The notes below the pieces were generated by a model that was not told the DNA's origin, did not search any database, and saw only the letters and a program-made list of their open reading frames with translations. The position numbers and the translations under genes were made by a program. This document shows positions 1 to 64,000 of a stretch of 64,000 nucleotides of DNA, piece after piece. Origin of the DNA: Thermomicrobium sp. CFH 73360 (lineage in GTDB: Bacteria > Chloroflexota > Chloroflexia > Thermomicrobiales > Thermomicrobiaceae); assembly GCF_023806465.1 (NCBI RefSeq), contig NZ_JAMSLS010000001.1, forward strand, positions 124,001 to 188,000. The letters are read 5' to 3'. The number at the start of each line of letters is the position of its first letter. Within the stretch, counting starts at the first letter, position 1.

Positions 1-1102
1 GCGCGTTAGTGACCGGCGCTTCAGTGAAAAACAACGTGAGCATCGACCCGACTCGTTGCACCACAGCGGGCACACCGGCCAGACGCACAGCCTCACGCAA
101 GCCACGCTCCAGGCGTGCACCAAGCTCCTCGAGCCGCTCGTAAGCTCCCGGCTGACGCGCGAGCTCCAACGTCGCCAGCCCGGCCGCCATCGTGAGCGGA
201 TTTCCGGATAAGGTGCCCGCCTGATACACCGGTCCACTTGGTGCAACTTGCGCCATCAGATCGCGTCGCCCACCATACGCCCCAACGGGTAGTCCACCCC
301 CAATCACCTTGCCAAAGCAGGTGAGATCCGGTTCAACGCCGTACTTGCCTTGCGCGCCGTTCCATCCAATCCGAAAGCCTGTGATGACTTCATCAAAAAT
401 AAGGAGAGCGCCGCTTCCTTTGGTCAAGTCGCGCAAGCGCTGCAAGAATCCGGGAACCGGTGGTACCACGCCCATGTTCCCAGCGACCGGCTCAACGATG
501 ACCGCGGCAATCTGCTCACCGTACCGCGCGAACGCTTCCTCGGCCGCTGCGACATCGTTGTACGGCAGGACCAGCGTCTCGCGTGCTGTTCCACTGGTCA
601 CACCGGGAGTACCGGGAATACCAAATGTCAGGATTCCCGAGCCAGCAGCAACCAAGAGTGCATCGACATGGCCGTGATAGCAGCCGGCAAACTTGAGAAT
701 CAACGACCGGCCAGTGACTGCTCGCGCCAAGCGAATGGCACTCATGGTCGCTTCGGTCCCCGAGTTGACGAAGCGAACGAGCTCCACTGACGGCACCGCC
801 TCGACGATCGTGCGAGCCAGTTCAACCTCCTGCGGAGTCGGCAAGCCAAAGCTCGTGCCATTCTGCGCCGCTTCCGTAATTCGCGCGACAACATGGGGAT
901 GCGCATGCCCTGCAAAGAGCGCTCCCCACGAACAGATGAAATCGAGGTACCGTTGTCCATCAGCGTCGATAAGGTATGCCCCCTCTCCACGGACGATGAA
1001 GAGTGGATCGTCTGCGACAGCCCGAAAGGCACGCACGGGACTGTTCACACCCCCAGGAAGATATCGCTGCGCCGTCTCCCAGAGGATGCTTGATCGCGTC
1101 AT
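1..1102 (-). CDS. hemL: Glutamate-1-semialdehyde 2,1-aminomutase (partial, C-terminus off the left edge)
   Basis: This is a PLP enzyme that converts glutamate-1-semialdehyde to 5-aminolevulinate in the C5 route of haem synthesis. The translation opens MTRSSILWETAQRYLPGG and contains GKVIGGGLPVGAYGG, whose Lys is the PLP Schiff-base residue of the family. It still reads LTLFFTEAPVTN at the window edge. About 367 of the usual ~430 codons are present, so roughly 60 C-terminal residues are missing. The ATG at 1100-1102 is preceded by a good ribosome site (gaggggaa). It follows hemB with a gap of 16 bases, so it is the third gene of a hemCD-hemB-hemL operon. No hemA is seen in the window. Confidence 0.95.
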   Translation of the reverse strand, partial: MTRSSILWETAQRYLPGGVNSPVRAFRAVADDPLFIVRGEGAYLIDADGQRYLDFICSWGALFAGHAHPHVVARITEAAQNGTSFGLPTPQEVELARTIVEAVPSVELVRFVNSGTEATMSAIRLARAVTGRSLILKFAGCYHGHVDALLVAAGSGILTFGIPGTPGVTSGTARETLVLPYNDVAAAEEAFARYGEQIAAVIVEPVAGNMGVVPPVPGFLQRLRDLTKGSGALLIFDEVITGFRIGWNGAQGKYGVEPDLTCFGKVIGGGLPVGAYGGRRDLMAQVAPSGPVYQAGTLSGNPLTMAAGLATLELARQPGAYERLEELGARLERGLREAVRLAGVPAVVQRVGSMLTLFFTEAPVTNA

Positions 1103-1118
1103 CGGCTTCCCCTCTCGA

Positions 1119-2141
1119 TCACTCAGCAAGAGCACGTGCAGGCGCCATACTGATCTGCCCTTCGCGGAGCCAGCGTGCAACGTCCTTCGCGTGATAGGTG
1201 ATGATCATCTGCGCGCCAGCGCGGCGAATGCCGGTCAAAATCTCGACGACGACACGCTGCTCATCGATCCAGCCATTGCGCGCCGCCGCCTTGACCATCG
1301 CATACTCACCACTCACGTTATAGGCCGCAATTGGCACGTCAAAGCGCTCTCGCGCTGCAGAAACGACATCAAGGTAGGCAAGCGCCGGCTTCACGATGAT
1401 TGCATCCGCGCCTTCCTCGAGATCCGTTGCAATCTCGCGCAGCGCTTCGCGCCGGTTCCCCGGATCCATCTGATGCGATCGGCGGTCACCAAACGCCGGT
1501 GCAGATTCGGCCGCTTCTCGGAACGGCCCGTAGAACGCCGACGCGTATTTGGCAGCGTAGGAAAGAATCGGGATTTCCGAAAACCCAGCCTGGTCGAGTG
1601 CACGCCGGATCGCGCGTACGCGACCGTCCATCATATCGGACGGCGCAACCATGTCAGCACCAGCCTCGGCATGCGAAACAGCGGTCCGTGCCAAAAGCTC
1701 GAGCGTAGCATCGTTGAGAATGTGCCCATCGCGAACGATCCCGCAGTGCCCATGGGACGTATATTCGCAGTTGCAGACGTCTGTGATGACAACCAACTCC
1801 GGCGCGACCCGCTTCAACTCCCGGACCGCCCGCTGCACAATGCCATCCGGATCGTATGCCTCGCTCGCGAGTTCGTCCTTGCGAGCTGGGATACCGAAGA
1901 GAAGAACGGCAACGATCCCAAGTTCCAGAAGTTCCTCGGCCTCGCGCCCCAACTGATCTACGCTCAGCTGGTAGACACCAGGCATCGAGTTCACCTCTCG
2001 CCGAACGCCGTGGCCATGCACAACGAACAGCGGATAAATGAAGTCTTCGATGCTGAGTCTCGTCTCTCGGATAAGACGCCGCAGATTCTCACTCCGTCGC
2101 AGACGCCGAAAACGACGGAACTGCAGTGCCTCAGCACTCAC
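1119..2141 (-). CDS. hemB: Porphobilinogen synthase (delta-aminolevulinate dehydratase)
   Basis: This enzyme condenses two 5-aminolevulinates to porphobilinogen. The protein has 340 residues, normal for the family. The zinc-type metal site [14 protein letters not shown] is present (Cys123, Cys125, Cys133), and the two active-site lysines lie in [14 protein letters not shown] (Lys198) and [11 protein letters not shown] (Lys251). It starts with GTG overlapping the TGA of hemCD (GTGA), preceded by GAAGGGAG, so the two genes are translationally coupled. hemL follows after 16 bases. Confidence 0.97.
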
Positions 2142-3829
2142 CGCGAACTCCCTTCGGCTCGTACAATCGCCTCGATGAGGCCATCGATCGTATGTCGCTC
2201 TGCAACGACGTCCACCCGCACCTGCAGCTCGCGCGCGGTGGCTGCCGTCACGGGCCCGATCGCTGCCACCCGCACCTGGCTGGGCACGTTGGCAAAGTCA
2301 CCGACCGCCGCGACGAGACTCCGCACGGTTGAACTCGATGTCAGGAGCACCCAATCAATCCGACCATCAATGAGGTCATGCCGAACATTTTCTGGCAAGG
2401 GAAGAGACTGGGTGCGATACGCGGGCACAACGACCACGTTGGCACCAGCCTCAGCGAGAGCGCGCGGCAGGACATCGCGCGCCTCGGCGGCTCGAGGAAG
2501 CAAGATTCGTGCATTACCCACGCCTTGGGCGATGAGTTCCTTAGCCACCGCTTCGGCAACGTAGTTCCGCGGAACGAGGCTCGGTGTGACCCCGTGTGCA
2601 GCGAGCTCCCGAGCTGTCCCTGGACCAATTGCAGCCACCTTCACTGCACGCAACACATCGACAAATCGGCCAAGCATGCCTAGCCGGTCGATCACGACCC
2701 GTACGCCGTTGACGCTGGTGAACACCACCCAGTCAAACCGTTCTAGTTCTGCGAGGGCGCGATCCAGTGGCTCCCAGTCATCTGGTGGCACAATGCGGAT
2801 GGCAGGAGCGACAACGGGTACGGCCTGGAGTGCACGCAAGCGCTCAACAAGATCACGCTCTTGCCCAAGCGGTCGCAAAACCAGGACACGCCGTCCGGCT
2901 AGAGGAGCACTCCTCTCTGGCTGCCACGATCCACGTCCTGCCAGTTCAGCCTGGATCTCCCGTGCTAACTCGGCCGCAGCTCGGATCGCGTCCGAGGTCG
3001 GCCACGACACCTGACGACGCAGGAGGGGACCCCGCTCGCTTCCTGCCACCGCCACGCGAAGCGTCACCATCCCATGCGCTACGGTGGCATAGGCACCGAG
3101 CGGCAAGGAACATCCACTACCGAATGCCGCGAGGAAAGACCGTTCGACAGCCACTGCAAGATGCAGATCTGGCTCATCGACCTGGGCGACGATCGCCCCT
3201 ACCGGATCGTCAACCCGGCAAACGAGCGCCAGCGCTCCTTGACCTGGAGCCGGGACGAAGATGTCAGAACCAAGATATTCGGTGACGACATCCAGTCGCC
3301 CCAGTCGCGCAAGACCAGCCGCCGCAAGGATGAGCGCATCAAATGCTCCATCCCAAAGCTTGCGGAGTCGGGTGTCAACATTTCCCCGCACATCGGCGAG
3401 TTCGACATCTGGTCGGAGCGCTGCGACCAAGGCGCGACGACGACGGGAACTGGTCCCAATTCGCGCTCCGGGTGGAAGAGTTGCAAGCGTCGCGCCGGAT
3501 CGGCTCACCACAACGTCCCGTACATCTTCCCGACCAAGGACGGCCACCAGCTCCAAGCCACGGGGAAGTTGTGTGGGAAGGTCCTTGGCACTGTGCACTG
3601 CAAGGTCGATTCCTCCCGCGAGGAGCGCCTCATGGAGCTCCTTGACAAAGACGCCGCTCCCACCAAGGACCGTGAGCGACGTCGCTCGATCTCGATCGCC
3701 AGTCGTGACAATAGGAACGATGGTCCACTGTTGATCAGGAGCGACGCGCAGAAGCGCGGCCACGGCCTGTTGCGCTTGGGCGAGAGCGAGCGCGCTACCT
3801 CTCGTTCCGACGCGAAGCTCCGTCGCCAC
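2138..3829 (-). CDS. hemCD: Fused porphobilinogen deaminase / uroporphyrinogen-III synthase
   Basis: This one protein of 563 residues carries two consecutive haem-pathway steps. Residues 1 to about 305 are hydroxymethylbilane synthase, with the [13 protein letters not shown] start, [10 protein letters not shown], and Cys240 in [12 protein letters not shown], which anchors the dipyrromethane cofactor. Residues from about 315 to 563 match uroporphyrinogen-III synthase ([39 protein letters not shown]). The fusion could pass the unstable hydroxymethylbilane directly between sites. GTG start with AGAGG seven bases upstream. It is the first gene of the haem operon, divergent from the oxidoreductase at 4042. 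Confidence 0.95.
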
Positions 3830-4041
3830 GGTCGCCTCTGCATCCTTCCCCGTAGATTTCTCGTCTCCAGTTTCTGCTCGATGTTGTCAAATCTGCTCGA
3901 ATCTGTTCACCATTTCCTTGTCCCGGGATTCTACGCCATGTCTTGCCCCTCGACAACCAAGATCGCGTTCTCGATCACTCGCTTCGCTGACTGGGTACAA
4001 TCCCCACGTGGTCGCGTGATGGAAGCCGAAGGGGGCAAGCA

Positions 4042-5211
4042 ATGGCGCGCAACGTCCTCATCATTGGTGCAGGACCAGGTGGCCTCGCAGCTGCTCGGGC
4101 ACTGCGCGCATATCTCGATCCCAACGATCGTATTGTTGTCATCGATCGGCACGACGAACAGCGCCTTGGAGTAACGCTCCTCTTGATCATGCGCGGCTGG
4201 CGCGAACCCGAGGAAGTCATGATCCGGCCATCGCGCGTGCTCGCTGGCACGGCCGAATTGCTTGTCGCCGAAGCGTTGCAAATCGACCCAGCCGCGCGAC
4301 GTGTCGAGACGAGTGTCGGATCCATCACCTACGACGCACTCGTCTTGGCCAGCGGTGCAGAGGTCGTCCCAGAAGTGATCCCCGGATTAGCGAGCGCGCT
4401 TGAGAACGGCGTCGCCGGCCACTGCTGGACCCTTCCTGCTGCGCTCCAGTTGCGTGAGCGTCTCCAGTGTTTCCCTGGGGGACGCGTCTTGATCGTTGTT
4501 GCCCGCCTGCCGTACAAGTGCCCGCCAGCGCCCTACGAGGTCGCCTTGTTGGTTCGTGATCTCGCCCAGGAGCGAGGAATCGACCAGTCGATTGAAGTGA
4601 CCGTCGTGACACCCGAGCCGAGCCCGCTGGCCGTCGCTGGCCCCGCGATTGGCGAGCAGCTGACCCGCCTGCTTGAAGCCCGTGGCGTGAGCGTGCGCAC
4701 CGGTGAGCAACTCAGTTCAGTCGATTCACGACACCGTGAGGTCGTTTTCGCCTCTGGCAGCCGAGAACTCTTTGATCTCTTGATCGTTGTGCCACCGCAC
4801 CGCGCGCCCGCACTGGTTCGCGACGCAGGCCTGGCAGACGGCGATTGGGTTCCGGCCTCGTTAGAAACGATGCGCACGAGTGTCGAGGGGATCTGGGCTA
4901 TCGGGGATGTTGCAGCCGTACGTATCCGCGAAAACCTGCTCGTACCCAAGGCAGCAGTTTTTGCTCAACAGCAAGCGGAAGTTGCCGCACGCGACATTGC
5001 TCGCTGGTTGGGCTACGATGCTCCCGAACCCGAGGTGCGAGCATACGGTCGCTGCTGGTTCCTCACCGGCCGTGGCGTGGCTGGCGCGATCGAAGGCGAT
5101 TTTCTCGCCGAGCCTCGTCCAGCAGTGACACTCTCTTCACCCTCACCGGAAGGGTTCACGCAGATGGAAGGGGAACTCGCAAACTGGCTGGCTCAGGATC
5201 CCGGTCGCTAA
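4042..5211 (+). CDS. FAD-dependent pyridine-nucleotide/sulfide:quinone-type oxidoreductase
   Basis: The protein has 389 residues. The N-terminal dinucleotide fold is clear (VLIIGAGPGGLAAARAL), and a second glycine-rich strand comes near residue 150 (GGRVLIVVARLPYKCPPAPYE). The PYKCPPAP stretch, with one Cys, resembles the sulfide:quinone oxidoreductase / flavocytochrome c sulfide dehydrogenase branch. The EGIWAIGDVAAV motif near residue 285 binds the FAD ribityl chain. I see only this one candidate redox Cys in the usual SQR positions, so sulfide oxidation is possible but not shown; a NADH:quinone type enzyme is the alternative. ATG with GAAGGGGG upstream. It stands alone between a divergent haem operon and convergent folE. 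Confidence 0.75.
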   Translation: MARNVLIIGAGPGGLAAARALRAYLDPNDRIVVIDRHDEQRLGVTLLLIMRGWREPEEVMIRPSRVLAGTAELLVAEALQIDPAARRVETSVGSITYDALVLASGAEVVPEVIPGLASALENGVAGHCWTLPAALQLRERLQCFPGGRVLIVVARLPYKCPPAPYEVALLVRDLAQERGIDQSIEVTVVTPEPSPLAVAGPAIGEQLTRLLEARGVSVRTGEQLSSVDSRHREVVFASGSRELFDLLIVVPPHRAPALVRDAGLADGDWVPASLETMRTSVEGIWAIGDVAAVRIRENLLVPKAAVFAQQQAEVAARDIARWLGYDAPEPEVRAYGRCWFLTGRGVAGAIEGDFLAEPRPAVTLSSPSPEGFTQMEGELANWLAQDPGR

Positions 5212-5232
5212 GCTCTTGCGTTACCGCCGTTT

Positions 5233-5856
5233 TTACGTTGTGGTCGAGAGCAAACGGTAGAACTCGTCACGCGCCTCGGGCGACTCACGAAAGATGCCCA
5301 GCATAGCACTTGTGGTCGTCCGAGCGTGTTGCTTCTCCACGCCTCGCATCATCATGCAGAGATGAATACCGTCCGCAACCACCGCAACACCTTGTGGTGC
5401 CAAGAGATCCTGAATTGCCTGCGCGACTTGCTGGGTCAGACGCTCCTGCACCTGAAGCCGACGAGCATAGAGGTCGACGATCCGCGCGAACTTGCTCAAA
5501 CCGAGGATCTTTCCTTGCGGTAGATATCCAATATGAATATGGCCAAAAAATGGCAGAAGATGGTGCTCACACATCGAATAGAACTCTATTCCCTTCACGA
5601 CTACCATTGTGTTTTCTTCCACATGAAAGATCGCTCCATTCACAATCTCTTGCAAATTCTGGCGATACCCTCGGGTGAGGAATGCCCACGCCTCAGCGAC
5701 ACGTTGCGGTGTTCGCTCCAGTCCTTCCCGCTCTGGATCCTCGCCGATCAACTCGAGCCATTCGGCGACCAATTCTTGGAGCCGCGTCAGATTCACCGAC
5801 GTCGTAAAACGCAGACCAGTGTCTTCAGCCTCGATTACTCGTTCGGGGTGTGTCAT
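5233..5856 (-). CDS. folE: GTP cyclohydrolase I
   Basis: This enzyme opens GTP to 7,8-dihydroneopterin triphosphate, the first step to folate or pterin cofactors. The protein has 207 residues. The zinc ligands are Cys96 and His99 in [13 protein letters not shown] and Cys167 in [11 protein letters not shown], with the family blocks [18 protein letters not shown] and [12 protein letters not shown] preceded by GGAG. It ends 21 bases from the end of the convergent oxidoreductase. No other folate gene is adjacent. Confidence 0.97.
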
Positions 5857-6242
5857 GAAAAGCGCTCCGCATTTCCTTCAGAATCGTCACCAGCCAGACG
5901 CACAGACGCCAACTGGTGGGTCACACTGTGCGCCCGGCTTGGCATGAGCATACACGGGCACCACATGGTGAGCAATTTTGTGTTGCCTGTCGCAGTGGAC
6001 CACCACCTCGCCACTCCGGAGCTTCCTCAACACGACCCTTCCCGAAACGACGCAACCATTTGCCGTGGCCACTGTAAATTGCGCGATATCAACAAGAACC
6101 TGCGATCACAAGAAGAACTTCACCGATAGGACACAAACGGTCTTCTGCTCCCGCCCACTCCCAGCTGGAGCCCTTCCAAGGCCACGTCGGCTGTCGCAGT
6201 TGACACTCGACGTCTCCTCGAACGGCATCAGACATTCTCTGT
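5857..6242. other. Intergenic region, 386 bp
   Basis: This lies between folE and the CDP-alcohol phosphatidyltransferase (both minus strand). A GTG-started minus-strand frame at 5887-6072 could encode 61 residues with four Cys, but it has no ribosome site and uses AGG codons that are rare in the neighbouring genes. No RNA gene or clear promoter was seen. Confidence 0.5.
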
Positions 6243-7082
6243 TCAGGAACTGCTCCCCAGAAGCCGACCGCCGAGTTCTCTCCGGACCAAAACCCAGCGA
6301 CCGATGGTCACGACCACTGGAACAAGGAGTTGACTGAGGACGAAACTCGGATACTGTGTCAGGCGCTGCCGCCATAAGAAGACACTAAGCCAAGCATATT
6401 GCGTCGAAAGCCCCAGGTTCGCTCCTGCAAAGGTTACCCAGCGATCCCACCAGCGCTGAGCAACCTCCGCTCGATTCGGATCGCTGCGCGCAACGAGCGC
6501 AAGGAGCTTCATCTCCAACCATCTGATTGCCTGATCCTGTGGCGTGTAAACAATCCGGTAGATCCAGCGAGCCAAGGCTAGTCCCCAACCGTCCCGATCC
6601 CGCACCTCAGGACGAAACACCTCTCCTCGTGCTGAGCGGTAGCAGTACTCCACATTGAAGTCCCAGCTGAGCAGCAGCGTCAGCACCGTGAAGGCAGCGA
6701 GTGATCGGCAACGTTGCCCTGTTCGAGCGGCCACCGCAGCAAAGAGTGCCAGATTGACAGCTCCATCGAGCTCGGTATCCAGATACCGGCCCAGTTCAGT
6801 TTCCTCTCCTCGGAGTCGCGCCAGCTGGCCATCCGCATTGTCCAAAACAGTAACAGCTTGGAGGAGCAACGCAGCCAGCCGATCAGCACCACGTGCAATC
6901 AAACTTGCAGCACACAGGCCAAGCACGGTGTGTACAAGAACAAGGTCAGTCGGTCGTACAGGCGCACGCAAGACACTGCGCGCAACAAGAAAACCGAGCG
7001 GGCGAAACAGCGCGAAGTTGACCAGCTCCGGGGCCGGTCGCATCTTCAGACTACGACGGAACTCTGTCAACCATGTTCGCAT
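6243..7082 (-). CDS. CDP-alcohol phosphatidyltransferase family membrane protein
   Basis: This integral membrane enzyme is expected to transfer a phosphatidyl or related group from a CDP-linked donor to an alcohol. The full family signature DG-x2-AR-x8-G-x3-D-x3-D is present (residues 84-106: DGQLAR, then G and two spaced Asp). Several hydrophobic segments flank it. The protein has 279 residues, longer than PgsA (~190), with a long hydrophilic stretch at about 130-190, so the acceptor cannot be assigned. It begins 22 bases after the HpaI-type aldolase and is probably co-transcribed. The ribosome site is weak; a start at Met14 is possible. Confidence 0.85.
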   Translation of the reverse strand: MRTWLTEFRRSLKMRPAPELVNFALFRPLGFLVARSVLRAPVRPTDLVLVHTVLGLCAASLIARGADRLAALLLQAVTVLDNADGQLARLRGEETELGRYLDTELDGAVNLALFAAVAARTGQRCRSLAAFTVLTLLLSWDFNVEYCYRSARGEVFRPEVRDRDGWGLALARWIYRIVYTPQDQAIRWLEMKLLALVARSDPNRAEVAQRWWDRWVTFAGANLGLSTQYAWLSVFLWRQRLTQYPSFVLSQLLVPVVVTIGRWVLVRRELGGRLLGSSS

Positions 7083-7104
7083 GAAAGAGCGCTCGTCTGA
7101 CCAC

Positions 7105-7890
7105 TTACTCGCCGTATCCTCGCCCTACCTGAGCCGCCAGTCCAAGTCGCTCCACACCAGTCAAGGCTCCTTGGACCAGGAACCCAATATCACTTCCGGC
7201 AGTTACGAAGTGGAAACCTTGGGCCGCCCGTCGCAACGCGTCGTCGACGCTATACGCCGCATAGCCGGCGATTTTCCCCGTCTTCCGGCACGCCTCGAGA
7301 ACACGCTCGATGGCCCGCTCTTGCCGCTCATCTTCTGCCGCACGCCGCGGATCGATACCAAGTGAAAGCGCAAGATCCCCGGGGCCAATCCAACAGCCAT
7401 CGATCCCAGGTACAGAAAGGATTGCCTCAGCGTTCTCGACCGCTTGCGCACTTTCGATCTGCACAGCGACAAAGAGTTCCTCGTCGATCCACTCCGGATA
7501 GTCCGATCCATAGACACGCGCTCGGCCCCAGCCCCATGACCGTTTGCCACGAGGTGGAAAGCGACACGCCTCCGCTACCGCTTGCGCATCCTCCTGCGTG
7601 TGGATCAGTGGGACGACGATTCCCAGCACGCCGTCATCGAGCAGCCGACCGATCAACGTGTAATCATTGCGGGCGACACGTGCCATGGGAACTGCCCGAC
7701 CGCAGGAGAGCGCCATCAGCGTCGCAATGAGAGTGTCGGATCCGAATGTCCCATGCTGCGTATCAATCAGGATGAAATCGATCCCGCAATTGGCAAGTGC
7801 TTCCGCCACCAGCGGTGCACCAAGCTGCAGTGTGTACCCGAACGCCGGTTGTCCGGCCAGCATCTTTCGCTTTGCGATGTTCTGTCGCAT
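7105..7890 (-). CDS. HpcH/HpaI family aldolase (2-oxo-acid class II aldolase)
   Basis: The predicted protein has 261 residues and is a metal-dependent pyruvate-type aldolase. The catalytic His46 lies in LIDTQHGTFG, Arg71 in PMARVARND, and the metal ligands in VQIESAQAVENAEAI (Glu146) and IGPGDLALSLG (Asp172). The ATG at 7888-7890 is chosen because GGAGGGG lies just upstream and the protein then matches family length; the frame is open further upstream but that part looks non-coding. The substrate is unknown. The gene is followed by the CDP-alcohol phosphatidyltransferase, with no aromatic-degradation genes nearby. Confidence 0.9.
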   Translation of the reverse strand: MRQNIAKRKMLAGQPAFGYTLQLGAPLVAEALANCGIDFILIDTQHGTFGSDTLIATLMALSCGRAVPMARVARNDYTLIGRLLDDGVLGIVVPLIHTQEDAQAVAEACRFPPRGKRSWGWGRARVYGSDYPEWIDEELFVAVQIESAQAVENAEAILSVPGIDGCWIGPGDLALSLGIDPRRAAEDERQERAIERVLEACRKTGKIAGYAAYSVDDALRRAAQGFHFVTAGSDIGFLVQGALTGVERLGLAAQVGRGYGE

Positions 7891-8800
7891 CAACCCCTCC
7901 GGTCTGCAGCAGCCTGGCCCCTCTGCGCTAACACTACCCGATCCCAGCAGGGACGTGAAGTGCTTACGCCAATGCGAGTACGATGCGCACCGCAGCGCAC
8001 GTGTCACACCGACGACCACCCAGCCATGACGCTGGCTGGCGACCTTCGCGTCGCGGTTCAGACACCACCAGCGATCAGGCCACAATTCAGGCAAGCGACA
8101 ATCCCCTTACCAAGAGCCTCCCTCGAGGTGCGGTGCTTCGGCAGGAAGTTGCCCAAGACCTCCCATAGACAAAGGATAGGTGAGCGTGTCACTCACCAAG
8201 AGTGCTCCTGCTGCGCCAACCAAGCGAAAAGCCGCTCAAACTCCGCCATCCTTCTGCAGCAAATCCTCGCTTTTCCAGCAACCGGACGCGATTTACTACA
8301 CTCCTCACGTAGCGGCATTCCAGCATCCCACGATGGCGAGGTCCCCTGTGGTTGCCACGCGGCATCGGCGAGCTGCCGGTAAGATCAGTATCCGCACAGA
8401 ACTCATTGAACCAACAGTTGGCCGCTCCTGACGACATTGCGTCAAGACGGCATCACACCGTTCAGGCGTTGCCGTCACCTCCTTGTCGGCGTCGGCATTC
8501 GCCGCCTCACCTTAGGCATTCGTACGAAGTCGACCACAGAGGGTGCCGAATTTCACAATGGCACCTCTTGCTGTGAGAGAAGGGCGCTGCACTTGTGGTC
8601 TTGACGACAACGTGCAACACGATACTCGATTGACCAACGAAAGAACAGTGAGACCCCTGGGGCAATTCTCCGGTTCGGCGCAGCGGTGGCGCCTGTCTCC
8701 AATTCCGCGTTATGACAACGAATTGAATCGACTGATCCGTGAGTGCAGGAGGCACGGCAGTACAGGTCATCACGCCGATCAACGAGTGAGAGCATTTTGG
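7891..8800. other. Intergenic region, about 0.9 kb
   Basis: This long gap lies between the divergent aldolase and helicase genes. Frames open here on both strands give low-complexity or unfamiliar translations without ribosome sites, so I call no gene. It should contain the promoters of both units. Confidence 0.5.
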
Positions 8801-8842
8801 TATACTGAGGTGGTTGTGCACTCGAAGTGGAGCTGCACAACC
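8801..8842 (+). promoter_or_regulatory. -10 box and strong leader hairpin before the DEAD-box helicase
   Basis: TATACT at 8801-8806 resembles a -10 box; no good -35 was found. It is followed at once by an inverted repeat: GGTTGTGCACTC (8812-8823) pairs with GAG-C-TGCACAACC (8830-8842), 12 base pairs with one bulged C and a six-base loop. The hairpin would form near the 5' end of the mRNA, about 20 bases before the ribosome site at 8861. Confidence 0.5.
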
Positions 8843-8872
8843 GACGAACAATACTGTATTGAGGAGAACTAC

Positions 8873-10480
8873 GTGAATCTCACCCTCACCCGACCTGCTC
8901 AGCCGAGCGCGTTCGCTGCGCTCGGATTGAGTCAACCCTTGCTGGAGGCACTGCGCGACGTCGGCTTTGAACAGCCAATGCCGGTTCAAGCGGAAGCAAT
9001 TCCTGTCCTACTTGCAGGGCGAGACGTGATCGTACAGGCCCATACCGGTACCGGCAAGACGGCAGCTTTTGGCTTACCCATCTTGCAGCGCCTTGAACCG
9101 AATGGTCCTGGTCCACAGGCACTGGTCCTCACTCCAACCCGTGAACTCGCGATGCAAGTTGCGGAGGCTATCCATCGTTTCGGCCGGTATCTCGATGTCC
9201 GAGTCCTTGCCCTCTACGGTGGTCAACCGATCGAACGTCAGCTTCGGGCTCTTCGCCATCCTGTTGACGTCGTCGTCGGCACTCCGGGGCGCGTCATGGA
9301 CCATATCCGGCGGGAGACGCTTCACCTGGAACAAGTGCGGATTGTTGTCCTCGATGAGGCCGACGAGATGCTCGATATGGGATTCATTGAGGACGTTGAA
9401 TGGATTCTCGAACGTGTGCCGAGCGAACGCCAGACTGCGCTGTTTTCCGCGACGATCCCGCCACGAATCCGGCACTTGACTCGGCGCTTTCTTCGTCATC
9501 CGGTGACCATCGCAGTTCATCCCGAGCGCGTGACGGTACCGCAAATCCAACAGTTTGTTTATGAGGTTACCGCGCACGCGAAGGTCGATGCACTCGCGCG
9601 CATTCTCGACTTCGAAGCACCAACCTCTGCCATCGTCTTTGTCCGAACCAAGAGCGGTGCGGACGAACTGGCTCACCGGCTACAGTCACTCGGTTATGCT
9701 GCCGAAGCGATTCACGGCGACCTCAGTCAGGCGATGCGCGATCGGGCCATGCAACGGTTCCGCTCAGGACAGGTCGATCTGCTTATCGCCACCGACGTCG
9801 CTGCGCGTGGCCTCGATATCCCAAGCGTGAGCCACGTAATCAACTTTGATATCCCCGGGGATCCGGACGCATATGTCCATCGCATCGGCCGCACTGCTCG
9901 TGCAGGAGCACCCGGAACCGCAATCACGCTCGTCGAGCCACGAGAGCGCTGGTTGCTCCGTACCATCGAACGCGCCATCGGGAAACGTCTCGTGGTACGT
10001 CGCATTCCGACCCGTGAAGAAATTGTGCGACGCCAGCGTGAGTTGCTCGGCGCCTCCCTGGTCGAACTCATCGAGCAGCGCGATCTCACGGCAGGACGCC
10101 TCCTCGTTGATCAACTGCTGCTATACCACGACGCGAGTGATATCGCCGCTGCAGCGATCACTCTGCTCCTGGAAGAACGTGCCATCGACCCTGAGCGGCT
10201 TCGTGAACTCTGGGGTGGTGATCGGCCGGAGAAGGGGATGGTTCGGCTCCGCCTGGAACTGGGTCGGCGAGACGGCGTGCGTCCCAGCGACATCGTTGGC
10301 GCAATCGCCAACGAGGCGAGATTGCCGGGGCGGGAGATCGGGCAAATCGAAATCTCGGACCGGTTTACACTCGTTGAAGTTCCGGTCGCAGCGGCAGAAC
10401 GCGTCATCGCCGCTCTAGCTGGCACTCGCTTGCGTGGTCGCACGATCACCGTTCGCAGGGTCGATGCCATCGAACAGTGA
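8873..10480 (+). CDS. deaD: DEAD-box ATP-dependent RNA helicase, DeaD/CsdA type
   Basis: The protein has 535 residues from a GTG at 8873 with GAGGAG upstream. The helicase motifs are in order: Q-motif region PMPVQAEAIP, Walker A AHTGTGKT, PTRELAMQV, TPGRVMD, DEAD, SAT, IVFVRTK, ARGLDIPSVSHVINFD, HRIGRTARAG. The C-terminal ~80 residues (VRLRLELGRRDGVRPSDIVGAI to GRTITVRRVD) look like the DbpA/CsdA RNA-binding domain. Such helicases unwind structured RNA in ribosome assembly and mRNA decay, often in the cold. The strong leader hairpin upstream suggests RNA-level control. Confidence 0.95.
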   Translation: MNLTLTRPAQPSAFAALGLSQPLLEALRDVGFEQPMPVQAEAIPVLLAGRDVIVQAHTGTGKTAAFGLPILQRLEPNGPGPQALVLTPTRELAMQVAEAIHRFGRYLDVRVLALYGGQPIERQLRALRHPVDVVVGTPGRVMDHIRRETLHLEQVRIVVLDEADEMLDMGFIEDVEWILERVPSERQTALFSATIPPRIRHLTRRFLRHPVTIAVHPERVTVPQIQQFVYEVTAHAKVDALARILDFEAPTSAIVFVRTKSGADELAHRLQSLGYAAEAIHGDLSQAMRDRAMQRFRSGQVDLLIATDVAARGLDIPSVSHVINFDIPGDPDAYVHRIGRTARAGAPGTAITLVEPRERWLLRTIERAIGKRLVVRRIPTREEIVRRQRELLGASLVELIEQRDLTAGRLLVDQLLLYHDASDIAAAAITLLLEERAIDPERLRELWGGDRPEKGMVRLRLELGRRDGVRPSDIVGAIANEARLPGREIGQIEISDRFTLVEVPVAAAERVIAALAGTRLRGRTITVRRVDAIEQ

Positions 10481-10714
10481 CCGGACTTGCCCGGTTCGGT
10501 GCGTATCTGGCAGACTTTGTGTGAGAGTCGACGCCCCACGGGCGGTCGTACCGGAGTATTGAACCGGTCGGCTGTCGTGCACACGAACGGCGCGGAGCCC
10601 CGACGCAATCTCAGACACCAAGATGCGAGTTCCTCGACACACGGGACGCCGTGCCGGTTATTGCCGTGCTGTGGGCGGTCGATTACCTCGACCTGATGAG
10701 GGGAAGGTGAGAAT

Positions 10715-11461
10715 ATGGCAGGGCACTCCAAGTGGGCCCAAATCAAGCGGCAGAAGCAAGCAGCCGATTTCCGCAGGGGTCAAATCTTTAGTAAGCTGGC
10801 CCGCGAGATCCATGTCGCCGTCCGTGAGGGTGGTCCAAATCCGGAGACGAATGTGCGCCTTCGCATGGCGATTGAACGCGCCAAGCGCGAGGGGATGCCA
10901 AAGGAGACGATCGAGAACGCGATCGCCAAGGCGAGTGGTGCTGCTAGTGGCGCACAGGAATATGAGACCATCGTCTATGAGGGCTACGGTCCTGGTGGTA
11001 TCGCCATAATGGCGATCGCACTGACTGACAATCGGAATCGGACCGCATCCCTCGTCCGACATACATTCACGAAGTACGGCGGCTCACTCGGTGAGACCGG
11101 TTCGGTGGCTTGGCAGTTCGAAACGCTTGGTCAGATCGTTGTTGCGACCAATGGCCACGACGCCGAAGAGATCGCGCTCGCTGCGATCGACGCTGGTGCG
11201 CGTGACTTTGAGGTCGAGGACGATACAGTGATTATCACTACGGAGCCCGACCAGTTGAGCAACGTTGCCGAAAAGCTTCAGCAGGCGGGCTATCAGATCC
11301 GACAGGCCGATATCCAGCGTGTCCCGACGGCGACGGTCGAGCTGGAAGGCAGCCAAGCACAGAGTGCCTTGAAGCTACTGGAGGCACTGGAAGACCTCGA
11401 CGACGTGCAAGAGGTCTACACGAACGCGAGCTTCCCGGCTGAGGTCCGCGGGGCAGTCTGA
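10715..11461 (+). CDS. yebC: YebC/PmpR family protein
   Basis: The protein has 248 residues and the hallmark N-terminus MAGHSKWAQIKRQKQAADFRRGQIFSKLAREI, then NVRLRMAIERAKREGMPKETIENAI and YEGYGPGGIAIMAIALTDNRNRT. Family members act as DNA-binding regulators or as translation factors that relieve ribosome stalling; the sequence cannot say which. ATG with GGGGAAGGTGAG upstream. It lies 234 bases after the helicase and is followed by a good intrinsic terminator. Confidence 0.95.
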   Translation: MAGHSKWAQIKRQKQAADFRRGQIFSKLAREIHVAVREGGPNPETNVRLRMAIERAKREGMPKETIENAIAKASGAASGAQEYETIVYEGYGPGGIAIMAIALTDNRNRTASLVRHTFTKYGGSLGETGSVAWQFETLGQIVVATNGHDAEEIALAAIDAGARDFEVEDDTVIITTEPDQLSNVAEKLQQAGYQIRQADIQRVPTATVELEGSQAQSALKLLEALEDLDDVQEVYTNASFPAEVRGAV

Positions 11462-11483
11462 CCGATCGTCTGGACTGCACAAG

Positions 11484-11514
11484 ACCCGGTGGCATCCTTG
11501 TCACCGGACTTTTC
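11484..11514 (+). terminator. Intrinsic terminator after yebC
   Basis: CCGGTG (11486-11491) pairs perfectly with CACCGG (11502-11507) across a ten-base loop. The 3' arm is followed by ACTTTTC. It lies 25 bases after the yebC stop. Confidence 0.65.
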
Positions 11515-11905
11515 GTTCTGGGGCCTGTCTCTGCGGAGAAGCTGCGCCGACTTGTAATGCTCCAAGGGAAGCACAGCGCCGGGTATCGCTGTCCTTGGCT
11601 GTGGTCTCCCGAGCGTGCCCCGTTTTCAGACGGCGGCACTTGTTTTCATTGACGTACCGCCAGGAAGAAGACCCGTCCCAGCTCCTCACCAAGTAGGCGC
11701 CTCCTACTCTGAACTGATGCCCACGGAGGGCCTGTCCGATATCTCTAGAGCACAGCGGTACGTCTGTCGATCTGCATCTCCTTGTGTTCTACTGAGTAGA
11801 TCGGGATCCTTCCGACGACTTGTCAACGCAGTTCTCCCAACCGTCCTCTCTCCGCAACATCATAAGGCATGCACCTATAGTTCTGCATGTACAGGGGGTG
11901 ATACG
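11515..11905. other. Intergenic region, about 0.4 kb
   Basis: This lies between the yebC terminator and the DUF421 gene. I see no gene, RNA or recognised riboswitch. Confidence 0.5.
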
Positions 11906-12370
11906 ATGCTCGTACTTCAAACCCCAGCGTGGGAACTCGTGGTTAGAGGATTCGTTATGTACTTAATCTTCATCATCCTATTACGTCTTTTTGGCAAAAG
12001 ACAACTTGGCCAGCTGACAATCTTTGACCTCGTTCTTATCCTCCTGAGTGCGAACGCAGTGCAACCCGCAATGACTGGTGTTGACACCTCCTTGACCGGC
12101 GGACTCCTCCTCGCCACGACCTTCTTTGTCGCAGACCGAAGTGTGAGCTGGCTTGCGCTGCGTGTTGCAGCGATTCAGCGACTGCTTGAGCCTCCGCCGA
12201 CAGTTCTTGCACGTGACGGACGCTGGGATCGGCGTGCACTCCGTCGTGAGATGATCAGTCTGGAAGAAGCACAAGCAGCTCTTCGGCGAGCAGGTCTACA
12301 AGAGGTACAGGAAGCTCGCCTTGTCGTCTTAGAATCGGACGGGACAATCTCCGTTGTGCCGAAACGCTGA
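11906..12370 (+). CDS. DUF421 (YetF-like) membrane protein
   Basis: The protein has 154 residues. The N-terminal half has hydrophobic segments with the DUF421 hallmark LRLFGKRQLGQLTIFDLVLILLSANAVQPAM. The soluble C-terminal part contains LARDGRWDRRALRREMISLEEAQAALRRAGL and ends ESDGTISVVPK. The function of the family is unknown. The start is the ATG at 11906, preceded by AGGGGGTG; the frame is open upstream but unlike coding sequence. It is shorter than many YetF proteins (~200 or more residues) but the domain looks whole. Confidence 0.85.
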   Translation: MLVLQTPAWELVVRGFVMYLIFIILLRLFGKRQLGQLTIFDLVLILLSANAVQPAMTGVDTSLTGGLLLATTFFVADRSVSWLALRVAAIQRLLEPPPTVLARDGRWDRRALRREMISLEEAQAALRRAGLQEVQEARLVVLESDGTISVVPKR

Positions 12371-12690
12371 AAGGCTTGTAGAGCAGCAGACGTGTCGCAA
12401 TAATACCGAGAACATGAACGATAGAATTTTTCCAGCACTGACAGCCGCCGCTGTTTCACCCTCTCCTTGAGTCTTATTCCGGACACGCTGCTAAAGAGCT
12501 CCAGTGACGGTGGCGAGGGATCGGTAGGCCCACCATCACACTATCGCTTGGCGTCTGCAACGGTCGAGATGTTCAGAGCCGGTCATTTCGAGTCGGATAC
12601 CGAACGGATCAATGAACCTGTTTCACAGCGCATCAGCAAGCCGCTCGAACCGTCTCACGGACTGCACAACCGCGGGCCCTTTCCTTAGAG
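12371..12690. other. Intergenic region, about 0.3 kb
   Basis: This lies between the ends of two convergent units. Apart from the hairpin at 12695-12723 I see nothing recognisable. Confidence 0.5.
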
Positions 12691-12694
12691 GAAC

Positions 12695-12723
12695 GGGGAC
12701 CGCCCAACGCCCGAGCGGTCCCC
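12695..12723 (-). terminator. Hairpin at the end of the sugar ABC operon
   Basis: GGGGACCGC (12695-12703) and GCGGTCCCC (12715-12723) form a perfect nine-base-pair stem with an 11-base loop, 22 bases past the stop of the ATPase gene on the minus strand. The T-rich tail is weak (GTTCCTCT on the minus strand). Confidence 0.55.
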
Positions 12724-12745
12724 ACCGTGAGCGAGCGGCACAAGA

Positions 12746-13840
<1,095 letters not shown>

Positions 13841-13934
13841 GCGCACCCTCCGTCGTGCACATCTCGCGTTTCCGTCACTGAAGATCGCCCCGGCACTAGT
13901 ATACGGAAGTTCCGCTTCCTGGGTAGTGACCAGC

Positions 13935-14780
13935 CTAGCCTTTGACGGCTCCCGCAGTGAGGCCGGAGACATATTGATCAACAAAGAACATGTACGCGAT
14001 CGCCACAGGCACTGAACCAAGCATCGCCGCTGCCATGAGCGGCCCCCACTGGAAGACGTCGGCTCGGATCAGATCGCTCACTGTCCCAACGGGGATCGTC
14101 TTCATTTCACCGGAACCCATGAAGACGAGCGCATACAGGAACTCGTTCCACGAAAGCGTGAAGGAGAAGATTCCGGCCGAAAGCACGCCGGGGAGGGCCA
14201 GGGGCAAGATGATCCGCCACATGGCTTGGAACCGGCTCGCTCCGTCGATCATCGCGCATTCTTCCAGCTCGCGCGGAATAGTCCGAAAGTAGCCCATCAG
14301 GAGCCAGGACGCGAACGGGATCAAGAACGTCGGATACGTTAAGATCAGCGCCCAATAGGAGTTATAGAGCCCAAAGCGAGCGACTACCTGGCTGAGCGGA
14401 ATGAACAGCAGGGTCGGCGGAATGAGATACGCCAGGAAGATTGCCGTACCCGCCAAGTTCCCGCCCCGGAAACGAAATCGTCCTAACGCGTATCCCATTA
14501 GGATACTGCTCGTCAATGACAGAAACGTGGCCCCAAAAGTGACCACCGCCGTATTGAGTGCCCAGCGCGGAAAATCGGTGTTGGTCAGCAGATATCGGTA
14601 ATGCTCCAACGTAAACTGAGTGAGATATAATGGATTGATTTTCATGTTAAGGAGCAGACTATTCGGCTTCAGCGAGATGATAAGCATCCAATAGAACGGA
14701 AACAGCAGAAATACAGTAAAGAATGCTAATGGCAGGTAAAGGAGGAAGAGCCGACTGCTCAACCGATTGCTGCCGACCAC
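13935..14780 (-). CDS. Carbohydrate ABC transporter permease, MalG type
   Basis: The protein has 281 residues with about six membrane segments (opening LFLLYLPLAFFTVFLLFPFYW). The permease EAA loop reads EECAMIDGASRFQAMWRIILPLALPG near residue 190 and contacts the ATPase. GTG start with GGAGG upstream, immediately after the TGA of the MalF-type permease. The substrate is not evident; no sugar hydrolase lies nearby. Confidence 0.93.
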   Translation of the reverse strand: MVGSNRLSSRLFLLYLPLAFFTVFLLFPFYWMLIISLKPNSLLLNMKINPLYLTQFTLEHYRYLLTNTDFPRWALNTAVVTFGATFLSLTSSILMGYALGRFRFRGGNLAGTAIFLAYLIPPTLLFIPLSQVVARFGLYNSYWALILTYPTFLIPFASWLLMGYFRTIPRELEECAMIDGASRFQAMWRIILPLALPGVLSAGIFSFTLSWNEFLYALVFMGSGEMKTIPVGTVSDLIRADVFQWGPLMAAAMLGSVPVAIAYMFFVDQYVSGLTAGAVKG

Positions 14781-14781
14781 C

Positions 14782-15726
14782 TCATGCCTCCTGGGAACGC
14801 ACGTAGCGCAACAAGATTGCCGAGAGAACCGCTAGGACGGGGAACATGTACAGAGAGATCGCCGCACCGATCCCGAGCTTTCCAGCTCCGCCAATCCCGA
14901 TCTGCCAAGCATAGGTACCGAAGATGTGCGTGGAGTTTGCCGGTCCACCCTTCGTCAACACGTAGACCAGCTGGAAGTCCGCGAAGGTCCAAATGATTGA
15001 GAAGAGCGTGGTGATGACGAGAATTCCCTTAATCACTGGCAGCGTCACCGCAAGGAACCGCTGCACGCGGTTGGCACCCTCAATTGCCGCAGCCTCGTGG
15101 AGTTCCTGTGGGACCGCTTGCAAGCCTGCCAAGATCGCGACTGCGAAGAACGGGGTTCCTCGCCAGATATTGGCGATACAGAGCGAAATGATGGCATTCG
15201 TGCGCGTGCCAAGGAAGGCGATGTTCGACTCAATGAGCCCCCAGTTTTTCAACAACCAGGAGAACGGGCTCAGGACCGCATCGTAGAGCATGAGCCACGC
15301 CAGACTCGAAAGTGCCGTCGGTACGATCCAGGGAAGCAACAATGCCGCCCGCAAGACGTTCCTCATTGGGAAAGCTTGATTGAGTAAAAGCGCAAGGAGC
15401 AAGCCCAGCACGAGCTTAAACGGCACCGTCACAAATCCATAGATAAAGGTGTTCATGACCGTCAGGTGGAAAGTCCGATCTCGCAGCAGTTCCGCATAAT
15501 TCCGAAAGCCAACAAACTCGCCGCTTGGGAGCCCAACCGTCCGGTCGGTGAGGGAAATCCAAATACCCAAGAAAAACGGATAACTCATGAACAACAAAAG
15601 AATCAACCAACCGGGTGACATGAAAAGGTAGGCGAGGACCGGCTCGCTGTCGAGCCAATGCCGCACTCGCTCGCGTAGGCGAAGCGGCACTGCCTGGGTG
15701 ACCGTACCGGCCGGAGCAGTCGTCAT
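14782..15726 (-). CDS. Carbohydrate ABC transporter permease, MalF/UgpA type
   Basis: The protein has 314 residues with six predicted membrane helices, starting AYLFMSPGWLILLLFMSYPFFLGIW. The EAA motif reads LHEAAAIEGANRVQRFLAVTLPVIKG near residue 220. It is the partner of the MalG-type permease, which begins one base after this gene ends. It follows the solute-binding lipoprotein by 80 bases. Confidence 0.93.
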   Translation of the reverse strand: MTTAPAGTVTQAVPLRLRERVRHWLDSEPVLAYLFMSPGWLILLLFMSYPFFLGIWISLTDRTVGLPSGEFVGFRNYAELLRDRTFHLTVMNTFIYGFVTVPFKLVLGLLLALLLNQAFPMRNVLRAALLLPWIVPTALSSLAWLMLYDAVLSPFSWLLKNWGLIESNIAFLGTRTNAIISLCIANIWRGTPFFAVAILAGLQAVPQELHEAAAIEGANRVQRFLAVTLPVIKGILVITTLFSIIWTFADFQLVYVLTKGGPANSTHIFGTYAWQIGIGGAGKLGIGAAISLYMFPVLAVLSAILLRYVRSQEA

Positions 15727-15806
15727 CGTGGCACCTCGACACTTACACGGCTGTTAAGCCCAGAAGGCGGGAGGAGTGGTCCTGTGCCACTCCTCCCGCC
15801 TCGCGC

Positions 15807-17255
15807 TCACGCCCCGTAGATCTTTTGGAGCTCGCTGGCACCCCACTGAATCGCCTCTTCAGCGTTCCCTGACTGAATGGCACGCGCGAAGGTGTCGACC
15901 ACAATGTAGCGGGCGAACGCCTCAGCCGCCTTCTCGTTCCCGAGTCCGGCGTACCCCTTGTTGCGCCCGTACTTGGCTGCCTCGACGTACGGCACGAGCT
16001 TCGGATCCGACTTGTAATACGGGTCATTCAAATAGTATGCCGTTGGCGCCACCTGATATCCCTGCTGAATCTCCAACCACTTCCGAAACTGTTCTGGGGC
16101 CGTCCACCATTCAAGGAACGCCTTCGCACCGGCAATATTCTTTGAATACTTCAGGATACCCACCGACCAGCTTCCCAGGTTGTTGAAGCGTCCAGCTGGC
16201 CCCTTTGGATAGATGTGGTGGACGATATCTTCGGCGATGTCCGGAGCCTGCTTCTTTGCCGCGATGTAAATGCTGCTCCCGTTAAAGGTCCACCCAATCT
16301 GTCCGGCTAGGAACGCACGATTGTTCGTCGCATCGTCCCAAGACAGTCCAGTCTCGTCGAACGCCTGCTTCCAGTAACTCAGGAAGAGCTTCATCCCTTC
16401 CACGAACTGCGGCTTATTGAAGGCGACGGTCTTGCCATCGGCCTCGACTTCCATCGCCCCGTGCGCCCACATGAAGGCATAGCAGAACGATGGCGGGTCA
16501 CCGGTCGAGTGCCCGAATGCCTGGCCGAGTGGCATTCCGTTCTTCTTCATCTCCACGCCAATCTTGAAAAGATCTTCCCATGTATCCGGGGGATTATTCG
16601 GATCCGGCCACCCAGCCTGCTGCAGCGCACTCTTCCGGAAGACCTGTGCACTGGTCGGCGCACCAATGGGAATGCTCAGCCACTGGTCACCCACGAGAAC
16701 CGTCTTCTTTACCCAGTCGAAGTAGTCTCCCTCTCCCTTCATCCGCTGCTCAACGATATCCTGCACGTCGACCAGCGCTTCCTTGTACAAGGAGGGCCAG
16801 GTATCCCACATGCCGACGATGTCCGGCCCAGCCCCGGCCTGCACTGCTGCGCTAATCTTTGGCTGCAAGTCCGGCCAGTTAATGAAGTCGATCGTCGCCT
16901 CGACCCCGGTCTCCTTGCCGAACTCCTGGAGCTGCTGCTTCATCAGATCCTGTGTCTCGGGTACGAAGAACGTCCCAAAGAGGATATTGAGCTTGGTCCC
17001 CTTGAGCACCACCGGCGTCGCCGTCGGCGTGGCTGCCGGTGCCGGTGTCGCCGCTGCTGCCGCTGTCGGTGTTGGCTGCTGCGCCGGAGCAGCAGTCGGC
17101 GTCGGCTGCGGTGCCGGTGTCGGCGTCGCTTGCTGGCCGCAGGCTGCAAGGAGCCCACCGACGATCGGTGTCGCCATGCCGAGCGCGATCCCTCGCACAA
17201 GCGCCCGTCGCGAGAGTTTTCCACCCAGCCACCGACCCTCTGCACTGTTGGTCAT
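15807..17255 (-). CDS. Extracellular solute-binding lipoprotein of the sugar importer
   Basis: The predicted protein has 482 residues. Its signal peptide (LSRRALVRGIALGMATPIVGGLLAACG) has twin arginines and a lipobox ending LAAC, so it is probably a lipoprotein exported by Tat or Sec. A Pro/Thr/Ala-rich linker of about 45 residues follows, then a periplasmic-binding fold (GTKLNILFGTFFVPETQDLMKQ). The ATG at 17253-17255 has GAGGAGG upstream. It is the first gene of the importer operon and divergent from the acyl-CoA synthetase. Its family (SBP type 1) suggests an oligosaccharide or glycerol-phosphate ligand. Confidence 0.93.
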   Translation of the reverse strand: MTNSAEGRWLGGKLSRRALVRGIALGMATPIVGGLLAACGQQATPTPAPQPTPTAAPAQQPTPTAAAAATPAPAATPTATPVVLKGTKLNILFGTFFVPETQDLMKQQLQEFGKETGVEATIDFINWPDLQPKISAAVQAGAGPDIVGMWDTWPSLYKEALVDVQDIVEQRMKGEGDYFDWVKKTVLVGDQWLSIPIGAPTSAQVFRKSALQQAGWPDPNNPPDTWEDLFKIGVEMKKNGMPLGQAFGHSTGDPPSFCYAFMWAHGAMEVEADGKTVAFNKPQFVEGMKLFLSYWKQAFDETGLSWDDATNNRAFLAGQIGWTFNGSSIYIAAKKQAPDIAEDIVHHIYPKGPAGRFNNLGSWSVGILKYSKNIAGAKAFLEWWTAPEQFRKWLEIQQGYQVAPTAYYLNDPYYKSDPKLVPYVEAAKYGRNKGYAGLGNEKAAEAFARYIVVDTFARAIQSGNAEEAIQWGASELQKIYGA

Positions 17256-17462
17256 TGTTCCGACCTCCTCCTCGTACCACGTCCATCTGGCCTCGAGTCC
17301 TGGTGACGGATGCCCTCGTATCCCTCCGCGCCCGAAATACCGGACAATCTTCGGAATAACGTGTACACCCATCTCACCAGAAGCGACTCTGCCGTCAGGC
17401 TACGGTATCGCCGTCCCGTCTGTCAAGAGGGCACCCGACGATCAGAAGACTAGTCACATTGG

Positions 17463-17476
17463 GTAGGAGATCCTAC
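17463..17476. promoter_or_regulatory. Short inverted repeat before the acyl-CoA synthetase
   Basis: GTAGGA and TCCTAC flank a two-base centre, 39 bases before the synthetase start. It is operator-like and lies in the divergent region shared with the sugar importer. No regulator gene is adjacent. Confidence 0.3.
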
Positions 17477-17514
17477 TATGACAATGCCTAATCGATCCGA
17501 TCGGAGGATGATCG

Positions 17515-19494
17515 ATGACACAGCCTGTATGGTCACCGAGCACCTCGGCGTTCGAGCGAAGCCGTCTTCGCCGCTTCCTGGAGCGCACTAGTTGTCAAAC
17601 TCTTGCCGAGCTCCGCGCACGTGCAGCCCAAGACCCAGCATGGTATTGGAAGGCCGCGGTGAGCGATCTCGGTATCGCCTGGCAGCGGCCGCCGAGCACA
17701 GTGCTCGAGCTCTCGCGTGGTTTGCCCTGGGCGTCCTTTTTCCCAGACGCACAGTACAACCACGTCGCCGATCTGCTCGCCCGTTGGGGCACATCCGATC
17801 GCCCCGCCCTCCTTTGGGAGGGAGACGATGGTGCAACAGCTGTCCTCACCTATCGCGATCTCTCATCTCTCGTCCCGCGCGTCGCAGGAGCCTTGGCCGA
17901 ACTCGGCGTCACAGCCGGTGACCGGGTCGGCATCTTTCTGCCGATGCTCCCAGAGACAGCCCTGGTGACGCTCGCACTCGGCTGGCTTGGCGCGATCGCT
18001 GTCCCCATCTTCTCCGGCTTCGGTCCAGAGGCTGTCGCTGCTCGCCTGCAAGACGCTGAGGCCACGCTCTTGGTCACCGCGGACGCATTCTCACGCCGGG
18101 GGCAACTCGTTCGACTCAAGGAGATTGCTGACCGCGCTCTGGCCCACTGTCCTACCGTGCGTCGCGTCCTGGTGGTACGGCGCAGTGGCACCGACATCCC
18201 CTGGACGTCCAACCGTGATCACTGGTGGCACGAACGGCTCGCCGCGGTGAGCGCTCCGCCATCGGCAACACTGACCGATGCGACAAGTCCGTACATGCTC
18301 ATCTACACCTCAGGAACGACCGGCCGTCCGAAGGGAACCGTCCATGTTCAAGCCGGCTTCCCAATCAAGGCGGCACATGACCTCGCGTATTGCTTTGACG
18401 TTCAGACCGACGATCGGGTTCTTTGGCTCACCGATCTCGGCTGGATGATGGGTCCTTGGCTCATCCAAGGCACGCTGCTCCTTGGGGCAACTGCTGTGCT
18501 CTACGAGGGAACCCCCGACTGGCCAACAGCGGACCGCCTCTGGCAACTGGTGGCGCGGCACCGGATCACCGTGCTCGGCCTCACGCCGACGGTCGTGCGC
18601 GCGCTCATGGCCCGCAATGCAGCACCCCAGGAGCGGCACGACCTGAGCAGCCTCCGCGCCTTCGGCTCGACCGGCGAGCCGTGGAACCCAACCCCGTGGT
18701 GGTGGCTGTTCGAAGCCGTTGGTGCCCGACTGCGCCCCATCATCAACTACTCCGGCGGCACCGAGATCGGAGGTGGAATCGTCGGTTGTACAACGATCGA
18801 GCCGCAGGCTCCCTGTGCGTTCACTGGTCCAGTGCCTGGTATGGCTGCCGACGTGGTCGATGAGACCGGTCGATCAGTCCGCGGTCGAGTAGGTGAACTT
18901 GTTGTTCGTCAACCCTGGGTCGGCATGACCGCGGGTTTCTGGCGTGATCCAGACCGGTATTTAGCCACCTACTGGTCGCGCTGGCCGCACCTTTGGGTGC
19001 ACGGCGATTGGGCCCTCGTTGACGATAGCGGCTTCTGGTATATCCTCGGCCGATCCGACGACACACTCAAGATCGCAGGCAAACGAATGGGCCCAGCCGA
19101 GGTGGAATCCGTAGCGGTCGCACATCCGGCCGTCCAAGAGGCCGCTGTAATCGGCATCCCGGACCCTGTCAAGGGTGAGACGCTCGTCGTCTTCTGTATT
19201 CTCCGGCGTGGCTCCGAGCCGAGCGAACAGCTGGCTCAGGAAATACAGGACCTCATCGCGCGCGAACTTGGGAAGCCGCTGCGACCGCAGCGCGTCCATT
19301 TTGTGAGCGATCTCCCTCGCACCCGAAACGCCAAGATCATGCGCCGCGTTGTCCGCGCGGCTTACCTTGGCCTGGATCCTGGCGACCTTTCGGCTCTTGA
19401 GAATCCTGCCGCAGTAGAAGAGCTGCTTGCACTTGGATCAGCCGTGCGTGCCCAGACGAAGACTTCTGAGAGTAACGAAAGGAGTACTCAATGA
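17515..19494 (+). CDS. AMP-forming acyl-CoA (acetyl-CoA-like) synthetase
   Basis: The protein has 659 residues. It activates a carboxylic acid with ATP and CoA. The P-loop-like motif MLIYTSGTTGRPKGTVHVQ lies near residues 261-279. The adenylate-binding region includes YSGGTEIGGG, GDWALVDDSGFWYILGRSDDTLKIAGKRMGPAEVE gives the hinge, and PRTRNAKIMRRVVRAAY holds the catalytic Lys. It is close to the acetyl-CoA synthetase length but the N-terminus differs, so acetate, propionate or another short acid is possible. ATG with GGAGG eight bases upstream. It overlaps the next gene by ATGA. Confidence 0.85.
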   Translation: MTQPVWSPSTSAFERSRLRRFLERTSCQTLAELRARAAQDPAWYWKAAVSDLGIAWQRPPSTVLELSRGLPWASFFPDAQYNHVADLLARWGTSDRPALLWEGDDGATAVLTYRDLSSLVPRVAGALAELGVTAGDRVGIFLPMLPETALVTLALGWLGAIAVPIFSGFGPEAVAARLQDAEATLLVTADAFSRRGQLVRLKEIADRALAHCPTVRRVLVVRRSGTDIPWTSNRDHWWHERLAAVSAPPSATLTDATSPYMLIYTSGTTGRPKGTVHVQAGFPIKAAHDLAYCFDVQTDDRVLWLTDLGWMMGPWLIQGTLLLGATAVLYEGTPDWPTADRLWQLVARHRITVLGLTPTVVRALMARNAAPQERHDLSSLRAFGSTGEPWNPTPWWWLFEAVGARLRPIINYSGGTEIGGGIVGCTTIEPQAPCAFTGPVPGMAADVVDETGRSVRGRVGELVVRQPWVGMTAGFWRDPDRYLATYWSRWPHLWVHGDWALVDDSGFWYILGRSDDTLKIAGKRMGPAEVESVAVAHPAVQEAAVIGIPDPVKGETLVVFCILRRGSEPSEQLAQEIQDLIARELGKPLRPQRVHFVSDLPRTRNAKIMRRVVRAAYLGLDPGDLSALENPAAVEELLALGSAVRAQTKTSESNERSTQ

Positions 19495-20015
19495 CGACTG
19501 AGCACCCTCCAACGCTCGTGCGCATTCGTCCGAAAGGATTCCAACGGCTGCTTCTCAAGCTCCCTGTGTACCTCTACCGAGGCCCGCTTGCCTCTCTCCT
19601 TGCCTGGCGCTGCGTTGTCCTGCTCACAACGATTGGCCGGAAGACAAATCTCCCTCGGCGTACTGCACTGAGCGCCATGAGAGTGGATGACCGGTTCGTC
19701 GTCTTCGCGGGCCTCGCGGGCATTCGCGCAGACTGGTATCGCAACATCCTTGCGAACCCGGAGGTCATCGTGCGCCATGGGCACCGCTGCTGGCGCGCAC
19801 GAGCCCAAGTCGTCCTAGATCCAGCGCAACGCCGCGCTCTTATGGAGCGGATGGCGACCTACTCTCGCCGCTGCGGCCCACCCCGCCCCACCCGACCGCT
19901 TCTACGGCTTCTTCGGATCTTTGACTATGACGCTGAGATCGCCTTCGCGCTCGCGCATGCCGAAGAACTCCCTGTCATTGAGATTGTCCCGCACACCGCT
20001 CTTCCTCGCTGTTGA
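19491..20015 (+). CDS. Deazaflavin (F420)-dependent nitroreductase family protein
   Basis: The protein has 174 residues with the split-barrel core typical of the DUF385/Ddn family: LLTTIGRKTNLPRRTALSAMRVDDRFVVFAGLAG followed by ADWYRNILANPEVIVRHG. Such proteins bind F420 or FMN and reduce varied substrates; the substrate here is unknown. It is coupled to the synthetase by an ATGA overlap, so the two probably act together. The pentose-phosphate operon starts about 105 bases downstream. Confidence 0.8.
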   Translation: MTTEHPPTLVRIRPKGFQRLLLKLPVYLYRGPLASLLAWRCVVLLTTIGRKTNLPRRTALSAMRVDDRFVVFAGLAGIRADWYRNILANPEVIVRHGHRCWRARAQVVLDPAQRRALMERMATYSRRCGPPRPTRPLLRLLRIFDYDAEIAFALAHAEELPVIEIVPHTALPRC

Positions 20016-20120
20016 TGCCGACGGAGGTCACCGAGCCCGGTGCGATAAGATTGAGAGCCGGTTCCGTCTTGGCCGACCGGCTCATCCGTTCGGGATGACC
20101 CGCTTCCGGAGGGTATCGAG

Positions 20121-22949
20121 ATGACCAATCCGCTCCGCCAACTCGCAGCATATGGACAGAGCTTCTGGCTCGACTTTCTGAGCCGTCCTTTGATCACCTC
20201 AGGGGAACTCGCACGTCTCATTGAAGATGATGGTCTTCGCGGCGTGACCTCAAACCCTACTATCTTCGACAAGGGGATCAGCAGCACCGATGAATACGAT
20301 GAGGAGATTGCGGAGCTGGCTGCGCGCGGGCTCTCCGACGAAACGATCTTCGAGGAACTCGCCGTCCACGATGTCCAGAAGGCCTGTGATCTGCTCTTCC
20401 TCATCTACGAGGCATCCGAGGGACAAGACGGCTTCGTCTCGCTCGAACTTTCCCCTGCACTCGCTGACGATACCGAACGCACGATTGCTGAAGCACGGCG
20501 ACTCTTCGCGAAGATTGATCGTCCCAACGCTATGATCAAGGTGCCGGGTACACCGGCTGGAATCCCGGCGATCGAGCAACTGATCGCTGACGGCGTTAAC
20601 GTGAACGTCACCCTCCTCTTCTCACTACAGAACTATGAGCAGGTGATGGAAGCATATCTCCGCGGTATCGAGCGCCGGATCGCCGCAGGTCTCACCGTTA
20701 ACCGTATCGCTTCTGTGGCGAGTTTCTTCGTCTCCCGTGTCGACACTGAGATCGACCGGCGTCTCGACGCGCTTCTTGCTCGCACGGAGGACGCAGCGCA
20801 GCGCGCCCTTATTGAGTCCCTCAAAGGGAAGGCCGCCATTGCCAACGCCAAGCTTGCCTACCAGCGCTTCAAGCGAATCTTTCTCGAGGGCGAACGGTTC
20901 GCTCAACTACGCCACCAGGGTGCGCGAATTCAGCGTCCGCTCTGGGCAAGCACAAGCACGAAGAACCCTGCCTATAGCGACGTCATGTACGTTGAACACC
21001 TCATCGGCCCCTATACCGTGCAGACAATGGCTCCAGTCACGGTGGAGGCCTATCGCGACCATGGCCAGCCTCGCCCGAACACAGTGGAAGAAGGCATCCA
21101 CGAGGCCGAACGCGTCTTGCAGCAACTTGCCGAACTCGGTATTTCCTATGAAGAAGTGACAACCCAACTCCAGCGCGAAGGGGTGCGCCTCTTCCAAGAA
21201 TCCTACGACAGCGTGCTACGCCGCATCGCTGATCGGCGACGCAGTCTGATTGCGTTGAGCGAGCGCCGCGGAAGTTCGGTCGGCGTCTACGCCCCAGATA
21301 TCGACCGGACCATCGCCCAACTCCTCGCCGCTGACGCGGTCGAGCGCGTCTGGCGACGCGACGCGCGACTGTGGACTGACGATCCTGATCGACAACGGGC
21401 GATCGAGCAGCGACTCGGCTGGCTGACAGTCCACGAACAAATGCGTGAACATCTTCCAGACCTCATTGCCCTGCGCGAAGAAGTGCGTGCGCGCAAGTTC
21501 TCGCACGCACTCCTACTCGGCATGGGTGGGAGCAGTCTTGCGCCAGAGGTCTTCCAACGGGTGCTCGGCAACGACATGGAGCATCCCGAACTGCTTGTTT
21601 TCGACACAACCAATCCGGACACGATCAAGCGTTATCGTACCCAGCTCGATCTGGCTCGCACTCTTATCATCGTGAGTTCGAAGTCCGGCACCACGATCGA
21701 GACAAGTAGTTTGGCAGCGTACTGGTTCAGTGAACTCGAACAGGAACTCGGTGACCGCGCTGGGCAACATGTCATCGTCATCACCGACCCTGGCACGCCG
21801 CTCGAGGCCTGGGGGCGTAGCCACAATGTCTGTCGGATCTTCTTGAACCCTCCAAACATTGGTGGCCGTTATAGCGCACTGTCCTTCTTCGGGCTCGTTC
21901 CCGCAGCGGTCATCGGCCTTCCCATCGAGGCACTGTTGGACCGTCTGCCACCGATGGCCGAGCGCCTGAAACGCTCAAACGTCGAGAATCCCGGCTTGTG
22001 GCTCGGCGCCGCACTTGCGACGCTGGCCCAGCTCGGGCGGGACAAGGTGACGTTCCTGCTTGAGCCCGCCGTCGCGCCTTTCGGCGACTGGCTCGAACAG
22101 CTTCTGGCCGAGAGCACTGGCAAGCAGGGAACCGGACTTGTCCCGATCGTGCATGAGCCGCACCTGGCTCCCGAACACTATGGCACTGATCGTGTATTCA
22201 TCGGGATCGATCTTGCTCTTCAGCCATACCAGCCGATTGAGGCGCTGCTCAAGGCTACTGAAACCCTTGGCCATCCCGTCTTGCGAACACAACTCTGGAA
22301 CCTCTGGGAACTCGGCGCAGAAATGCTGCGCTGGGAATTCGCGACGGCAATCGCGGGTCGAGCACTCGGGATCGACCCCTTCGACGAACCAGATGTTCGC
22401 GCCAGTAAGGACCGCACGGCCGCGCTCCTAGACGGATATCGCCGCACAGGTGAGCTCGTTCGGCCACCGGTTTCGCTTGTCGATGGGCCTCTTGCTGTCG
22501 CTGGCACCAGTGCCTCCGATCTCCGCGCCGCACTCGTCGGGCTTTGCACCCACATCACGAGCTCGAGCTATCTCGCAGTGCTTGCCTTCGTCGACCCGAC
22601 ACCGGACGTTCTCGAGCGCTTGCACGCCATTCGGCAGCTTTTGGCCGAACGATTCCGGGTCGCCACGACGCTTGGTATTGGCCCACGCTACTTGCATTCG
22701 ATCGGCCAACTGTACAAGGGCGGACCGGAGACAGGCATCTTCTTGCAGCTGGTTGCGGAACCAGCCACTGACGTGCCGATTCCGGGCCAGCCGTACAGTT
22801 TCCGCACGCTCTTCTTGGCGCAAGCCGACGGCGACTTCGAGGCATTGCTGGCGCGTCGGCGTCCCGTGCTCCAGATCACGCTGCGCGGAGAGACCGTGGC
22901 AGCCCTGGAGCGACTCGAACAGGAACTTGTCGTCACTGCTCCGCACTAG
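20121..22949 (+). CDS. tal-pgi: Bifunctional transaldolase / glucose-6-phosphate isomerase
   Basis: The protein has 942 residues in two enzymes. Residues 1 to about 370 are transaldolase (LARLIEDDGLRGVTSNPTIFDKGI; the Schiff-base Lys lies in AMIKVPGTPAG; LWASTSTKNPAYSD). From about 385 it is phosphoglucose isomerase (LLGMGGSSLAPEVF, LIIVSSKSGTTIET, HSIGQLYKGGPETG). The fusion joins glycolysis and the pentose-phosphate cycle in one polypeptide and is known from Chloroflexota and some other phyla. ATG with GGAGGG upstream. It is the first gene of a five-gene operon with gnd, zwf, opcA and pgl. Confidence 0.95.
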   Translation: MTNPLRQLAAYGQSFWLDFLSRPLITSGELARLIEDDGLRGVTSNPTIFDKGISSTDEYDEEIAELAARGLSDETIFEELAVHDVQKACDLLFLIYEASEGQDGFVSLELSPALADDTERTIAEARRLFAKIDRPNAMIKVPGTPAGIPAIEQLIADGVNVNVTLLFSLQNYEQVMEAYLRGIERRIAAGLTVNRIASVASFFVSRVDTEIDRRLDALLARTEDAAQRALIESLKGKAAIANAKLAYQRFKRIFLEGERFAQLRHQGARIQRPLWASTSTKNPAYSDVMYVEHLIGPYTVQTMAPVTVEAYRDHGQPRPNTVEEGIHEAERVLQQLAELGISYEEVTTQLQREGVRLFQESYDSVLRRIADRRRSLIALSERRGSSVGVYAPDIDRTIAQLLAADAVERVWRRDARLWTDDPDRQRAIEQRLGWLTVHEQMREHLPDLIALREEVRARKFSHALLLGMGGSSLAPEVFQRVLGNDMEHPELLVFDTTNPDTIKRYRTQLDLARTLIIVSSKSGTTIETSSLAAYWFSELEQELGDRAGQHVIVITDPGTPLEAWGRSHNVCRIFLNPPNIGGRYSALSFFGLVPAAVIGLPIEALLDRLPPMAERLKRSNVENPGLWLGAALATLAQLGRDKVTFLLEPAVAPFGDWLEQLLAESTGKQGTGLVPIVHEPHLAPEHYGTDRVFIGIDLALQPYQPIEALLKATETLGHPVLRTQLWNLWELGAEMLRWEFATAIAGRALGIDPFDEPDVRASKDRTAALLDGYRRTGELVRPPVSLVDGPLAVAGTSASDLRAALVGLCTHITSSSYLAVLAFVDPTPDVLERLHAIRQLLAERFRVATTLGIGPRYLHSIGQLYKGGPETGIFLQLVAEPATDVPIPGQPYSFRTLFLAQADGDFEALLARRRPVLQITLRGETVAALERLEQELVVTAPH

Positions 22950-22969
22950 TGAAAACGGAGGAGCGCACG

Positions 22970-23893
22970 ATGGAACTCGCAATTGTTGGCCTGGGTCGAA
23001 TGGGCAGCAACATGGCCCGACGCTTGCTGCGTGGGGGCCATCGTGTCGTCGTCCACAACCGCAGCCCGGAACCGATCCAGATACTCGAGCGTGAAGGAGC
23101 TGTTGGCGCCTACTCGCCGGAGGACACGCTTCGGACCCTCACTCCCCCGCGTGTTATCTGGCTCATGCTTCCCGCCGGAGAGGTAACGGAGCGGATGCTC
23201 CAGCATTTCGCCGAACTCTTGGAACCGAGCGACATTCTTGTCGACGGTGGAAATGCGTATTGGAAAGACTCTGTCCGGCGAGCGCAGTTTCTCCAAGATC
23301 GTGGTATCCGCTTCCTTGACGTGGGAACGAGTGGAGGCATTTGGGGCCTGGAGTACGGCTATTGCCTGATGGTTGGCGGAGACGAGTCAGCCTTTCGCCA
23401 CCTTGAGCCGGCGCTGGCGACGCTCGCTCCGGAGAACGGTTACCGGTACCTGGGGCCCGCTGGCGCCGGGCACTTCGCCAAGATGGTCCATAATGGTATC
23501 GAGTACGGACTCATGCAAGCCTATGCCGAGGGATTTGAGATTCTCGAGCGTTCGCCGTACCGCTATGACTTGGCCGACCTCGCTGCCCTCTGGAATCGGG
23601 GAAGCGTCATTCGCTCTTGGCTCCTGGAGTTGGCCGAGCGCGCGTTCCGGAATGACCCGCGGCTCTCCGCAATCCGCGGGTACGTCGAAGATTCCGGCGA
23701 GGGTCGCTGGACGGTTTTGACTGCCATTGAGGAAGACGTACCGGCACCAGTGATCACTCTCTCACTACAGATGCGCTTCCGATCACGCCAAGAAGATTCG
23801 TTCGCTGCCAAAGTCGTCGCGGCACTCCGCCGCGAATTCGGAGGGCACGCTGTCAAGACCGCTGAGCAAGAAACGACTGGAGCGAGCCCATGA
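22970..23893 (+). CDS. gnd: 6-phosphogluconate dehydrogenase, short (YqeC/GndA-like) form
   Basis: The protein has 307 residues and oxidatively decarboxylates 6-phosphogluconate to ribulose 5-phosphate. The Rossmann motif is ELAIVGLGRMGSNMARRL, and the substrate motifs are DVGTSGGIWGLEYGY and the catalytic HFAKMVHNGIEYGLMQAYAEG. It is the short dimer-type enzyme (about 300 residues, against 470 for E. coli Gnd). The ATG at 22970 follows GGAGGAG; a GTG at 22949 in the same frame lacks a ribosome site. It overlaps zwf by ATGA. Confidence 0.95.
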   Translation: MELAIVGLGRMGSNMARRLLRGGHRVVVHNRSPEPIQILEREGAVGAYSPEDTLRTLTPPRVIWLMLPAGEVTERMLQHFAELLEPSDILVDGGNAYWKDSVRRAQFLQDRGIRFLDVGTSGGIWGLEYGYCLMVGGDESAFRHLEPALATLAPENGYRYLGPAGAGHFAKMVHNGIEYGLMQAYAEGFEILERSPYRYDLADLAALWNRGSVIRSWLLELAERAFRNDPRLSAIRGYVEDSGEGRWTVLTAIEEDVPAPVITLSLQMRFRSRQEDSFAAKVVAALRREFGGHAVKTAEQETTGASP

Positions 23894-25434
23894 CTGTGAC
23901 GACGCTGCAAAATCCGCTCCGTGAGGGACTTCGTTTCGAACGACTGCCCGACCCGTGCGTCATGGTCATCTTCGGTGCCTCAGGTGACCTTACTCGTCGG
24001 AAATTGATCCCGGCACTCTACAATCTGGCTTATGATGGCCTCCTCCCTCCGGGGTTCAGCATTGTCGGTTATGCCCGTCGACCGCTCACCGACGACGAGT
24101 TTCGACAGGAAATGCGCGCGGCGGTTGAGCGGTTCTCTCGTCGACAACCGATTGATCCGGATGTTTGGGAGACGTTTGCCCAAGGCCTGTTCTATTTCGC
24201 GGCCGATTTCACTGACGCCTCGGTCTACCCGAAATTGGGAGAGGTGCTCGAGCGGATCGATCGGGAGCGTGCGACTGCCGGGAACCGCATTTTCTATCTG
24301 GCAACACCACCCGATGCCTATGAGACAATCACCCAATTTCTTGGGGAAAGCGGGTTGGCTCAACCAACCCAGCCAGGGAGCTGGGTTCGGTTGATCGTCG
24401 AAAAGCCCTTCGGACATGACCTCGAGAGCGCTATCACGCTCAATAACCATCTTCTCCGGTACTTCCGCGAGGAGCAGATTTACCGGATTGACCATTATTT
24501 GGGCAAGGAAACCGTCCAAAATATCCTCGCACTCCGCTTCGCCAACGGCATCTTTGAGCCGATCTGGAATCGCAATTACATTGACCATGTCCAGATCACG
24601 GTTGCAGAGACGATCGGCATCGAAGGACGCGGCGGCTACTACGACCGCGCCGGGGCGCTGCGCGACATGGTCCAGAACCATATGCTCCAACTTCTGAGTG
24701 TGATCGCGATGGAACCCCCAATTGCCTTTGAGGCCGATCCTGTGCGTGACGAGAAAGTGAAGGCACTACGCGCTCTCCGACCGCTCCGTCCCGAGGATGT
24801 CAACGAGCTCACCGTTCGCGGGCAGTACGGCCCAGGCTTTATCGGCGGCCGACCAGTTCCCGGGTACCGCGAGGAACCACGCGTCGCTCCGAACTCCCTT
24901 ACCGAGACGTATGTCGCATTGAAACTCTTCATCGACAACTGGCGTTGGGCTGATGTGCCCTTCTACCTGCGGACCGGTAAGCGTCTTCCGCGGCGCGTTA
25001 CCGAGATCGCCATCCAGTTCAAGCGGGTCCCGCACCCACTCTTCAAGGGGATGGCCACAGCCGGCGTCGAGCCCAACTGGCTCGTCATCCGGATTCAGCC
25101 AGATGAAGGCATTTCGCTCAATATCGCTGCAAAGGTGCCAGGGCCGCGCATTCGCCTACGCACTGTGACAATGGGTTTCCTGTATGGAACCTCGTTCCTG
25201 GTACAGTCTCCCGACGCCTACGAGCGCCTCCTGCTCGATTGCATGCTTGGTGATTCAACACTCTTTACCCGCCGCGATGAAACGGAAGCGGCGTGGGTTC
25301 CAATAACCCAGATCCTCCGCGGCTGGGCCGAATCACCACCGCCGGAGTTTCCGAACTATGACGCCGGAACATGGGGACCACCAGAGGCAGAGCAGTTCAT
25401 CGCACGCGACGGACGACGATGGCGCCGCCCCTGA
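23890..25434 (+). CDS. zwf: Glucose-6-phosphate 1-dehydrogenase
   Basis: The protein has 514 residues and catalyses the first oxidative step of the pentose-phosphate pathway. The coenzyme motif is IFGASGDLTRRKLIPALYNL, and the active-site signature RIDHYLGKETVQN lies near residue 199. The C-terminal beta domain is complete (YERLLLDCMLGDSTLFTRRDE). It starts by ATGA overlap with gnd. The downstream opcA codes for its likely activator. Confidence 0.97.
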   Translation: MTVTTLQNPLREGLRFERLPDPCVMVIFGASGDLTRRKLIPALYNLAYDGLLPPGFSIVGYARRPLTDDEFRQEMRAAVERFSRRQPIDPDVWETFAQGLFYFAADFTDASVYPKLGEVLERIDRERATAGNRIFYLATPPDAYETITQFLGESGLAQPTQPGSWVRLIVEKPFGHDLESAITLNNHLLRYFREEQIYRIDHYLGKETVQNILALRFANGIFEPIWNRNYIDHVQITVAETIGIEGRGGYYDRAGALRDMVQNHMLQLLSVIAMEPPIAFEADPVRDEKVKALRALRPLRPEDVNELTVRGQYGPGFIGGRPVPGYREEPRVAPNSLTETYVALKLFIDNWRWADVPFYLRTGKRLPRRVTEIAIQFKRVPHPLFKGMATAGVEPNWLVIRIQPDEGISLNIAAKVPGPRIRLRTVTMGFLYGTSFLVQSPDAYERLLLDCMLGDSTLFTRRDETEAAWVPITQILRGWAESPPPEFPNYDAGTWGPPEAEQFIARDGRRWRRP

Positions 25435-25459
25435 ACCCGATTCGGACGGGAGGCATCCC

Positions 25460-26620
25460 ATGCGCTCCACGCCACCAGCGCTCCCTTTTGACATCGAGGC
25501 AATCGAACGCGAGCTCGCGCGTCTTTGGCAGTCCGCCCCGATGGCCGATCGCCGCAACGAACTGGCCCTCAGCCGGACGAGTGTGCTCACGCTGTTCGTC
25601 TATGCGCCGGACACTTCTCGGGCTGACACCGCCCGTGACCTGATTAGTCGGCTCTCCATGCATCATCCTTCCCGTGTGGTGCTTCTTGTCGCAAGTGGGC
25701 AGGAGCCACTGGAAGAGCCACAAATTAGTATCCAATGTAATCTCGGAATCGCTGAGCGGTATGCCCCCTGTTACGAGCAGATCACGATAACTCTCCCGAG
25801 TGATGGGATGGAGCTCCTTCCAAGTCTCCTGATCCCTCTTGCGCTTCCCGATCTTCCGGCTTTCCTCTGGTGGTTGGGGCCCTTGCCATGCCATGATCGG
25901 CGCTTCGTCGCTGTCGCACGTGCCGTCGATCGCCTCATCTTCGACTCGCTCGAAAGCTCTCATCCGATCGCTGATGTCATCGCAACGCGGCGTCTTGTCC
26001 AGCAGGTGGCACGCAGCACGGCGGTCTCTGACCTCAACTGGGGACGCCTCGGCCCGTGGCAGGAGACGACGGCACGGATGTTCGAGATTCCGCACTGCCG
26101 CTGGGCCCTTGAGGCTATCACGCGTGTGGACCTCCGCTACGGATATGCCCGCCAGCGATTAACACCCAACCCTACACAAGCGCTTCTCTACCTCGGCTGG
26201 ATGGCGAACCGTCTCGGTTGGCGTCTTGCGTCTTTCGAGGTGGATGGCAACAGTTGGCACCTGGATCTCACCGCCCCTGGAAACCGGCGCCTCAGCTGGA
26301 CGATCGCAGCCCAGCCAGGCGAGGAACTCTTTCATGGACAACTGGTACATGTCAGCTTCGTCGCTGAGCATAACCACGAGACTGCCTCCTTCTCCATCGA
26401 CCTGAGCGGACACGATCGCGCCACTTTGCGCCTACGCGTTCACGACCCGAATCACTGTGTCTTGGAACATGCCTTCCACCACCATCTCCTCGACCTCCAG
26501 CGTCTCCTCATCAACGAACTGCAAGAGGTTACTCCCGACTGGTTGTACGAGCATGCCCTCGACGAGGCGACGGCAATCGCAGTCGAGTATCGCAAGCTGG
26601 AACGGCAGAAGGAGCACTAA
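25460..26620 (+). CDS. opcA: OpcA-like glucose-6-phosphate dehydrogenase assembly protein
   Basis: The protein has 386 residues and lies directly after zwf. OpcA is an allosteric/assembly partner of glucose-6-phosphate dehydrogenase in cyanobacteria and actinobacteria. Family features seen are an N-terminal domain ending LPDLPAFLWWLGPLP and a C-terminal domain with YGYARQRLTPNPTQALLYLGWMANRLGW. The ATG at 25460 is chosen because CGGGAGG lies just upstream and it is 25 bases after the zwf stop. The position between zwf and pgl supports the assignment. Confidence 0.88.
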   Translation: MRSTPPALPFDIEAIERELARLWQSAPMADRRNELALSRTSVLTLFVYAPDTSRADTARDLISRLSMHHPSRVVLLVASGQEPLEEPQISIQCNLGIAERYAPCYEQITITLPSDGMELLPSLLIPLALPDLPAFLWWLGPLPCHDRRFVAVARAVDRLIFDSLESSHPIADVIATRRLVQQVARSTAVSDLNWGRLGPWQETTARMFEIPHCRWALEAITRVDLRYGYARQRLTPNPTQALLYLGWMANRLGWRLASFEVDGNSWHLDLTAPGNRRLSWTIAAQPGEELFHGQLVHVSFVAEHNHETASFSIDLSGHDRATLRLRVHDPNHCVLEHAFHHHLLDLQRLLINELQEVTPDWLYEHALDEATAIAVEYRKLERQKEH

Positions 26621-26624
26621 CGAT

Positions 26625-27392
26625 ATGAGCTGCCGTCTCGAAGTTCTCCGCGATGAACGGCTGGCCGCGGGACGCGCTGCCCACATCCTCACCGAGACCT
26701 TAGCGGCAGCAATCCAAAAGCGAGGGTGGGCAAGTATCGCGCTCGCTGGTGGTCGTACCCCCCGACTGCTCTACGAACTCCTGGCACAACCTCCCTTTCG
26801 CGACGCAGTAGCCTGGGAGCAGATCGAGTGGTTCTGGGGCGACGAACGAATGGTTCCCCCCGACCATGACGAGAGCAACTACCGAATGGCAGCTGAGATT
26901 CTCCTCACAGTTCTCGCAATTCCGGCAGACCGCATTCATCGTGTTCCAACAGAACTGGGACCAGAACAGGCTGCGTTGGCCTATGAAGCAACCATGCGCG
27001 CCGCCTTTGGCGTGTCAGAGGATGAGGTGCCCCGCTTCGACCTCATTCTTCTTGGTATGGGTCAAGACGGCCATATTGCCTCGCTCTTTCCCCATACGCC
27101 CGCCTTAGAGGAAACAAGGCGCCTTGTTGTCGCAAATCCGGTGCCGGCACTCTCCTCGACGCGCATTACGATCACACCGGTGGTGCTGCAGGCTGCTCGT
27201 GCAGTGCTGGTTCTTGTGACCGGATCGGAGAAGGCCCAAGCGGTCCGGCGCGCTCTCGAGGAGCGGCTCGCCCCTGTGGACATCCCCGCACACCTCCTGG
27301 CGACGGTGCCTGGGGAAGTTACCTGGATTCTCGATCAAGCAGCTGCGAGCCAGCTTCACGTCGAACCAGGGCCGTGCCCAAAGCGCCAGTAA
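26625..27392 (+). CDS. pgl: 6-phosphogluconolactonase (DevB type)
   Basis: The protein has 255 residues and hydrolyses 6-phosphogluconolactone made by Zwf. Family motifs are SIALAGGRTPRLLYELLA, IEWFWGDERMVPPDHDESNYRMA, LILLGMGQDGHIASLFPHT and VTGSEKAQAVRRAL. ATG at 26625, four bases after the opcA stop, with GGAG upstream. It is the last gene of the pentose-phosphate operon, convergent with the lipoprotein at 27405. Confidence 0.95.
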   Translation: MSCRLEVLRDERLAAGRAAHILTETLAAAIQKRGWASIALAGGRTPRLLYELLAQPPFRDAVAWEQIEWFWGDERMVPPDHDESNYRMAAEILLTVLAIPADRIHRVPTELGPEQAALAYEATMRAAFGVSEDEVPRFDLILLGMGQDGHIASLFPHTPALEETRRLVVANPVPALSSTRITITPVVLQAARAVLVLVTGSEKAQAVRRALEERLAPVDIPAHLLATVPGEVTWILDQAAASQLHVEPGPCPKRQ

Positions 27393-27404
27393 GACAGAGA
27401 CGTC

Positions 27405-28592
27405 CTAGCCTGCTCGCAGCTCTGTCCAAAGACGGTCATACTTGACATAGTCTGGTCCAAGGTCTCGCAACCACTGCAGTCGCTTCCAGGTCTCTCCATC
27501 CAGGTATATGGACGGATCGTTGACTACATCGGGATCCAAGAGACCACGTTCACGCGCCGAGCGATTCGGGCTCGCATAGCCCACATAGGCTGCGTTGCGT
27601 GCAGCAATTTCCGGCCAGCATAGGAAATCGATAAAGACCATCGCTGTATACCGGTTCGGTGCATTTTTCACCACACAGAGATTGTCCTGCCAAACGGCAC
27701 ACCCTTCTTTAGGAATGACATACCGGATTGTTGGGCGTTCACGTTTGGCCAGGATCGCCTGTCCCGTCCAACAGTGAGCAATGACTGCTTCACCTGCCAC
27801 AAGCAGCTGCGCATTGTTTTCGCTCGTATAGGTCAAAACATACGGTTTTTGGGCTTTCAGGACCTCAAGCGCACGAGCCAGCGCTGCATCACTCGTCTCA
27901 TTCAGCGGGTAGCCGAGCCACAGCAGGGCGGCTGCAATTGTCTCGCGATAGTACCCGTGCATAACAACTTTCCCCCGTGCAGCCTCTGGTGGATTGAAGA
28001 GCGATCCCCAGCTCTCAAGCCCTTCACCAAGAACCGCAGTATCATATGCGTATCCGGAAGTACCCCAAAAATAGGGAACACTGTACTGGTTACCAGGATC
28101 ATATGGCCCATTCAGGTTATTCGGATCAAGGTGCTCGAGAGCACGGACAACTGATCGGTCAAGTGGCTCGAGGAGGCCAAGACCAATCAGGATTTGGACT
28201 GCGTAGTCGGTTGGAACCACCACATCGTACGACATACCGCCCTGCTGGAGCTTCGCAATGGCCTGCTCGTTTGTCTCATAGGTGTCAATCGTGACCTGAA
28301 CACCAGTTAACCGTTCGAAGTCTGCAACCACTTCGGGGTCGATATAGTCACCCCAGTTGAAGACGAAGAGTTCTTTCCCCAGTGAAGATCGATCGACATA
28401 GTCGGGCAACTGAAGACGCGCACTGGAAACAACGGTTGGTGTCTCAACCGGCTTCGCTGACGTCGTCGTTGCCGTGGTTCCTGGTGTTGTCTCCTGCCCT
28501 GCCCGCGAACAGGCCAGGAGAGAGCTCACCAGCGGCGTTCCCAGAATCGTCCGCAACCACGATCGCCGGGTGAATCGACGTTGCCCCGCCAT
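27405..28592 (-). CDS. PotD-like (spermidine/putrescine-type) solute-binding lipoprotein
   Basis: The protein has 395 residues. The signal peptide has twin-arginine character (RRFTRRSWLRTILGTPLVSSLLACS) and a lipobox ending LLAC, then a Thr-rich linker. The mature part matches the PotD/PotF family (ELFVFNWGDYIDPEVVADFERLTGVQVTID, MSYDVVVPTDYAVQILI, PYFWGTSGYAYDT). It would bind a polyamine or similar small cation outside the membrane. Odd: no permease or ATPase of this type is in the window, so the rest of the importer must lie elsewhere. ATG with GGGGGAT upstream. Confidence 0.88.
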   Translation of the reverse strand: MAGQRRFTRRSWLRTILGTPLVSSLLACSRAGQETTPGTTATTTSAKPVETPTVVSSARLQLPDYVDRSSLGKELFVFNWGDYIDPEVVADFERLTGVQVTIDTYETNEQAIAKLQQGGMSYDVVVPTDYAVQILIGLGLLEPLDRSVVRALEHLDPNNLNGPYDPGNQYSVPYFWGTSGYAYDTAVLGEGLESWGSLFNPPEAARGKVVMHGYYRETIAAALLWLGYPLNETSDAALARALEVLKAQKPYVLTYTSENNAQLLVAGEAVIAHCWTGQAILAKRERPTIRYVIPKEGCAVWQDNLCVVKNAPNRYTAMVFIDFLCWPEIAARNAAYVGYASPNRSARERGLLDPDVVNDPSIYLDGETWKRLQWLRDLGPDYVKYDRLWTELRAG

Positions 28593-28706
28593 ATATCCCC
28601 CAAGTTCGTTTCCAAACAGAGATTTCCCGACCTACCAGCAGCAGCCACGCCGGTATCATTCCAGCAGTATAAGAAGTGGGCGCGTTCGACTGAAGGGAAC
28701 TCGTCA

Positions 28707-29117
28707 GTGGAAACATGGCTGCCTTTTGTCAATACCGCGTTGATCGCTGTGAGTGGACTTAGCGCCCTGATCGGTTTCATCGCTGTTCGTTCGCAGCGTA
28801 TTTCTCTTCATCACAATGCGATGCTGACGGCAGCTGTCTTCGCCGCGCTCTTCCTCGTGGTCTACGTCCTTCGGTATTTCCTCCTTGGAACCAAACTCTA
28901 TACAGGTGAAGGCTGGGTGCGCATCGTGTACTTCACGGTGCTTATCTCTCACACGATCCTGGCCATTGCGCTTGGACCACTCGTCCTGATTACGCTGTCG
29001 CGAGCGCTTCGCCGGGAGTTTCGACGTCACCGCGCCATTGCCCGGATTACGCTTCCCGTGTGGTTTTACGTCGTTGTGACCGGCTGGATTATCTACGTCA
29101 TGCTCTACGGACTATGA
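28707..29117 (+). CDS. DUF420 membrane protein
   Basis: The predicted protein has 136 residues with four hydrophobic segments (WLPFVNTALIAVSGLSALIGFIAV; AAVFAALFLVVYVLRYFLLG; IVYFTVLISHTILAIALGPLVLITL; FYVVVTGWIIYVMLYG). Conserved His residues sit at helix ends. DUF420/CtaM-like proteins are linked to cytochrome oxidase maturation, but the role here is untested. GTG at 28707 with GAAGGGAA upstream, the only reasonable start. It overlaps the next gene by ATGA. Confidence 0.8.
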   Translation: METWLPFVNTALIAVSGLSALIGFIAVRSQRISLHHNAMLTAAVFAALFLVVYVLRYFLLGTKLYTGEGWVRIVYFTVLISHTILAIALGPLVLITLSRALRREFRRHRAIARITLPVWFYVVVTGWIIYVMLYGL

Positions 29118-30232
29118 CGATGACCTTCCGCCCAACTATCGTCATCGTTTTGGATGGCCTTGACCCGATGTACCTCGAGAGCACGGAGACGCCGAACCTG
29201 GAGGCGCTCGCCACCTACGGCTCCTTCCGCTTGGTCCAAGCTGTCATTCCCACTGTGACGAACGTGAACCACGCCGCGATCATCACCGGCTCTTTCCCGG
29301 AACGAACGAGGATTGTCAGCAATTTTCGTTTCGATCCCAAAACCCGTCAGGGTACCTTCATCGAGACAGCGGAGTTCCTCGCTGCGCCGACGATCCTGGA
29401 ACGCGTAGCCCAGGCTGGCGGAAGGACTGTACTCATCACCTCGAAACGAAAACTTCTCCACTTCTTGGGACGCGGCGTGCACACGGCAGTCACCGCCGAG
29501 CAACCGCCGGATGACCTCGTAGCGGCACTTGGAACTCCACCACAGATTTACTCAGAGACCGTTGACGATTGGACATTACAGGCACTGCTGTACATCGTGG
29601 AGCACTTCCATCCGGACCTGGTTTACTGCACCACAACCGATTACGCCCTACATCGCTGGCCACCCGGAACTCCAGAAGCCCGGCATTACCTGACCCAGAT
29701 CGACCGAAGGATCGGCGAACTCCTCCAGCGTGTTCCCGACCACCGTATTGTCGTGACTGCGGATCATGGCATGCGTGCCAAACGGCGTGCAATCGACCTC
29801 GCAGCAGCGTTGGCGCACTATGGAATCGAGGCGACATTTGTACCCCCGATCCGCGACCGCTATGTCGTCCATCATCAGAACATGGGCGGTGCGGGGTACG
29901 TGTTCGTCCATCGCGGCTCCGTTGAACAAGCACGCGACATTCTCGCCGGACTGCCCGGCATTGAGGCTGTTTACGACTCTGGACAGGCTGCTGACTTGTT
30001 CCACCTGCCGATCAGCGATATTGGTGACCTCTTTGTGCTCGGCGACGAGCACACTGTCTTTGCTCCCTCAGGAACATTACCGACCATCGCGACTGAAATC
30101 GACCTCCGGAGCCATGGCAGCCGGCACGAAGCCATTGTTCCACTTTGGGGCCTTGGGACCGACGTGTCGACTGCTTCTTGGAATATCGACGTTCCACGTC
30201 TTCTCGGTCTAGCGTCGGAGGGACGAGCGTGA
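29114..30232 (+). CDS. Alkaline-phosphatase superfamily enzyme, phosphonoacetate hydrolase (PhnA)-like
   Basis: The protein has 372 residues. The two-metal phosphatase/phosphodiesterase fold is clear: Asp14 in VIVLDGLDP, Thr49 nucleophile in IPTVTNVNHAAIITG, TTTDYALHRWPPGTPEA, VTADHGMRAK and LRSHGSRHEAIVPLWG. These blocks, plus TSKRKLLHFLGRG and RDRYVVHHQNMGGAG, match phosphonoacetate hydrolase as I recall it better than nucleotide pyrophosphatases. That enzyme splits the C-P bond of phosphonoacetate to acetate and phosphate. Substrate by homology only. It overlaps DUF420 (ATGA) and the ABC ATPase (GTGA). Confidence 0.75.
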   Translation: MTMTFRPTIVIVLDGLDPMYLESTETPNLEALATYGSFRLVQAVIPTVTNVNHAAIITGSFPERTRIVSNFRFDPKTRQGTFIETAEFLAAPTILERVAQAGGRTVLITSKRKLLHFLGRGVHTAVTAEQPPDDLVAALGTPPQIYSETVDDWTLQALLYIVEHFHPDLVYCTTTDYALHRWPPGTPEARHYLTQIDRRIGELLQRVPDHRIVVTADHGMRAKRRAIDLAAALAHYGIEATFVPPIRDRYVVHHQNMGGAGYVFVHRGSVEQARDILAGLPGIEAVYDSGQAADLFHLPISDIGDLFVLGDEHTVFAPSGTLPTIATEIDLRSHGSRHEAIVPLWGLGTDVSTASWNIDVPRLLGLASEGRA

Positions 30233-31188
30233 CTGTCCCGAACACCGTTCCCACAGCTCTTGCGCCTGAGCCTGTCGACCATGCGATCGTTGTCGAGAAT
30301 CTTGTCAAACGATACAGTGGCCGGCCGGTGGTCGACGGACTGAGCTTCACCATTCGCCGCGGAGAACTCTTTGCACTCCTGGGACCCAATGGGGCAGGCA
30401 AAACCACAACGATTGAAATCCTGGAAGGTTATCGGAGGCCGGATAGCGGTACTGTCCGCGTGCTTGGGCTTGACCCCTGGCACAACAGTGATGCCTTGAA
30501 GCCACGGATCGGGGTTATGCTGCAAAGCGGCGGTATCTATCCAGCAGCAACCCCGCACGAAATGCTCCAACTCTTCGCCAGCTTCTATCCCGATCCGCAG
30601 GATCCACAAGAACTTCTCCACCTCGTCGGCCTTGAGGAGGTAAGTCACATTCGATACCGGTACCTTTCTGGCGGTCAGCAACGGCGTCTCGCACTCGCGC
30701 TCGCGCTCGTGGGCAAGCCAGAGCTCCTTTTCCTCGACGAACCGACCACCGGTATGGATCCGCAGGCTCGACGACTCACTTGGTCGCTGATCGAGGACTT
30801 CAAACGGCGCGGTATTACTATCTTGTTGACCACGCATTTCCTCGAGGAAGCAGAGCGCCTTGCCGACCGTGTCGCGATTATCGATCACGGCCATCTCATC
30901 GCCCTTGCGACTCCGCGAGAACTCATGCAGTACGAAGCTGAGCACGTGACAGTGACCGCAATCCGCGATCTCGACGTGACGGCGCTTACCCGTCTCCCGA
31001 GCGTCCAGGCCGTGCGATCACTCGGTGAGGGTCGCTATGCTCTCGAAACGGGACGGCCAATGGAACTCCTGGTCGAACTGACGCGGTGGGCGTATGAGCA
31101 CGGCATTCTTCTCACCGAACTCCGCGTTGGCTACCAGTCGCTTGAAGAGGTCTTCCTGCGGCTCACCGGAAACGAGATCAGGGAGTAA
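30229..31188 (+). CDS. ABC exporter ATPase, drug-resistance/ABC-2 type
   Basis: The protein has 319 residues. Walker A reads GPNGAGKTTTIEILEG, signature YLSGGQQRRLALALAL, Walker B LLFLDEPTTGMDP, and the switch His is in LLTTHFLEEAE. The C-terminal ~90 residues resemble the DrrA-type regulatory tail (LEEVFLRLTGNEI). GTG start in a GTGA overlap with the PhnA-like gene, with GGAGGGA upstream. The permease partner starts six bases after it. Confidence 0.92.
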   Translation: MTVPNTVPTALAPEPVDHAIVVENLVKRYSGRPVVDGLSFTIRRGELFALLGPNGAGKTTTIEILEGYRRPDSGTVRVLGLDPWHNSDALKPRIGVMLQSGGIYPAATPHEMLQLFASFYPDPQDPQELLHLVGLEEVSHIRYRYLSGGQQRRLALALALVGKPELLFLDEPTTGMDPQARRLTWSLIEDFKRRGITILLTTHFLEEAERLADRVAIIDHGHLIALATPRELMQYEAEHVTVTAIRDLDVTALTRLPSVQAVRSLGEGRYALETGRPMELLVELTRWAYEHGILLTELRVGYQSLEEVFLRLTGNEIRE

Positions 31189-31194
31189 CTCCCA

Positions 31195-31917
31195 ATGCGT
31201 GCATTGATCGCACAAACCGGCATGGAACTGCGTCTCACATTGCGCAGCGGAGAAGGGCTACTGGTCACACTGGTCATTCCACCAGCGCTGCTCGTATTCT
31301 TCGCCGCGCTGAGGATCGCACCGTCCGGTTACGACCGCCCGATTGACTTCCTTTTGCCGAGTATGCTTGCACTTGCTGTCATGTCAATTGGCCTCGTCAG
31401 TCTGGGAATCCGTACGGCCTACGAACGGCACTACGGTGTCCTCAAGCGCCTTGGAGCGACACCGCTTGGACGCGGTCGCCTGCTCGGGGCCAAGATTCTC
31501 GCCGTTCTCACTATCGAAGTGGTGCAAGCACTCATTCTCGTACTTGTTGGCGTGAGCTTCGGCTGGCGACCAAGCGGATCCATCGTCCTCGCCTTTCTCA
31601 CCATGCTGATGGGCACAGCGACCTTCGCCAGTCTCGGTCTCTTCATCGCTGGCACCTTTCGCGCGGAGACGACGCTTGCGCTGGCGAACGGCCTCTATCT
31701 CCTCCTCATTCTCCTTGGCGGCATCGCCTGGCCTGTAGAACGGTTGCCCGGCCCTCTCGCAATCATTGGCCTCGCGCTTCCGTCCAACGCATTGGCCAGC
31801 GCGCTCCGCCAGACGCTCGCTCCCTCGCCCGGATGGCCGGTCGCACAACTTGGAGCACTCCTCCTGTGGACGCTTCTCATTCTCGCCCTGGCCCGGCGAA
31901 CATTCCGGTGGGAGTAA
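31195..31917 (+). CDS. ABC-2 type permease
   Basis: The protein has 240 residues with six hydrophobic segments and the ABC-2 pattern AYERHYGVLKRLGATPLGRGRLLGAKIL, followed by the hydrophobic LLLILLGGIAWPVERLPGPLAII. It pairs with the preceding ATPase to form an exporter of unknown substrate. It ends three bases from the end of the convergent TrmO-FmdE gene. Confidence 0.9.
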   Translation: MRALIAQTGMELRLTLRSGEGLLVTLVIPPALLVFFAALRIAPSGYDRPIDFLLPSMLALAVMSIGLVSLGIRTAYERHYGVLKRLGATPLGRGRLLGAKILAVLTIEVVQALILVLVGVSFGWRPSGSIVLAFLTMLMGTATFASLGLFIAGTFRAETTLALANGLYLLLILLGGIAWPVERLPGPLAIIGLALPSNALASALRQTLAPSPGWPVAQLGALLLWTLLILALARRTFRWE

Positions 31918-31920
31918 GCA

Positions 31921-32736
31921 TCATTGCAGCAGTTCAAAAAGATCCTCCAATGGCAACGTCCGAAGTTTTGTGAACTCGGTACTCGGTAAGGCGCGGGGAA
32001 CCACGACCAGTGTTCGTTCTCGCCAATGGAACGCGATGGCCTCTTCGCCACTCACCAGCAACCGGCCACTGGCGAAGGTCGCTCCGGTGAGCGCCTGCAG
32101 CACGTCCGCCAGATGGCAGAGTTCGGGACGAACGCTGACCGTCACCGCGAGTTCGGCGTCCTTTGGCCGGACCTGCCAGGAAACACTCACATACTGGATC
32201 AAACGTGCCCCCGTCACGACCCAGGGGCACAGCTCCCCGTGAAAGTTCATCGCCTCAAGCTCGTATTCGGCGAGCCGTTCGGCGCTCGCCAGGTCAATCA
32301 AATACCGATCGCGTGAACTCCGTGCAGAAAAGATGCAGTCCCAGCTTGGCGAGTAGCGCTTCAGATCGACAACCAACGTACCGTCAATGAAGTCAAGCGG
32401 AGCCACACGCAATCGGGTCCCTTCAACCGCCAGCAGGCGGGTCGCTGTCAGCGCAATCGGGTTGGGGCGCGCGACTGAACGCAGTCCAAAGACACCTCGG
32501 CGACGGCGGGGCGGCTCGTACTCGGGGCGCACCAGTTGCAGTCGCTCACGATCAGCATCAACGAACCAGCCTAGAACCCAGATATGGCTGTTCTCCTCAA
32601 TGCGCAAAAGACCATCAGCAAATTCCGGATACACCTCGATCTCCGCTTGAACCCCACCGGGCGGCATCAACCGGCGATCGGCCACCGGAGAATGCACGAC
32701 CCCGATAGGGACCACTTCAAACGTCTCGAGACTCAC
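31921..32736 (-). CDS. TrmO (TsaA)-FmdE fusion protein
   Basis: The predicted protein has 271 residues from GTG at 32734-32736. Residues 6 to about 150 are the TsaA/TrmO domain: PIGVVHSP, RGVFGLRSVARPNPIALTA, PLDFIDGTLVVDLKRYSPSWD. TrmO uses S-adenosylmethionine to methylate t6A37 of a threonine tRNA. Residues about 160 to 250 resemble FmdE, the small protein linked to the molybdenum formylmethanofuran dehydrogenase: NFHGELCPWVVTGAR, VRPELCHLADVLQALTGATFASGRLLV. Cys170, Cys207 and His166 are candidate metal ligands. It follows a molybdoenzyme gene by 22 bases, which may bear on the FmdE half. The two domain calls are by motif only. Confidence 0.78.
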   Translation of the reverse strand: MSLETFEVVPIGVVHSPVADRRLMPPGGVQAEIEVYPEFADGLLRIEENSHIWVLGWFVDADRERLQLVRPEYEPPRRRRGVFGLRSVARPNPIALTATRLLAVEGTRLRVAPLDFIDGTLVVDLKRYSPSWDCIFSARSSRDRYLIDLASAERLAEYELEAMNFHGELCPWVVTGARLIQYVSVSWQVRPKDAELAVTVSVRPELCHLADVLQALTGATFASGRLLVSGEEAIAFHWRERTLVVVPRALPSTEFTKLRTLPLEDLFELLQ

Positions 32737-32758
32737 CTCGCCTGCCCCCGTTTCTCCC

Positions 32759-34225
32759 TCATGCGGCTGCTCGGACTTCGACGGTGATTCGGTGGAATCC
32801 AGTCGCCCCCTCGGGCAAAGGCGGTCGCTCCTGCTCTTCTTGTAGCGCTCCCGTTCCGTCCCAGGCGCGCACCACCAGCCGATACCGTCCTGGCACGGTC
32901 GGGCGCCACATCGTCCACCAACGCACCCAGCTGAAGCGAGAAAGTGGGGCCTCACGCTCGACGTCCTGCCACGTCGTCCCACCGTCCGTGGAAAGTTCGA
33001 CGCGGGCGATTCCCCGATCTCCCGCAAAAGCGATGCCTCCAACGAACACATCCTGGCCAATGGGCAGGACGCTTCCGCCACGTGGCACGTCGATCCGTGA
33101 ATGGATTTGCACAACAGCTGTATCGCTCCACCCGCGTTGCTGCCAGAACCCAAAGTAGTCAGTATCGGAAAGCTCGATCTCTGTAATCCATTTGACGTTC
33201 TTCATGCCATAGATTCCTGGCACGACCAAGCGGAGAGGGAAACCGTGCTCAGGAGGAAGTGTTTGGCCATTCAGTCCGTACGCTAAGAGAACCGACGGCT
33301 GCAGCGCCAACGACAACGGAATCGAGTCGCTGTACCCATCAGCGGCCCGCAGGATCACCTCAACAACCGGATGCTGCGGCTCGGCTTCGAGCAACAGGTC
33401 GCGGAGCGGCACGCCGATCCATTCCCCGGTACTGATGTACGGTCCCCACACGTCGTTGCTGATGCACTCCAGCGTTGAGATCATCCGTGTGCTCGGTCGA
33501 GTCCGGATCGTCGCCAGATCGAGTTCGAGCGCCCGTGTTACCCGACCGTGGATGCGCAGACGCCACGTCCCGCCATCGACCATGGGATCGGATAGGTTCT
33601 TCGACACAACATAGAAATCACCGACCGGCGTCAAAGCAGGTGGCAGCCCACGCGCATCGACCGTCCCCCGTGGGCGAGAGCGCACCTGTAATGCACTCAA
33701 CAGTCGACCAGCAGCTCCCAGCGAAAGTAAAAGCCCACCCGCGACGAGAACACGAAGGAGTTGCCGACGCTGCAGCGACAGCGGAGCGTCATTATCAGCG
33801 GTGAACGCTGCTAATCCCCCGACCAAGACCAAAGTGAGCCCTGCCGCAACGAGCCCACTCACGAAAAGAGAACCGCCCCTGCCAAGCGCCACAATGAAGG
33901 TACCGAGAGCGGTGCCCGCCGCGAGGAGACTGAGAGACCAGCGACGCGACCGCGGCCAGCGAACAAGGAGAACGGCGAAACCACCAGTCGTAAGAGCCAA
34001 GACCACGAGGATAAGAAGCAAAGCAAGCGGTTTCGCACTCGCCTCGGCAACACCGAGGATCCATCCAAATGTTTCCACCGGGATCAAGCGCGTGCTCAGC
34101 TCCAAAAATCCATGCAGAAACGTCCCCACACCGAAAATGACCTCCAGGACAAGCTGTACGACACCCCAAATCAGACCGATTGTGGCTCCGGTCCAGAACG
34201 CCGCCAAGAGTTTGCGCCTTTCCAT
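32759..34225 (-). CDS. Membrane-anchored sulfite-oxidase family molybdoenzyme
   Basis: The predicted protein has 488 residues. The N-terminal ~175 residues hold four or five hydrophobic segments (FWTGATIGLIWGVVQLVLEV; LLLILVVLALTTGGFAVLLV; LFVSGLVAAGLTLVLVGGLAAF; LLRVLVAGGLLLSLGAAGRLL). The catalytic domain carries the molybdenum ligand Cys254 in STLECISNDVWG and PLRLVVPGIYGMKNVKWI. A C-terminal dimerisation-type domain follows (VELSTDGGTTWQDVERE). Substrate unknown: sulfite or another small oxide. ATG at 34225 has GGAG eight bases upstream; a GTG at 34243 in frame overlaps the preceding stop. It is in an operon with a 73-residue protein and the TrmO-FmdE fusion. Confidence 0.88.
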   Translation of the reverse strand: MERRKLLAAFWTGATIGLIWGVVQLVLEVIFGVGTFLHGFLELSTRLIPVETFGWILGVAEASAKPLALLLILVVLALTTGGFAVLLVRWPRSRRWSLSLLAAGTALGTFIVALGRGGSLFVSGLVAAGLTLVLVGGLAAFTADNDAPLSLQRRQLLRVLVAGGLLLSLGAAGRLLSALQVRSRPRGTVDARGLPPALTPVGDFYVVSKNLSDPMVDGGTWRLRIHGRVTRALELDLATIRTRPSTRMISTLECISNDVWGPYISTGEWIGVPLRDLLLEAEPQHPVVEVILRAADGYSDSIPLSLALQPSVLLAYGLNGQTLPPEHGFPLRLVVPGIYGMKNVKWITEIELSDTDYFGFWQQRGWSDTAVVQIHSRIDVPRGGSVLPIGQDVFVGGIAFAGDRGIARVELSTDGGTTWQDVEREAPLSRFSWVRWWTMWRPTVPGRYRLVVRAWDGTGALQEEQERPPLPEGATGFHRITVEVRAAA

Positions 34226-34242
34226 TCCCTGGACTCCGTTCA

Positions 34243-34464
34243 CTACTCCTCGGCTTGGCCAAGCAGCGTCTCTACGTCGAGCGTCTCGAGCCGCTGACGC
34301 GCCTGCTCGATACCGTCGCGTTCCGCAACCACAAAAACGGTTCCTACTCGCACCAGCAAGCCGGGATAGTCTGGATGCACAAGAAACACGAGTGCACTCG
34401 TGCGTCGTACGACTCGGAACCCTACTCGTTCGAGCTCTGCGACGGCTGCTTCCTGGTCGGACAC
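34243..34464 (-). CDS. Small hypothetical protein, 73 residues
   Basis: I do not recognise this protein. It reads like a compact alpha/beta domain: MSDQEAAVAELERVGFRVV, then hydrophobic strands ALVFLVHPDYPGLLVRV and VFVVAERDG, and a helix IEQARQRLETL. GTG start with CGGGGG upstream. Its stop abuts the start of the molybdoenzyme gene, so it would be the first gene of that operon. Confidence 0.55.
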   Translation of the reverse strand: MSDQEAAVAELERVGFRVVRRTSALVFLVHPDYPGLLVRVGTVFVVAERDGIEQARQRLETLDVETLLGQAEE

Positions 34465-34759
34465 CGCAACCCCCGTGGCTACAGCAAGTCTATCTCTTTC
34501 ACCTTCCTACCCTCTCTATCCGACAACGAGGCTTGTATACGTTTTGATGGCTTGGGTGAGTTCCCACCGGCTTGTTGATTTGTCTCTCAGGCCTGCTGAC
34601 TTCATCCCCTTTGTGCCCCTCGTGGCCATAAGCGCTTACCTCACCCTCGAGAAAGCGTGGCGGATCGCGATCGGAAGTGCGTCATCACACCTCCGAAGGC
34701 TTTCAGTACAATCCGGGAGTGGGAAGCCACAGGACGCCATCACACGAAGGGCAGCACCA

Positions 34760-35236
34760 ATGGCGGAGACTACCGAGCAGGCAAGTGTAGCTCCTGATCT
34801 TCCGACCGAATTCACCGAGATTGAGATGCGTTGTCCACCGTGCAACGCTGTCTGGTCAGCGCCTGTCGCTCGTCGAGTTAATGTCCGTACCCACCCGGAT
34901 GCACGACTTGGCATCCTGCTCAAGACGATCCATTGGACACGCTGCCCAGTGTGTAAGCAGCAGCGACCAATCGATGCGATTTTCGAATACTTCGATCCAG
35001 ACAAACGACTGCTCGTGCAGGTTCGACCAGAGTGGGAATATCACGCTGGTGGTGGAGAAGACTGGTATTGGACGCGTTATGAGGACCTCGTACTCAAATA
35101 CCAGGACGTCGACATCAGGGTTGACGTGGTATTTGGTCTCGATCAGCTCATCGAGAAATTTCTCGGTGGTGAAGACGCTGTCCGCCGCGCCCGTGAGGAG
35201 TGGGAGACCCGACAGCGGAAAGAGAGGAGTCCATGA
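34760..35236 (+). CDS. CpXC-domain protein
   Basis: The predicted protein has 158 residues. Two CPxC-type motifs, MRCPPCNAVW near residue 24 and TRCPVCKQQRP near residue 60, suggest one bound zinc. The region between and after them (RRVNVRTHPDARLGILLKTIHWTRCP) matches the CpXC family of unknown function. The ATG at 34760 has GAAGGG upstream. It overlaps the next gene by ATGA. Confidence 0.75.
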   Translation: MAETTEQASVAPDLPTEFTEIEMRCPPCNAVWSAPVARRVNVRTHPDARLGILLKTIHWTRCPVCKQQRPIDAIFEYFDPDKRLLVQVRPEWEYHAGGGEDWYWTRYEDLVLKYQDVDIRVDVVFGLDQLIEKFLGGEDAVRRAREEWETRQRKERSP

Positions 35237-35616
35237 CGCGACTACTCCCTGTCCCGCTCACCGAAGTGCCCGATCGTCCAGAACTCGCCCTCCCGGCAAG
35301 CACACCGACACCCCTCCGCTGGCTGCTCGCACGTTCAATTGAGACGGCACTGCCAGTTGTCGGGGAATTCCTCCGGCAGCGTCTGTCATCGCCACGAGAG
35401 GAAGCGCCTCCTGCGCTACCTGGGATCGTCCTTGTTGAGTCAGTGTCTCTTCGGCTCCTGAAACGTGCGGATGGCACTCGTGAATGGCAACTTGAGCACG
35501 TGACAATTGAAACGCCCCGGCGCTCGTGGCATCCGGGGCGTTGGGTCATGTTGCTCTCGCTTCTTGCGGGCGCCGCGCTGGCCGTATCCCGCGTTGGCCG
35601 GACGATCCGCCGCTAA
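35233..35616 (+). CDS. Hypothetical protein with a C-terminal membrane segment
   Basis: The protein has 127 residues and I do not recognise it. The first ~100 residues are soluble (ends LEHVTIETPRRSWHPGRW), then WVMLLSLLAGAALAVSRVG could be one membrane helix, then a basic tail. It is coupled to the CpXC gene by an ATGA overlap and convergent with rplY. Confidence 0.6.
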   Translation: MTRLLPVPLTEVPDRPELALPASTPTPLRWLLARSIETALPVVGEFLRQRLSSPREEAPPALPGIVLVESVSLRLLKRADGTREWQLEHVTIETPRRSWHPGRWVMLLSLLAGAALAVSRVGRTIRR

Positions 35617-35653
35617 CGGATCTTGCAGATTGTGACACCGCAAACACGCGCCC

Positions 35654-36322
35654 TCATGATTCCCGTAGCTCGCGCTCTCGGACAGGTGTCGCACCCTGTT
35701 CCGCCAAGCGTGGGCGATCCCCAATCTCTTCAGCCAACACGTGTGCCGCCTCTTCGGCGATCTCGGCTTCCTCCGCTTCTTCGAGGACGACAACGACGAC
35801 CTCCGGATCGGTCTCGAGTTCGACACCCGGCGGGAGTGGGATCTCTCCAGCATGGATTGCGGTACGCTCGCTCGAGAGCACACTGAGATCGACCTCGATA
35901 TGCTCCGGTACAGCAGTCGGAAGTGCGCGGATTTCCAGTTCCGGCGTTTGGATCGTCACGACCCCTGCGACATCGGGAGCGACCTCCCCAACAGCCACGA
36001 CCGGAACTGTCACGACGACCGGTCGCGCCAGATCAGGAGCATAGAACTCGACGTTCAGGATTTGCCGACTCACTGGATGGACCGCGACCTCACGGATAAA
36101 CACCGGATAGGTCTTCCCATCTACGACCAATTCAACGAGTCGAGCTGTACCGGCCCAATGATAAACACGCTCGAAGTCCCGCTCATTGAAGCTCACCGGC
36201 ACCGGGGTCGGCACAACTGGTCCAGAGATGACCCCAGGGGTCTTGCCGGAACGCCGAAGTTGCTTGACTTTCTTGCCCATGATCTCGCGTTGTTCGCAAG
36301 GTAGTACTGGATATTCCGCCAT
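35654..36322 (-). CDS. rplY: Ribosomal protein bL25 (CTC family)
   Basis: The predicted protein has 222 residues. The N-terminal half binds 5S rRNA (QREIMGKKVKQLRRSGKTPGVI, VYHWAGTARLVELVVDGKTYPVFIREVAVHPVSRQILNVEFY). A CTC-type C-terminal domain follows, with a very acidic end (VVVVLEEAEEAEIAEEAAHVLAEE), as usual in longer bL25. The ATG at 36322 with GGAG upstream fits best; a GTG at 36355 is also in frame. Confidence 0.93.
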   Translation of the reverse strand: MAEYPVLPCEQREIMGKKVKQLRRSGKTPGVISGPVVPTPVPVSFNERDFERVYHWAGTARLVELVVDGKTYPVFIREVAVHPVSRQILNVEFYAPDLARPVVVTVPVVAVGEVAPDVAGVVTIQTPELEIRALPTAVPEHIEVDLSVLSSERTAIHAGEIPLPPGVELETDPEVVVVVLEEAEEAEIAEEAAHVLAEEIGDRPRLAEQGATPVRERELRES

Positions 36323-36845
36323 GGTTGCCTGCTCCGTCCCTCGCTCGATCTCCACGAATCCGTCGCCTTTCCACGTGCGCTAGCCTACACGAAGCACCGT
36401 CTCACGCCAAATCGACTGTGGTGCAACCTCCCCGATAGCTTTCCCAAGAATTGCTTAGCAGTTGAAGAGGGCGTGGGCACGGCGGTTGCCCCACCGGAAA
36501 AGGTCCTCTACACCAGGAGAGCGCCCATGGACGTGCAACGCCCCTGGACGAAGGAACAACAGTAGTCCAGCAGTAAACCAAACAGTGAGAACAGGTAACA
36601 CCGCACGAGAGACGACTTTCGTTGCACGAACGCTGCTGCGGGGGACCGGAGCTTCCTTGAGAAATCACAGTAGCTCTACTCGAACCTTTTAGCACTTGTA
36701 TCGAGCAACACACGAGACCGCAGGCCCGCGATCGCCCTAGGACTCTCATCCCCTTCATCCATGACCGATCGGCTACGAGAATGTGATACGCAACAGTCTC
36801 CAAAACACGCTAGGCTAAACGAGCAGAGCGCGGACGGTCAGTGAT
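36323..36845. other. Intergenic region, about 0.5 kb
   Basis: This lies between the divergent rplY and marR-like genes and must hold both promoters, but no strong -35/-10 pair stands out. No RNA gene was recognised. Confidence 0.5.
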
Positions 36846-37313
36846 ATGACTGCAGATCGGTTATCACAACAGAACACCCCCACTCAGGTGACAGAGCTCC
36901 TGCTGCAGGTCATTTTGACAGCACGGGTGCTCGGCATTTTGGTAGACGTAACACGTCGCGTCACAGTCAAACGAGACATGGTAGCACTACAATTGCTTAC
37001 AACACTCGGTCCACTGCGCGCGAGTGAGCTTGCGGTGATGCTGGGAATCTCACGCGGTGCAGCAACACGGCTTGTAGACGGCCTTGAACGGGCAGGCCTC
37101 GCTCATCGCGAGTCTGATCCGCGCGATCGACGCGCCGTGCTAATAACGCCAACCCCAGCTGGGCGTCTTGCCGCACTCGCAGACATTGCACCGGCAGCGG
37201 TGCTCACTAAGGCACTTCTGCGTCTTGACACCAATCACGTCGTCGCTCTGCAGAGCAGCCTCGATGCGCTTCTGACAGAGTTACTGCGGGGTCTTCCACA
37301 ATGCCGTCCTTAG
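36846..37313 (+). CDS. MarR family transcriptional regulator
   Basis: The protein has 155 residues with a winged helix: LQLLTTLGPLRASELAVMLGISRGAATRLVDGLERAGLAHRESDPRDRRAVLITPTPAG. The wing DPRDRRAVLI is diagnostic. Helices at both ends would form the dimer interface. It is convergent with, and overlaps by four bases, the MFS gene at 37310, so the two may be functionally linked. Confidence 0.9.
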   Translation: MTADRLSQQNTPTQVTELLLQVILTARVLGILVDVTRRVTVKRDMVALQLLTTLGPLRASELAVMLGISRGAATRLVDGLERAGLAHRESDPRDRRAVLITPTPAGRLAALADIAPAAVLTKALLRLDTNHVVALQSSLDALLTELLRGLPQCRP

Positions 37314-38533
37314 GCCGGCACCTCCACATGCACACGCCGTTCGAGCAGCGGAAGAATTGAACCGGCGGCACCGAAGAGTGCACCAGCAACGAACGGCCAA
37401 CCTGATCCAACTGATCCGATCTCCGCCAGCCAACCGGACATGACGGCACCAAAGACGACCCCAAGGGAGTAGAGTGCATAAAACAAACCGAAAGCCCGCC
37501 CGCGTGTCTCACCGGAACTGCGCCGGGCGACTTCCGCTGTTACTGTGGGGAACAGAAGACCGAAGCCGAAGCCGAAGACCGCAGCTCCGAGAAGGGTCAA
37601 TCGCTCGATTGTGAGAGGTGACGAGAGTCCGAACCCGCTTGCGACGAGCAAACCGAGCGCAACCAGCCACACACCGACGACCGCTTTTACTGCCCACCGC
37701 TGGCGCAGCACCTGCCCGCCGAACGGACTGATCATGACGGCCGCAGCCACCAACCCGTACAGGCTGAAAGCCGTACCACGAACCACAGGCGAGATCCCCA
37801 GCGCTTGCAGCCGCTCGGGAACGTGTGTTACGAGAACGCCCAAAGCGATCGCAAACGTCAGAATCACCCAGTACGGTGCAGCTTGTTGGCGCACCAAAAG
37901 CGGCCAACGAGTCACCACCCTATCGGTGACTGAGCGTCGGGACTCCAGTGGCTGCAACGTATGACGGAACAACCAGAGCAGCGCAGCCGCGTTCAAAAGA
38001 AGCACTGCATCGAGCAAGAACACCCAGCCGAATCCAAACCATTCTTGCACAATGCCCGCTAATGCAGGAGCAACGATTGCCGCCAACGCGATGACTGCCC
38101 CATTCACCCCCATGACACGCACCCGGTCACCCGGCGACGCTACATCACCTGCGAGGGCAAATGCGCCTGGCGCAAGCGTCGCGACGACCAGCCCGTGGAG
38201 AATCCGTAGCACCATCAGCTGATCGGGCGAACGGGCGATTGAATAAGCGGCCACGACTACGGCCGTCAGGACTAAGCCGATGAGCAGAAGCCGGGTGCGT
38301 CCCCATCGATCAAGGAGCACCCCAGCCAGTATATTGCCGGGCAAATTAGCCATCGAATACGCTGCGACCACGAGCCCAACGAGTGTCGAGGATGCGCCGA
38401 GAACGACCGCGTACGGTGCAGCGATGGGAAATTGTACGAAGAGATCGAAGAAAGCAACGAACACGAGGATACGGACAACCCACAAAACGCTCTGATTACG
38501 CCGTACAAGGCGTGGGGTGCTTGTGCTCACCAT
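37310..38533 (-). CDS. MFS transporter
   Basis: The predicted protein has 407 residues with about 12 membrane helices. The MFS loop motif is AGVLLDRWGRTRLLLIG between helices 2 and 3, and a related one, AEVARRSSGETRGRAFGLF, lies in the second half. The substrate is unknown; drug or metabolite efflux is typical. Start chosen at the ATG at 38533, with GGAGG 11 bases upstream. It is divergent from tetR and convergent with marR, between two candidate regulators. Confidence 0.88.
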   Translation of the reverse strand: MVSTSTPRLVRRNQSVLWVVRILVFVAFFDLFVQFPIAAPYAVVLGASSTLVGLVVAAYSMANLPGNILAGVLLDRWGRTRLLLIGLVLTAVVVAAYSIARSPDQLMVLRILHGLVVATLAPGAFALAGDVASPGDRVRVMGVNGAVIALAAIVAPALAGIVQEWFGFGWVFLLDAVLLLNAAALLWLFRHTLQPLESRRSVTDRVVTRWPLLVRQQAAPYWVILTFAIALGVLVTHVPERLQALGISPVVRGTAFSLYGLVAAAVMISPFGGQVLRQRWAVKAVVGVWLVALGLLVASGFGLSSPLTIERLTLLGAAVFGFGFGLLFPTVTAEVARRSSGETRGRAFGLFYALYSLGVVFGAVMSGWLAEIGSVGSGWPFVAGALFGAAGSILPLLERRVHVEVPA

Positions 38534-38696
38534 CGGCCACCATTCCTCCCAAGCATGATCATACTTGATCACAAACATCCCGGGTATCCTGCGGTTGACC
38601 AGAAATGCAGGTTTTGTACCGAAACGGCACGCGAAGCGTCATCACTTTCCCTGTTATGACGGGTTCTGGAGGTATTTACCTGACTGTACCGGTCAT

Positions 38697-38742
38697 TTGA
38701 CGACAATGGAACGTTTTGGTATAGTGTGACTGGTCGTTCAGT
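38697..38742 (+). promoter_or_regulatory. tetR promoter with overlapping operator-like repeats
   Basis: TTGACG (38697-38702) and TATAGT (38720-38725) are separated by an ideal 17 bases. Just after the -10, ACTGGTCGTTCAGT (38729-38742) is a ten-of-fourteen palindrome. Another imperfect TGAC/GTCA repeat lies at 38681-38695. The layout suggests TetR binds here and shuts off itself and perhaps the divergent MFS gene. Confidence 0.65.
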
Positions 38743-38768
38743 AGAAGCCCAAGTCGGAGGAGGGTACT

Positions 38769-39347
38769 GTGGTGAGCTCGATGAGTGCTGCTCGCGAACG
38801 GGTTCAGGCCGCAGCCGAGCGGCTGTTTGCTGAGCGCGGTTACAAGGCGGTGACGCTCAGGGACATCGCCCAAGAACTAGGGATACGCCAAGCATCGCTC
38901 TACTACCACTTCCCTGGTGGTAAGGAGGAACTCTACGTCACTGTTACTGAACGTGGGCTCCAAGCACACCGTGAGGGACTGGAACAGGCCATTACCGCCG
39001 CAGGTGCCTCCCTGGAAGAAGGACTGCGCGCCGTATTGCTCTGGTTAGCAGGTCACGCGCCGGTCGACCTTGCCCGAATGCTCCTTGCTGACTTCCCAGC
39101 AATCTCCGAGGAACACCGGAAGCGCCTCACCGACCTCGCGCTCGATTGTCTCGTCCGGCCGATCGAATCCATGCTGCAGGCGGCGCGCCAGCGTGGCGAA
39201 GGGCGCGATGTCGATACCCGTTTTGCCGCGCTAGCCATCCTCTCGACCGCTGAGGCGATGCACGCGCAAGCTCGCTTGACCAACGCGGAGCCCACTGAAC
39301 TCGTCAACTCAGCGCTGCCCTTGCTGCTGTCAGGCCTTCGCCGATAA
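38769..39347 (+). CDS. TetR family transcriptional regulator
   Basis: The protein has 192 residues. The N-terminal HTH is typical: RERVQAAAERLFAERGYKAVTLRDIAQELGIRQASLYYHFPGGKEELYVTV. The C-terminal ligand domain has no assignable inducer. A strong promoter and operator-like repeats lie just upstream. A long GC-rich hairpin follows the stop. Confidence 0.93.
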   Translation: MVSSMSAARERVQAAAERLFAERGYKAVTLRDIAQELGIRQASLYYHFPGGKEELYVTVTERGLQAHREGLEQAITAAGASLEEGLRAVLLWLAGHAPVDLARMLLADFPAISEEHRKRLTDLALDCLVRPIESMLQAARQRGEGRDVDTRFAALAILSTAEAMHAQARLTNAEPTELVNSALPLLLSGLRR

Positions 39348-39892
39348 GCTCTCGTCTAGCTGCCGGCGCGCGAGGGGACATGATCGCCTTCGCGCGCCGA
39401 TACGCTGCGCATCACTGTGGGTACTTCCCTAAAAGGCGTCCCGGCAACAGGCCGCGGTCACCGTCCGATACCCTCGCAGACCGCGATAACCACACATCAC
39501 GAACGAGCACTACTGTTGCTGAGCATCTCACGAATGAGCGATTACCAACGTGTCAAAATACCCCGGATCATAGGTCGGTCACCACAAACCTTGGCCCAGG
39601 GAAAACGGTTGACGCTGACCACACCCCTGGCAATTGACGTCCCCGCTTCTACCAGTCCGCTGGCCCCCAAGGGGTACACTCCTCGCAGTCTCTGCCCCTT
39701 TCAGCGATGCGAACATTCTTCACCGTGCCTACTGAGGACGCGAAAAATGGGGCGCTTCTGGACGATCTTTGCTGACGGGAGTTAGAGAAGATTCTCCCGT
39801 CGAATGATGTACTACAACACTTTCCTAAGCTTGCGACGATTGCGCTAAGAATCCGTTTTTTTCGAGGCCCGGTAAGGGAACCGATGACTGCT
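39348..39892. other. Intergenic region with two hairpins, about 0.55 kb
   Basis: This is a non-coding gap between tetR and the carotenoid operon. CGGCGCGCGA (39364-39373) pairs perfectly with TCGCGCGCCG (39390-39399), ten base pairs shortly after tetR but without a T tract. GACGGGAG (39774-39781) pairs with CTCCCGTC (39794-39801), eight base pairs with a 12-base loop. No protein frame looks real. Confidence 0.55.
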
Positions 39893-39922
39893 TTGCGGGA
39901 GAGCGGCCGAACTCCGTATACT
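39893..39922 (+). promoter_or_regulatory. Candidate promoter of the carotenoid operon
   Basis: TTGCGG (39893-39898) and TATACT (39917-39922) have an 18-base spacer, 32 bases before the crtB start. The -35 is weak; the -10 is good. Confidence 0.45.
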
Positions 39923-39954
39923 AGTAGTGTGACTCGTCGCTGGTCATTGGAACT

Positions 39955-40902
39955 ATGATTAGTTTGAATCACACGACCGCTGGTACCACGAGCGCGCTGG
40001 CCCTCCATCAACCGTCCTGGCAATTGATCCTCGCCCGCCACGGACGGAGCTTCTGGCTCGCCAGTCAGTTCCTCCCTCCCCGTGTGCGCCAAGAAACGAC
40101 CGTTCTCTATGCATTCTTCCGTCTCCTTGACGATCTGGTCGACACAGGGATGGTCGCGGCCGAGCAAGCCCGGACAATGTTACTCAGCTGGCGGGATTGG
40201 CTCACCTCGGACTTCTCTTCTACTCCACCACTAGATCCTACACTCGCCACCGCGATCGCATCAATTTATCGGCACTATCGTCTCCCCGGCATCTATGCGC
40301 TCGATCTAATCGATGGTCTCATTGGCGATCTTCGCCCACGCCGCATCGAAAATTATGAACAGCTTTTGCATTACTGTTACTCCGTTGGGGGCACGGTGGG
40401 CCTGACCCTTGCCCCACTCCTCGGAGTTCGCTGCGCCCGTGGTGCACAAGCAGCGTGCACACTCGGACAAGCAATGCAGCTCACGAACATCGCGAGGGAT
40501 CTTGGTGAGGACCTCCGCCGAGATCGGTTATACATTCCCCGTCAGGATCTTCGACGGTTCTCAGTGGACGAACACGAACTCTTCCGACTTGCTCGCAATT
40601 ACGCACCAGCGCCACCTTCGGTGCGCCAGCTCGTGCGTTTGCAGAGCGTCCGGGCAAAGCTCTTCTAGCAACGTGCGAGGGACGGGTTTGCCTGCCTACC
40701 TGGCGATGTACGGTTCGGCATCATCGCAGCTGCAGAGCTTTATTCCTCTATCTTGATCGCAATTGAGCGGAACGACTACGACTCCATTCGCACCCGCGCA
40801 GTCGCTGGAGCCGACGATAAGCTCCTTGCGCTCCTCCGGGCCTGGCGGCTCCAACGACAGTTGCGGCGAGGGGAACAGAAACAATGTCCGACTTGTGGAT
40901 GA
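39955..40902 (+). pseudogene. crtB: Phytoene synthase with an in-frame TAG stop at codon 238
   Basis: Phytoene synthase joins two geranylgeranyl diphosphates, the committed step to carotenoids. The first 237 codons give a normal N-terminal part: SQFLPPRVRQETTVLYAFFRLLDDLVDT (first Asp-rich site, residues 59-63) and QLTNIARDLGEDLRRDRLYIP (second, about 178-186). TAG then interrupts at 40666-40668. Beyond it the same frame continues QRARDGFACLPGDVRFGI, then IAIERNDYDSIRTRAVAG and LLALLRAWRLQRQL, the family C-terminus, ending at TGA 40902. That end overlaps the next gene by 19 bases, as expected of an intact operon. One base change (TAG from CAG) would restore 315 residues. Either a nonsense mutation or a sequence error. 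Confidence 0.88.
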
Positions 40903-41717
40903 CCATCCGCACAGCCTTCCTTGGAGAGGAGTACCAGCCGTTTGCCTCGGAAGGGACCGCACCGGCATTTCTGATGATTCACGGCTTCCTCGGATCGCCA
41001 GCTGAGTGGAGGCCAATTGCGATGGCTCTCCACGAACGCGGACATCACGTCCTCGCACCGCTCTTGCCTGGTTTCGGCTCAAGCATTGAGGAACTCCCGC
41101 ACGTGCGTCTGGAGGACTGGGAGGACGACCTGCGTCGCGCCGCAGCGACTCTTACCTCGTTCCAGTCGGTGATCGTGGTTGGCTTCTCGCTCGGCGGGGC
41201 CTTGGCACTGATCCTCGCTGCCCATTTTCAGCCGTCACACGTGGTCCTCCTGGCACCGTTCTCCCGCTTAGCGCTCCCCGCCGGGTACCGGATCCTTCTG
41301 CCCATTCTCGCGCGGCTCGGCGGCGGGCCTCGTCCTTTTGCCCGAACGGACTTCGACGATCCCTCAGTCCAGCAGGCGTTAAGTGGTTGGAACCCGCTGC
41401 TGGACCTGCGCAATCCAACCATCCGGAATCAGCTACGGGAGGTTAGGCTCCCTTGGCATCTCCTTCATCAACTGGCCCGCACTGCTTCAGAGGCCAGAAA
41501 GGCAGGGGAAGCCGTGCGTTGCCCGGTTACCATCATCCACGGCGTCGACGATGACACTGTCCCCCTCAAAGACACCGAACACCTACTCACCCGCTTTCAC
41601 ACACACGTTCGTCTTGAACGCGTCGCTGGGAACCACCAACTGGTCCGACCAGACCATCCGAGCTTCCCCCTCGTCTTGCAGAGGTTGACGGAACTCGGAG
41701 AGGCGTATCGGCCATGA
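40884..41717 (+). CDS. Alpha/beta hydrolase (carboxylesterase-like)
   Basis: The protein has 277 residues. The catalytic triad is visible: Ser102 in VVGFSLGGALAL, Asp in IIHGVDDDTVPL and His in AGNHQLVRPDH. The oxyanion motif MIHGFLGSPAEW is near residue 31. It resembles monoacylglycerol lipase or Est30-type esterases. Its place inside the carotenoid operon suggests it acts on acylated carotenoids or lipids, but no activity is shown. ATG with GAGGGGAA upstream. It overlaps the true end of crtB and the glycosyltransferase start (ATGA). Confidence 0.85.
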   Translation: MSDLWMTIRTAFLGEEYQPFASEGTAPAFLMIHGFLGSPAEWRPIAMALHERGHHVLAPLLPGFGSSIEELPHVRLEDWEDDLRRAAATLTSFQSVIVVGFSLGGALALILAAHFQPSHVVLLAPFSRLALPAGYRILLPILARLGGGPRPFARTDFDDPSVQQALSGWNPLLDLRNPTIRNQLREVRLPWHLLHQLARTASEARKAGEAVRCPVTIIHGVDDDTVPLKDTEHLLTRFHTHVRLERVAGNHQLVRPDHPSFPLVLQRLTELGEAYRP

Positions 41718-42868
41718 GAGGATTTCTTCAGCCTGCGCTGATCGCCAAACTGGTTTTGACTCTCGCACAGCTCATGGTCGTAGGGCGACTCCTTGTCTCA
41801 GCATTCCAGCGCATTCCCCGAGACATGCAGGTGCATTCAGTTGGGGATCGCCAAACCGTGATGACGGTCATCATCCCGGTGTACAACGAGCAATCGCGTT
41901 TGGCCCCATGTCTTGAGGGTGTGCTCCGTTTCTCTCACGTGGTGCAAGAGATTCTCGTTGTGGATACCGGATCAAGTGATCGTACTCGTGCCCTGGCACA
42001 AAGTTATGCTGTTCGCGATCAACGGATCCGTGTTGTCTCCGCTGGCGAGCCACCGCTCGGGTGGAATGGTAAGAGTTGGGGCATCGTCCATGGGTTTGAG
42101 CTGGCAAGCCCTCAATCGAATTGGATCCTTCTGCTCGACGCTGACGTTCGTCCAAGTCCAACATTCCCTGATCGCCTGGTTGCAGCGTGTGAGGAACTCG
42201 GAGTACGCTGCGCCTCGGTCGCACTACTCCAAGCACCAGCGACCGATCCTCTGAGCTGGCTGCTCCATCCCGCGATGCTTACTTCCCTCGTTTACCGGGT
42301 TGGCTTACCAGGGCAAATCGCGCGTTCACCAGACCAGGTCTTTGCCAACGGGCAAGCGCTGATCCTCCATCGGCATCTTCTGGCGGCTCTGGACAATGGT
42401 CGGCGAGTGGCATTCGCCAATGCGGAAGATCTCGCCCTTGCTCGCTCGCTGTCCGCCATGGGCGAACCGATTGCCTTCCTGGATGCACTCGATGACTCAT
42501 TCGTCACGATGTATCCAGAAGGTCGTCAAGTTTGGACCTCGTGGCCGCGTTCGCTCCACCTAAAGGAAACCCGGGGCAACTTCGCCGCGGTCCTCGATTT
42601 GGCACTGCTGACAGGTACGCAGGGAGCCTGGCTGCCATTGTGCCTCATAAGTCTCCGCTCTCCAACGCTCCGCCTGCCTGCCTTTCTCAGCGCTGCCGTC
42701 CGCCTCGGTATCCTTGCCGGAATGCGACGCGCATATCGGTGGCATTCGTGGTGGTATTGGCTGTCGCCTGCTGCCGATGTGCTCGTCGTTGCTCGAATTA
42801 TCCAGGCAGCCACAGTGCAACGACCCGTGTGGCGTGGTCGCACGATTGGACAAGGAGGGCAACCGTGA
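41714..42868 (+). CDS. GT2 family glycosyltransferase of the carotenoid operon (CruG/CrtQ-like)
   Basis: The protein has 384 residues. An N-terminal hydrophobic segment is followed by a GT-A fold: VTVIIPVYNEQSRLAPCLEGVL, ILVVDTGSSDRTRALAQ, and the metal-binding LLLDADVRPSPTF near residue 137. Hydrophobic segments return at the C-terminus, so it is probably a membrane enzyme. Relatives attach sugars to hydroxylated carotenoids. The neighbour downstream is CruF-like, and cruF and cruG are adjacent in cyanobacteria, which supports that role. It overlaps the next gene by GTGA. Confidence 0.85.
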   Translation: MRGFLQPALIAKLVLTLAQLMVVGRLLVSAFQRIPRDMQVHSVGDRQTVMTVIIPVYNEQSRLAPCLEGVLRFSHVVQEILVVDTGSSDRTRALAQSYAVRDQRIRVVSAGEPPLGWNGKSWGIVHGFELASPQSNWILLLDADVRPSPTFPDRLVAACEELGVRCASVALLQAPATDPLSWLLHPAMLTSLVYRVGLPGQIARSPDQVFANGQALILHRHLLAALDNGRRVAFANAEDLALARSLSAMGEPIAFLDALDDSFVTMYPEGRQVWTSWPRSLHLKETRGNFAAVLDLALLTGTQGAWLPLCLISLRSPTLRLPAFLSAAVRLGILAGMRRAYRWHSWWYWLSPAADVLVVARIIQAATVQRPVWRGRTIGQGGQP

Positions 42869-44448
42869 GAGTGCTCCGACTCGAATGGTGGCTCTTTATC
42901 GCCTACGTGGTCGCACTCCTCTTCGGAATTGCAGGCATTTCCGTGGCACTCCAACAGCCGGAACTTTGGGCCCACCTTGAACTTGGCCGGACTGTTTACG
43001 CCTTCGACATGCGTTGGGGCGGCGTCCTCTATATCGTGCTGGGTGCTGCTGCCGTCTTTGCGTATGGCTGGAAAGCCTTGGGGCCCAGGAAGATTCTGTC
43101 CTTCTTCGGCCTGAGCGTTACCATCTCCCTGGCTGCCGAGCTTATCGGCACGAGTACCGGCTGGCCGTTTGGGAACTACAGCTACACCTACGGACTAGGA
43201 CCGAAGGTATTGGACCGCGTTCCCTTCACAATTCCCCTGTCTTGGTTCACCGTTGGTCTCGCCAGCTGGTTGCTCGCCACTCAGGTCAGCGCCCGCTGGC
43301 TCGGCACTGCTCGCCCCCTGTCCACCATCCCGTTTGGCGTCTGGCTTCTGGTCGTTTGGGATTTGGTCTTAGATCCAGCAATGGCACACGACTCCTTGCA
43401 AGCTCGTTTTTGGGTGTGGCACCAGGCCGGGTCCTATTATGGGATGCCGGTCATCAACTTTGTTGGCTGGGCACTCACCAGCGCGGCATTCATGACGGCG
43501 AGCCGCTTCGCCTGGCGCAGTGACCCTCCGCTAACTGTGTCACCGAGCTTGCCGTTTGCCGTGTACAGCGCAAACCTGTTCTTTGCGGCAGCACTGTGTC
43601 TCGTCGTTGGACTCTGGGGCGCCGTCGCTATTGCGACGCTCCTCGGGCTTCTCCCCGCTTCACTCGCTGTCGTTCCGCAGAGACATCCATACGACCGAAT
43701 GCACCACCCAGTAGCTCGCGCCTCCACACCTCGTCATCCAGCGATGAGCGAGAAAATGGCCTGGCTCACCTTGCGACTGCTCGCCCGCGTGACGCTCACT
43801 CGTCGAAGACTTGTTGTTTCCGGTCTCGAGTATCTTCCAGCAACTGGCCCTCTCCTTCTCGTTCCCCAGCACATCCATCACCTTGATGACGGACGCGTCC
43901 TCCTTGCTGGAATCCCCCGACAACTGCGGTTTATCGTGGCGCTTGACTGGGTTCCTACGCACTCCTGGCGCAGACTTATGGAGTGGCTCTGTCAGTTGGC
44001 AGGTTGGCCGGTCATTATCCGTCCAGCTGAGATCACTCGACCAGGTCTGCTGTACAGTCCAGCGGAGAGTCGGCAGCGCCTGTTTCGCGGGTTGCGCGAA
44101 GCGCTTGCTCGGCTTCTACGGGGGGAAGCCCTCGTCATTTTTCCCGAGGCGTACCCGATCATCGATCCGCACCTCCCTGGACGGCGAGTACACCACACAA
44201 CGGTACACCTTGGGGCGCTGTGGCTCGCTGGACGTGCAGCGCGCACGTTGACGCACCCGATCCCAGTCGTACCAATTCGGATCCGGTACAGCGGCTCAGT
44301 TATTGTCCTTGACATCCAACCCGTCCTCTACGTTGGCCCTCGTGATTCTTTCCGCGCACTCGCCAACCAACTTGCCCAAGCGCTGCAAACTGGCTCAGAG
44401 GGGAACGTAGAAACGGCACGTGCGGTGTCAGCAGGAGGCATGGAATGA
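42865..44448 (+). CDS. Fusion of CruF-like carotenoid hydratase and PlsC-type acyltransferase
   Basis: The predicted protein has 527 residues. Residues 1 to about 260 are a polytopic membrane protein of the carotenoid biosynthesis (DUF422/CruF) family: AELIGTSTGWPFGNYSYTYGLGPKVLDRVPFTIPLSWF and WDLVLDPAMAH are its hallmarks. CruF hydrates the 1,2 double bond of the psi end. From about 290 to 527 it looks like a 1-acyl-glycerol-3-phosphate acyltransferase-type domain (LLLVPQHIHHLDDGRVLLAGIPRQLRFIV; ALVIFPEAYP). The usual HxxxxD is seen as HIHHLDD. The fusion would hydroxylate and later acylate the glycosylated pigment. GTG start in a GTGA overlap, with AAGGAGGG upstream. Confidence 0.85.
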   Translation: MRVLRLEWWLFIAYVVALLFGIAGISVALQQPELWAHLELGRTVYAFDMRWGGVLYIVLGAAAVFAYGWKALGPRKILSFFGLSVTISLAAELIGTSTGWPFGNYSYTYGLGPKVLDRVPFTIPLSWFTVGLASWLLATQVSARWLGTARPLSTIPFGVWLLVVWDLVLDPAMAHDSLQARFWVWHQAGSYYGMPVINFVGWALTSAAFMTASRFAWRSDPPLTVSPSLPFAVYSANLFFAAALCLVVGLWGAVAIATLLGLLPASLAVVPQRHPYDRMHHPVARASTPRHPAMSEKMAWLTLRLLARVTLTRRRLVVSGLEYLPATGPLLLVPQHIHHLDDGRVLLAGIPRQLRFIVALDWVPTHSWRRLMEWLCQLAGWPVIIRPAEITRPGLLYSPAESRQRLFRGLREALARLLRGEALVIFPEAYPIIDPHLPGRRVHHTTVHLGALWLAGRAARTLTHPIPVVPIRIRYSGSVIVLDIQPVLYVGPRDSFRALANQLAQALQTGSEGNVETARAVSAGGME

Positions 44449-45978
44449 CGAAGATTGTTGTCGTTGGAGCAGGATTCGGCGGCCTTGCCGCAGCGGTACG
44501 CCTGCTCGCCGCTGGCTATGACGTGACCGTGGTGGAAGCTCTCGAGCGCCCGGGAGGCCGGGCCGGCTGGTTGGAGCTCGGCCCGTATCGATTTGACACC
44601 GGACCGACCTTGGTCACACTCCCTTCGCTCTTCGAGGAACTGTGCCGTCTCGCCGGGACCACGCTCCAGGACGAAGTTGAACTCATCCCGCTGCGCCCAG
44701 CGTATCGGATTCTATTCAGTGACGGCAAGCAATTTGATTATTGGGGTGATGCAGCACGCGATGCAGAAGAAAATGCCCGGTTCGATCCGACTGCTGTCGG
44801 GACTTACCGAGCGTTTATCGCGACGACGCGCCACATTTACGAACGTGCCTTTGGCGATCTGGCACGCCGGCCTTTCGACCGCTTACCCCTGTTTCTGCGA
44901 GTTCTTCCTGAGTTAATCCATTTACGAGCCCATGAGAGCGTCTACCAATTCGTCTCACGGTACTTCCGTGAATCACATTTGCGTATGGCCTTTTCCTTCC
45001 ACCCACTGTTCATTGGGGGAAATCCACTCCGAGCTAGTGCAATCTATAGTATTGTGCCTTATCTTGAACGTCTGGAGGGCGTGTACTTCGCCCGTGGCGG
45101 AATGCGTTCGCTCGTCGATCTCCTCACGCGGCTTCTTACCCGTTTGGGTGGCGAGTTACTCCTTGGGACTCCTGTCGAGCAGCTGCGCATCGACCCCTTG
45201 GGACGCATTCGCGGTGTCGTCCTCGCTGACGGACGACACCGCGAATGCGGTGGTCGTCAACGCAGACATCGCACGGACGGTCGTGGACCTTTTGCCGCCA
45301 GACACGACTACGGGCTTGCGACGGTGGATCCGTCACGCTCGCTACTCTATGAGCTGTTACCTGCTCTATGCTGGCGTGGCTCGTCGGTACTCCCAATTAG
45401 CGCATCACACGATCATTATGCCGCTCGATTATGTACAGCAGTTGCGCGAACTCTTTGATGGTCCAGGGACCCTCTCCGAGCTCGCGTTTTATCTGCATGC
45501 CCCGGCCCAGACCGATTCGAGCTTCGCCCCTCCCGGTCACGAAAGTTTGTATATCCTGGTCCCGGTTCCTCACCTCGGGCGACCTCTCAGCAACTGGAGT
45601 AATGATGCCCGTGAAGCATTCCGACAACGTGTTCTCACCACCTTGGAATATGTCCACGGCTTCACCAATCTGCAGGAATCTCTCCAGGCCTGGGCCGAGT
45701 GGACTCCGATCGAGTTCGACCGGATCTATCGCAGCATGTACGGGGCAGCCTTCGCCTTCGAACCAACTTTGTTTCAGTCCGCCTATTTCCGTCCGCACAA
45801 TCGCTCCGGTCTTCCCGGACTCTACTTCGTCGGTGCTGGAACACACCCCGGAGCTGGAATTCCCGGGGTCCTGCTCTCCGCAGCAGTGACCAGTTCCCTC
45901 ATCCTCTCAGAGATGCCGGCAGAGGCACCGTCAAAAGCGGTTATTGTCCCGAAGATCGTGGAGAGGGGGCAATTGTGA
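44445..45978 (+). pseudogene. crtI: Phytoene desaturase-type enzyme split by a +1 frameshift near 45236
   Basis: CrtI desaturates phytoene stepwise to coloured carotenes using FAD. The first frame runs from ATG 44445 with IVVVGAGFGGLAAAVRLLAAGYDVTVVEALERPGGRAG to RIRGVVLADGR (about residue 263). It then leaves family sequence and stops at 45458. The next frame gives ANAVVVNADIARTVVDLL through to LPGLYFVGAGTHPGAGIPGVLLSA, the CrtI C-terminus, ending at 45978. Removing one base near 45235-45237 gives a continuous LADGRTANAVVVNAD and a 510-residue protein, normal length. The repaired frame also restores the GTGA overlap with ispH. Mutation or sequence error. Confidence 0.88.
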
Positions 45979-46958
45979 CTGCACCGCGACAGACTGAGCC
46001 CATCGGAGCCAGCGAGCGCGAAGTCATCGTTGCCGATGTCCTTGGCTTCTGCTGGGGTGTCCGCAGGGCTTTAGAACTTGTTCGGATCGCTGCTCGCGAG
46101 CGACCAGTCGCTGCACTTGGCGACATCATTCACAACCCCGTTGCGGTTGAACAACTCCATGCAGATGGCGTCATTCCCGTGGTCGACGCCGTATCAGCGA
46201 AGGCCCAAGGCTTCACCCGCGTCGCCATCACTGCACATGGGGCTCCTCCACAACGGTATGAGGAGTGCGCAGACCTTGGCTTAGAAGTGGTCGATACAAC
46301 GTGCCCACTCGTTACCAAGGTGCAACGACTTGCCCGTCGACTCGCGCAACAAGGGTATTTCATTGTCGTGTATGGAGACCGTTCGCATCCCGAGGTCCGG
46401 GGAGTCTTGGGGTGGGCCGCAACCAGCCGTGCTGTGGCAGTCTGTGACGTGTCAGAGCTGCCCTGGACGGGTCCACGTGGAAGCGAGACAGATGCACCAC
46501 CGCCCCGCAAGGTGGCGCTCATCTCCCAAACGACAAAGCGAACCGATGAGTTCGTGCGGTTTGCGCAGTCCCTCTTAAGTTGGGTGCTCCCGCATGGAGG
46601 AGAACTGCGCGTCGTTAACACGATCTGTCAGCCGACCTGGGAACGTCAGGAGGCTTTGGCTCGACTGACCCAACGTGTTGACCTCGTCCTTGTCGTTGGG
46701 GGTCGCAAGAGTTCGAATTCAGCGCGCCTCGTTGAGCTTTGTCGAGACTATGGGATACCGAGTCACTTAATCGAACGGCCAGATGACGTAGATCCCCGGC
46801 TGGTTGAGGGCATTCAGCGAATCGGTGTTACCGCAGGAGCATCCACGCCAGACGAGGTGATCCTCGCAGTGATCCAGCGCCTCTGTGCCTTGGGATACCC
46901 TGCTCCAAAGCAGCTGTGGCAGACCGACGATCCCGAGGTCATTGACTTCATCGAATGA
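45975..46958 (+). CDS. ispH: 4-hydroxy-3-methylbut-2-enyl diphosphate reductase
   Basis: The protein has 327 residues and performs the last step of the MEP pathway, giving IPP and DMAPP. The three Fe-S Cys are Cys26 (DVLGFCWGVRRA), Cys110 (VVDTTCPLVTKV) and Cys218 (NTICQPTWERQ). Other blocks are GDIIHNPVAVEQL, ITAHGAPP and VVGGRKSSNSARLVELC. GTG start in a GTGA overlap with the frame-restored crtI, preceded by GAGGGGG. Its place at the end of the carotenoid operon links precursor supply to pigment synthesis. Unlike crtB and crtI it is intact, as expected of an essential gene. Confidence 0.95.
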   Translation: MTAPRQTEPIGASEREVIVADVLGFCWGVRRALELVRIAARERPVAALGDIIHNPVAVEQLHADGVIPVVDAVSAKAQGFTRVAITAHGAPPQRYEECADLGLEVVDTTCPLVTKVQRLARRLAQQGYFIVVYGDRSHPEVRGVLGWAATSRAVAVCDVSELPWTGPRGSETDAPPPRKVALISQTTKRTDEFVRFAQSLLSWVLPHGGELRVVNTICQPTWERQEALARLTQRVDLVLVVGGRKSSNSARLVELCRDYGIPSHLIERPDDVDPRLVEGIQRIGVTAGASTPDEVILAVIQRLCALGYPAPKQLWQTDDPEVIDFIE

Positions 46959-47012
46959 GCACCCACCCGCACTGCACCCGCGAATGCTAGACTGCTCCTG
47001 GACAGTGCCGTG

Positions 47013-47034
47013 GAGCAGGGCTGATGCCCAGCTC
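47013..47034 (+). promoter_or_regulatory. Hairpin just before the FAD/Fe-S dehydrogenase gene
   Basis: GAGC-A-GGGC (47013-47021) pairs with GCCC-A-GCTC (47026-47034) around a TGAT loop, with one A-A mismatch. It ends about 8 bases before the AAAGGGGGG ribosome site, so it could affect translation start. Confidence 0.35.
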
Positions 47035-47054
47035 ATCAAAGGGGGGCATACAGA

Positions 47055-50003
47055 GTGACGACCGTATCGGCTCGCTCGACACAAGGACCAAGCAGAATGT
47101 CTCAGGAGAGTACTCACGAGCTTGAACAAGCGTTGCGCTGGCGACTAGAGGGAGAAGTCCGCTTCGATCTTTACAGTCGCATGCTCTACAGCACTGACGC
47201 CTCGAATTACCAGATCGAGCCGATCGGCGTTGTGATTCCCCGCACCTACGACGATGTCCGTTGGACGATCGAGCTCGCCCGGCAATTTCGGGTACCAGTT
47301 TTGCCTCGCGGTGGTGGCAGCAGTCTCGCCGGACAGGCCGTCGGCCGAGCCATTGTCATCGACTTTTCGAAGTACCTGAACCAGCTCCTCGACGTCGATC
47401 CCAGCGCGCGTACAGCTCGCGTCCAGCCCGGCATTGTCTTGGCCCAGCTCAATGCGAAGCTCCGCCGCTATGGCCTCATGTTCGGCCCCGATCCAGCCAG
47501 TGCAGATCGAGCAACAATCGGCGGGGTGATCGGCAATAACGCGTCCGGCTCCCACTCGATACTTTACGGCATGACGGCCGATCACGTCCTTGAAGCGCAT
47601 ACGCTGCTCTCCGACGGCAGCGAACTCTCGTTTCGCTCGCTTCCGTGGGATGAGGTCGAACGCCGCGCTTCCTGCGATTCCCGTGAAGGGTTACTCTACC
47701 GCGAACTCCTGCGCCTCCGCACGCAATACGGCGAAGCGATTGCCCGTGAGTATCCCAAACACTGGCGCCGAGCGAGCGGTTATGGCCTTCCCGTCCTCCT
47801 CGAGCCCCAGCTGAACGTGGCGCGACTTCTGGCAAGTTCCGAAGGGACTTTGGCGGTCGGGCTTGAGTACACGTTGAACCTCGTGCCGCTTCCTCGACTC
47901 ACCGGGCTCGTCCTTCTCCAATTCGATGACCTCGTCGAAGCGATGGAAGCGGTACCGACCCTGCTCGAGACGGAACCGTCGGCCGTAGAACTGATGGACG
48001 GACTGCTGATACGGCTTACCCGAGAACAACCCGGTTACGCGCCACGGATTGCGTTTTTACGCGGTGCCCCTGAAGCCCTGCTCATGGTCGAATACTATGC
48101 CGAGAGCGAGCAGGAGCTTCAGAGCAAGTTGGATCGGCTCCTCCGGGTAGTCGCAGAGCGCCGGCTCGGGCGTGATCCCATCGCGATCACCGACCGCCAG
48201 CAACAAGCCGACGTTTGGGCCGTACGCAAAGCCGGTCTTGGTCTCCTTTACAGTATCCGCGGTGATCTCAAGCCCATCGCCTGTATTGAAGATGTCTCGG
48301 TACCAGTCGAACACCTCGCCGACTATGTGCGTGAGATCCTTCGCCTCGTCGCTGAGCACGGGACAAAAGCTGCTTTCTACGCGCACGCCAGCGCCGGCTG
48401 TCTGCATGTCCGCCCCCTTGTGAATCTGAAGACGGCTGATGGCGTGCGGACGATGCGGGCACTCACCGAAGGCTCTTTGGAGCTCGCCAAACGGTTCGGT
48501 GGTGTGCTGAGCGGCGAGCATGGCGACGGTTTGGCCCGCGGCGAGCTCAATCCCCTTCTCTTCGGTCCCACACTCTACCAGTGCATGAAAGATCTGAAGG
48601 CCGCTTTTGATCCACTCGGCCTCCTCAATCCGGGGAAGATTGTCGATTGTCCGCCACTTGATCAGAACCTGCGGTACGGGCCGGACTATCGGCCGGTCGA
48701 GCCAAAGACCTTCTTTGCCTTCCGACAAGATGGCGGTTTCCTGCGCGCCATTGAGATGTGCAACGGAGCCGGCGTTTGTCGGAAGCTCGGTGTTGGGACG
48801 ATGTGCCCCTCTTACATGGCGACACGCGACGAACGTGACACCACACGTGCCCGTGCCAACGCACTCCGCAACGCGCTTGCTGGGCGTATTCTCGAACCAA
48901 GACATTTCACTGACCCACGAACCTATGAGGTATTCGACCTCTGTCTCGCCTGCAAGGCGTGCAAGACCGAGTGTCCCTCGAGCGTTGACATGGCGCGAAT
49001 CAAAGCGGAGTTTCTCGCGCAGTACTATGCCGTGCACGGGACACCGCTGCGTGCGCGGGCATTCGCGCATATCCATCTGCTGAACCGGTTCGGCTCACGC
49101 ACTGCACCGTTCAGTAACCTCGCGCTACGAACTCCGCTCGGCACGCTCGCAAAGCGGGCTCTGGGCATCCACCCCAACCGCTCGCTCCCTTCCTTCGCCC
49201 GCGTCCCGTTTGATCGGTGGTTCCGCGATCAGCATATCCCTCGCACCGACGGGGTTCGCGGACCGGTCATCTACTTCCACGACACCTTTGCCACCTATAA
49301 CTATCCCGAAATCGGGCGCGCAGCAGTTATGCTGCTTGAGGCGGCAGGCTACCAAGTCTTGGTGCTGGAACGACGACAGTGCTGTGGCCGCCCGATGATT
49401 TCGAAAGGGCTCCTCCGCGACGCACAACGCGTTGCGCGCGAGAACGTCGCACTCCTCGCACCCTTTGCACGCGCAGGTATCCCCATCGTTGGCACCGAAC
49501 CAAGCTGCATCTTAACGTTCCGCGACGAATATCCCGACCTCTTGCCTCCATCAGACGACGTTACCATCGTTGCCGAACAAAGCTTTCTGCTCGACGAGTT
49601 CCTGTCACGTGCAGTCGAACGCGAGAGCTTGGCACTTCCCTTCCGTTCCGATCCAGGCCCACGTCTCTTGTTCCACGGGCATTGCCATCAGAAAGCCTTG
49701 GTAGGTGTCAAGCACACACTTGCACTCTTGCGCGCGGCAGGCTGCCAGGTGGAAGAGAGCGGCGCAGGATGCTGCGGTATGGCTGGCTCATTCGGCTATG
49801 AAACCGAGCACTACGAGATTTCGCAGAAGATTGGGGCAGATCGACTCTTTCCAAAGGTGCTCGAGCAGCCGCCGGAGACAATTGTGGTGGTAGCCGGTGT
49901 CTCCTGCCGCGAGCAAATTGCTCACTTTACGCAGCGTCGTCCGCTGCATTTCGCTGAGGTTCTGGTGCAACGACTCGATCGGGCACGCCTGGCAGTCTCC
50001 TGA
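47055..50003 (+). CDS. FAD-linked and Fe-S dehydrogenase, YdiJ-like (D-2-hydroxyacid oxidising)
   Basis: The protein has 982 residues. The N-terminal ~450 residues are a p-cresol methylhydroxylase-type FAD domain (VIPRTYDDVRWTIELAR, VLPRGGGSSLAGQAVG, ATIGGVIGNNASGSHSILYG) with the D-lactate-dehydrogenase type C-cap (HASAGCLHVRPL, GVLSGEHGDGLARGE). The middle has Cys motifs EMCNGAGVCRKLGVGTMCPS and FDLCLACKACKTECPS. The end has two Cys-rich CCG domains (RRQCCGRPMISKG; SGAGCCGMAGSFG). YdiJ-type proteins oxidise D-2-hydroxyglutarate or D-lactate and pass electrons to the membrane. GTG start with AAAGGGGGG upstream. It appears to be a single-gene unit. Confidence 0.88.
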   Translation: MTTVSARSTQGPSRMSQESTHELEQALRWRLEGEVRFDLYSRMLYSTDASNYQIEPIGVVIPRTYDDVRWTIELARQFRVPVLPRGGGSSLAGQAVGRAIVIDFSKYLNQLLDVDPSARTARVQPGIVLAQLNAKLRRYGLMFGPDPASADRATIGGVIGNNASGSHSILYGMTADHVLEAHTLLSDGSELSFRSLPWDEVERRASCDSREGLLYRELLRLRTQYGEAIAREYPKHWRRASGYGLPVLLEPQLNVARLLASSEGTLAVGLEYTLNLVPLPRLTGLVLLQFDDLVEAMEAVPTLLETEPSAVELMDGLLIRLTREQPGYAPRIAFLRGAPEALLMVEYYAESEQELQSKLDRLLRVVAERRLGRDPIAITDRQQQADVWAVRKAGLGLLYSIRGDLKPIACIEDVSVPVEHLADYVREILRLVAEHGTKAAFYAHASAGCLHVRPLVNLKTADGVRTMRALTEGSLELAKRFGGVLSGEHGDGLARGELNPLLFGPTLYQCMKDLKAAFDPLGLLNPGKIVDCPPLDQNLRYGPDYRPVEPKTFFAFRQDGGFLRAIEMCNGAGVCRKLGVGTMCPSYMATRDERDTTRARANALRNALAGRILEPRHFTDPRTYEVFDLCLACKACKTECPSSVDMARIKAEFLAQYYAVHGTPLRARAFAHIHLLNRFGSRTAPFSNLALRTPLGTLAKRALGIHPNRSLPSFARVPFDRWFRDQHIPRTDGVRGPVIYFHDTFATYNYPEIGRAAVMLLEAAGYQVLVLERRQCCGRPMISKGLLRDAQRVARENVALLAPFARAGIPIVGTEPSCILTFRDEYPDLLPPSDDVTIVAEQSFLLDEFLSRAVERESLALPFRSDPGPRLLFHGHCHQKALVGVKHTLALLRAAGCQVEESGAGCCGMAGSFGYETEHYEISQKIGADRLFPKVLEQPPETIVVVAGVSCREQIAHFTQRRPLHFAEVLVQRLDRARLAVS

Positions 50004-50026
50004 GTTGTCCCGTCGGGAGGTGCACG

Positions 50027-50449
50027 ATGGCAGCACATCGCAGATCTCCTCCTCGACTTTGGGAAGTCGTCCGGACGCTCGTCACCGCTCTCACCCAACC
50101 GCCCCCGCATCCTCCAGTTTCCACCGATCCGGGCTTAAGAGAGGAATTGCGCATCACCCTGGCGTCGCGCAAGGAACTTGGTCCGGACTATGACCGTGAG
50201 CTCGTGGATCACTTTCTGCGGCAGATGGATCAGGCAATCGAGCAACGGGTAGAAGAGCTCTGGCGCGAACGCGAGCGACGGCGACGGCGCGCCGCACTTG
50301 GAAAAGGTCTCACGCTGACATTCGTCCTCCTCGCGGCGATTCCACTCACTGCAGCTGCTGGTCTCACGGCAGGCGCTCAGGGAATCGCGGTGGTGTGGAT
50401 CGGTCTCGTCGTCGTCCTCGTTATCAGTGGACTTCTCTGGCGCGTCTAG
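50027..50449 (+). CDS. Hypothetical membrane protein, 140 residues
   Basis: I do not recognise this protein. An N-terminal soluble part of about 90 residues has a charged helix (DRELVDHFLRQMDQAIEQRVEELWRERERRRRR), followed by two hydrophobic segments (LTLTFVLLAAIPLTAAAGL and IAVVWIGLVVVLVISGLLW). ATG with GGGAGG upstream, 23 bases after the dehydrogenase gene. It overlaps the end of dnaA by four bases, tail to tail. Confidence 0.7.
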   Translation: MAAHRRSPPRLWEVVRTLVTALTQPPPHPPVSTDPGLREELRITLASRKELGPDYDRELVDHFLRQMDQAIEQRVEELWRERERRRRRAALGKGLTLTFVLLAAIPLTAAAGLTAGAQGIAVVWIGLVVVLVISGLLWRV

Positions 50450-51840
50450 CGGCGAGCTACCGCCGGAGCAGCCGCATCCTGATAGAGTCGCGCACGGAGC
50501 GCCAGCACCTCACCGCGCAACTGCTCGTCTTGGGTCAATTGTTGTTCAATCTTTTCGACCCCGTGCAGAACCGTCGTGTGGTCACGCCCACCGAGTCGCT
50601 GGCCAATCTCGACAAGCGAAAGACCGAGCTCATCGCGCAGGAGGTACATCGCCACTTGACGTGGGACAACAACCTCTCGCCGTCTGCCGGGGCCGACCAA
50701 CTCAGCCAGCGAGACACGGAAATGACTGCAGACTACCTGGAGCACAAGCTCCGGTGTCAGCTGCTCGCGCCGTGACCGTCCATCGCCCTCCTGGAGTGCT
50801 TCGACCGCAAGCGCGAGCGTGATCGGTTGGTGTGTGAGCTGCGCGAGCGCGACGATCCGGTTCAAGGCCCCTTCGAGCTCGCGGATGTTGCTTTCCACGC
50901 GACGGGCGATGTACTCGACAACATCATTGGGTATGTGCATGCCGAGTTCGCGCCCCTTCTCAATCAGAATCGCCTGTCGCGTTTCCAGGTCTGGTGGTTG
51001 GATATCCGCTAGGAGCCCCCCTTCGAACCGGGACCGAAGACGGTCGGCAAGATCCGGAATGAGCCGCGGTGGCCGGTCGCTGGAGATCACAATTTGCTTG
51101 CCCGCCTGGTAGAGAGCATTGAAGGTGTGGAAAAACTCTTCTTGGGTACTCTCTTTTCCAGCGATGAACTGGATATCATCGATCATCAAGATATCAATCG
51201 TGCGGTAACGATTCCGAAACTCGTCTGTCCGTTGATGACGGATGGCGTTGATCAGATCATTGGTGAACGCCTCCGATGAGACATAACAGACCCGTAATCC
51301 CGGGCGATTCGCCAGCGCTCGGTGACCGATCGCATGCAGGAGATGTGTCTTTCCCAAGCCCACACCACCATAGATGAAAAGCGGATTGAACTTTTCTCCG
51401 GGACGGTCGGCTACAGCAAGGGCAGCAGCATGGGCCAACCGGTTGCTCGGCCCGACCACAAATTTCTCGAAGGTGTATCGGGGATTGAGGCCATGCTCTG
51501 GCGACGGAGTCAATGCCAACTGCTTGGTCGACTGCTCTGGTGTGTCGACGGGACGACGTGGCCCGCGCCGCCCCATCGAAGCACTGTCTGCATCTATTCC
51601 GTGCACGGTGAACTGGACGGCAATCGGTCGACCCACGAGCAACGACAGCGTCTCCTGGATATCACGCGCGAACTTCACTCGTAACTGCTCGGCGGCAAAG
51701 GTAGACGGCGCTGCGACAATTGCACAGTCATCGTCGATCCCGACGAGCTCTGTGTGTTTGAGCCATGTCTCGAAATTTGCCCGCGAGACGCGCTTCGCCA
51801 GATCCCCCAGAGCGACTTGCCAGAGCTGCTTGGGTCGCAT
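50446..51840 (-). CDS. dnaA: Chromosomal replication initiator protein DnaA
   Basis: The protein has 464 residues. Domain I spans about 1-75. The AAA+ domain starts NPRYTFEKFVVGPSNRLAHAAALAVA, with Walker A YGGVGLGKTHLLHAIG, Walker B IDILMIDDIQFIAGKE and VISSDRPP. The C-terminal DNA-binding domain contains RREVVVPRQVAMYLLRDELGLSLVEIGQRLGGRDHTTVLHGVEKI. It initiates replication at oriC by binding DnaA boxes. Unusually, dnaN, recF and gyrB are not next to it, and I saw no cluster of TTATCCACA-type boxes in the adjoining gap. Confidence 0.97.
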   Translation of the reverse strand: MRPKQLWQVALGDLAKRVSRANFETWLKHTELVGIDDDCAIVAAPSTFAAEQLRVKFARDIQETLSLLVGRPIAVQFTVHGIDADSASMGRRGPRRPVDTPEQSTKQLALTPSPEHGLNPRYTFEKFVVGPSNRLAHAAALAVADRPGEKFNPLFIYGGVGLGKTHLLHAIGHRALANRPGLRVCYVSSEAFTNDLINAIRHQRTDEFRNRYRTIDILMIDDIQFIAGKESTQEEFFHTFNALYQAGKQIVISSDRPPRLIPDLADRLRSRFEGGLLADIQPPDLETRQAILIEKGRELGMHIPNDVVEYIARRVESNIRELEGALNRIVALAQLTHQPITLALAVEALQEGDGRSRREQLTPELVLQVVCSHFRVSLAELVGPGRRREVVVPRQVAMYLLRDELGLSLVEIGQRLGGRDHTTVLHGVEKIEQQLTQDEQLRGEVLALRARLYQDAAAPAVARR

Positions 51841-51857
51841 TGCCGTCCCCCACGAAC

Positions 51858-51970
51858 GTGTACGTACACACGCACCTGCATCCTAGCATGGACGCGTCAG
51901 GTCGGCAAGCATTGCCGACCAGGCACAAAGCGCACCCGAACAACGTCGAGCCGGGCACATGCCCGGCTCG
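51858..51970. repeat. Three perfect inverted repeats upstream of dnaA
   Basis: GTGTACGTACAC (51858-51869) is a 12-base palindrome. GGTCGGCAA and TTGCCGACC (51900-51920) form nine base pairs with a three-base loop. CGAGCCGGGC and GCCCGGCTCG (51947-51970) form ten base pairs with a four-base loop. All lie between the dnaA start (51840) and a TATAAT (minus strand, 52038-52043), so they could fold in the dnaA mRNA leader or act as protein sites. Confidence 0.7.
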
Positions 51971-52037
51971 AACGCGGGAAGGGGAGGGGTGGAGCGGAAT
52001 CTGCAGGATCCGTCGTCTTCAGCGGCTGTCCACCTTC

Positions 52038-52043
52038 ATTATA
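52038..52043 (-). promoter_or_regulatory. Possible dnaA -10 box
   Basis: A perfect TATAAT on the minus strand, about 200 bases before the dnaA start. No good -35 is seen at the right distance, so the call is weak. Confidence 0.35.
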
Positions 52044-52090
52044 CGTCAAGCAGCCCCAGATGGATGGCCCTTGAATCTATCGATAACGTC

Positions 52091-52126
52091 GAATCATTGG
52101 ACATTGTCGAATGATTCCGGTAGACT
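52091..52126 (+). promoter_or_regulatory. marR operator and promoter
   Basis: Bases 52091-52117 form a 27-base palindrome: left arm GAATCATTGGACA, centre T, right arm TGTCGAATGATTC. Only the centre and one symmetric pair (52099/52109) fail. A promoter TTGGAC (52097-52102) with an 18-base spacer to TAGACT (52121-52126) has its -35 inside the palindrome. This is the layout of a self-repressing MarR regulator. Confidence 0.75.
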
Positions 52127-52165
52127 CCTCCCGTTGACTCTGGCGACCTTCTGTGGGGGAGTGAC

Positions 52166-52615
52166 ATGGATGACCGACTCGACCTCATTGAGACAGTCAT
52201 TCGCGAAATGCGTGAAGTGATCGCCTACCTCCACCGTCGAAGCCCGCCGCGACTCGGTGAGTTCGACCTCTCGATGGCACAATTGAAGGTTCTGTTTGCG
52301 CTTTCTTGCAGCGGTCCTCTCACGGTCAGTGAGGTAGCCGAGCGGCTCTCGATCACCTCACCAACCGCAAGCCACCTCATCGACCGCTTAGTCCATCTCG
52401 GCCTGGTGAGACGACGCGAGGACGAGCGCGACCGGAGGCGGACAGTCGTGGAACTCACCGCCTCGGGGGAGGACTTTCTCCGGCAATTGCGTCAGGGCAA
52501 CGAGCAATACTGGCGCGACCTTTTGAACCAGCTCGACTTCGTTGACCTCCGAGCCTTACTGCAGGGTGTTCGAGCACTCGCTGAGGCGGCACGCCGAGCT
52601 CGGATAACGAACTGA
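52166..52615 (+). CDS. MarR family transcriptional regulator
   Basis: The protein has 149 residues. The winged helix is FALSCSGPLTVSEVAERLSITSPTASHLIDRLVHLGLVRRREDERDRRRTVVELTASG. It is followed after 28 bases by a 14-helix drug exporter, a classic repressor-pump pair. The 27-base palindrome over its own promoter is its probable operator. ATG with GGGGGAGTG upstream. Confidence 0.93.
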   Translation: MDDRLDLIETVIREMREVIAYLHRRSPPRLGEFDLSMAQLKVLFALSCSGPLTVSEVAERLSITSPTASHLIDRLVHLGLVRRREDERDRRRTVVELTASGEDFLRQLRQGNEQYWRDLLNQLDFVDLRALLQGVRALAEAARRARITN

Positions 52616-52643
52616 CCAGAATGAGAAAGGGAGACGAAGACAG

Positions 52644-54260
52644 ATGGAAACCATCACTGTGTCCACACCAGCGCAGGACATCCAACGGCAACGACAGCGT
52701 TTAGCGCTGATCCTGCCCGGCTTGCTGCTGGGTATGCTGCTCGCCGCCCTCGACCAGACCATCGTTGGTACCGCAATGCCCCGCGTTATTGCCGAACTGC
52801 ACGGTCTTGAGCACTATGCATGGGTATTCACAGCCTATATGCTCACATCTACCGTCACTGTTCCGCTCTACGGGAAGCTCTCGGATATCTACGGACGGCG
52901 TACATTCTTTCTCTTCGGAATGATCGTTTTCCTCCTCGGCTCTGCACTGTCTGGTATGGCACAGAGTATGACTCAGCTCATTCTCTTCCGCGCAATTCAA
53001 GGAATCGGGGGCGGAGCACTCTTCCCGATTGCCATTGCGATCATCGGTGACCTGTTCCCACCTGCGGAACGTGGCAAGTGGCAGGGACTCTTTGCGGCAG
53101 TCTTCGGATTTAGTGCCATTATCGGGCCAAGCCTCGGTGGCTGGATTACGGATCACTGGGGCTGGCGCTGGGTGTTCTATGTCAACATGCCGATTGGAGT
53201 AGTCGCACTCTTGACCACTGGCCTCACCATGCCCAAACTCGCGAGCGGCCGTCAGCACAGCATCGACTACCTCGGTGCAGCACTGCTCATCGCTGGCGTG
53301 ACTCCTATGCTCCTCGCCTTCTCCTGGGCGGGAACAGAGTACCCGTGGAGCTCGGTCCAGATCATTGGACTCTTTACTGCCAGTGCCGTGTTCCTTGCTC
53401 TCTTTGCCCTGGTCGAATTCCGGGCCGCTGAACCAATTCTCGACCTCCGGCTCTTTCGGAACCGAATCTTTACCCCAACGCTTCTCGCTGCATTTCTCAT
53501 CGCCATAGGAATGTTCGGGACCATTCTCTATCTTCCGCTGTTTGTACAAGCAGTCCTTGGAAGAACGGCGACGAACTCTGGCGCGGTCCTCACACCCATG
53601 ATGCTGGGCTTTGTGTTCTCAAGTATCCTCGGCGGGCAAATCCTCGCCCGCACCGGTCGATACAAGATTCTCGGAATCGGTACCGTCGCTGTCGCCGTGG
53701 TCGGCATGTTCCTCCTCTCCCAGATGGACATTCACACATCGAGTACGGAAGTCGTCCGCAACATGATCATCCTTGGCCTCGGTATTGGCACGACCATGAG
53801 TCTGTTCACCATCATCATTCAGAACGCTTTTCCACTGGAACGACTCGGTGAAGTCACCTCCGCGCTCACCTTCTTCCGATCCATTGGGGGAACGATCGGT
53901 GCAGCGATTCTCGGCACAGTGATGACAAATCGGTTCCAGAACGAGCTCGCTGCGCGAATTCCTCCAGAAGTACGCGCAGCTGTACCAGCGGAGCGTCTTA
54001 CCGTGCTGCAGAATCCCCAGATTTTCATGAGCCCGGAGGCGATGCAGCAGATGCGACAGCAGGCCGCCGCCTTCGGACCGCAAGGACAACAGTTGCTGGA
54101 GCTGCTCCTTCAGGTCATCCGAGAGTCGCTCGCTGTGGCCATTGACCACGTCTTCCTTGCCGGGATGATTATCTTGCTTTTGGCTCTGCTCTTCACTTTC
54201 CTCATCCCAGAAATTCCGCTGCAACGGCGTGGTGGTCGCCCGCCAGCGGTTGGGCACTAA
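52644..54260 (+). CDS. MFS drug exporter, DHA2 (EmrB/QacA) type, 14 helices
   Basis: The protein has 538 residues. Typical motifs are LDQTIVGTAMPRVIAEL in helix 1 (motif D1), GKLSDIYGRRTFFLFG (motif A) and RAIQGIGGGALFPIAIAIIGDLFPPAERGKWQG (motif C region). Proton-driven export of drugs or other hydrophobic compounds is the family role. It is probably co-transcribed with and repressed by the MarR protein 28 bases upstream. Confidence 0.93.
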   Translation: METITVSTPAQDIQRQRQRLALILPGLLLGMLLAALDQTIVGTAMPRVIAELHGLEHYAWVFTAYMLTSTVTVPLYGKLSDIYGRRTFFLFGMIVFLLGSALSGMAQSMTQLILFRAIQGIGGGALFPIAIAIIGDLFPPAERGKWQGLFAAVFGFSAIIGPSLGGWITDHWGWRWVFYVNMPIGVVALLTTGLTMPKLASGRQHSIDYLGAALLIAGVTPMLLAFSWAGTEYPWSSVQIIGLFTASAVFLALFALVEFRAAEPILDLRLFRNRIFTPTLLAAFLIAIGMFGTILYLPLFVQAVLGRTATNSGAVLTPMMLGFVFSSILGGQILARTGRYKILGIGTVAVAVVGMFLLSQMDIHTSSTEVVRNMIILGLGIGTTMSLFTIIIQNAFPLERLGEVTSALTFFRSIGGTIGAAILGTVMTNRFQNELAARIPPEVRAAVPAERLTVLQNPQIFMSPEAMQQMRQQAAAFGPQGQQLLELLLQVIRESLAVAIDHVFLAGMIILLLALLFTFLIPEIPLQRRGGRPPAVGH

Positions 54261-54688
54261 ATTACTGGCCGTCGGACAAGGAGAGGACGCCGTTGCCACG
54301 CTCCGGCGTGCGGTGCGGCGGTGGAACCGCCCGCCGCAGGTCGGTTCACCCCCCCTTGGTCCAGGCGGAGCCGTGTGCGCCATCGTAGCACGACGACTGT
54401 CGCATCAGCGATAAGACCTCTGACTTGTGCATCCTGCCAATTGCGAATCGAAGCACATGACGTCTCAGGGACAGAGTATGACAAGCGGTCAGCATCCGAT
54501 CTCTGCTGTGTTGAGCGTGGTCTCCTTCCCAATCGAGAGGAGGAAAGCCTTGCTTTCTTGTCGACAGGGAAGAAACATCGCTAAACACGTCATGTCGCGC
54601 GCCTTAGCTGCCCGACCACAGTCCGCCTCCACTGCGATGGCGCAGCGGTCGTTCGAGGAAGCGGGGAAAGACACGGGTCGGTGTTGCC
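54261..54688. other. Intergenic region, about 0.4 kb
   Basis: This follows the drug exporter. A GC-rich imperfect hairpin near 54311-54334 may end its transcript. No gene was recognised. Confidence 0.45.
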
Positions 54689-54718
54689 TTGACGAGACAC
54701 TGACAACTGCCGTACACT
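54689..54718 (+). promoter_or_regulatory. Candidate promoter upstream of osmC
   Basis: TTGACG (54689-54694) and TACACT (54713-54718) have an 18-base spacer. They lie about 300 bases before the osmC start, leaving a long leader. Confidence 0.5.
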
Positions 54719-54733
54719 CAGGTCTCGCGAGGC

Positions 54734-54870
54734 GATGCGAGCGCTGAGCCGAAGGAGCGTCACGGGCCATGCACGCACAAGCTCAGAAGCGCAACACACG
54801 GAGGCTCCAGGCCTGGCCCGTTCCGCCGTGCCCAACAATGATTGGCGTCTATTCCTTCTGGCCTCGCATC
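54734..54870 (+). ncRNA. Possible structured leader RNA upstream of osmC (class unknown)
   Basis: Starting about ten bases after the predicted transcription start, several perfect complementary blocks occur. GATGCGAG (54734-54741) pairs with CTCGCATC (54863-54870). ACGGGCCA (54762-54769) pairs with TGGCCCGT (54814-54821). GAGCC (54746-54750) with GGCTC (54803-54807), and CACGG (54797-54801) with CCGTG (54826-54830), would cross these as pseudoknots or alternatives. CTCGCA (54863-54868) can instead pair with TGCGAG (54871-54876). It does not fit a riboswitch class I know. Confidence 0.35.
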
Positions 54871-55015
54871 TGCGAGTGTAGCCCCCGCTAATCCATTCCC
54901 CCGTTTTTCTTGCTCGAGATTGGTGCGTCTGACGATGCGCGCAACTGCGTTGCTCGTCTCGCTCCAAGCGTTGCTCGCTAAGTTGAGTCTCTGACCACGA
55001 CGGGAGGCGTCCTGC

Positions 55016-55585
55016 ATGGCAGTACGTGTTAACGGACATTTGGTCAAAGAAGCATTGACCAATCTTATTGAGGCTATCCGAGCGACTCCTCGCTTGGCCA
55101 GCGGGACCACAATGGTCCGAGTCGAGTGGGCTGGTGGTACCCAAGCGATTGGTCATGTTCGTCAGTTCGAACCGATCATCGTGGACGAGCCACCAGCATT
55201 GGGTGGGAGCGATCGGGGGCCGAATCCGGTGGAACTCCTGCTCGTCGCATTGGGCGCGTGCCAGGAACTCATGCTCGCTGTCCTGGCCGAACAGCTGGGC
55301 CTGGAGATCCACGCGATTGATGTCGAAGTTCTGGGAGATCTCGATCTGCGCGGTTGCCTTGGAATCGACCCGCAGGTGCGGCCAGGATTCCAGCGGCTCG
55401 AGGTGTCCGTCCACATTGTTAGCCCGGAGCCCGAGGAACGCCTCCGGGAACTCCTCGCGCTTGCTGAGCGCTTGTGCCCGGTTTCCGACATGCTCCGTAA
55501 CCCGGTACCCGTCCAGATGAACCTGGAGGTCTCTCACGCTGGCTCTTCTGCCATACGCCTTGACAACCCAATTGCAGCGTCGTAA
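55016..55585 (+). CDS. OsmC/Ohr family protein
   Basis: The protein has 189 residues. The two redox Cys of the family are Cys82 ([13 protein letters not shown]) and Cys154 ([14 protein letters not shown]). OsmC/Ohr proteins reduce organic hydroperoxides; YhfA-like members have other roles. ATG with GGGAGG upstream. It is followed 50 bases later by a rhodanese, so the pair may handle peroxides and sulfur species together. Confidence 0.88.
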
Positions 55586-55634
55586 TGTGAAAATGTCTCT
55601 ATCTAGAGGTGACTTCCCAACGTGGAGGTGCAAC

Positions 55635-56534
55635 ATGACAACTCTTGAGATCGATCCGCGCATTCTTTCCCGAGGGTATGCGCACCCGGAGGCATTGGTC
55701 ACCACTGAGTGGGTGGCCGAACATCTAGACGATCCCACCATCCGGATCGTGGAGAGCGACGAAGACGTCCTTCTGTACGAACTGGGACACATCCCTGGAG
55801 CGGTGAAGGTCGACTGGCACACCGACCTCCAGGACCCACTGGTCCGCGACTTCATCGGTCCGGAGCAGTTCGCCGAACTCTGCTCCCACCTTGGCATTAC
55901 GCCACAAACACGAGTCGTGTTTTACGGTGACAAGAACAATTGGTGGGCTGCCTACGCCTACTGGTTCTTCCGCTATATGGGCCATGGGCCGCTCTCTATC
56001 ATGGATGGCGGACGCAAGAAGTGGGAGGCAGAAGGGCGTCCCATGACGCGGGAAGTCCCGAGTTATCCGCGCACTGACTACCCGGTCCCGACGCCCAATC
56101 CTGAACTCCGCGCTTTCCGCGACGACGTTCTCGCCTTCATCGGCTATCGGGATCGCAAGAAGGTAGCGGAACCGCGTGGCGCGCTGGTCGACGTCCGGAG
56201 TCCCGGAGAGTACCGTGGCGAGTTGCTCCACATGCCGGACTACCCACAAGAAGGAGCTCTGCGGGGTGGCCACATCCCCGGCGCAGCAAACATTCCCTGG
56301 GCTCAGGCCGTCAATGAGGACGGTACCTTCAAGTCACCAGAGCAGCTGCGGCAGCTGTACGAAAGTCAGGGCGTCACACCGGATAAGGAAGTCATCGTCT
56401 ACTGCCGAATCGGGGAACGATCATCCCATACCTGGTTCGTTCTGCACGAACTGCTGGGATACCCCAAGGTTCGGAACTACGATGGCTCGTGGACAGAGTG
56501 GGGGAACGTCGTCGGAGTACCGATCGAGCGTTGA
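55635..56534 (+). CDS. Thiosulfate sulfurtransferase (tandem rhodanese)
   Basis: The predicted protein has 299 residues in two rhodanese domains. The first (about 20-140) lacks a catalytic Cys at the loop ([12 protein letters not shown]). The second carries Cys257 in [15 protein letters not shown]. That CRxGxR loop is the thiosulfate type. It transfers sulfane sulfur from thiosulfate to an acceptor. ATG at 55635 with GGAGG upstream. Its neighbours, OsmC upstream and NifU and methanethiol oxidase downstream, fit sulfur metabolism. Confidence 0.93.
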
Positions 56535-56539
56535 GCTTC

Positions 56540-56568
56540 AGGGGGTAGGGGACGGCCCCCTGCCCCCT
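56540..56568 (+). terminator. Hairpin after the sulfurtransferase
   Basis: AGGGGG-T-AGGGG (56540-56551) pairs with CCCC-TG-CCCCCT (56557-56568), about 12 base pairs with a G-T wobble, directly after the stop. There is no T tract, so termination is likely but not certain. Confidence 0.5.
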
Positions 56569-57026
56569 CGAGAGCGACCAGGGGAGGGCGATCGCATGAC
56601 GGTCGTCCTGGAATTTTTGGCCGAGAACGAGCAGTGTGTCTTCTCCTCCACGCGAGATGACGTCCCCCGTCCAGCGAAACGTCACTTCGCCGTGCGCGCC
56701 TGTGTGACACACGCACTGACCACGGAGCTTGTGAGGCCCAACCCTGCTCGGTCCCACCGCTCCGCTGAACGCACGAGCGCAGAAGCGATCTCGGTACCCA
56801 GTGCGCCGCAGCGCTGCACAGGAGAGGTAGGCCCCACCGCACTGTGCTCAGCAAGCTCCGGTTCACGGCCGTTATCTCGTCCCCGTGGTGCGGTACTTCA
56901 GGCAGACACGCACTCCCTGACTGGACATCGGTCTCGGGTCCCCAATCGCACGCCGCGCCAGGAGCACAAGGTCAGGACAACTCGACGCTACTCGTCACTT
57001 GCCCATTTCCACATCGTTGGTTTGGT
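56569..57026. other. Intergenic region, about 0.46 kb
   Basis: This lies between the sulfurtransferase hairpin and the nifU operator candidate. Open frames here do not look like real proteins. Confidence 0.45.
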
Positions 57027-57041
57027 GTATGATGATCATAC
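57027..57041. promoter_or_regulatory. Palindromic operator candidate before the nifU-mto genes
   Basis: GTATGAT-G-ATCATAC is a perfect 15-base palindrome. It overlaps TATGAT, a possible -10 box, 55 bases before the nifU start. No regulator gene is adjacent. Confidence 0.55.
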
Positions 57042-57095
57042 CGATCATCGATCCTGAGTAGGCTGAGGCATGGTCGCGGAAGTGAGGTGGTCGGG

Positions 57096-57527
57096 ATGGG
57101 AGAGAGTCCATTCGAACGACTCCGAGACCATGTTCGGAACCCCCGGCACCACGGCGCACTTGAAGACGCCACCGTCGTCGTCGAAGGTGGCAATCCGGAG
57201 TGCGGTGACCTCGTGACAGTCTATCTGAAGATCGGCGCGGACGGAGAAACGATTGAAGACGCTCATTTCACCGGTGTTGGCTGCGGTGTCAGCCAGGCGG
57301 CAGCTTCACTTCTCATGGAGCACCTGCACCAGGGGCACTGGACCACTGGTCGCGTCGCGACAGCTGACTTTACGCTGGTTCAGGAACTCGTCGGGACAGA
57401 GGCAGCGCGCGCCCGTCCCAAGTGTGCTTCGCTTGCTCTGAGCGTTCTTAAGGCTGCAGTGCAGAAGTATGAGCGGGAGCGCCGCCGAGCAGCGTTGACC
57501 GACGGGAGTGAGACCAGCACAACGTAG
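57096..57527 (+). CDS. NifU/SufU-like Fe-S scaffold or sulfur-transfer protein
   Basis: The protein has 143 residues. The three conserved Cys are Cys36 (GGNPECGDLV), Cys63 (TGVGCGVSQAAASLL) and Cys110 (RARPKCASLAL). Asp38 follows the first Cys. SufU-type proteins accept sulfur from SufS or carry an Fe-S cluster. No sufBCDS genes are here; the neighbour is methanethiol oxidase, 61 bases downstream, so a specialised role is possible. Start is ATG 57096, with GTG 57087 as alternative. Confidence 0.85.
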   Translation: MGESPFERLRDHVRNPRHHGALEDATVVVEGGNPECGDLVTVYLKIGADGETIEDAHFTGVGCGVSQAAASLLMEHLHQGHWTTGRVATADFTLVQELVGTEAARARPKCASLALSVLKAAVQKYERERRRAALTDGSETSTT

Positions 57528-57588
57528 CGGAAAGCATACAGAGCGCGGGAGTGTGCGTAAACCGTCGGTATGGATGGGAGGTGCACTG

Positions 57589-58980
57589 ATGGCAACCTGG
57601 CGACCAGATCCAACCTTTTATCCATCGCCACGCCTCGCAATAAAGGCCCCTCCGGAGCGGCTGGCGTACGTCGTACGACTGAATGCTCACCCGAACGGTC
57701 AGCCTGAGGCACTCTGTGTTGTGGATGTCGATCCTTCGTCGAGCACCTATAGCAAAATTGTTGGCGTCAGCGATGTCCCCTATACTGGCGGAGAGCTCCA
57801 TCACCATGGCTGGAACGCCTGCAGCTCAATGCTGTGTCCCAATGCACCGCACCCGCACATCGAACGACGCTATCTCGTCGTCCCTGATATTCGCTCATCA
57901 CACATTACCATCTTCGATGTGAAGGAGAACCCGACGAAACCGAAGGTCGTCAAAGTGATTGATCCTGAGGAAGTGTTCGAGCGGGCATTCTATTCGCGGC
58001 CTCACACGGTCCACTGTGGTCCAGACGGTATTTATATCTCCGCCCTGGGAACTCCGGACGGTGAAGGCCCCGGAGGGATCTTCATTCTCGATCACGAAAC
58101 GTTCGAGGTTCTTGGGCGCTGGGAGATCGACCGCGGCGACCAGTATCTCCATTATGACTTCTGGTGGCACCTTGGCTATGACACCATGATCACCAGTGAA
58201 TGGGGTACCCCGCGGATGATCGAACACGGGGTCCTTGGCGAGGAACTGTTGGCTGGCAAGTACGGTCACAGGATCCACCTCTGGGATCTGCACCGTCGCC
58301 GACGCACTGCTGTCCTCGACGTCGGTGCCGAGCACCAGATGCTCTTGGAGCTCCGACCGGCACATGACCCCACCAAGGCCTACGGCTTTGTCAACAGTGT
58401 CGTGAGCCTGAAAGATCTCTCATCGGCCATCTGGGTCTGGTATCGCCAGAATGGCGAGTGGAAGATCCGGAAAATTATCGAGATTCCCGCTGAGCCCGCT
58501 GAGGAGGAGCAACTGCCAGATATTCTGAAGCCGTTCAAAGCGGTTCCACCGCTGGTCACAGACATCGACCTGAGTGTTGATGACCGCTTCCTCTACGTCT
58601 CCTGCTGGGGGACGGGTGAACTTCGGCAATATGATGTATCGAACCCGTTCGAACCAAAGCTCACCGGTGTTTTGCAGATCGGCGGCATCGTGCGCCGCGC
58701 CGGGCACCCGGCTGTCTCCGGCCCACTGAACGGAGGTCCACAAATGGTCGAGGTGAGTCGCGACGGCCGGCGTGTCTACTTCACGAATTCGTTGTACCGT
58801 GCCTGGGACGAGCAGTTCTATCCTGACGGGATTCGCAGTTGGATGGTGAAGGTGGATGTCGATCCCGAAGGAGGAATGCGCTTCGATCCCAACTTCTTCG
58901 TCGATTTCGGTGAGTATCGCGCCCACCAGATCCGCCTCGAAGGCGGCGATGCATCGAGTGACTCATATTGCTTCCCATGA
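57589..58980 (+). CDS. mtoX: Methanethiol oxidase / selenium-binding protein SBP56
   Basis: The predicted protein has 463 residues, the usual length. Family blocks seen are GGELHHHGWNACSSMLCPN, RPHTVHCGPDGIYISALG, YDFWWHLGYDTMITSEWGTP and AHQIRLEGGDASSDSYC. The many His residues are the copper-binding positions of bacterial methanethiol oxidase. The enzyme turns methanethiol and oxygen into formaldehyde, sulfide and peroxide. Nearby OsmC could deal with peroxides and the rhodanese with sulfur products; that link is inference. ATG at 57589 with GGGAGG upstream. A strong terminator follows. Confidence 0.9.
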   Translation: MATWRPDPTFYPSPRLAIKAPPERLAYVVRLNAHPNGQPEALCVVDVDPSSSTYSKIVGVSDVPYTGGELHHHGWNACSSMLCPNAPHPHIERRYLVVPDIRSSHITIFDVKENPTKPKVVKVIDPEEVFERAFYSRPHTVHCGPDGIYISALGTPDGEGPGGIFILDHETFEVLGRWEIDRGDQYLHYDFWWHLGYDTMITSEWGTPRMIEHGVLGEELLAGKYGHRIHLWDLHRRRRTAVLDVGAEHQMLLELRPAHDPTKAYGFVNSVVSLKDLSSAIWVWYRQNGEWKIRKIIEIPAEPAEEEQLPDILKPFKAVPPLVTDIDLSVDDRFLYVSCWGTGELRQYDVSNPFEPKLTGVLQIGGIVRRAGHPAVSGPLNGGPQMVEVSRDGRRVYFTNSLYRAWDEQFYPDGIRSWMVKVDVDPEGGMRFDPNFFVDFGEYRAHQIRLEGGDASSDSYCFP

Positions 58981-59001
58981 TGCCGCACTGACAATGTGTC
59001 T

Positions 59002-59030
59002 GGCACCCCCGGCCCATCCGGGGGTGCCTT
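59002..59030 (+). terminator. Strong hairpin terminator after mtoX
   Basis: GGCACCCCCGG (59002-59012) and CCGGGGGTGCC (59018-59028) form a perfect 11-base-pair stem with a five-base loop, followed by TTCCCT. Confidence 0.7.
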
Positions 59031-59059
59031 CCCTGTGTGAGATCACGATCGGACGGTGA

Positions 59060-59734
59060 ATGTCAAGTAATCTTTGGGCGTGGCTTTCGCTGGTTGCCTT
59101 AGGGGTCTTCCATGGCCTCAACCCTGCGATGGGATGGCTCTTCGCGGTCGCACTCGGTCTGCAGGAGCAGCGCCTCACTGCCGTTCTCGCAGCGCTGCCA
59201 CCGATTGCGTTGGGGCACGCCGCCGCCATCGCGCTCGTCGCAGTGGTCACGGCGCTCCTTGGGGCGCTTCTCCCCGGGGCTATTCTGTTGACTTTCGCCG
59301 GATTCCTCCTGCTCGCCTTTACGGGTTGGCGGATCTGGAAACGCTTTCGTCACCCGCGCACCCGATTCAGAGCGACTCGCCGCGAACTCGCTATTTGGTC
59401 GTTCCTCATGGCCAGTGCGCACGGTGCAGGACTGATGGTCGCGCCGCTTCTTGCGGTGTTGCTTCGCTCCACGAACGAGGTGGTTGCAACCACCAATCAC
59501 GTGGAGCATCTCCAGCCCTTTGCACAGTCGGTCTGGCTCGCATTCGCAGCGGTTCTCGTCCACACCGCCTCCATGTTCGTGACGATGGCTGTCGTCGCCG
59601 TGATCGTCTTCCGTGAGCTTGGAGTCGAGCTTCTCCGGCGCGCCTGGGTGAACGTCGACCTTCTCTGGGTCGCGGTGCTCGGGCTGACGGGGGCACTCAC
59701 CCTGGCACTCGGTCTTCGGGGACTCCTTTCATAA
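59060..59734 (+). CDS. Polytopic membrane protein (SafE/UreH-like transporter)
   Basis: The protein has 224 residues with about six membrane helices. Two related motifs, LGVFHGLNPAMGWLFAV near residue 14 and LMASAHGAGLMVAPLL near residue 115, give an internal repeat like the TauE/SafE and nickel/cobalt (HisxAsp) transporter families. Also LGHAAAIAL. It may export a sulfur oxyanion or move a metal; the nearby sulfur genes favour the first but do not prove it. It overlaps the end of the PHP gene by 38 bases. Confidence 0.7.
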   Translation: MSSNLWAWLSLVALGVFHGLNPAMGWLFAVALGLQEQRLTAVLAALPPIALGHAAAIALVAVVTALLGALLPGAILLTFAGFLLLAFTGWRIWKRFRHPRTRFRATRRELAIWSFLMASAHGAGLMVAPLLAVLLRSTNEVVATTNHVEHLQPFAQSVWLAFAAVLVHTASMFVTMAVVAVIVFRELGVELLRRAWVNVDLLWVAVLGLTGALTLALGLRGLLS

Positions 59735-60617
59735 GTTCCCCACGGTAGCTACCTGACGGCAGCTCGGACGGAGCCACTTCCACACCAAATCGACCAAGGA
59801 GCTCCGCGGCCCACTCCGCGGGATATGAGATTGGGTCGACTGGATGACCGGGCGCATGCGAGTCCGACCCGGTACTGGCCACCAAGCCATATCGCTCGCA
59901 CCATCGCCGAAACATCGCGGTCTGCTCGGGGCTATGTGACCGATAATGGACTTCCAGCCCGTCAATCGGTACCTCTGCCAATATTTGGACCAAGCTGTCC
60001 TCCGTGAGTCTCCCGGTCGCGTCATCACGCCCCGGATGCGCGAGAACACAGACCCCCTCAGCGGCGTGTGCGGCGGCGACCACCCGCTCCAACGGAAGGT
60101 CTACCGTCATCGGCTCACCCAGACGCTTGGTGAGCTCGTGGGCAGTTGCAAGGTTCGTCGCGTATCCCTCCTGGATTAGCGCCAGTAACACGTGATAGGG
60201 GCGGAGCGGACGTCCTGCAGTCAGCTTGCGGAGCGAACGGAGTCGGTACCCGTGGCGCTCCAGGGTCACCACAGCCGAGACGGCCTCCGCCCACATGCGA
60301 TCGGCAAGTTCATCCAGCACCGCTCGAAACAGCCGTGCCCGTGGTAACGCTGGATCCACACCGTAGACCAGGAGATGCCACTGTCGCTCACCCCAACGTG
60401 TCGTCACCTCCACTCCCGGGATGACAAGGAGACCGTGCCGCGCACCACGGTCAACAGCCTCGGCAACCGCCGCCATGGTGTCGTGATCGCAGATTGCCGC
60501 AACGCGAAATCCTCGTTCGCTCAGGTGGTTCAGTAACGTCTCGACCGTCCAGAACCCATCGCTCGCAAGCGTGTGAAGATGCAGGTCGACCGGTTCTCCT
60601 GGCAGAATCGAGGTCAT
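59697..60617 (-). CDS. PHP-domain phosphoesterase
   Basis: The protein has 306 residues. The PHP metal motifs are VDLHLHTLASDG near residue 11 and AICDHDTM near 42, then Glu in VIPGVEVTTRW, VLAHPGRDDATG, and GSDSHAPGH near 256. Relatives hydrolyse nucleoside 3',5'-bisphosphates (pAp) or short RNA. It is divergent from the Nif3-like gene. Confidence 0.9.
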   Translation of the reverse strand: MTSILPGEPVDLHLHTLASDGFWTVETLLNHLSERGFRVAAICDHDTMAAVAEAVDRGARHGLLVIPGVEVTTRWGERQWHLLVYGVDPALPRARLFRAVLDELADRMWAEAVSAVVTLERHGYRLRSLRKLTAGRPLRPYHVLLALIQEGYATNLATAHELTKRLGEPMTVDLPLERVVAAAHAAEGVCVLAHPGRDDATGRLTEDSLVQILAEVPIDGLEVHYRSHSPEQTAMFRRWCERYGLVASTGSDSHAPGHPVDPISYPAEWAAELLGRFGVEVAPSELPSGSYRGELMKGVPEDRVPG

Positions 60618-60696
60618 GGTTCGTTCCTACCTTTCCGTGCGAGTATACGCCGCGCGGGCCTGCGGTCATGGCAGAATCGGAACGAGGAGTCGAACC

Positions 60697-61455
60697 ATGG
60701 TTGATCTCGGTGAACTCGTGCGGTACTGTGACCGTCTCCTCGAGTGCAACCGGTTCCGCGATGCTGCGACGAACGGGCTCCAGGTCGAAGGACGGTCGAT
60801 TGTGCGTCGCCTCGCTGTCGCAGTGAGTGCAAACCGAGCGACGATCGAGCGAGCGATTCGCTGGGATGCGGATGCACTGCTGGTCCATCACGGGCTCTTC
60901 TGGGGCGAAGGCGCACGTGCTGTGACGCGCGTGCTGCGCCAGCGGCTCCGACCACTCCTCGTGCACGATGTCAGCCTCCTCGCCTATCACCTGCCACTGG
61001 ACGCACATCCGGAACTCGGCAACAACGCGCAGCTTGCATTTGCACTCGGCCTGGAACCGGTTGAACCATTTGCCGATATCGCAGGAAGCTCCATCGGTTG
61101 GATCGCGCGCGCTGAACCACCGCGGCCCCTTCGTGACCTTCTCGCCGCCATCGAGCAGCACACCGATCGCGCTCCCACGGTCCTCCCCGGTGGTCCGGAG
61201 ACGGTCCGACGAGTCGCGATTCTCACTGGCTCAGGTGCCAGTGCGCTTGGCGAAGCAGCTGAGCGTGGCTGCGATGTGCTTCTCACCGGTGAAGCGCGTG
61301 AGACGACCATGGCGCTCGCCCGCGAACTCGGTATCACCGTCATTGCAGCTGGACACGAGGCGACCGAGCGACTTGGTGTCCAGGCACTGGCGCGGCATCT
61401 CGCCGCGACATTCGGTTTGGAGACCACGTTCTTGCACGACCCGAACCCCATTTGA
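60697..61455 (+). CDS. Nif3-like dinuclear metal centre protein
   Basis: The predicted protein has 252 residues. Metal ligands are in ALLVHHGLFWGE, VSLLAYHLPLDAHPELGNNAQLA and ITVIAAGHEATERLGVQALA. The family (YbgI/Nif3) has a GTP cyclohydrolase-like fold and unclear function. The ATG at 60697 has GAGGAG upstream. It is followed 22 bases later by the phosphomannomutase gene. Confidence 0.92.
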   Translation: MVDLGELVRYCDRLLECNRFRDAATNGLQVEGRSIVRRLAVAVSANRATIERAIRWDADALLVHHGLFWGEGARAVTRVLRQRLRPLLVHDVSLLAYHLPLDAHPELGNNAQLAFALGLEPVEPFADIAGSSIGWIARAEPPRPLRDLLAAIEQHTDRAPTVLPGGPETVRRVAILTGSGASALGEAAERGCDVLLTGEARETTMALARELGITVIAAGHEATERLGVQALARHLAATFGLETTFLHDPNPI

Positions 61456-61477
61456 TCACAGCGAAAGGAGCAAAAGC

Positions 61478-62839
61478 ATGTCACACGCCATCGCGACTGT
61501 GTTCAAGGCCTACGATGTCCGGGGCATCTATCCTACCGAACTTGATGAACAACTTGCCTATCGGATCGGACGCGCCTTCGCACTTTACTTACGACCACGC
61601 CAGGTCGTTGTCGGACGGGATATGCGTGTTTCTTCACCAGCACTCGCTGACGCAGTGATTCGCGGCCTTCTAGAGCAGGGGGTGGATGTAACGGACGTCG
61701 GACTCGTCAGTACCGACGCACTCTACTTTGCTGTCGGCAAATACCGGTTCGACGGTGGGATTATGGTGACAGCATCGCACAATCCGCCGGAGTACAATGG
61801 CTTCAAGCTCTGCCGGGAAGAGGCACAAGCACTAAGCCTCGATCACGGCATCGGTGAAATCCGCGACCTCGTCATTCAAGGCGAATTTCCTGAACCAGAG
61901 CGCACCGGCACGCTCCTGCGACGTGACATTCTGGACGACTTCGCTGCCCATGTCTTGTCCTTCATCGACCCAACGGTCATCAAGCCCTTCACCGTCGCAA
62001 TCGATGCTGGCAATGGCATGGGAGGAATGATAGCGCCGAAGGTGCTTGGGCGCTTGCCCCTGCGGATCATTCCTCTCTACTTCGAGCTCGACGGTCGTTT
62101 CCCTCACCACGTTCCGAATCCGATCGAACCCGAGAATGTTCGCGATCTCCAACGCACGATTGTCGAGCAACACGCAGATTTCGGCATCGCGTTTGATGGT
62201 GACGCCGATCGAATGTTCATTCTTGACGAGCACGGGCGGCTGATTGGTGGTGATATGATCACCGCGCTCGTTGCCAAGGCACTTCTCCAAAAATATCCAG
62301 GTGCCAAGATTGTATATAATTTGATTTGCTCTCGCGCTGTCCCGGAAGTCATCCGCGCACACGGCGGTATCCCGATCCGCTCGCGCGTTGGCCACTCGTT
62401 CATCAAGGCACTGATGCGCGAGCATGACGCCATTTTCGGTGGAGAACACTCTGGACACTTCTATTTCCGCGAGAACTGGTACGCTGACTCCGGGATTATC
62501 GCCGCAGTCACTGTGCTCGAGCTGCTTTCTCGTGAAGGTGTGACCGTGTCGCAAGCAATTGCTCCCATCGACCGCTACTTCCGCTCCGGTGAGATCAACG
62601 TCGAGGCACAAGACTTTGCTGCAGTGTTGCAGGCGCTGCAAGAGCACTTTCACGATGGACAGATTGACCATCTCGACGGTTTGACTGTTGAGTACGCCGA
62701 TTGGTGGTTCAACGCTCGTCCCTCCAACACGCAACCGCTCCTCCGTCTCAATGTTGAGGCAACGACTCCAGAACTCCTGCAGCAGAAGACCCAGGAGGTG
62801 CTCACCGTGATTGAACAGGTAAGGGGACGCCTGGCCTGA
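61478..62839 (+). CDS. manB: Phosphomannomutase / phosphoglucomutase
   Basis: The protein has 453 residues. The active-site phosphoserine loop is GIMVTASHNPPEYNGFK near residue 95, the magnesium loop AFDGDADRMFILDEHG, the sugar-specificity loop IFGGEHSGHFYFRE, and the phosphate-binding loop ARPSNTQPLLRLNVEA. It interconverts sugar 6- and 1-phosphates for polysaccharide or glycan precursors. ATG with GAAAGGAG upstream. Confidence 0.95.
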   Translation: MSHAIATVFKAYDVRGIYPTELDEQLAYRIGRAFALYLRPRQVVVGRDMRVSSPALADAVIRGLLEQGVDVTDVGLVSTDALYFAVGKYRFDGGIMVTASHNPPEYNGFKLCREEAQALSLDHGIGEIRDLVIQGEFPEPERTGTLLRRDILDDFAAHVLSFIDPTVIKPFTVAIDAGNGMGGMIAPKVLGRLPLRIIPLYFELDGRFPHHVPNPIEPENVRDLQRTIVEQHADFGIAFDGDADRMFILDEHGRLIGGDMITALVAKALLQKYPGAKIVYNLICSRAVPEVIRAHGGIPIRSRVGHSFIKALMREHDAIFGGEHSGHFYFRENWYADSGIIAAVTVLELLSREGVTVSQAIAPIDRYFRSGEINVEAQDFAAVLQALQEHFHDGQIDHLDGLTVEYADWWFNARPSNTQPLLRLNVEATTPELLQQKTQEVLTVIEQVRGRLA

Positions 62840-62840
62840 A

Positions 62841-63362
62841 ATGCAAGAAGCGCACGCCCAGCGACTCACTATTGTGAAACTCGATCCTGTGGGACGAGCG
62901 GTCGCCCGGTACAGCGGCCTCCGTGTGCCAGCATCTCCGGGTTGGATCGCCGTCACGGCGGAGTGGACATCCGGCCCCGTCGCCAGTGGCCCGCTGCAGT
63001 TCGAATCCGGAGACCGATTGTTTGAGTATTTCTCGGTCTTTGAGCTGTTCAACGCGTTTGCGCTCTATACCGCCGACGGTTGCTTCAAAGGTTGGTATGC
63101 CAACGTCTCCTGCCCTGCTCTCTTCGTCGAGGGAGAACTGTGGTGGCGCGATCTCTATATCGACGTTATTGCTGACGCAGCCGGAAACATCACGGTACTT
63201 GATGAGGAGGAGTTGGAAGCAAGTGGCCTGAAGGAAAGAGATCCGGAAGGCTACGCCTGTATCATCGCAGCCCGCGATCGCTTACTGGCAGCCCTAGCAA
63301 CACGCACGTATCCCTTCGATCGTCATCCGTCACCAAGGGCGTTTTCCGGTGGTGCCGAATGA
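62841..63362 (+). CDS. DUF402 family protein
   Basis: The protein has 173 residues. The DUF402 core is visible: YFSVFELFNAFALYTADGCFKGWYANVSCPALF, ELWWRDLYIDVIADAAGNITVLDEEELEASG. Members include FomD-type nucleotide phosphohydrolases and RNA-associated proteins; the role here is unknown. It starts one base after the phosphomannomutase stop, so the two are co-transcribed. Confidence 0.82.
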   Translation: MQEAHAQRLTIVKLDPVGRAVARYSGLRVPASPGWIAVTAEWTSGPVASGPLQFESGDRLFEYFSVFELFNAFALYTADGCFKGWYANVSCPALFVEGELWWRDLYIDVIADAAGNITVLDEEELEASGLKERDPEGYACIIAARDRLLAALATRTYPFDRHPSPRAFSGGAE

Positions 63363-63407
63363 GTACAATGAGGCGTGCCGAGACGACACGAGGGTGAGGT
63401 GGGACGA

Positions 63408-64000
63408 GTGCGAAAGACACTGCTGACTCAGTCGACCCAAACGCGGAACGGGCCGCAAAGCGATCCTCGCACAGAACGCTGGCTCAGCATCGACGAGGCG
63501 GCACGCCTTTTGGGTGTCGGACAATCAACGCTCCGCCGCTGGAGCGACGCTGGTCTCGTGCCAGTCTACCGTACGGCTGGTGGTCATCGTCGCTATCGCG
63601 AGGCCGATCTGCTCGCCGTACTCAAGAGCGAAACGCGACCGCGACGACGATTATCCCGCAAGGCGCTCACCGATCTGTCGTACAGCCTTTACCAGTCGCA
63701 ACTTCTGTCTCAGGTCACCACTCGGCCGTGGTACGCACACTATCGGCCGGAACATCTTGCTGAACTGCGAACACTCGGCCGACAACTCCTCGACTTGACC
63801 TTCCGGATTGTAAACCGCGCCGTCGACCGCGCATCGCTGGTCCGTGCTGGCCGAGCAATCGGTCAACGATATGGCGAGGTGAGTGCAGCGGCAGGGCTGA
63901 GTCCAGCCGAAGCTGTTGAAGCCTTCCTTGCCTTCCGCGTTCCAACGTATGTAGCAATTGCGCAATTCGCCGAACGTGAGGAGATCCCGACGCGTCGCGT
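63408..64000 (+). CDS. MerR-like HTH regulator (partial, runs off the right edge)
   Basis: About 197 residues are visible. The N-terminal DNA-binding part reads RWLSIDEAARLLGVGQSTLRRWSDAGLVPVYRTAGGHRRYREADLLAVL, the MerR/excisionase helix-turn-helix with the GGHRRY wing. The rest is helical (YSLYQSQLLSQV to AGLSPAEAVEAFLAFRVP) and I do not recognise it. GTG at 63408 with GAGGTGGG upstream; GTG 63399 is an alternative. A possible -10, TACAAT, lies near 63364. Confidence 0.8.
   Translation, partial: MRKTLLTQSTQTRNGPQSDPRTERWLSIDEAARLLGVGQSTLRRWSDAGLVPVYRTAGGHRRYREADLLAVLKSETRPRRRLSRKALTDLSYSLYQSQLLSQVTTRPWYAHYRPEHLAELRTLGRQLLDLTFRIVNRAVDRASLVRAGRAIGQRYGEVSAAAGLSPAEAVEAFLAFRVPTYVAIAQFAEREEIPTRR

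Follow-up and report, generated by a model that had tools for sequence, protein, structure and literature searches.

TrmO-FmdE fusion proteins recur beside molybdenum-cofactor genes and may have a role in Mo/W-cofactor handling

Proteins of the TrmO family (also called TsaA or YaeB; PF01980, TIGR00104) are class VIII AdoMet methyltransferases built on a β-barrel. In AF0241 the AdoMet is contacted by Gln22, Arg82, Asp111 and Lys122, the last of these coming from the other subunit, while the gamma- and beta-proteobacterial and mammalian members carry in their C-terminal domain a DPRxxY motif that is needed for m6t6A in E. coli (PMC4132733). For FmdE, structures have been solved, including 2glz from Desulfitobacterium hafniense, while no biochemical function was found in the portions of the literature that were available. 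The metal ligands are His15, His17, Cys19 and Cys55, but a Syntrophus FmdE structure is without two of them, so that FHGHxC together with a fourth Cys is not strictly defining for the family; only 13 of 208 FmdE genes adjoin subunits of formylmethanofuran dehydrogenase, most adjoin metal-ion transporters, and one FmdE was found with mixed Zn/Ni (PMC2954224).

That these two domain families can be joined in a single chain has been noticed before. An FmdE-UPF0066 architecture was listed in 2010 (PMC2954224), and in 2024 FmdE-tRNA-methyltransferase fusions were described in some Methanosarcinales and Archaeoglobales as cluster 663.1, with a regulatory role suggested (PMC11237513). Judged by their description these join the same two families as the group treated here; however, the available text of the two papers gives neither a Mo-cofactor gene context nor the motif FHGExC, and the 2024 set is archaeal only. 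Neither a Mo-cofactor linkage of TrmO-FmdE fusions nor FHGExC was found in a literature search that most subscription papers lay outside. A precedent for an AdoMet enzyme acting on a molybdopterin-derived compound exists in human TPMT, which methylates in the course of molybdopterin catabolism and urothione formation (PMC9607355, PMC11514484), but as this enzyme has a seven-β-strand fold and is both eukaryotic and catabolic the likeness is one of analogy only.

The gene that is the subject of this report lies in a window of 64,000 nucleotides (by which is meant the whole stretch of DNA analysed) from Thermomicrobium sp. CFH 73360, and its features are collected in Table 1. It is a single frame without an internal stop. 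The mechanically called open reading frame (31921-33153, minus strand) extends further upstream to a TTG and overlaps the neighbouring gene, so that automatic annotation could misplace the start. In the window genome the fusion is the sole match to PF01980 and also the sole match to PF02663, and its presence in 12 of the 21 genomes of the family shows that it did not arise as an isolated assembly artefact.

Table 1 Features of the fusion gene and its upstream neighbour, in window coordinates.
Feature	Coordinates	Strand	Remarks
Sulfite-oxidase-type molybdopterin oxidoreductase, 494 aa	32759..34243	-	22 bases upstream of fusion
TrmO/TsaA-FmdE fusion gene	31921..32736	-	271 aa, GTG start; Pfam, NCBIfam, AlphaFold2 model, structure match
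TrmO-type AdoMet-binding β-barrel, residues 9-137	32326..32712	-	2nv4 match, AF0241 alignment
FmdE domain, residues 157-271	31924..32268	-	PF02663 29.9 bits; 2glz Z 10.9
FHGELC motif, residues 165-170	32227..32244	-	Clade-wide FHGExC variant of FmdE metal motif FHGHxC
H208-L-A-D211	32104..32115	-	Position of fourth metal ligand (Cys55 of B8FYU2_DESHY) and conserved Asp58 (PMC2954224)

The upstream neighbour ends at 32759 and the fusion starts at 32736 on the same strand, which is exactly the spacing given in the first-pass annotation of this DNA, and its classification there as sulfite-oxidase-type agrees with its Pfam domains (Oxidored_molyb, 149.9 bits; Mo-co_dimer, 29.4 bits). It is the sole PF00174 gene in the window genome and has, by eye, a long hydrophobic N-terminal region. 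As its scores lie below the curated cut-offs for SorA (136.1 against 600 bits), SoxC (117.2 against 420), SorT (86.4 against 570) and MsrP (62 against 207), it is given no more exact name here. The other flank is occupied by an ABC exporter gene pair on the plus strand, convergent with the fusion, and with these two sets of neighbours accounted for there are no genes for formylmethanofuran dehydrogenase subunits beside the window fusion. Elsewhere in the window, at 29060-30232 on the plus strand, a gene encodes a type I phosphodiesterase that resembles phosphonoacetate hydrolase but scores 192.4 bits with TIGR02335, short of the 407.55 cut-off.

The same annotation had proposed that a TrmO/TsaA domain is joined to an FmdE-like domain, suggesting HMM searches as a check and allowing that the C-terminal part might prove not to be FmdE. 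Both PF01980 and PF02663 score above their Pfam cut-offs, TrmO_N with 84.9 bits (cut-off 26.8) over residues 29-133 and FmdE with 29.9 bits (cut-off 22.9) over residues 165-230, while NCBIfam TIGR00104 gives 103.1 bits (cut-off 93.25). The FmdE match spans only positions 1-63 of the 133 in the profile, i.e. its first half, and for this reason the fold was also checked. In an AlphaFold2 model calculated from 39 fusion sequences (pLDDT 91.4, pTM 0.82), residues 6-137 align to AdoMet-bound AF0241 (2nv4; Z 18.3, 129 residues, rmsd 1.9) and residues 157-271 to the FmdE structure 2glz (Z 10.9, 109 residues, rmsd 2.5), with further FmdE-type matches of the C-terminal part to 2gvi (Z 10.1) and 3d00 (Z 9.8); the matches that come after these are barrels of ribosomal proteins (Z ≤8.6), and involve the barrel part only. 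On the strength of the model the C-terminal half is thus a whole FmdE domain, and score and fold together uphold the proposed domain composition.

Turning to individual residues, columns were examined in 47 rows, comprising 46 fusions (among the matches listed) and locus L099. The equivalents of the four AF0241 contacts in the window protein, according to the alignment, are G27, R86, D115 and K126, so that three of the four are kept. Among the matches listed, Arg occupies the second of these positions in 46 of 47 rows and Lys the fourth, likewise in 46, while the third is Asp in 44 and Glu in the remaining 3; the first, corresponding to Gln22, is Gln in 17 of 47, in a loop where the alignment is uncertain. 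None of 46 fusion ORFs contains the DPRxxY motif, but as just 2 of 83 ORFs of non-fusion TrmO contain it (both counts among the matches listed) its absence is weak evidence.

The metal site of the window protein is altered, with H166, E168, C170 and H208 at the ligand positions. Among the matches listed, His fills the first ligand position in 44 of 47 rows and Glu the second in 42 (giving FHGExC); Cys is present at the third in 41, while the fourth has Cys in 29 rows and His in 11. By comparison, the second ligand in 40 standalone FmdE proteins from the same phylum, read by eye from the alignment, is His in 35, Arg in 4, Cys in 1 and Glu in none. FHGExC is thus a signature of the fused family, in which plausible metal ligands are kept with one of them swapped, although not every member retains the full set, L041, L042, L045, L048, L066, L082 and L099 having lost ligands. 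A separate observation is that four of the 46 fusions among the matches listed (L039, L043, L048 and L049) have a third conserved segment of about 65 residues at the C-terminus, with a CQLGCF-type end; no Pfam match over cut-off was obtained for this segment in the three fusions scanned.

The sample from which these figures come was assembled in two ways. Among 400 genomes searched in the phylum, 88 gave matches and 17, the window genome included, full-length fusions, while more loci came from a scan of a genome collection with one peptide pattern, the figures for which hold among the matches listed. With eight duplicate contigs removed (L050, L051, L054, L055, L056, L058, L063 and L083), at least 46 fusion loci were used: 22 from Chloroflexota, 14 from Methanomicrobiales-type archaea, nine from an Acidobacteriota group and one from Syntrophomonadaceae. 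Phylum labels follow the record titles, except that the group to which L061 and L062 (HR08 and HR26) and L069 (Euryarchaeota) belong was set by the tree, and L110, being truncated by a contig end, cannot be judged. The controls were non-fusion TrmO loci, 43 of them from the collection scan (among the matches listed) and 40 from the same phylum, the latter forming part of the match list of the 400-genome search. A profile of the fusion FmdE domain, which was built from 17 rows that it then itself recovered, matches 44 of the 46 fusions (L082 and L092 being the exceptions) and none of the 83 controls, among the matches listed.

A tree of 126 TrmO domains places 45 fusion rows together with L099 in one group (SH-aLRT 93), apart from the 80 standalone TrmO rows examined, and it is likely that the fused branch arose once; the tree rests on just 134 columns and has many open forks, so that it gives no branching order within the fusion group. 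Since L099 groups with the Acidobacteriota fusions, it was removed from the controls for the neighbourhood statistics, reducing these from 83 to 82. Eighteen more fusion genomes were searched for further TrmO genes using TrmO_N. The nine of Methanomicrobiales type have 3-7 matches each, with full-length standalone TrmO among them, whereas a single match was obtained in five of the six from the Acidobacteriota group and in both Thermomicrobium-group genomes, and two matches in the sixth and in the Syntrophomonadaceae genome. These counts imply that the methanogens have the fusion in addition to other TrmO paralogues, while in several bacteria there is no TrmO but the fusion. Standalone TrmO genes were also seen in close pairs, at G411:C58:50563-52313 and G415:C297:3868-5592.

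For the gene neighbourhoods, which were first viewed by eye and then counted, the yardstick was a set of 20 E. coli K-12 genes for molybdenum-cofactor (Moco) synthesis, molybdate uptake, maturation and molybdoenzymes, chosen a priori and independently of the fusion loci. Among the matches listed, a homologue of one of these lies within 5 kb of 25 of 46 fusions but of 11 of the 82 controls (Fisher p 1.4e-6), and within 500 bases of 24 of 46 as against 5 of 82. The enrichment survives dereplication: again among the matches listed, one vote per 65%-identity cluster gives 10 of 19 against 9 of 53 (p 0.005), and one vote per 55%-identity cluster gives 4 of 5 against 2 of 15 (p 0.014). By lineage, and among the matches listed, such a neighbour is present at 11 of the 22 Chloroflexota loci and all 14 archaeal loci, but at none of the nine from the Acidobacteriota group and not at the one from Syntrophomonadaceae, where ModD, which is not in the seed set, is next door; six of the Chloroflexota loci that lack one are on contigs shorter than 13 kb, and the other five are not (among the matches listed). 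As all 14 archaeal loci belong to one lineage, the 25 positive loci among the matches listed reduce to roughly six independent associations. The survey of fusions beside Moco genes that had been suggested at the outset, with the proviso that no link might be found elsewhere, thus gives such a link, as Mo-cofactor genes adjoin the fusion in other lineages, though not in the Acidobacteriota group. Co-occurrence with MoaC across the phylum was considered as evidence and set aside as uninformative, since MoaC is present in 362 of the 400 genomes and in 15 of the 17 fusion genomes.

More telling than the counts is the identity of the partners, which changes with lineage and comprises moaA-moaC, moeA, yqeB-xdhC-yqeC, fdhA-fdhD-moeA, the sulfite-oxidase type and modD. 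According to curated models, the fusion is beside MoeA domains at L043; beside YqeB (386.5 bits over a cut-off of 220), YqeC (186 over 73.05), XdhC domains and a MobA-like NTP transferase at L046; beside MoaC (224.4 over 141.5) and a MOSC domain at L048; beside formate dehydrogenase alpha (883.5 over 666.25) and a second FmdE at L067; beside FdhD (189.7 over 140.9) at L078; and beside ModD (245.7 over 178.85) at L092. Directly downstream of the archaeal fusion, L067:10685-12553 encodes a MoeA joined to a PBP_like domain. That the partner varies while the pathway stays constant is the main argument for a role connected with the Mo/W cofactor, and a step common to these pathways fits the changing partners better than one tied to any single enzyme. 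The window genome, with nine MoCoBD_1 matches, five PF00384 loci and two MoeA genes, has clients enough for a general cofactor role. Two of its PF00384 frames (DMSO reductase/formate dehydrogenase family), G000:C23:106349-107704:- and G000:C12:765485-766807:+, each contain one in-frame TGA, possibly encoding selenocysteine.

Taking all this together, we lean, with some reserve, towards the view that the fusion is a member of an old two-domain family concerned with Mo/W-cofactor handling, rather than an ordinary tRNA m6t6A enzyme. The joint statement that there is a link to the Mo/W cofactor and that the protein is not an ordinary TrmO can be made with rather more assurance, and seems to us fairly probable. 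What the protein shares with TrmO is the barrel fold, the TIGR00104 score and three of the four AdoMet contacts; it departs from TrmO in that DPRxxY is absent, the PF01980 match begins only at profile position 12, the Gln contact is replaced, FmdE stands in place of the C-terminal domain, and the tree group is a separate one. With FmdE as represented by 2glz it has in common the fold, the PF02663 score and the conserved Asp of the second motif, while differing in having FHGExC for FHGHxC, a His for the Cys of the fourth ligand, and the attached TrmO domain. It is therefore a TrmO-type barrel plus FmdE that fails some of the features of both families, and it is probably not a tRNA enzyme.

There are several other ways in which the observations might be read. 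The main rival is that a TrmO-like barrel and FmdE together handle several transition-metal cofactors (of Ni, Co, Fe, Mo and W), the fused FHGExC clade then being the branch most often found beside Mo genes. Here the pertinent loci are two at which TrmO and FmdE are encoded by separate adjacent genes, L207:2983-9500 beside LarB, LarE, a LarC fragment and CbiM, and L206:1056-4480 beside a FhuB/BtuC-type permease and a substrate-binding protein; the FmdE motifs there are FHGHxC/LHGHxC, and the pairing evidently recurs without fusion in the company of nickel, cobalt or iron genes. Such split pairs beside nickel-pincer and iron/B12-type transport genes imply that the role might extend beyond Mo/W, which would also suit the metal-transporter neighbourhoods and the Zn/Ni content described for FmdE (PMC2954224). 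In the fused loci, however, Mo genes recur under different identities, while no nickel or cobalt genes were noticed near those among the matches listed (by eye and unsystematically), and we regard the broader role as unlikely, if the one most deserving of attention. Much narrower is the idea that the fusion is a factor dedicated to maturing the sulfite-oxidase-type enzyme next to it, as the first-pass annotation had it in its strictest form. The 22-base spacing on one strand invites it, and so does the fact that 8 of the family's 12 fusion genomes have the two genes side by side. Nevertheless, of the 21 family genomes, 19 have a match to the sulfite-oxidase-type gene and seven of these have it without the fusion (the two genomes with neither are both incomplete), in the four fusion genomes belonging to genus g2 the two genes are apart, and other lineages have other Mo partners. 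That enzyme thus does not require the fusion as a helper, constant pairing of the two was rejected as a general rule, and the dedicated factor must be considered highly improbable. What survives of the original proposal of Moco or molybdoenzyme maturation is the link to molybdenum, seen in several lineages.

Its further contention, that this would be rather than tRNA modification, is harder to settle. It could be that the fusion still methylates tRNA (at t6A37), with FmdE having replaced an RNA-binding domain and the neighbourhood being incidental: the TIGR00104 score is above its curated cut-off, the Arg, Asp and Lys contacts to AdoMet are kept and, as the best support, the fusion is the sole TrmO in the window genome and in 7 of the 18 further fusion genomes searched. 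Against this stand the separation of the fusion group from the 80 standalone rows, the lack of conservation of the Gln contact, the 2-6 further TrmO_N matches in all nine Methanomicrobiales-type genomes searched and the adjacency to Mo genes, as well as the absence of DPRxxY, with the weakness already mentioned, and on this evidence a retained tRNA function is rather improbable. The contention accordingly draws on the separate group, the missing motif and the coexistence of other TrmO genes, and is weakened by the window genome having no other TrmO. We would place at much the same low level the possibility of a non-catalytic sensor or regulator, binding AdoMet and a metal or oxyanion and controlling the expression or activity of molybdoenzymes. 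A regulatory role is what was suggested for the archaeal fusions (PMC11237513), and the extra C-terminal segment in 4 of 46 fusions among the matches listed could by eye be helix-turn-helix-like, but most members have no recognisable DNA-binding part, a Pfam regulator domain scores over cut-off in none of 10 fusions scanned, and the Arg and Lys contacts are kept in 46 of 47 rows among the matches listed.

If the preferred reading, a part in Mo/W-cofactor handling, is correct, a mechanism may be sketched from the two domains, the AdoMet barrel of class VIII type at the N-terminus and the FmdE domain, with its altered metal site, at the C-terminus. The protein would be a dimer that binds AdoMet between its two barrels as in AF0241, with K126 supplied by the partner chain; the FmdE groove would hold a Mo/W-pterin species, or a precursor of one, at the metal site, and the barrel would methylate a group on the pterin so held, most plausibly a thiol or an amine. 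Such methylation might serve for storage, for exchange between enzymes or for turnover. The next choice of substrate would be a protein, i.e. an apo-molybdoenzyme or a MoeA-like partner. It is the conserved contacts alone that suggest the use of AdoMet in this step. That the barrel methylates a molybdopterin species at the FHGExC site, and so carries out a prokaryotic AdoMet-dependent methylation of the Mo/W cofactor, is put forward tentatively, as a specific proposal that is considerably less likely right than wrong.

The fused FHGExC family with its changing Mo-related partners nonetheless turns a vague annotation into a question that can be tested, namely whether there is AdoMet-dependent chemistry on the Mo/W cofactor or on a carrier protein. 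At present the fusion proteins receive a curated tRNA-enzyme name by virtue of their TIGR00104 score, and if either kind of chemistry were confirmed the annotation of TrmO-FmdE genes would need correction in several phyla. Cofactor methylation in particular, if true, would provide the first biochemical role for the FmdE family and would mean that a branch of TrmO has left RNA modification.

A final observation, which also counts in favour of the preferred reading, concerns FmdE in its standalone form. A homologue of an E. coli Moco seed lies within 5 kb of 11 of 40 standalone FmdE loci, a figure that rises to 13 of 40 if nitrate-reductase beta (NarH), a seed added post hoc, is counted as well; in a genome of the same genus (L226:4689-8275) standalone FmdE adjoins narH and a narJ-like gene on the same strand.
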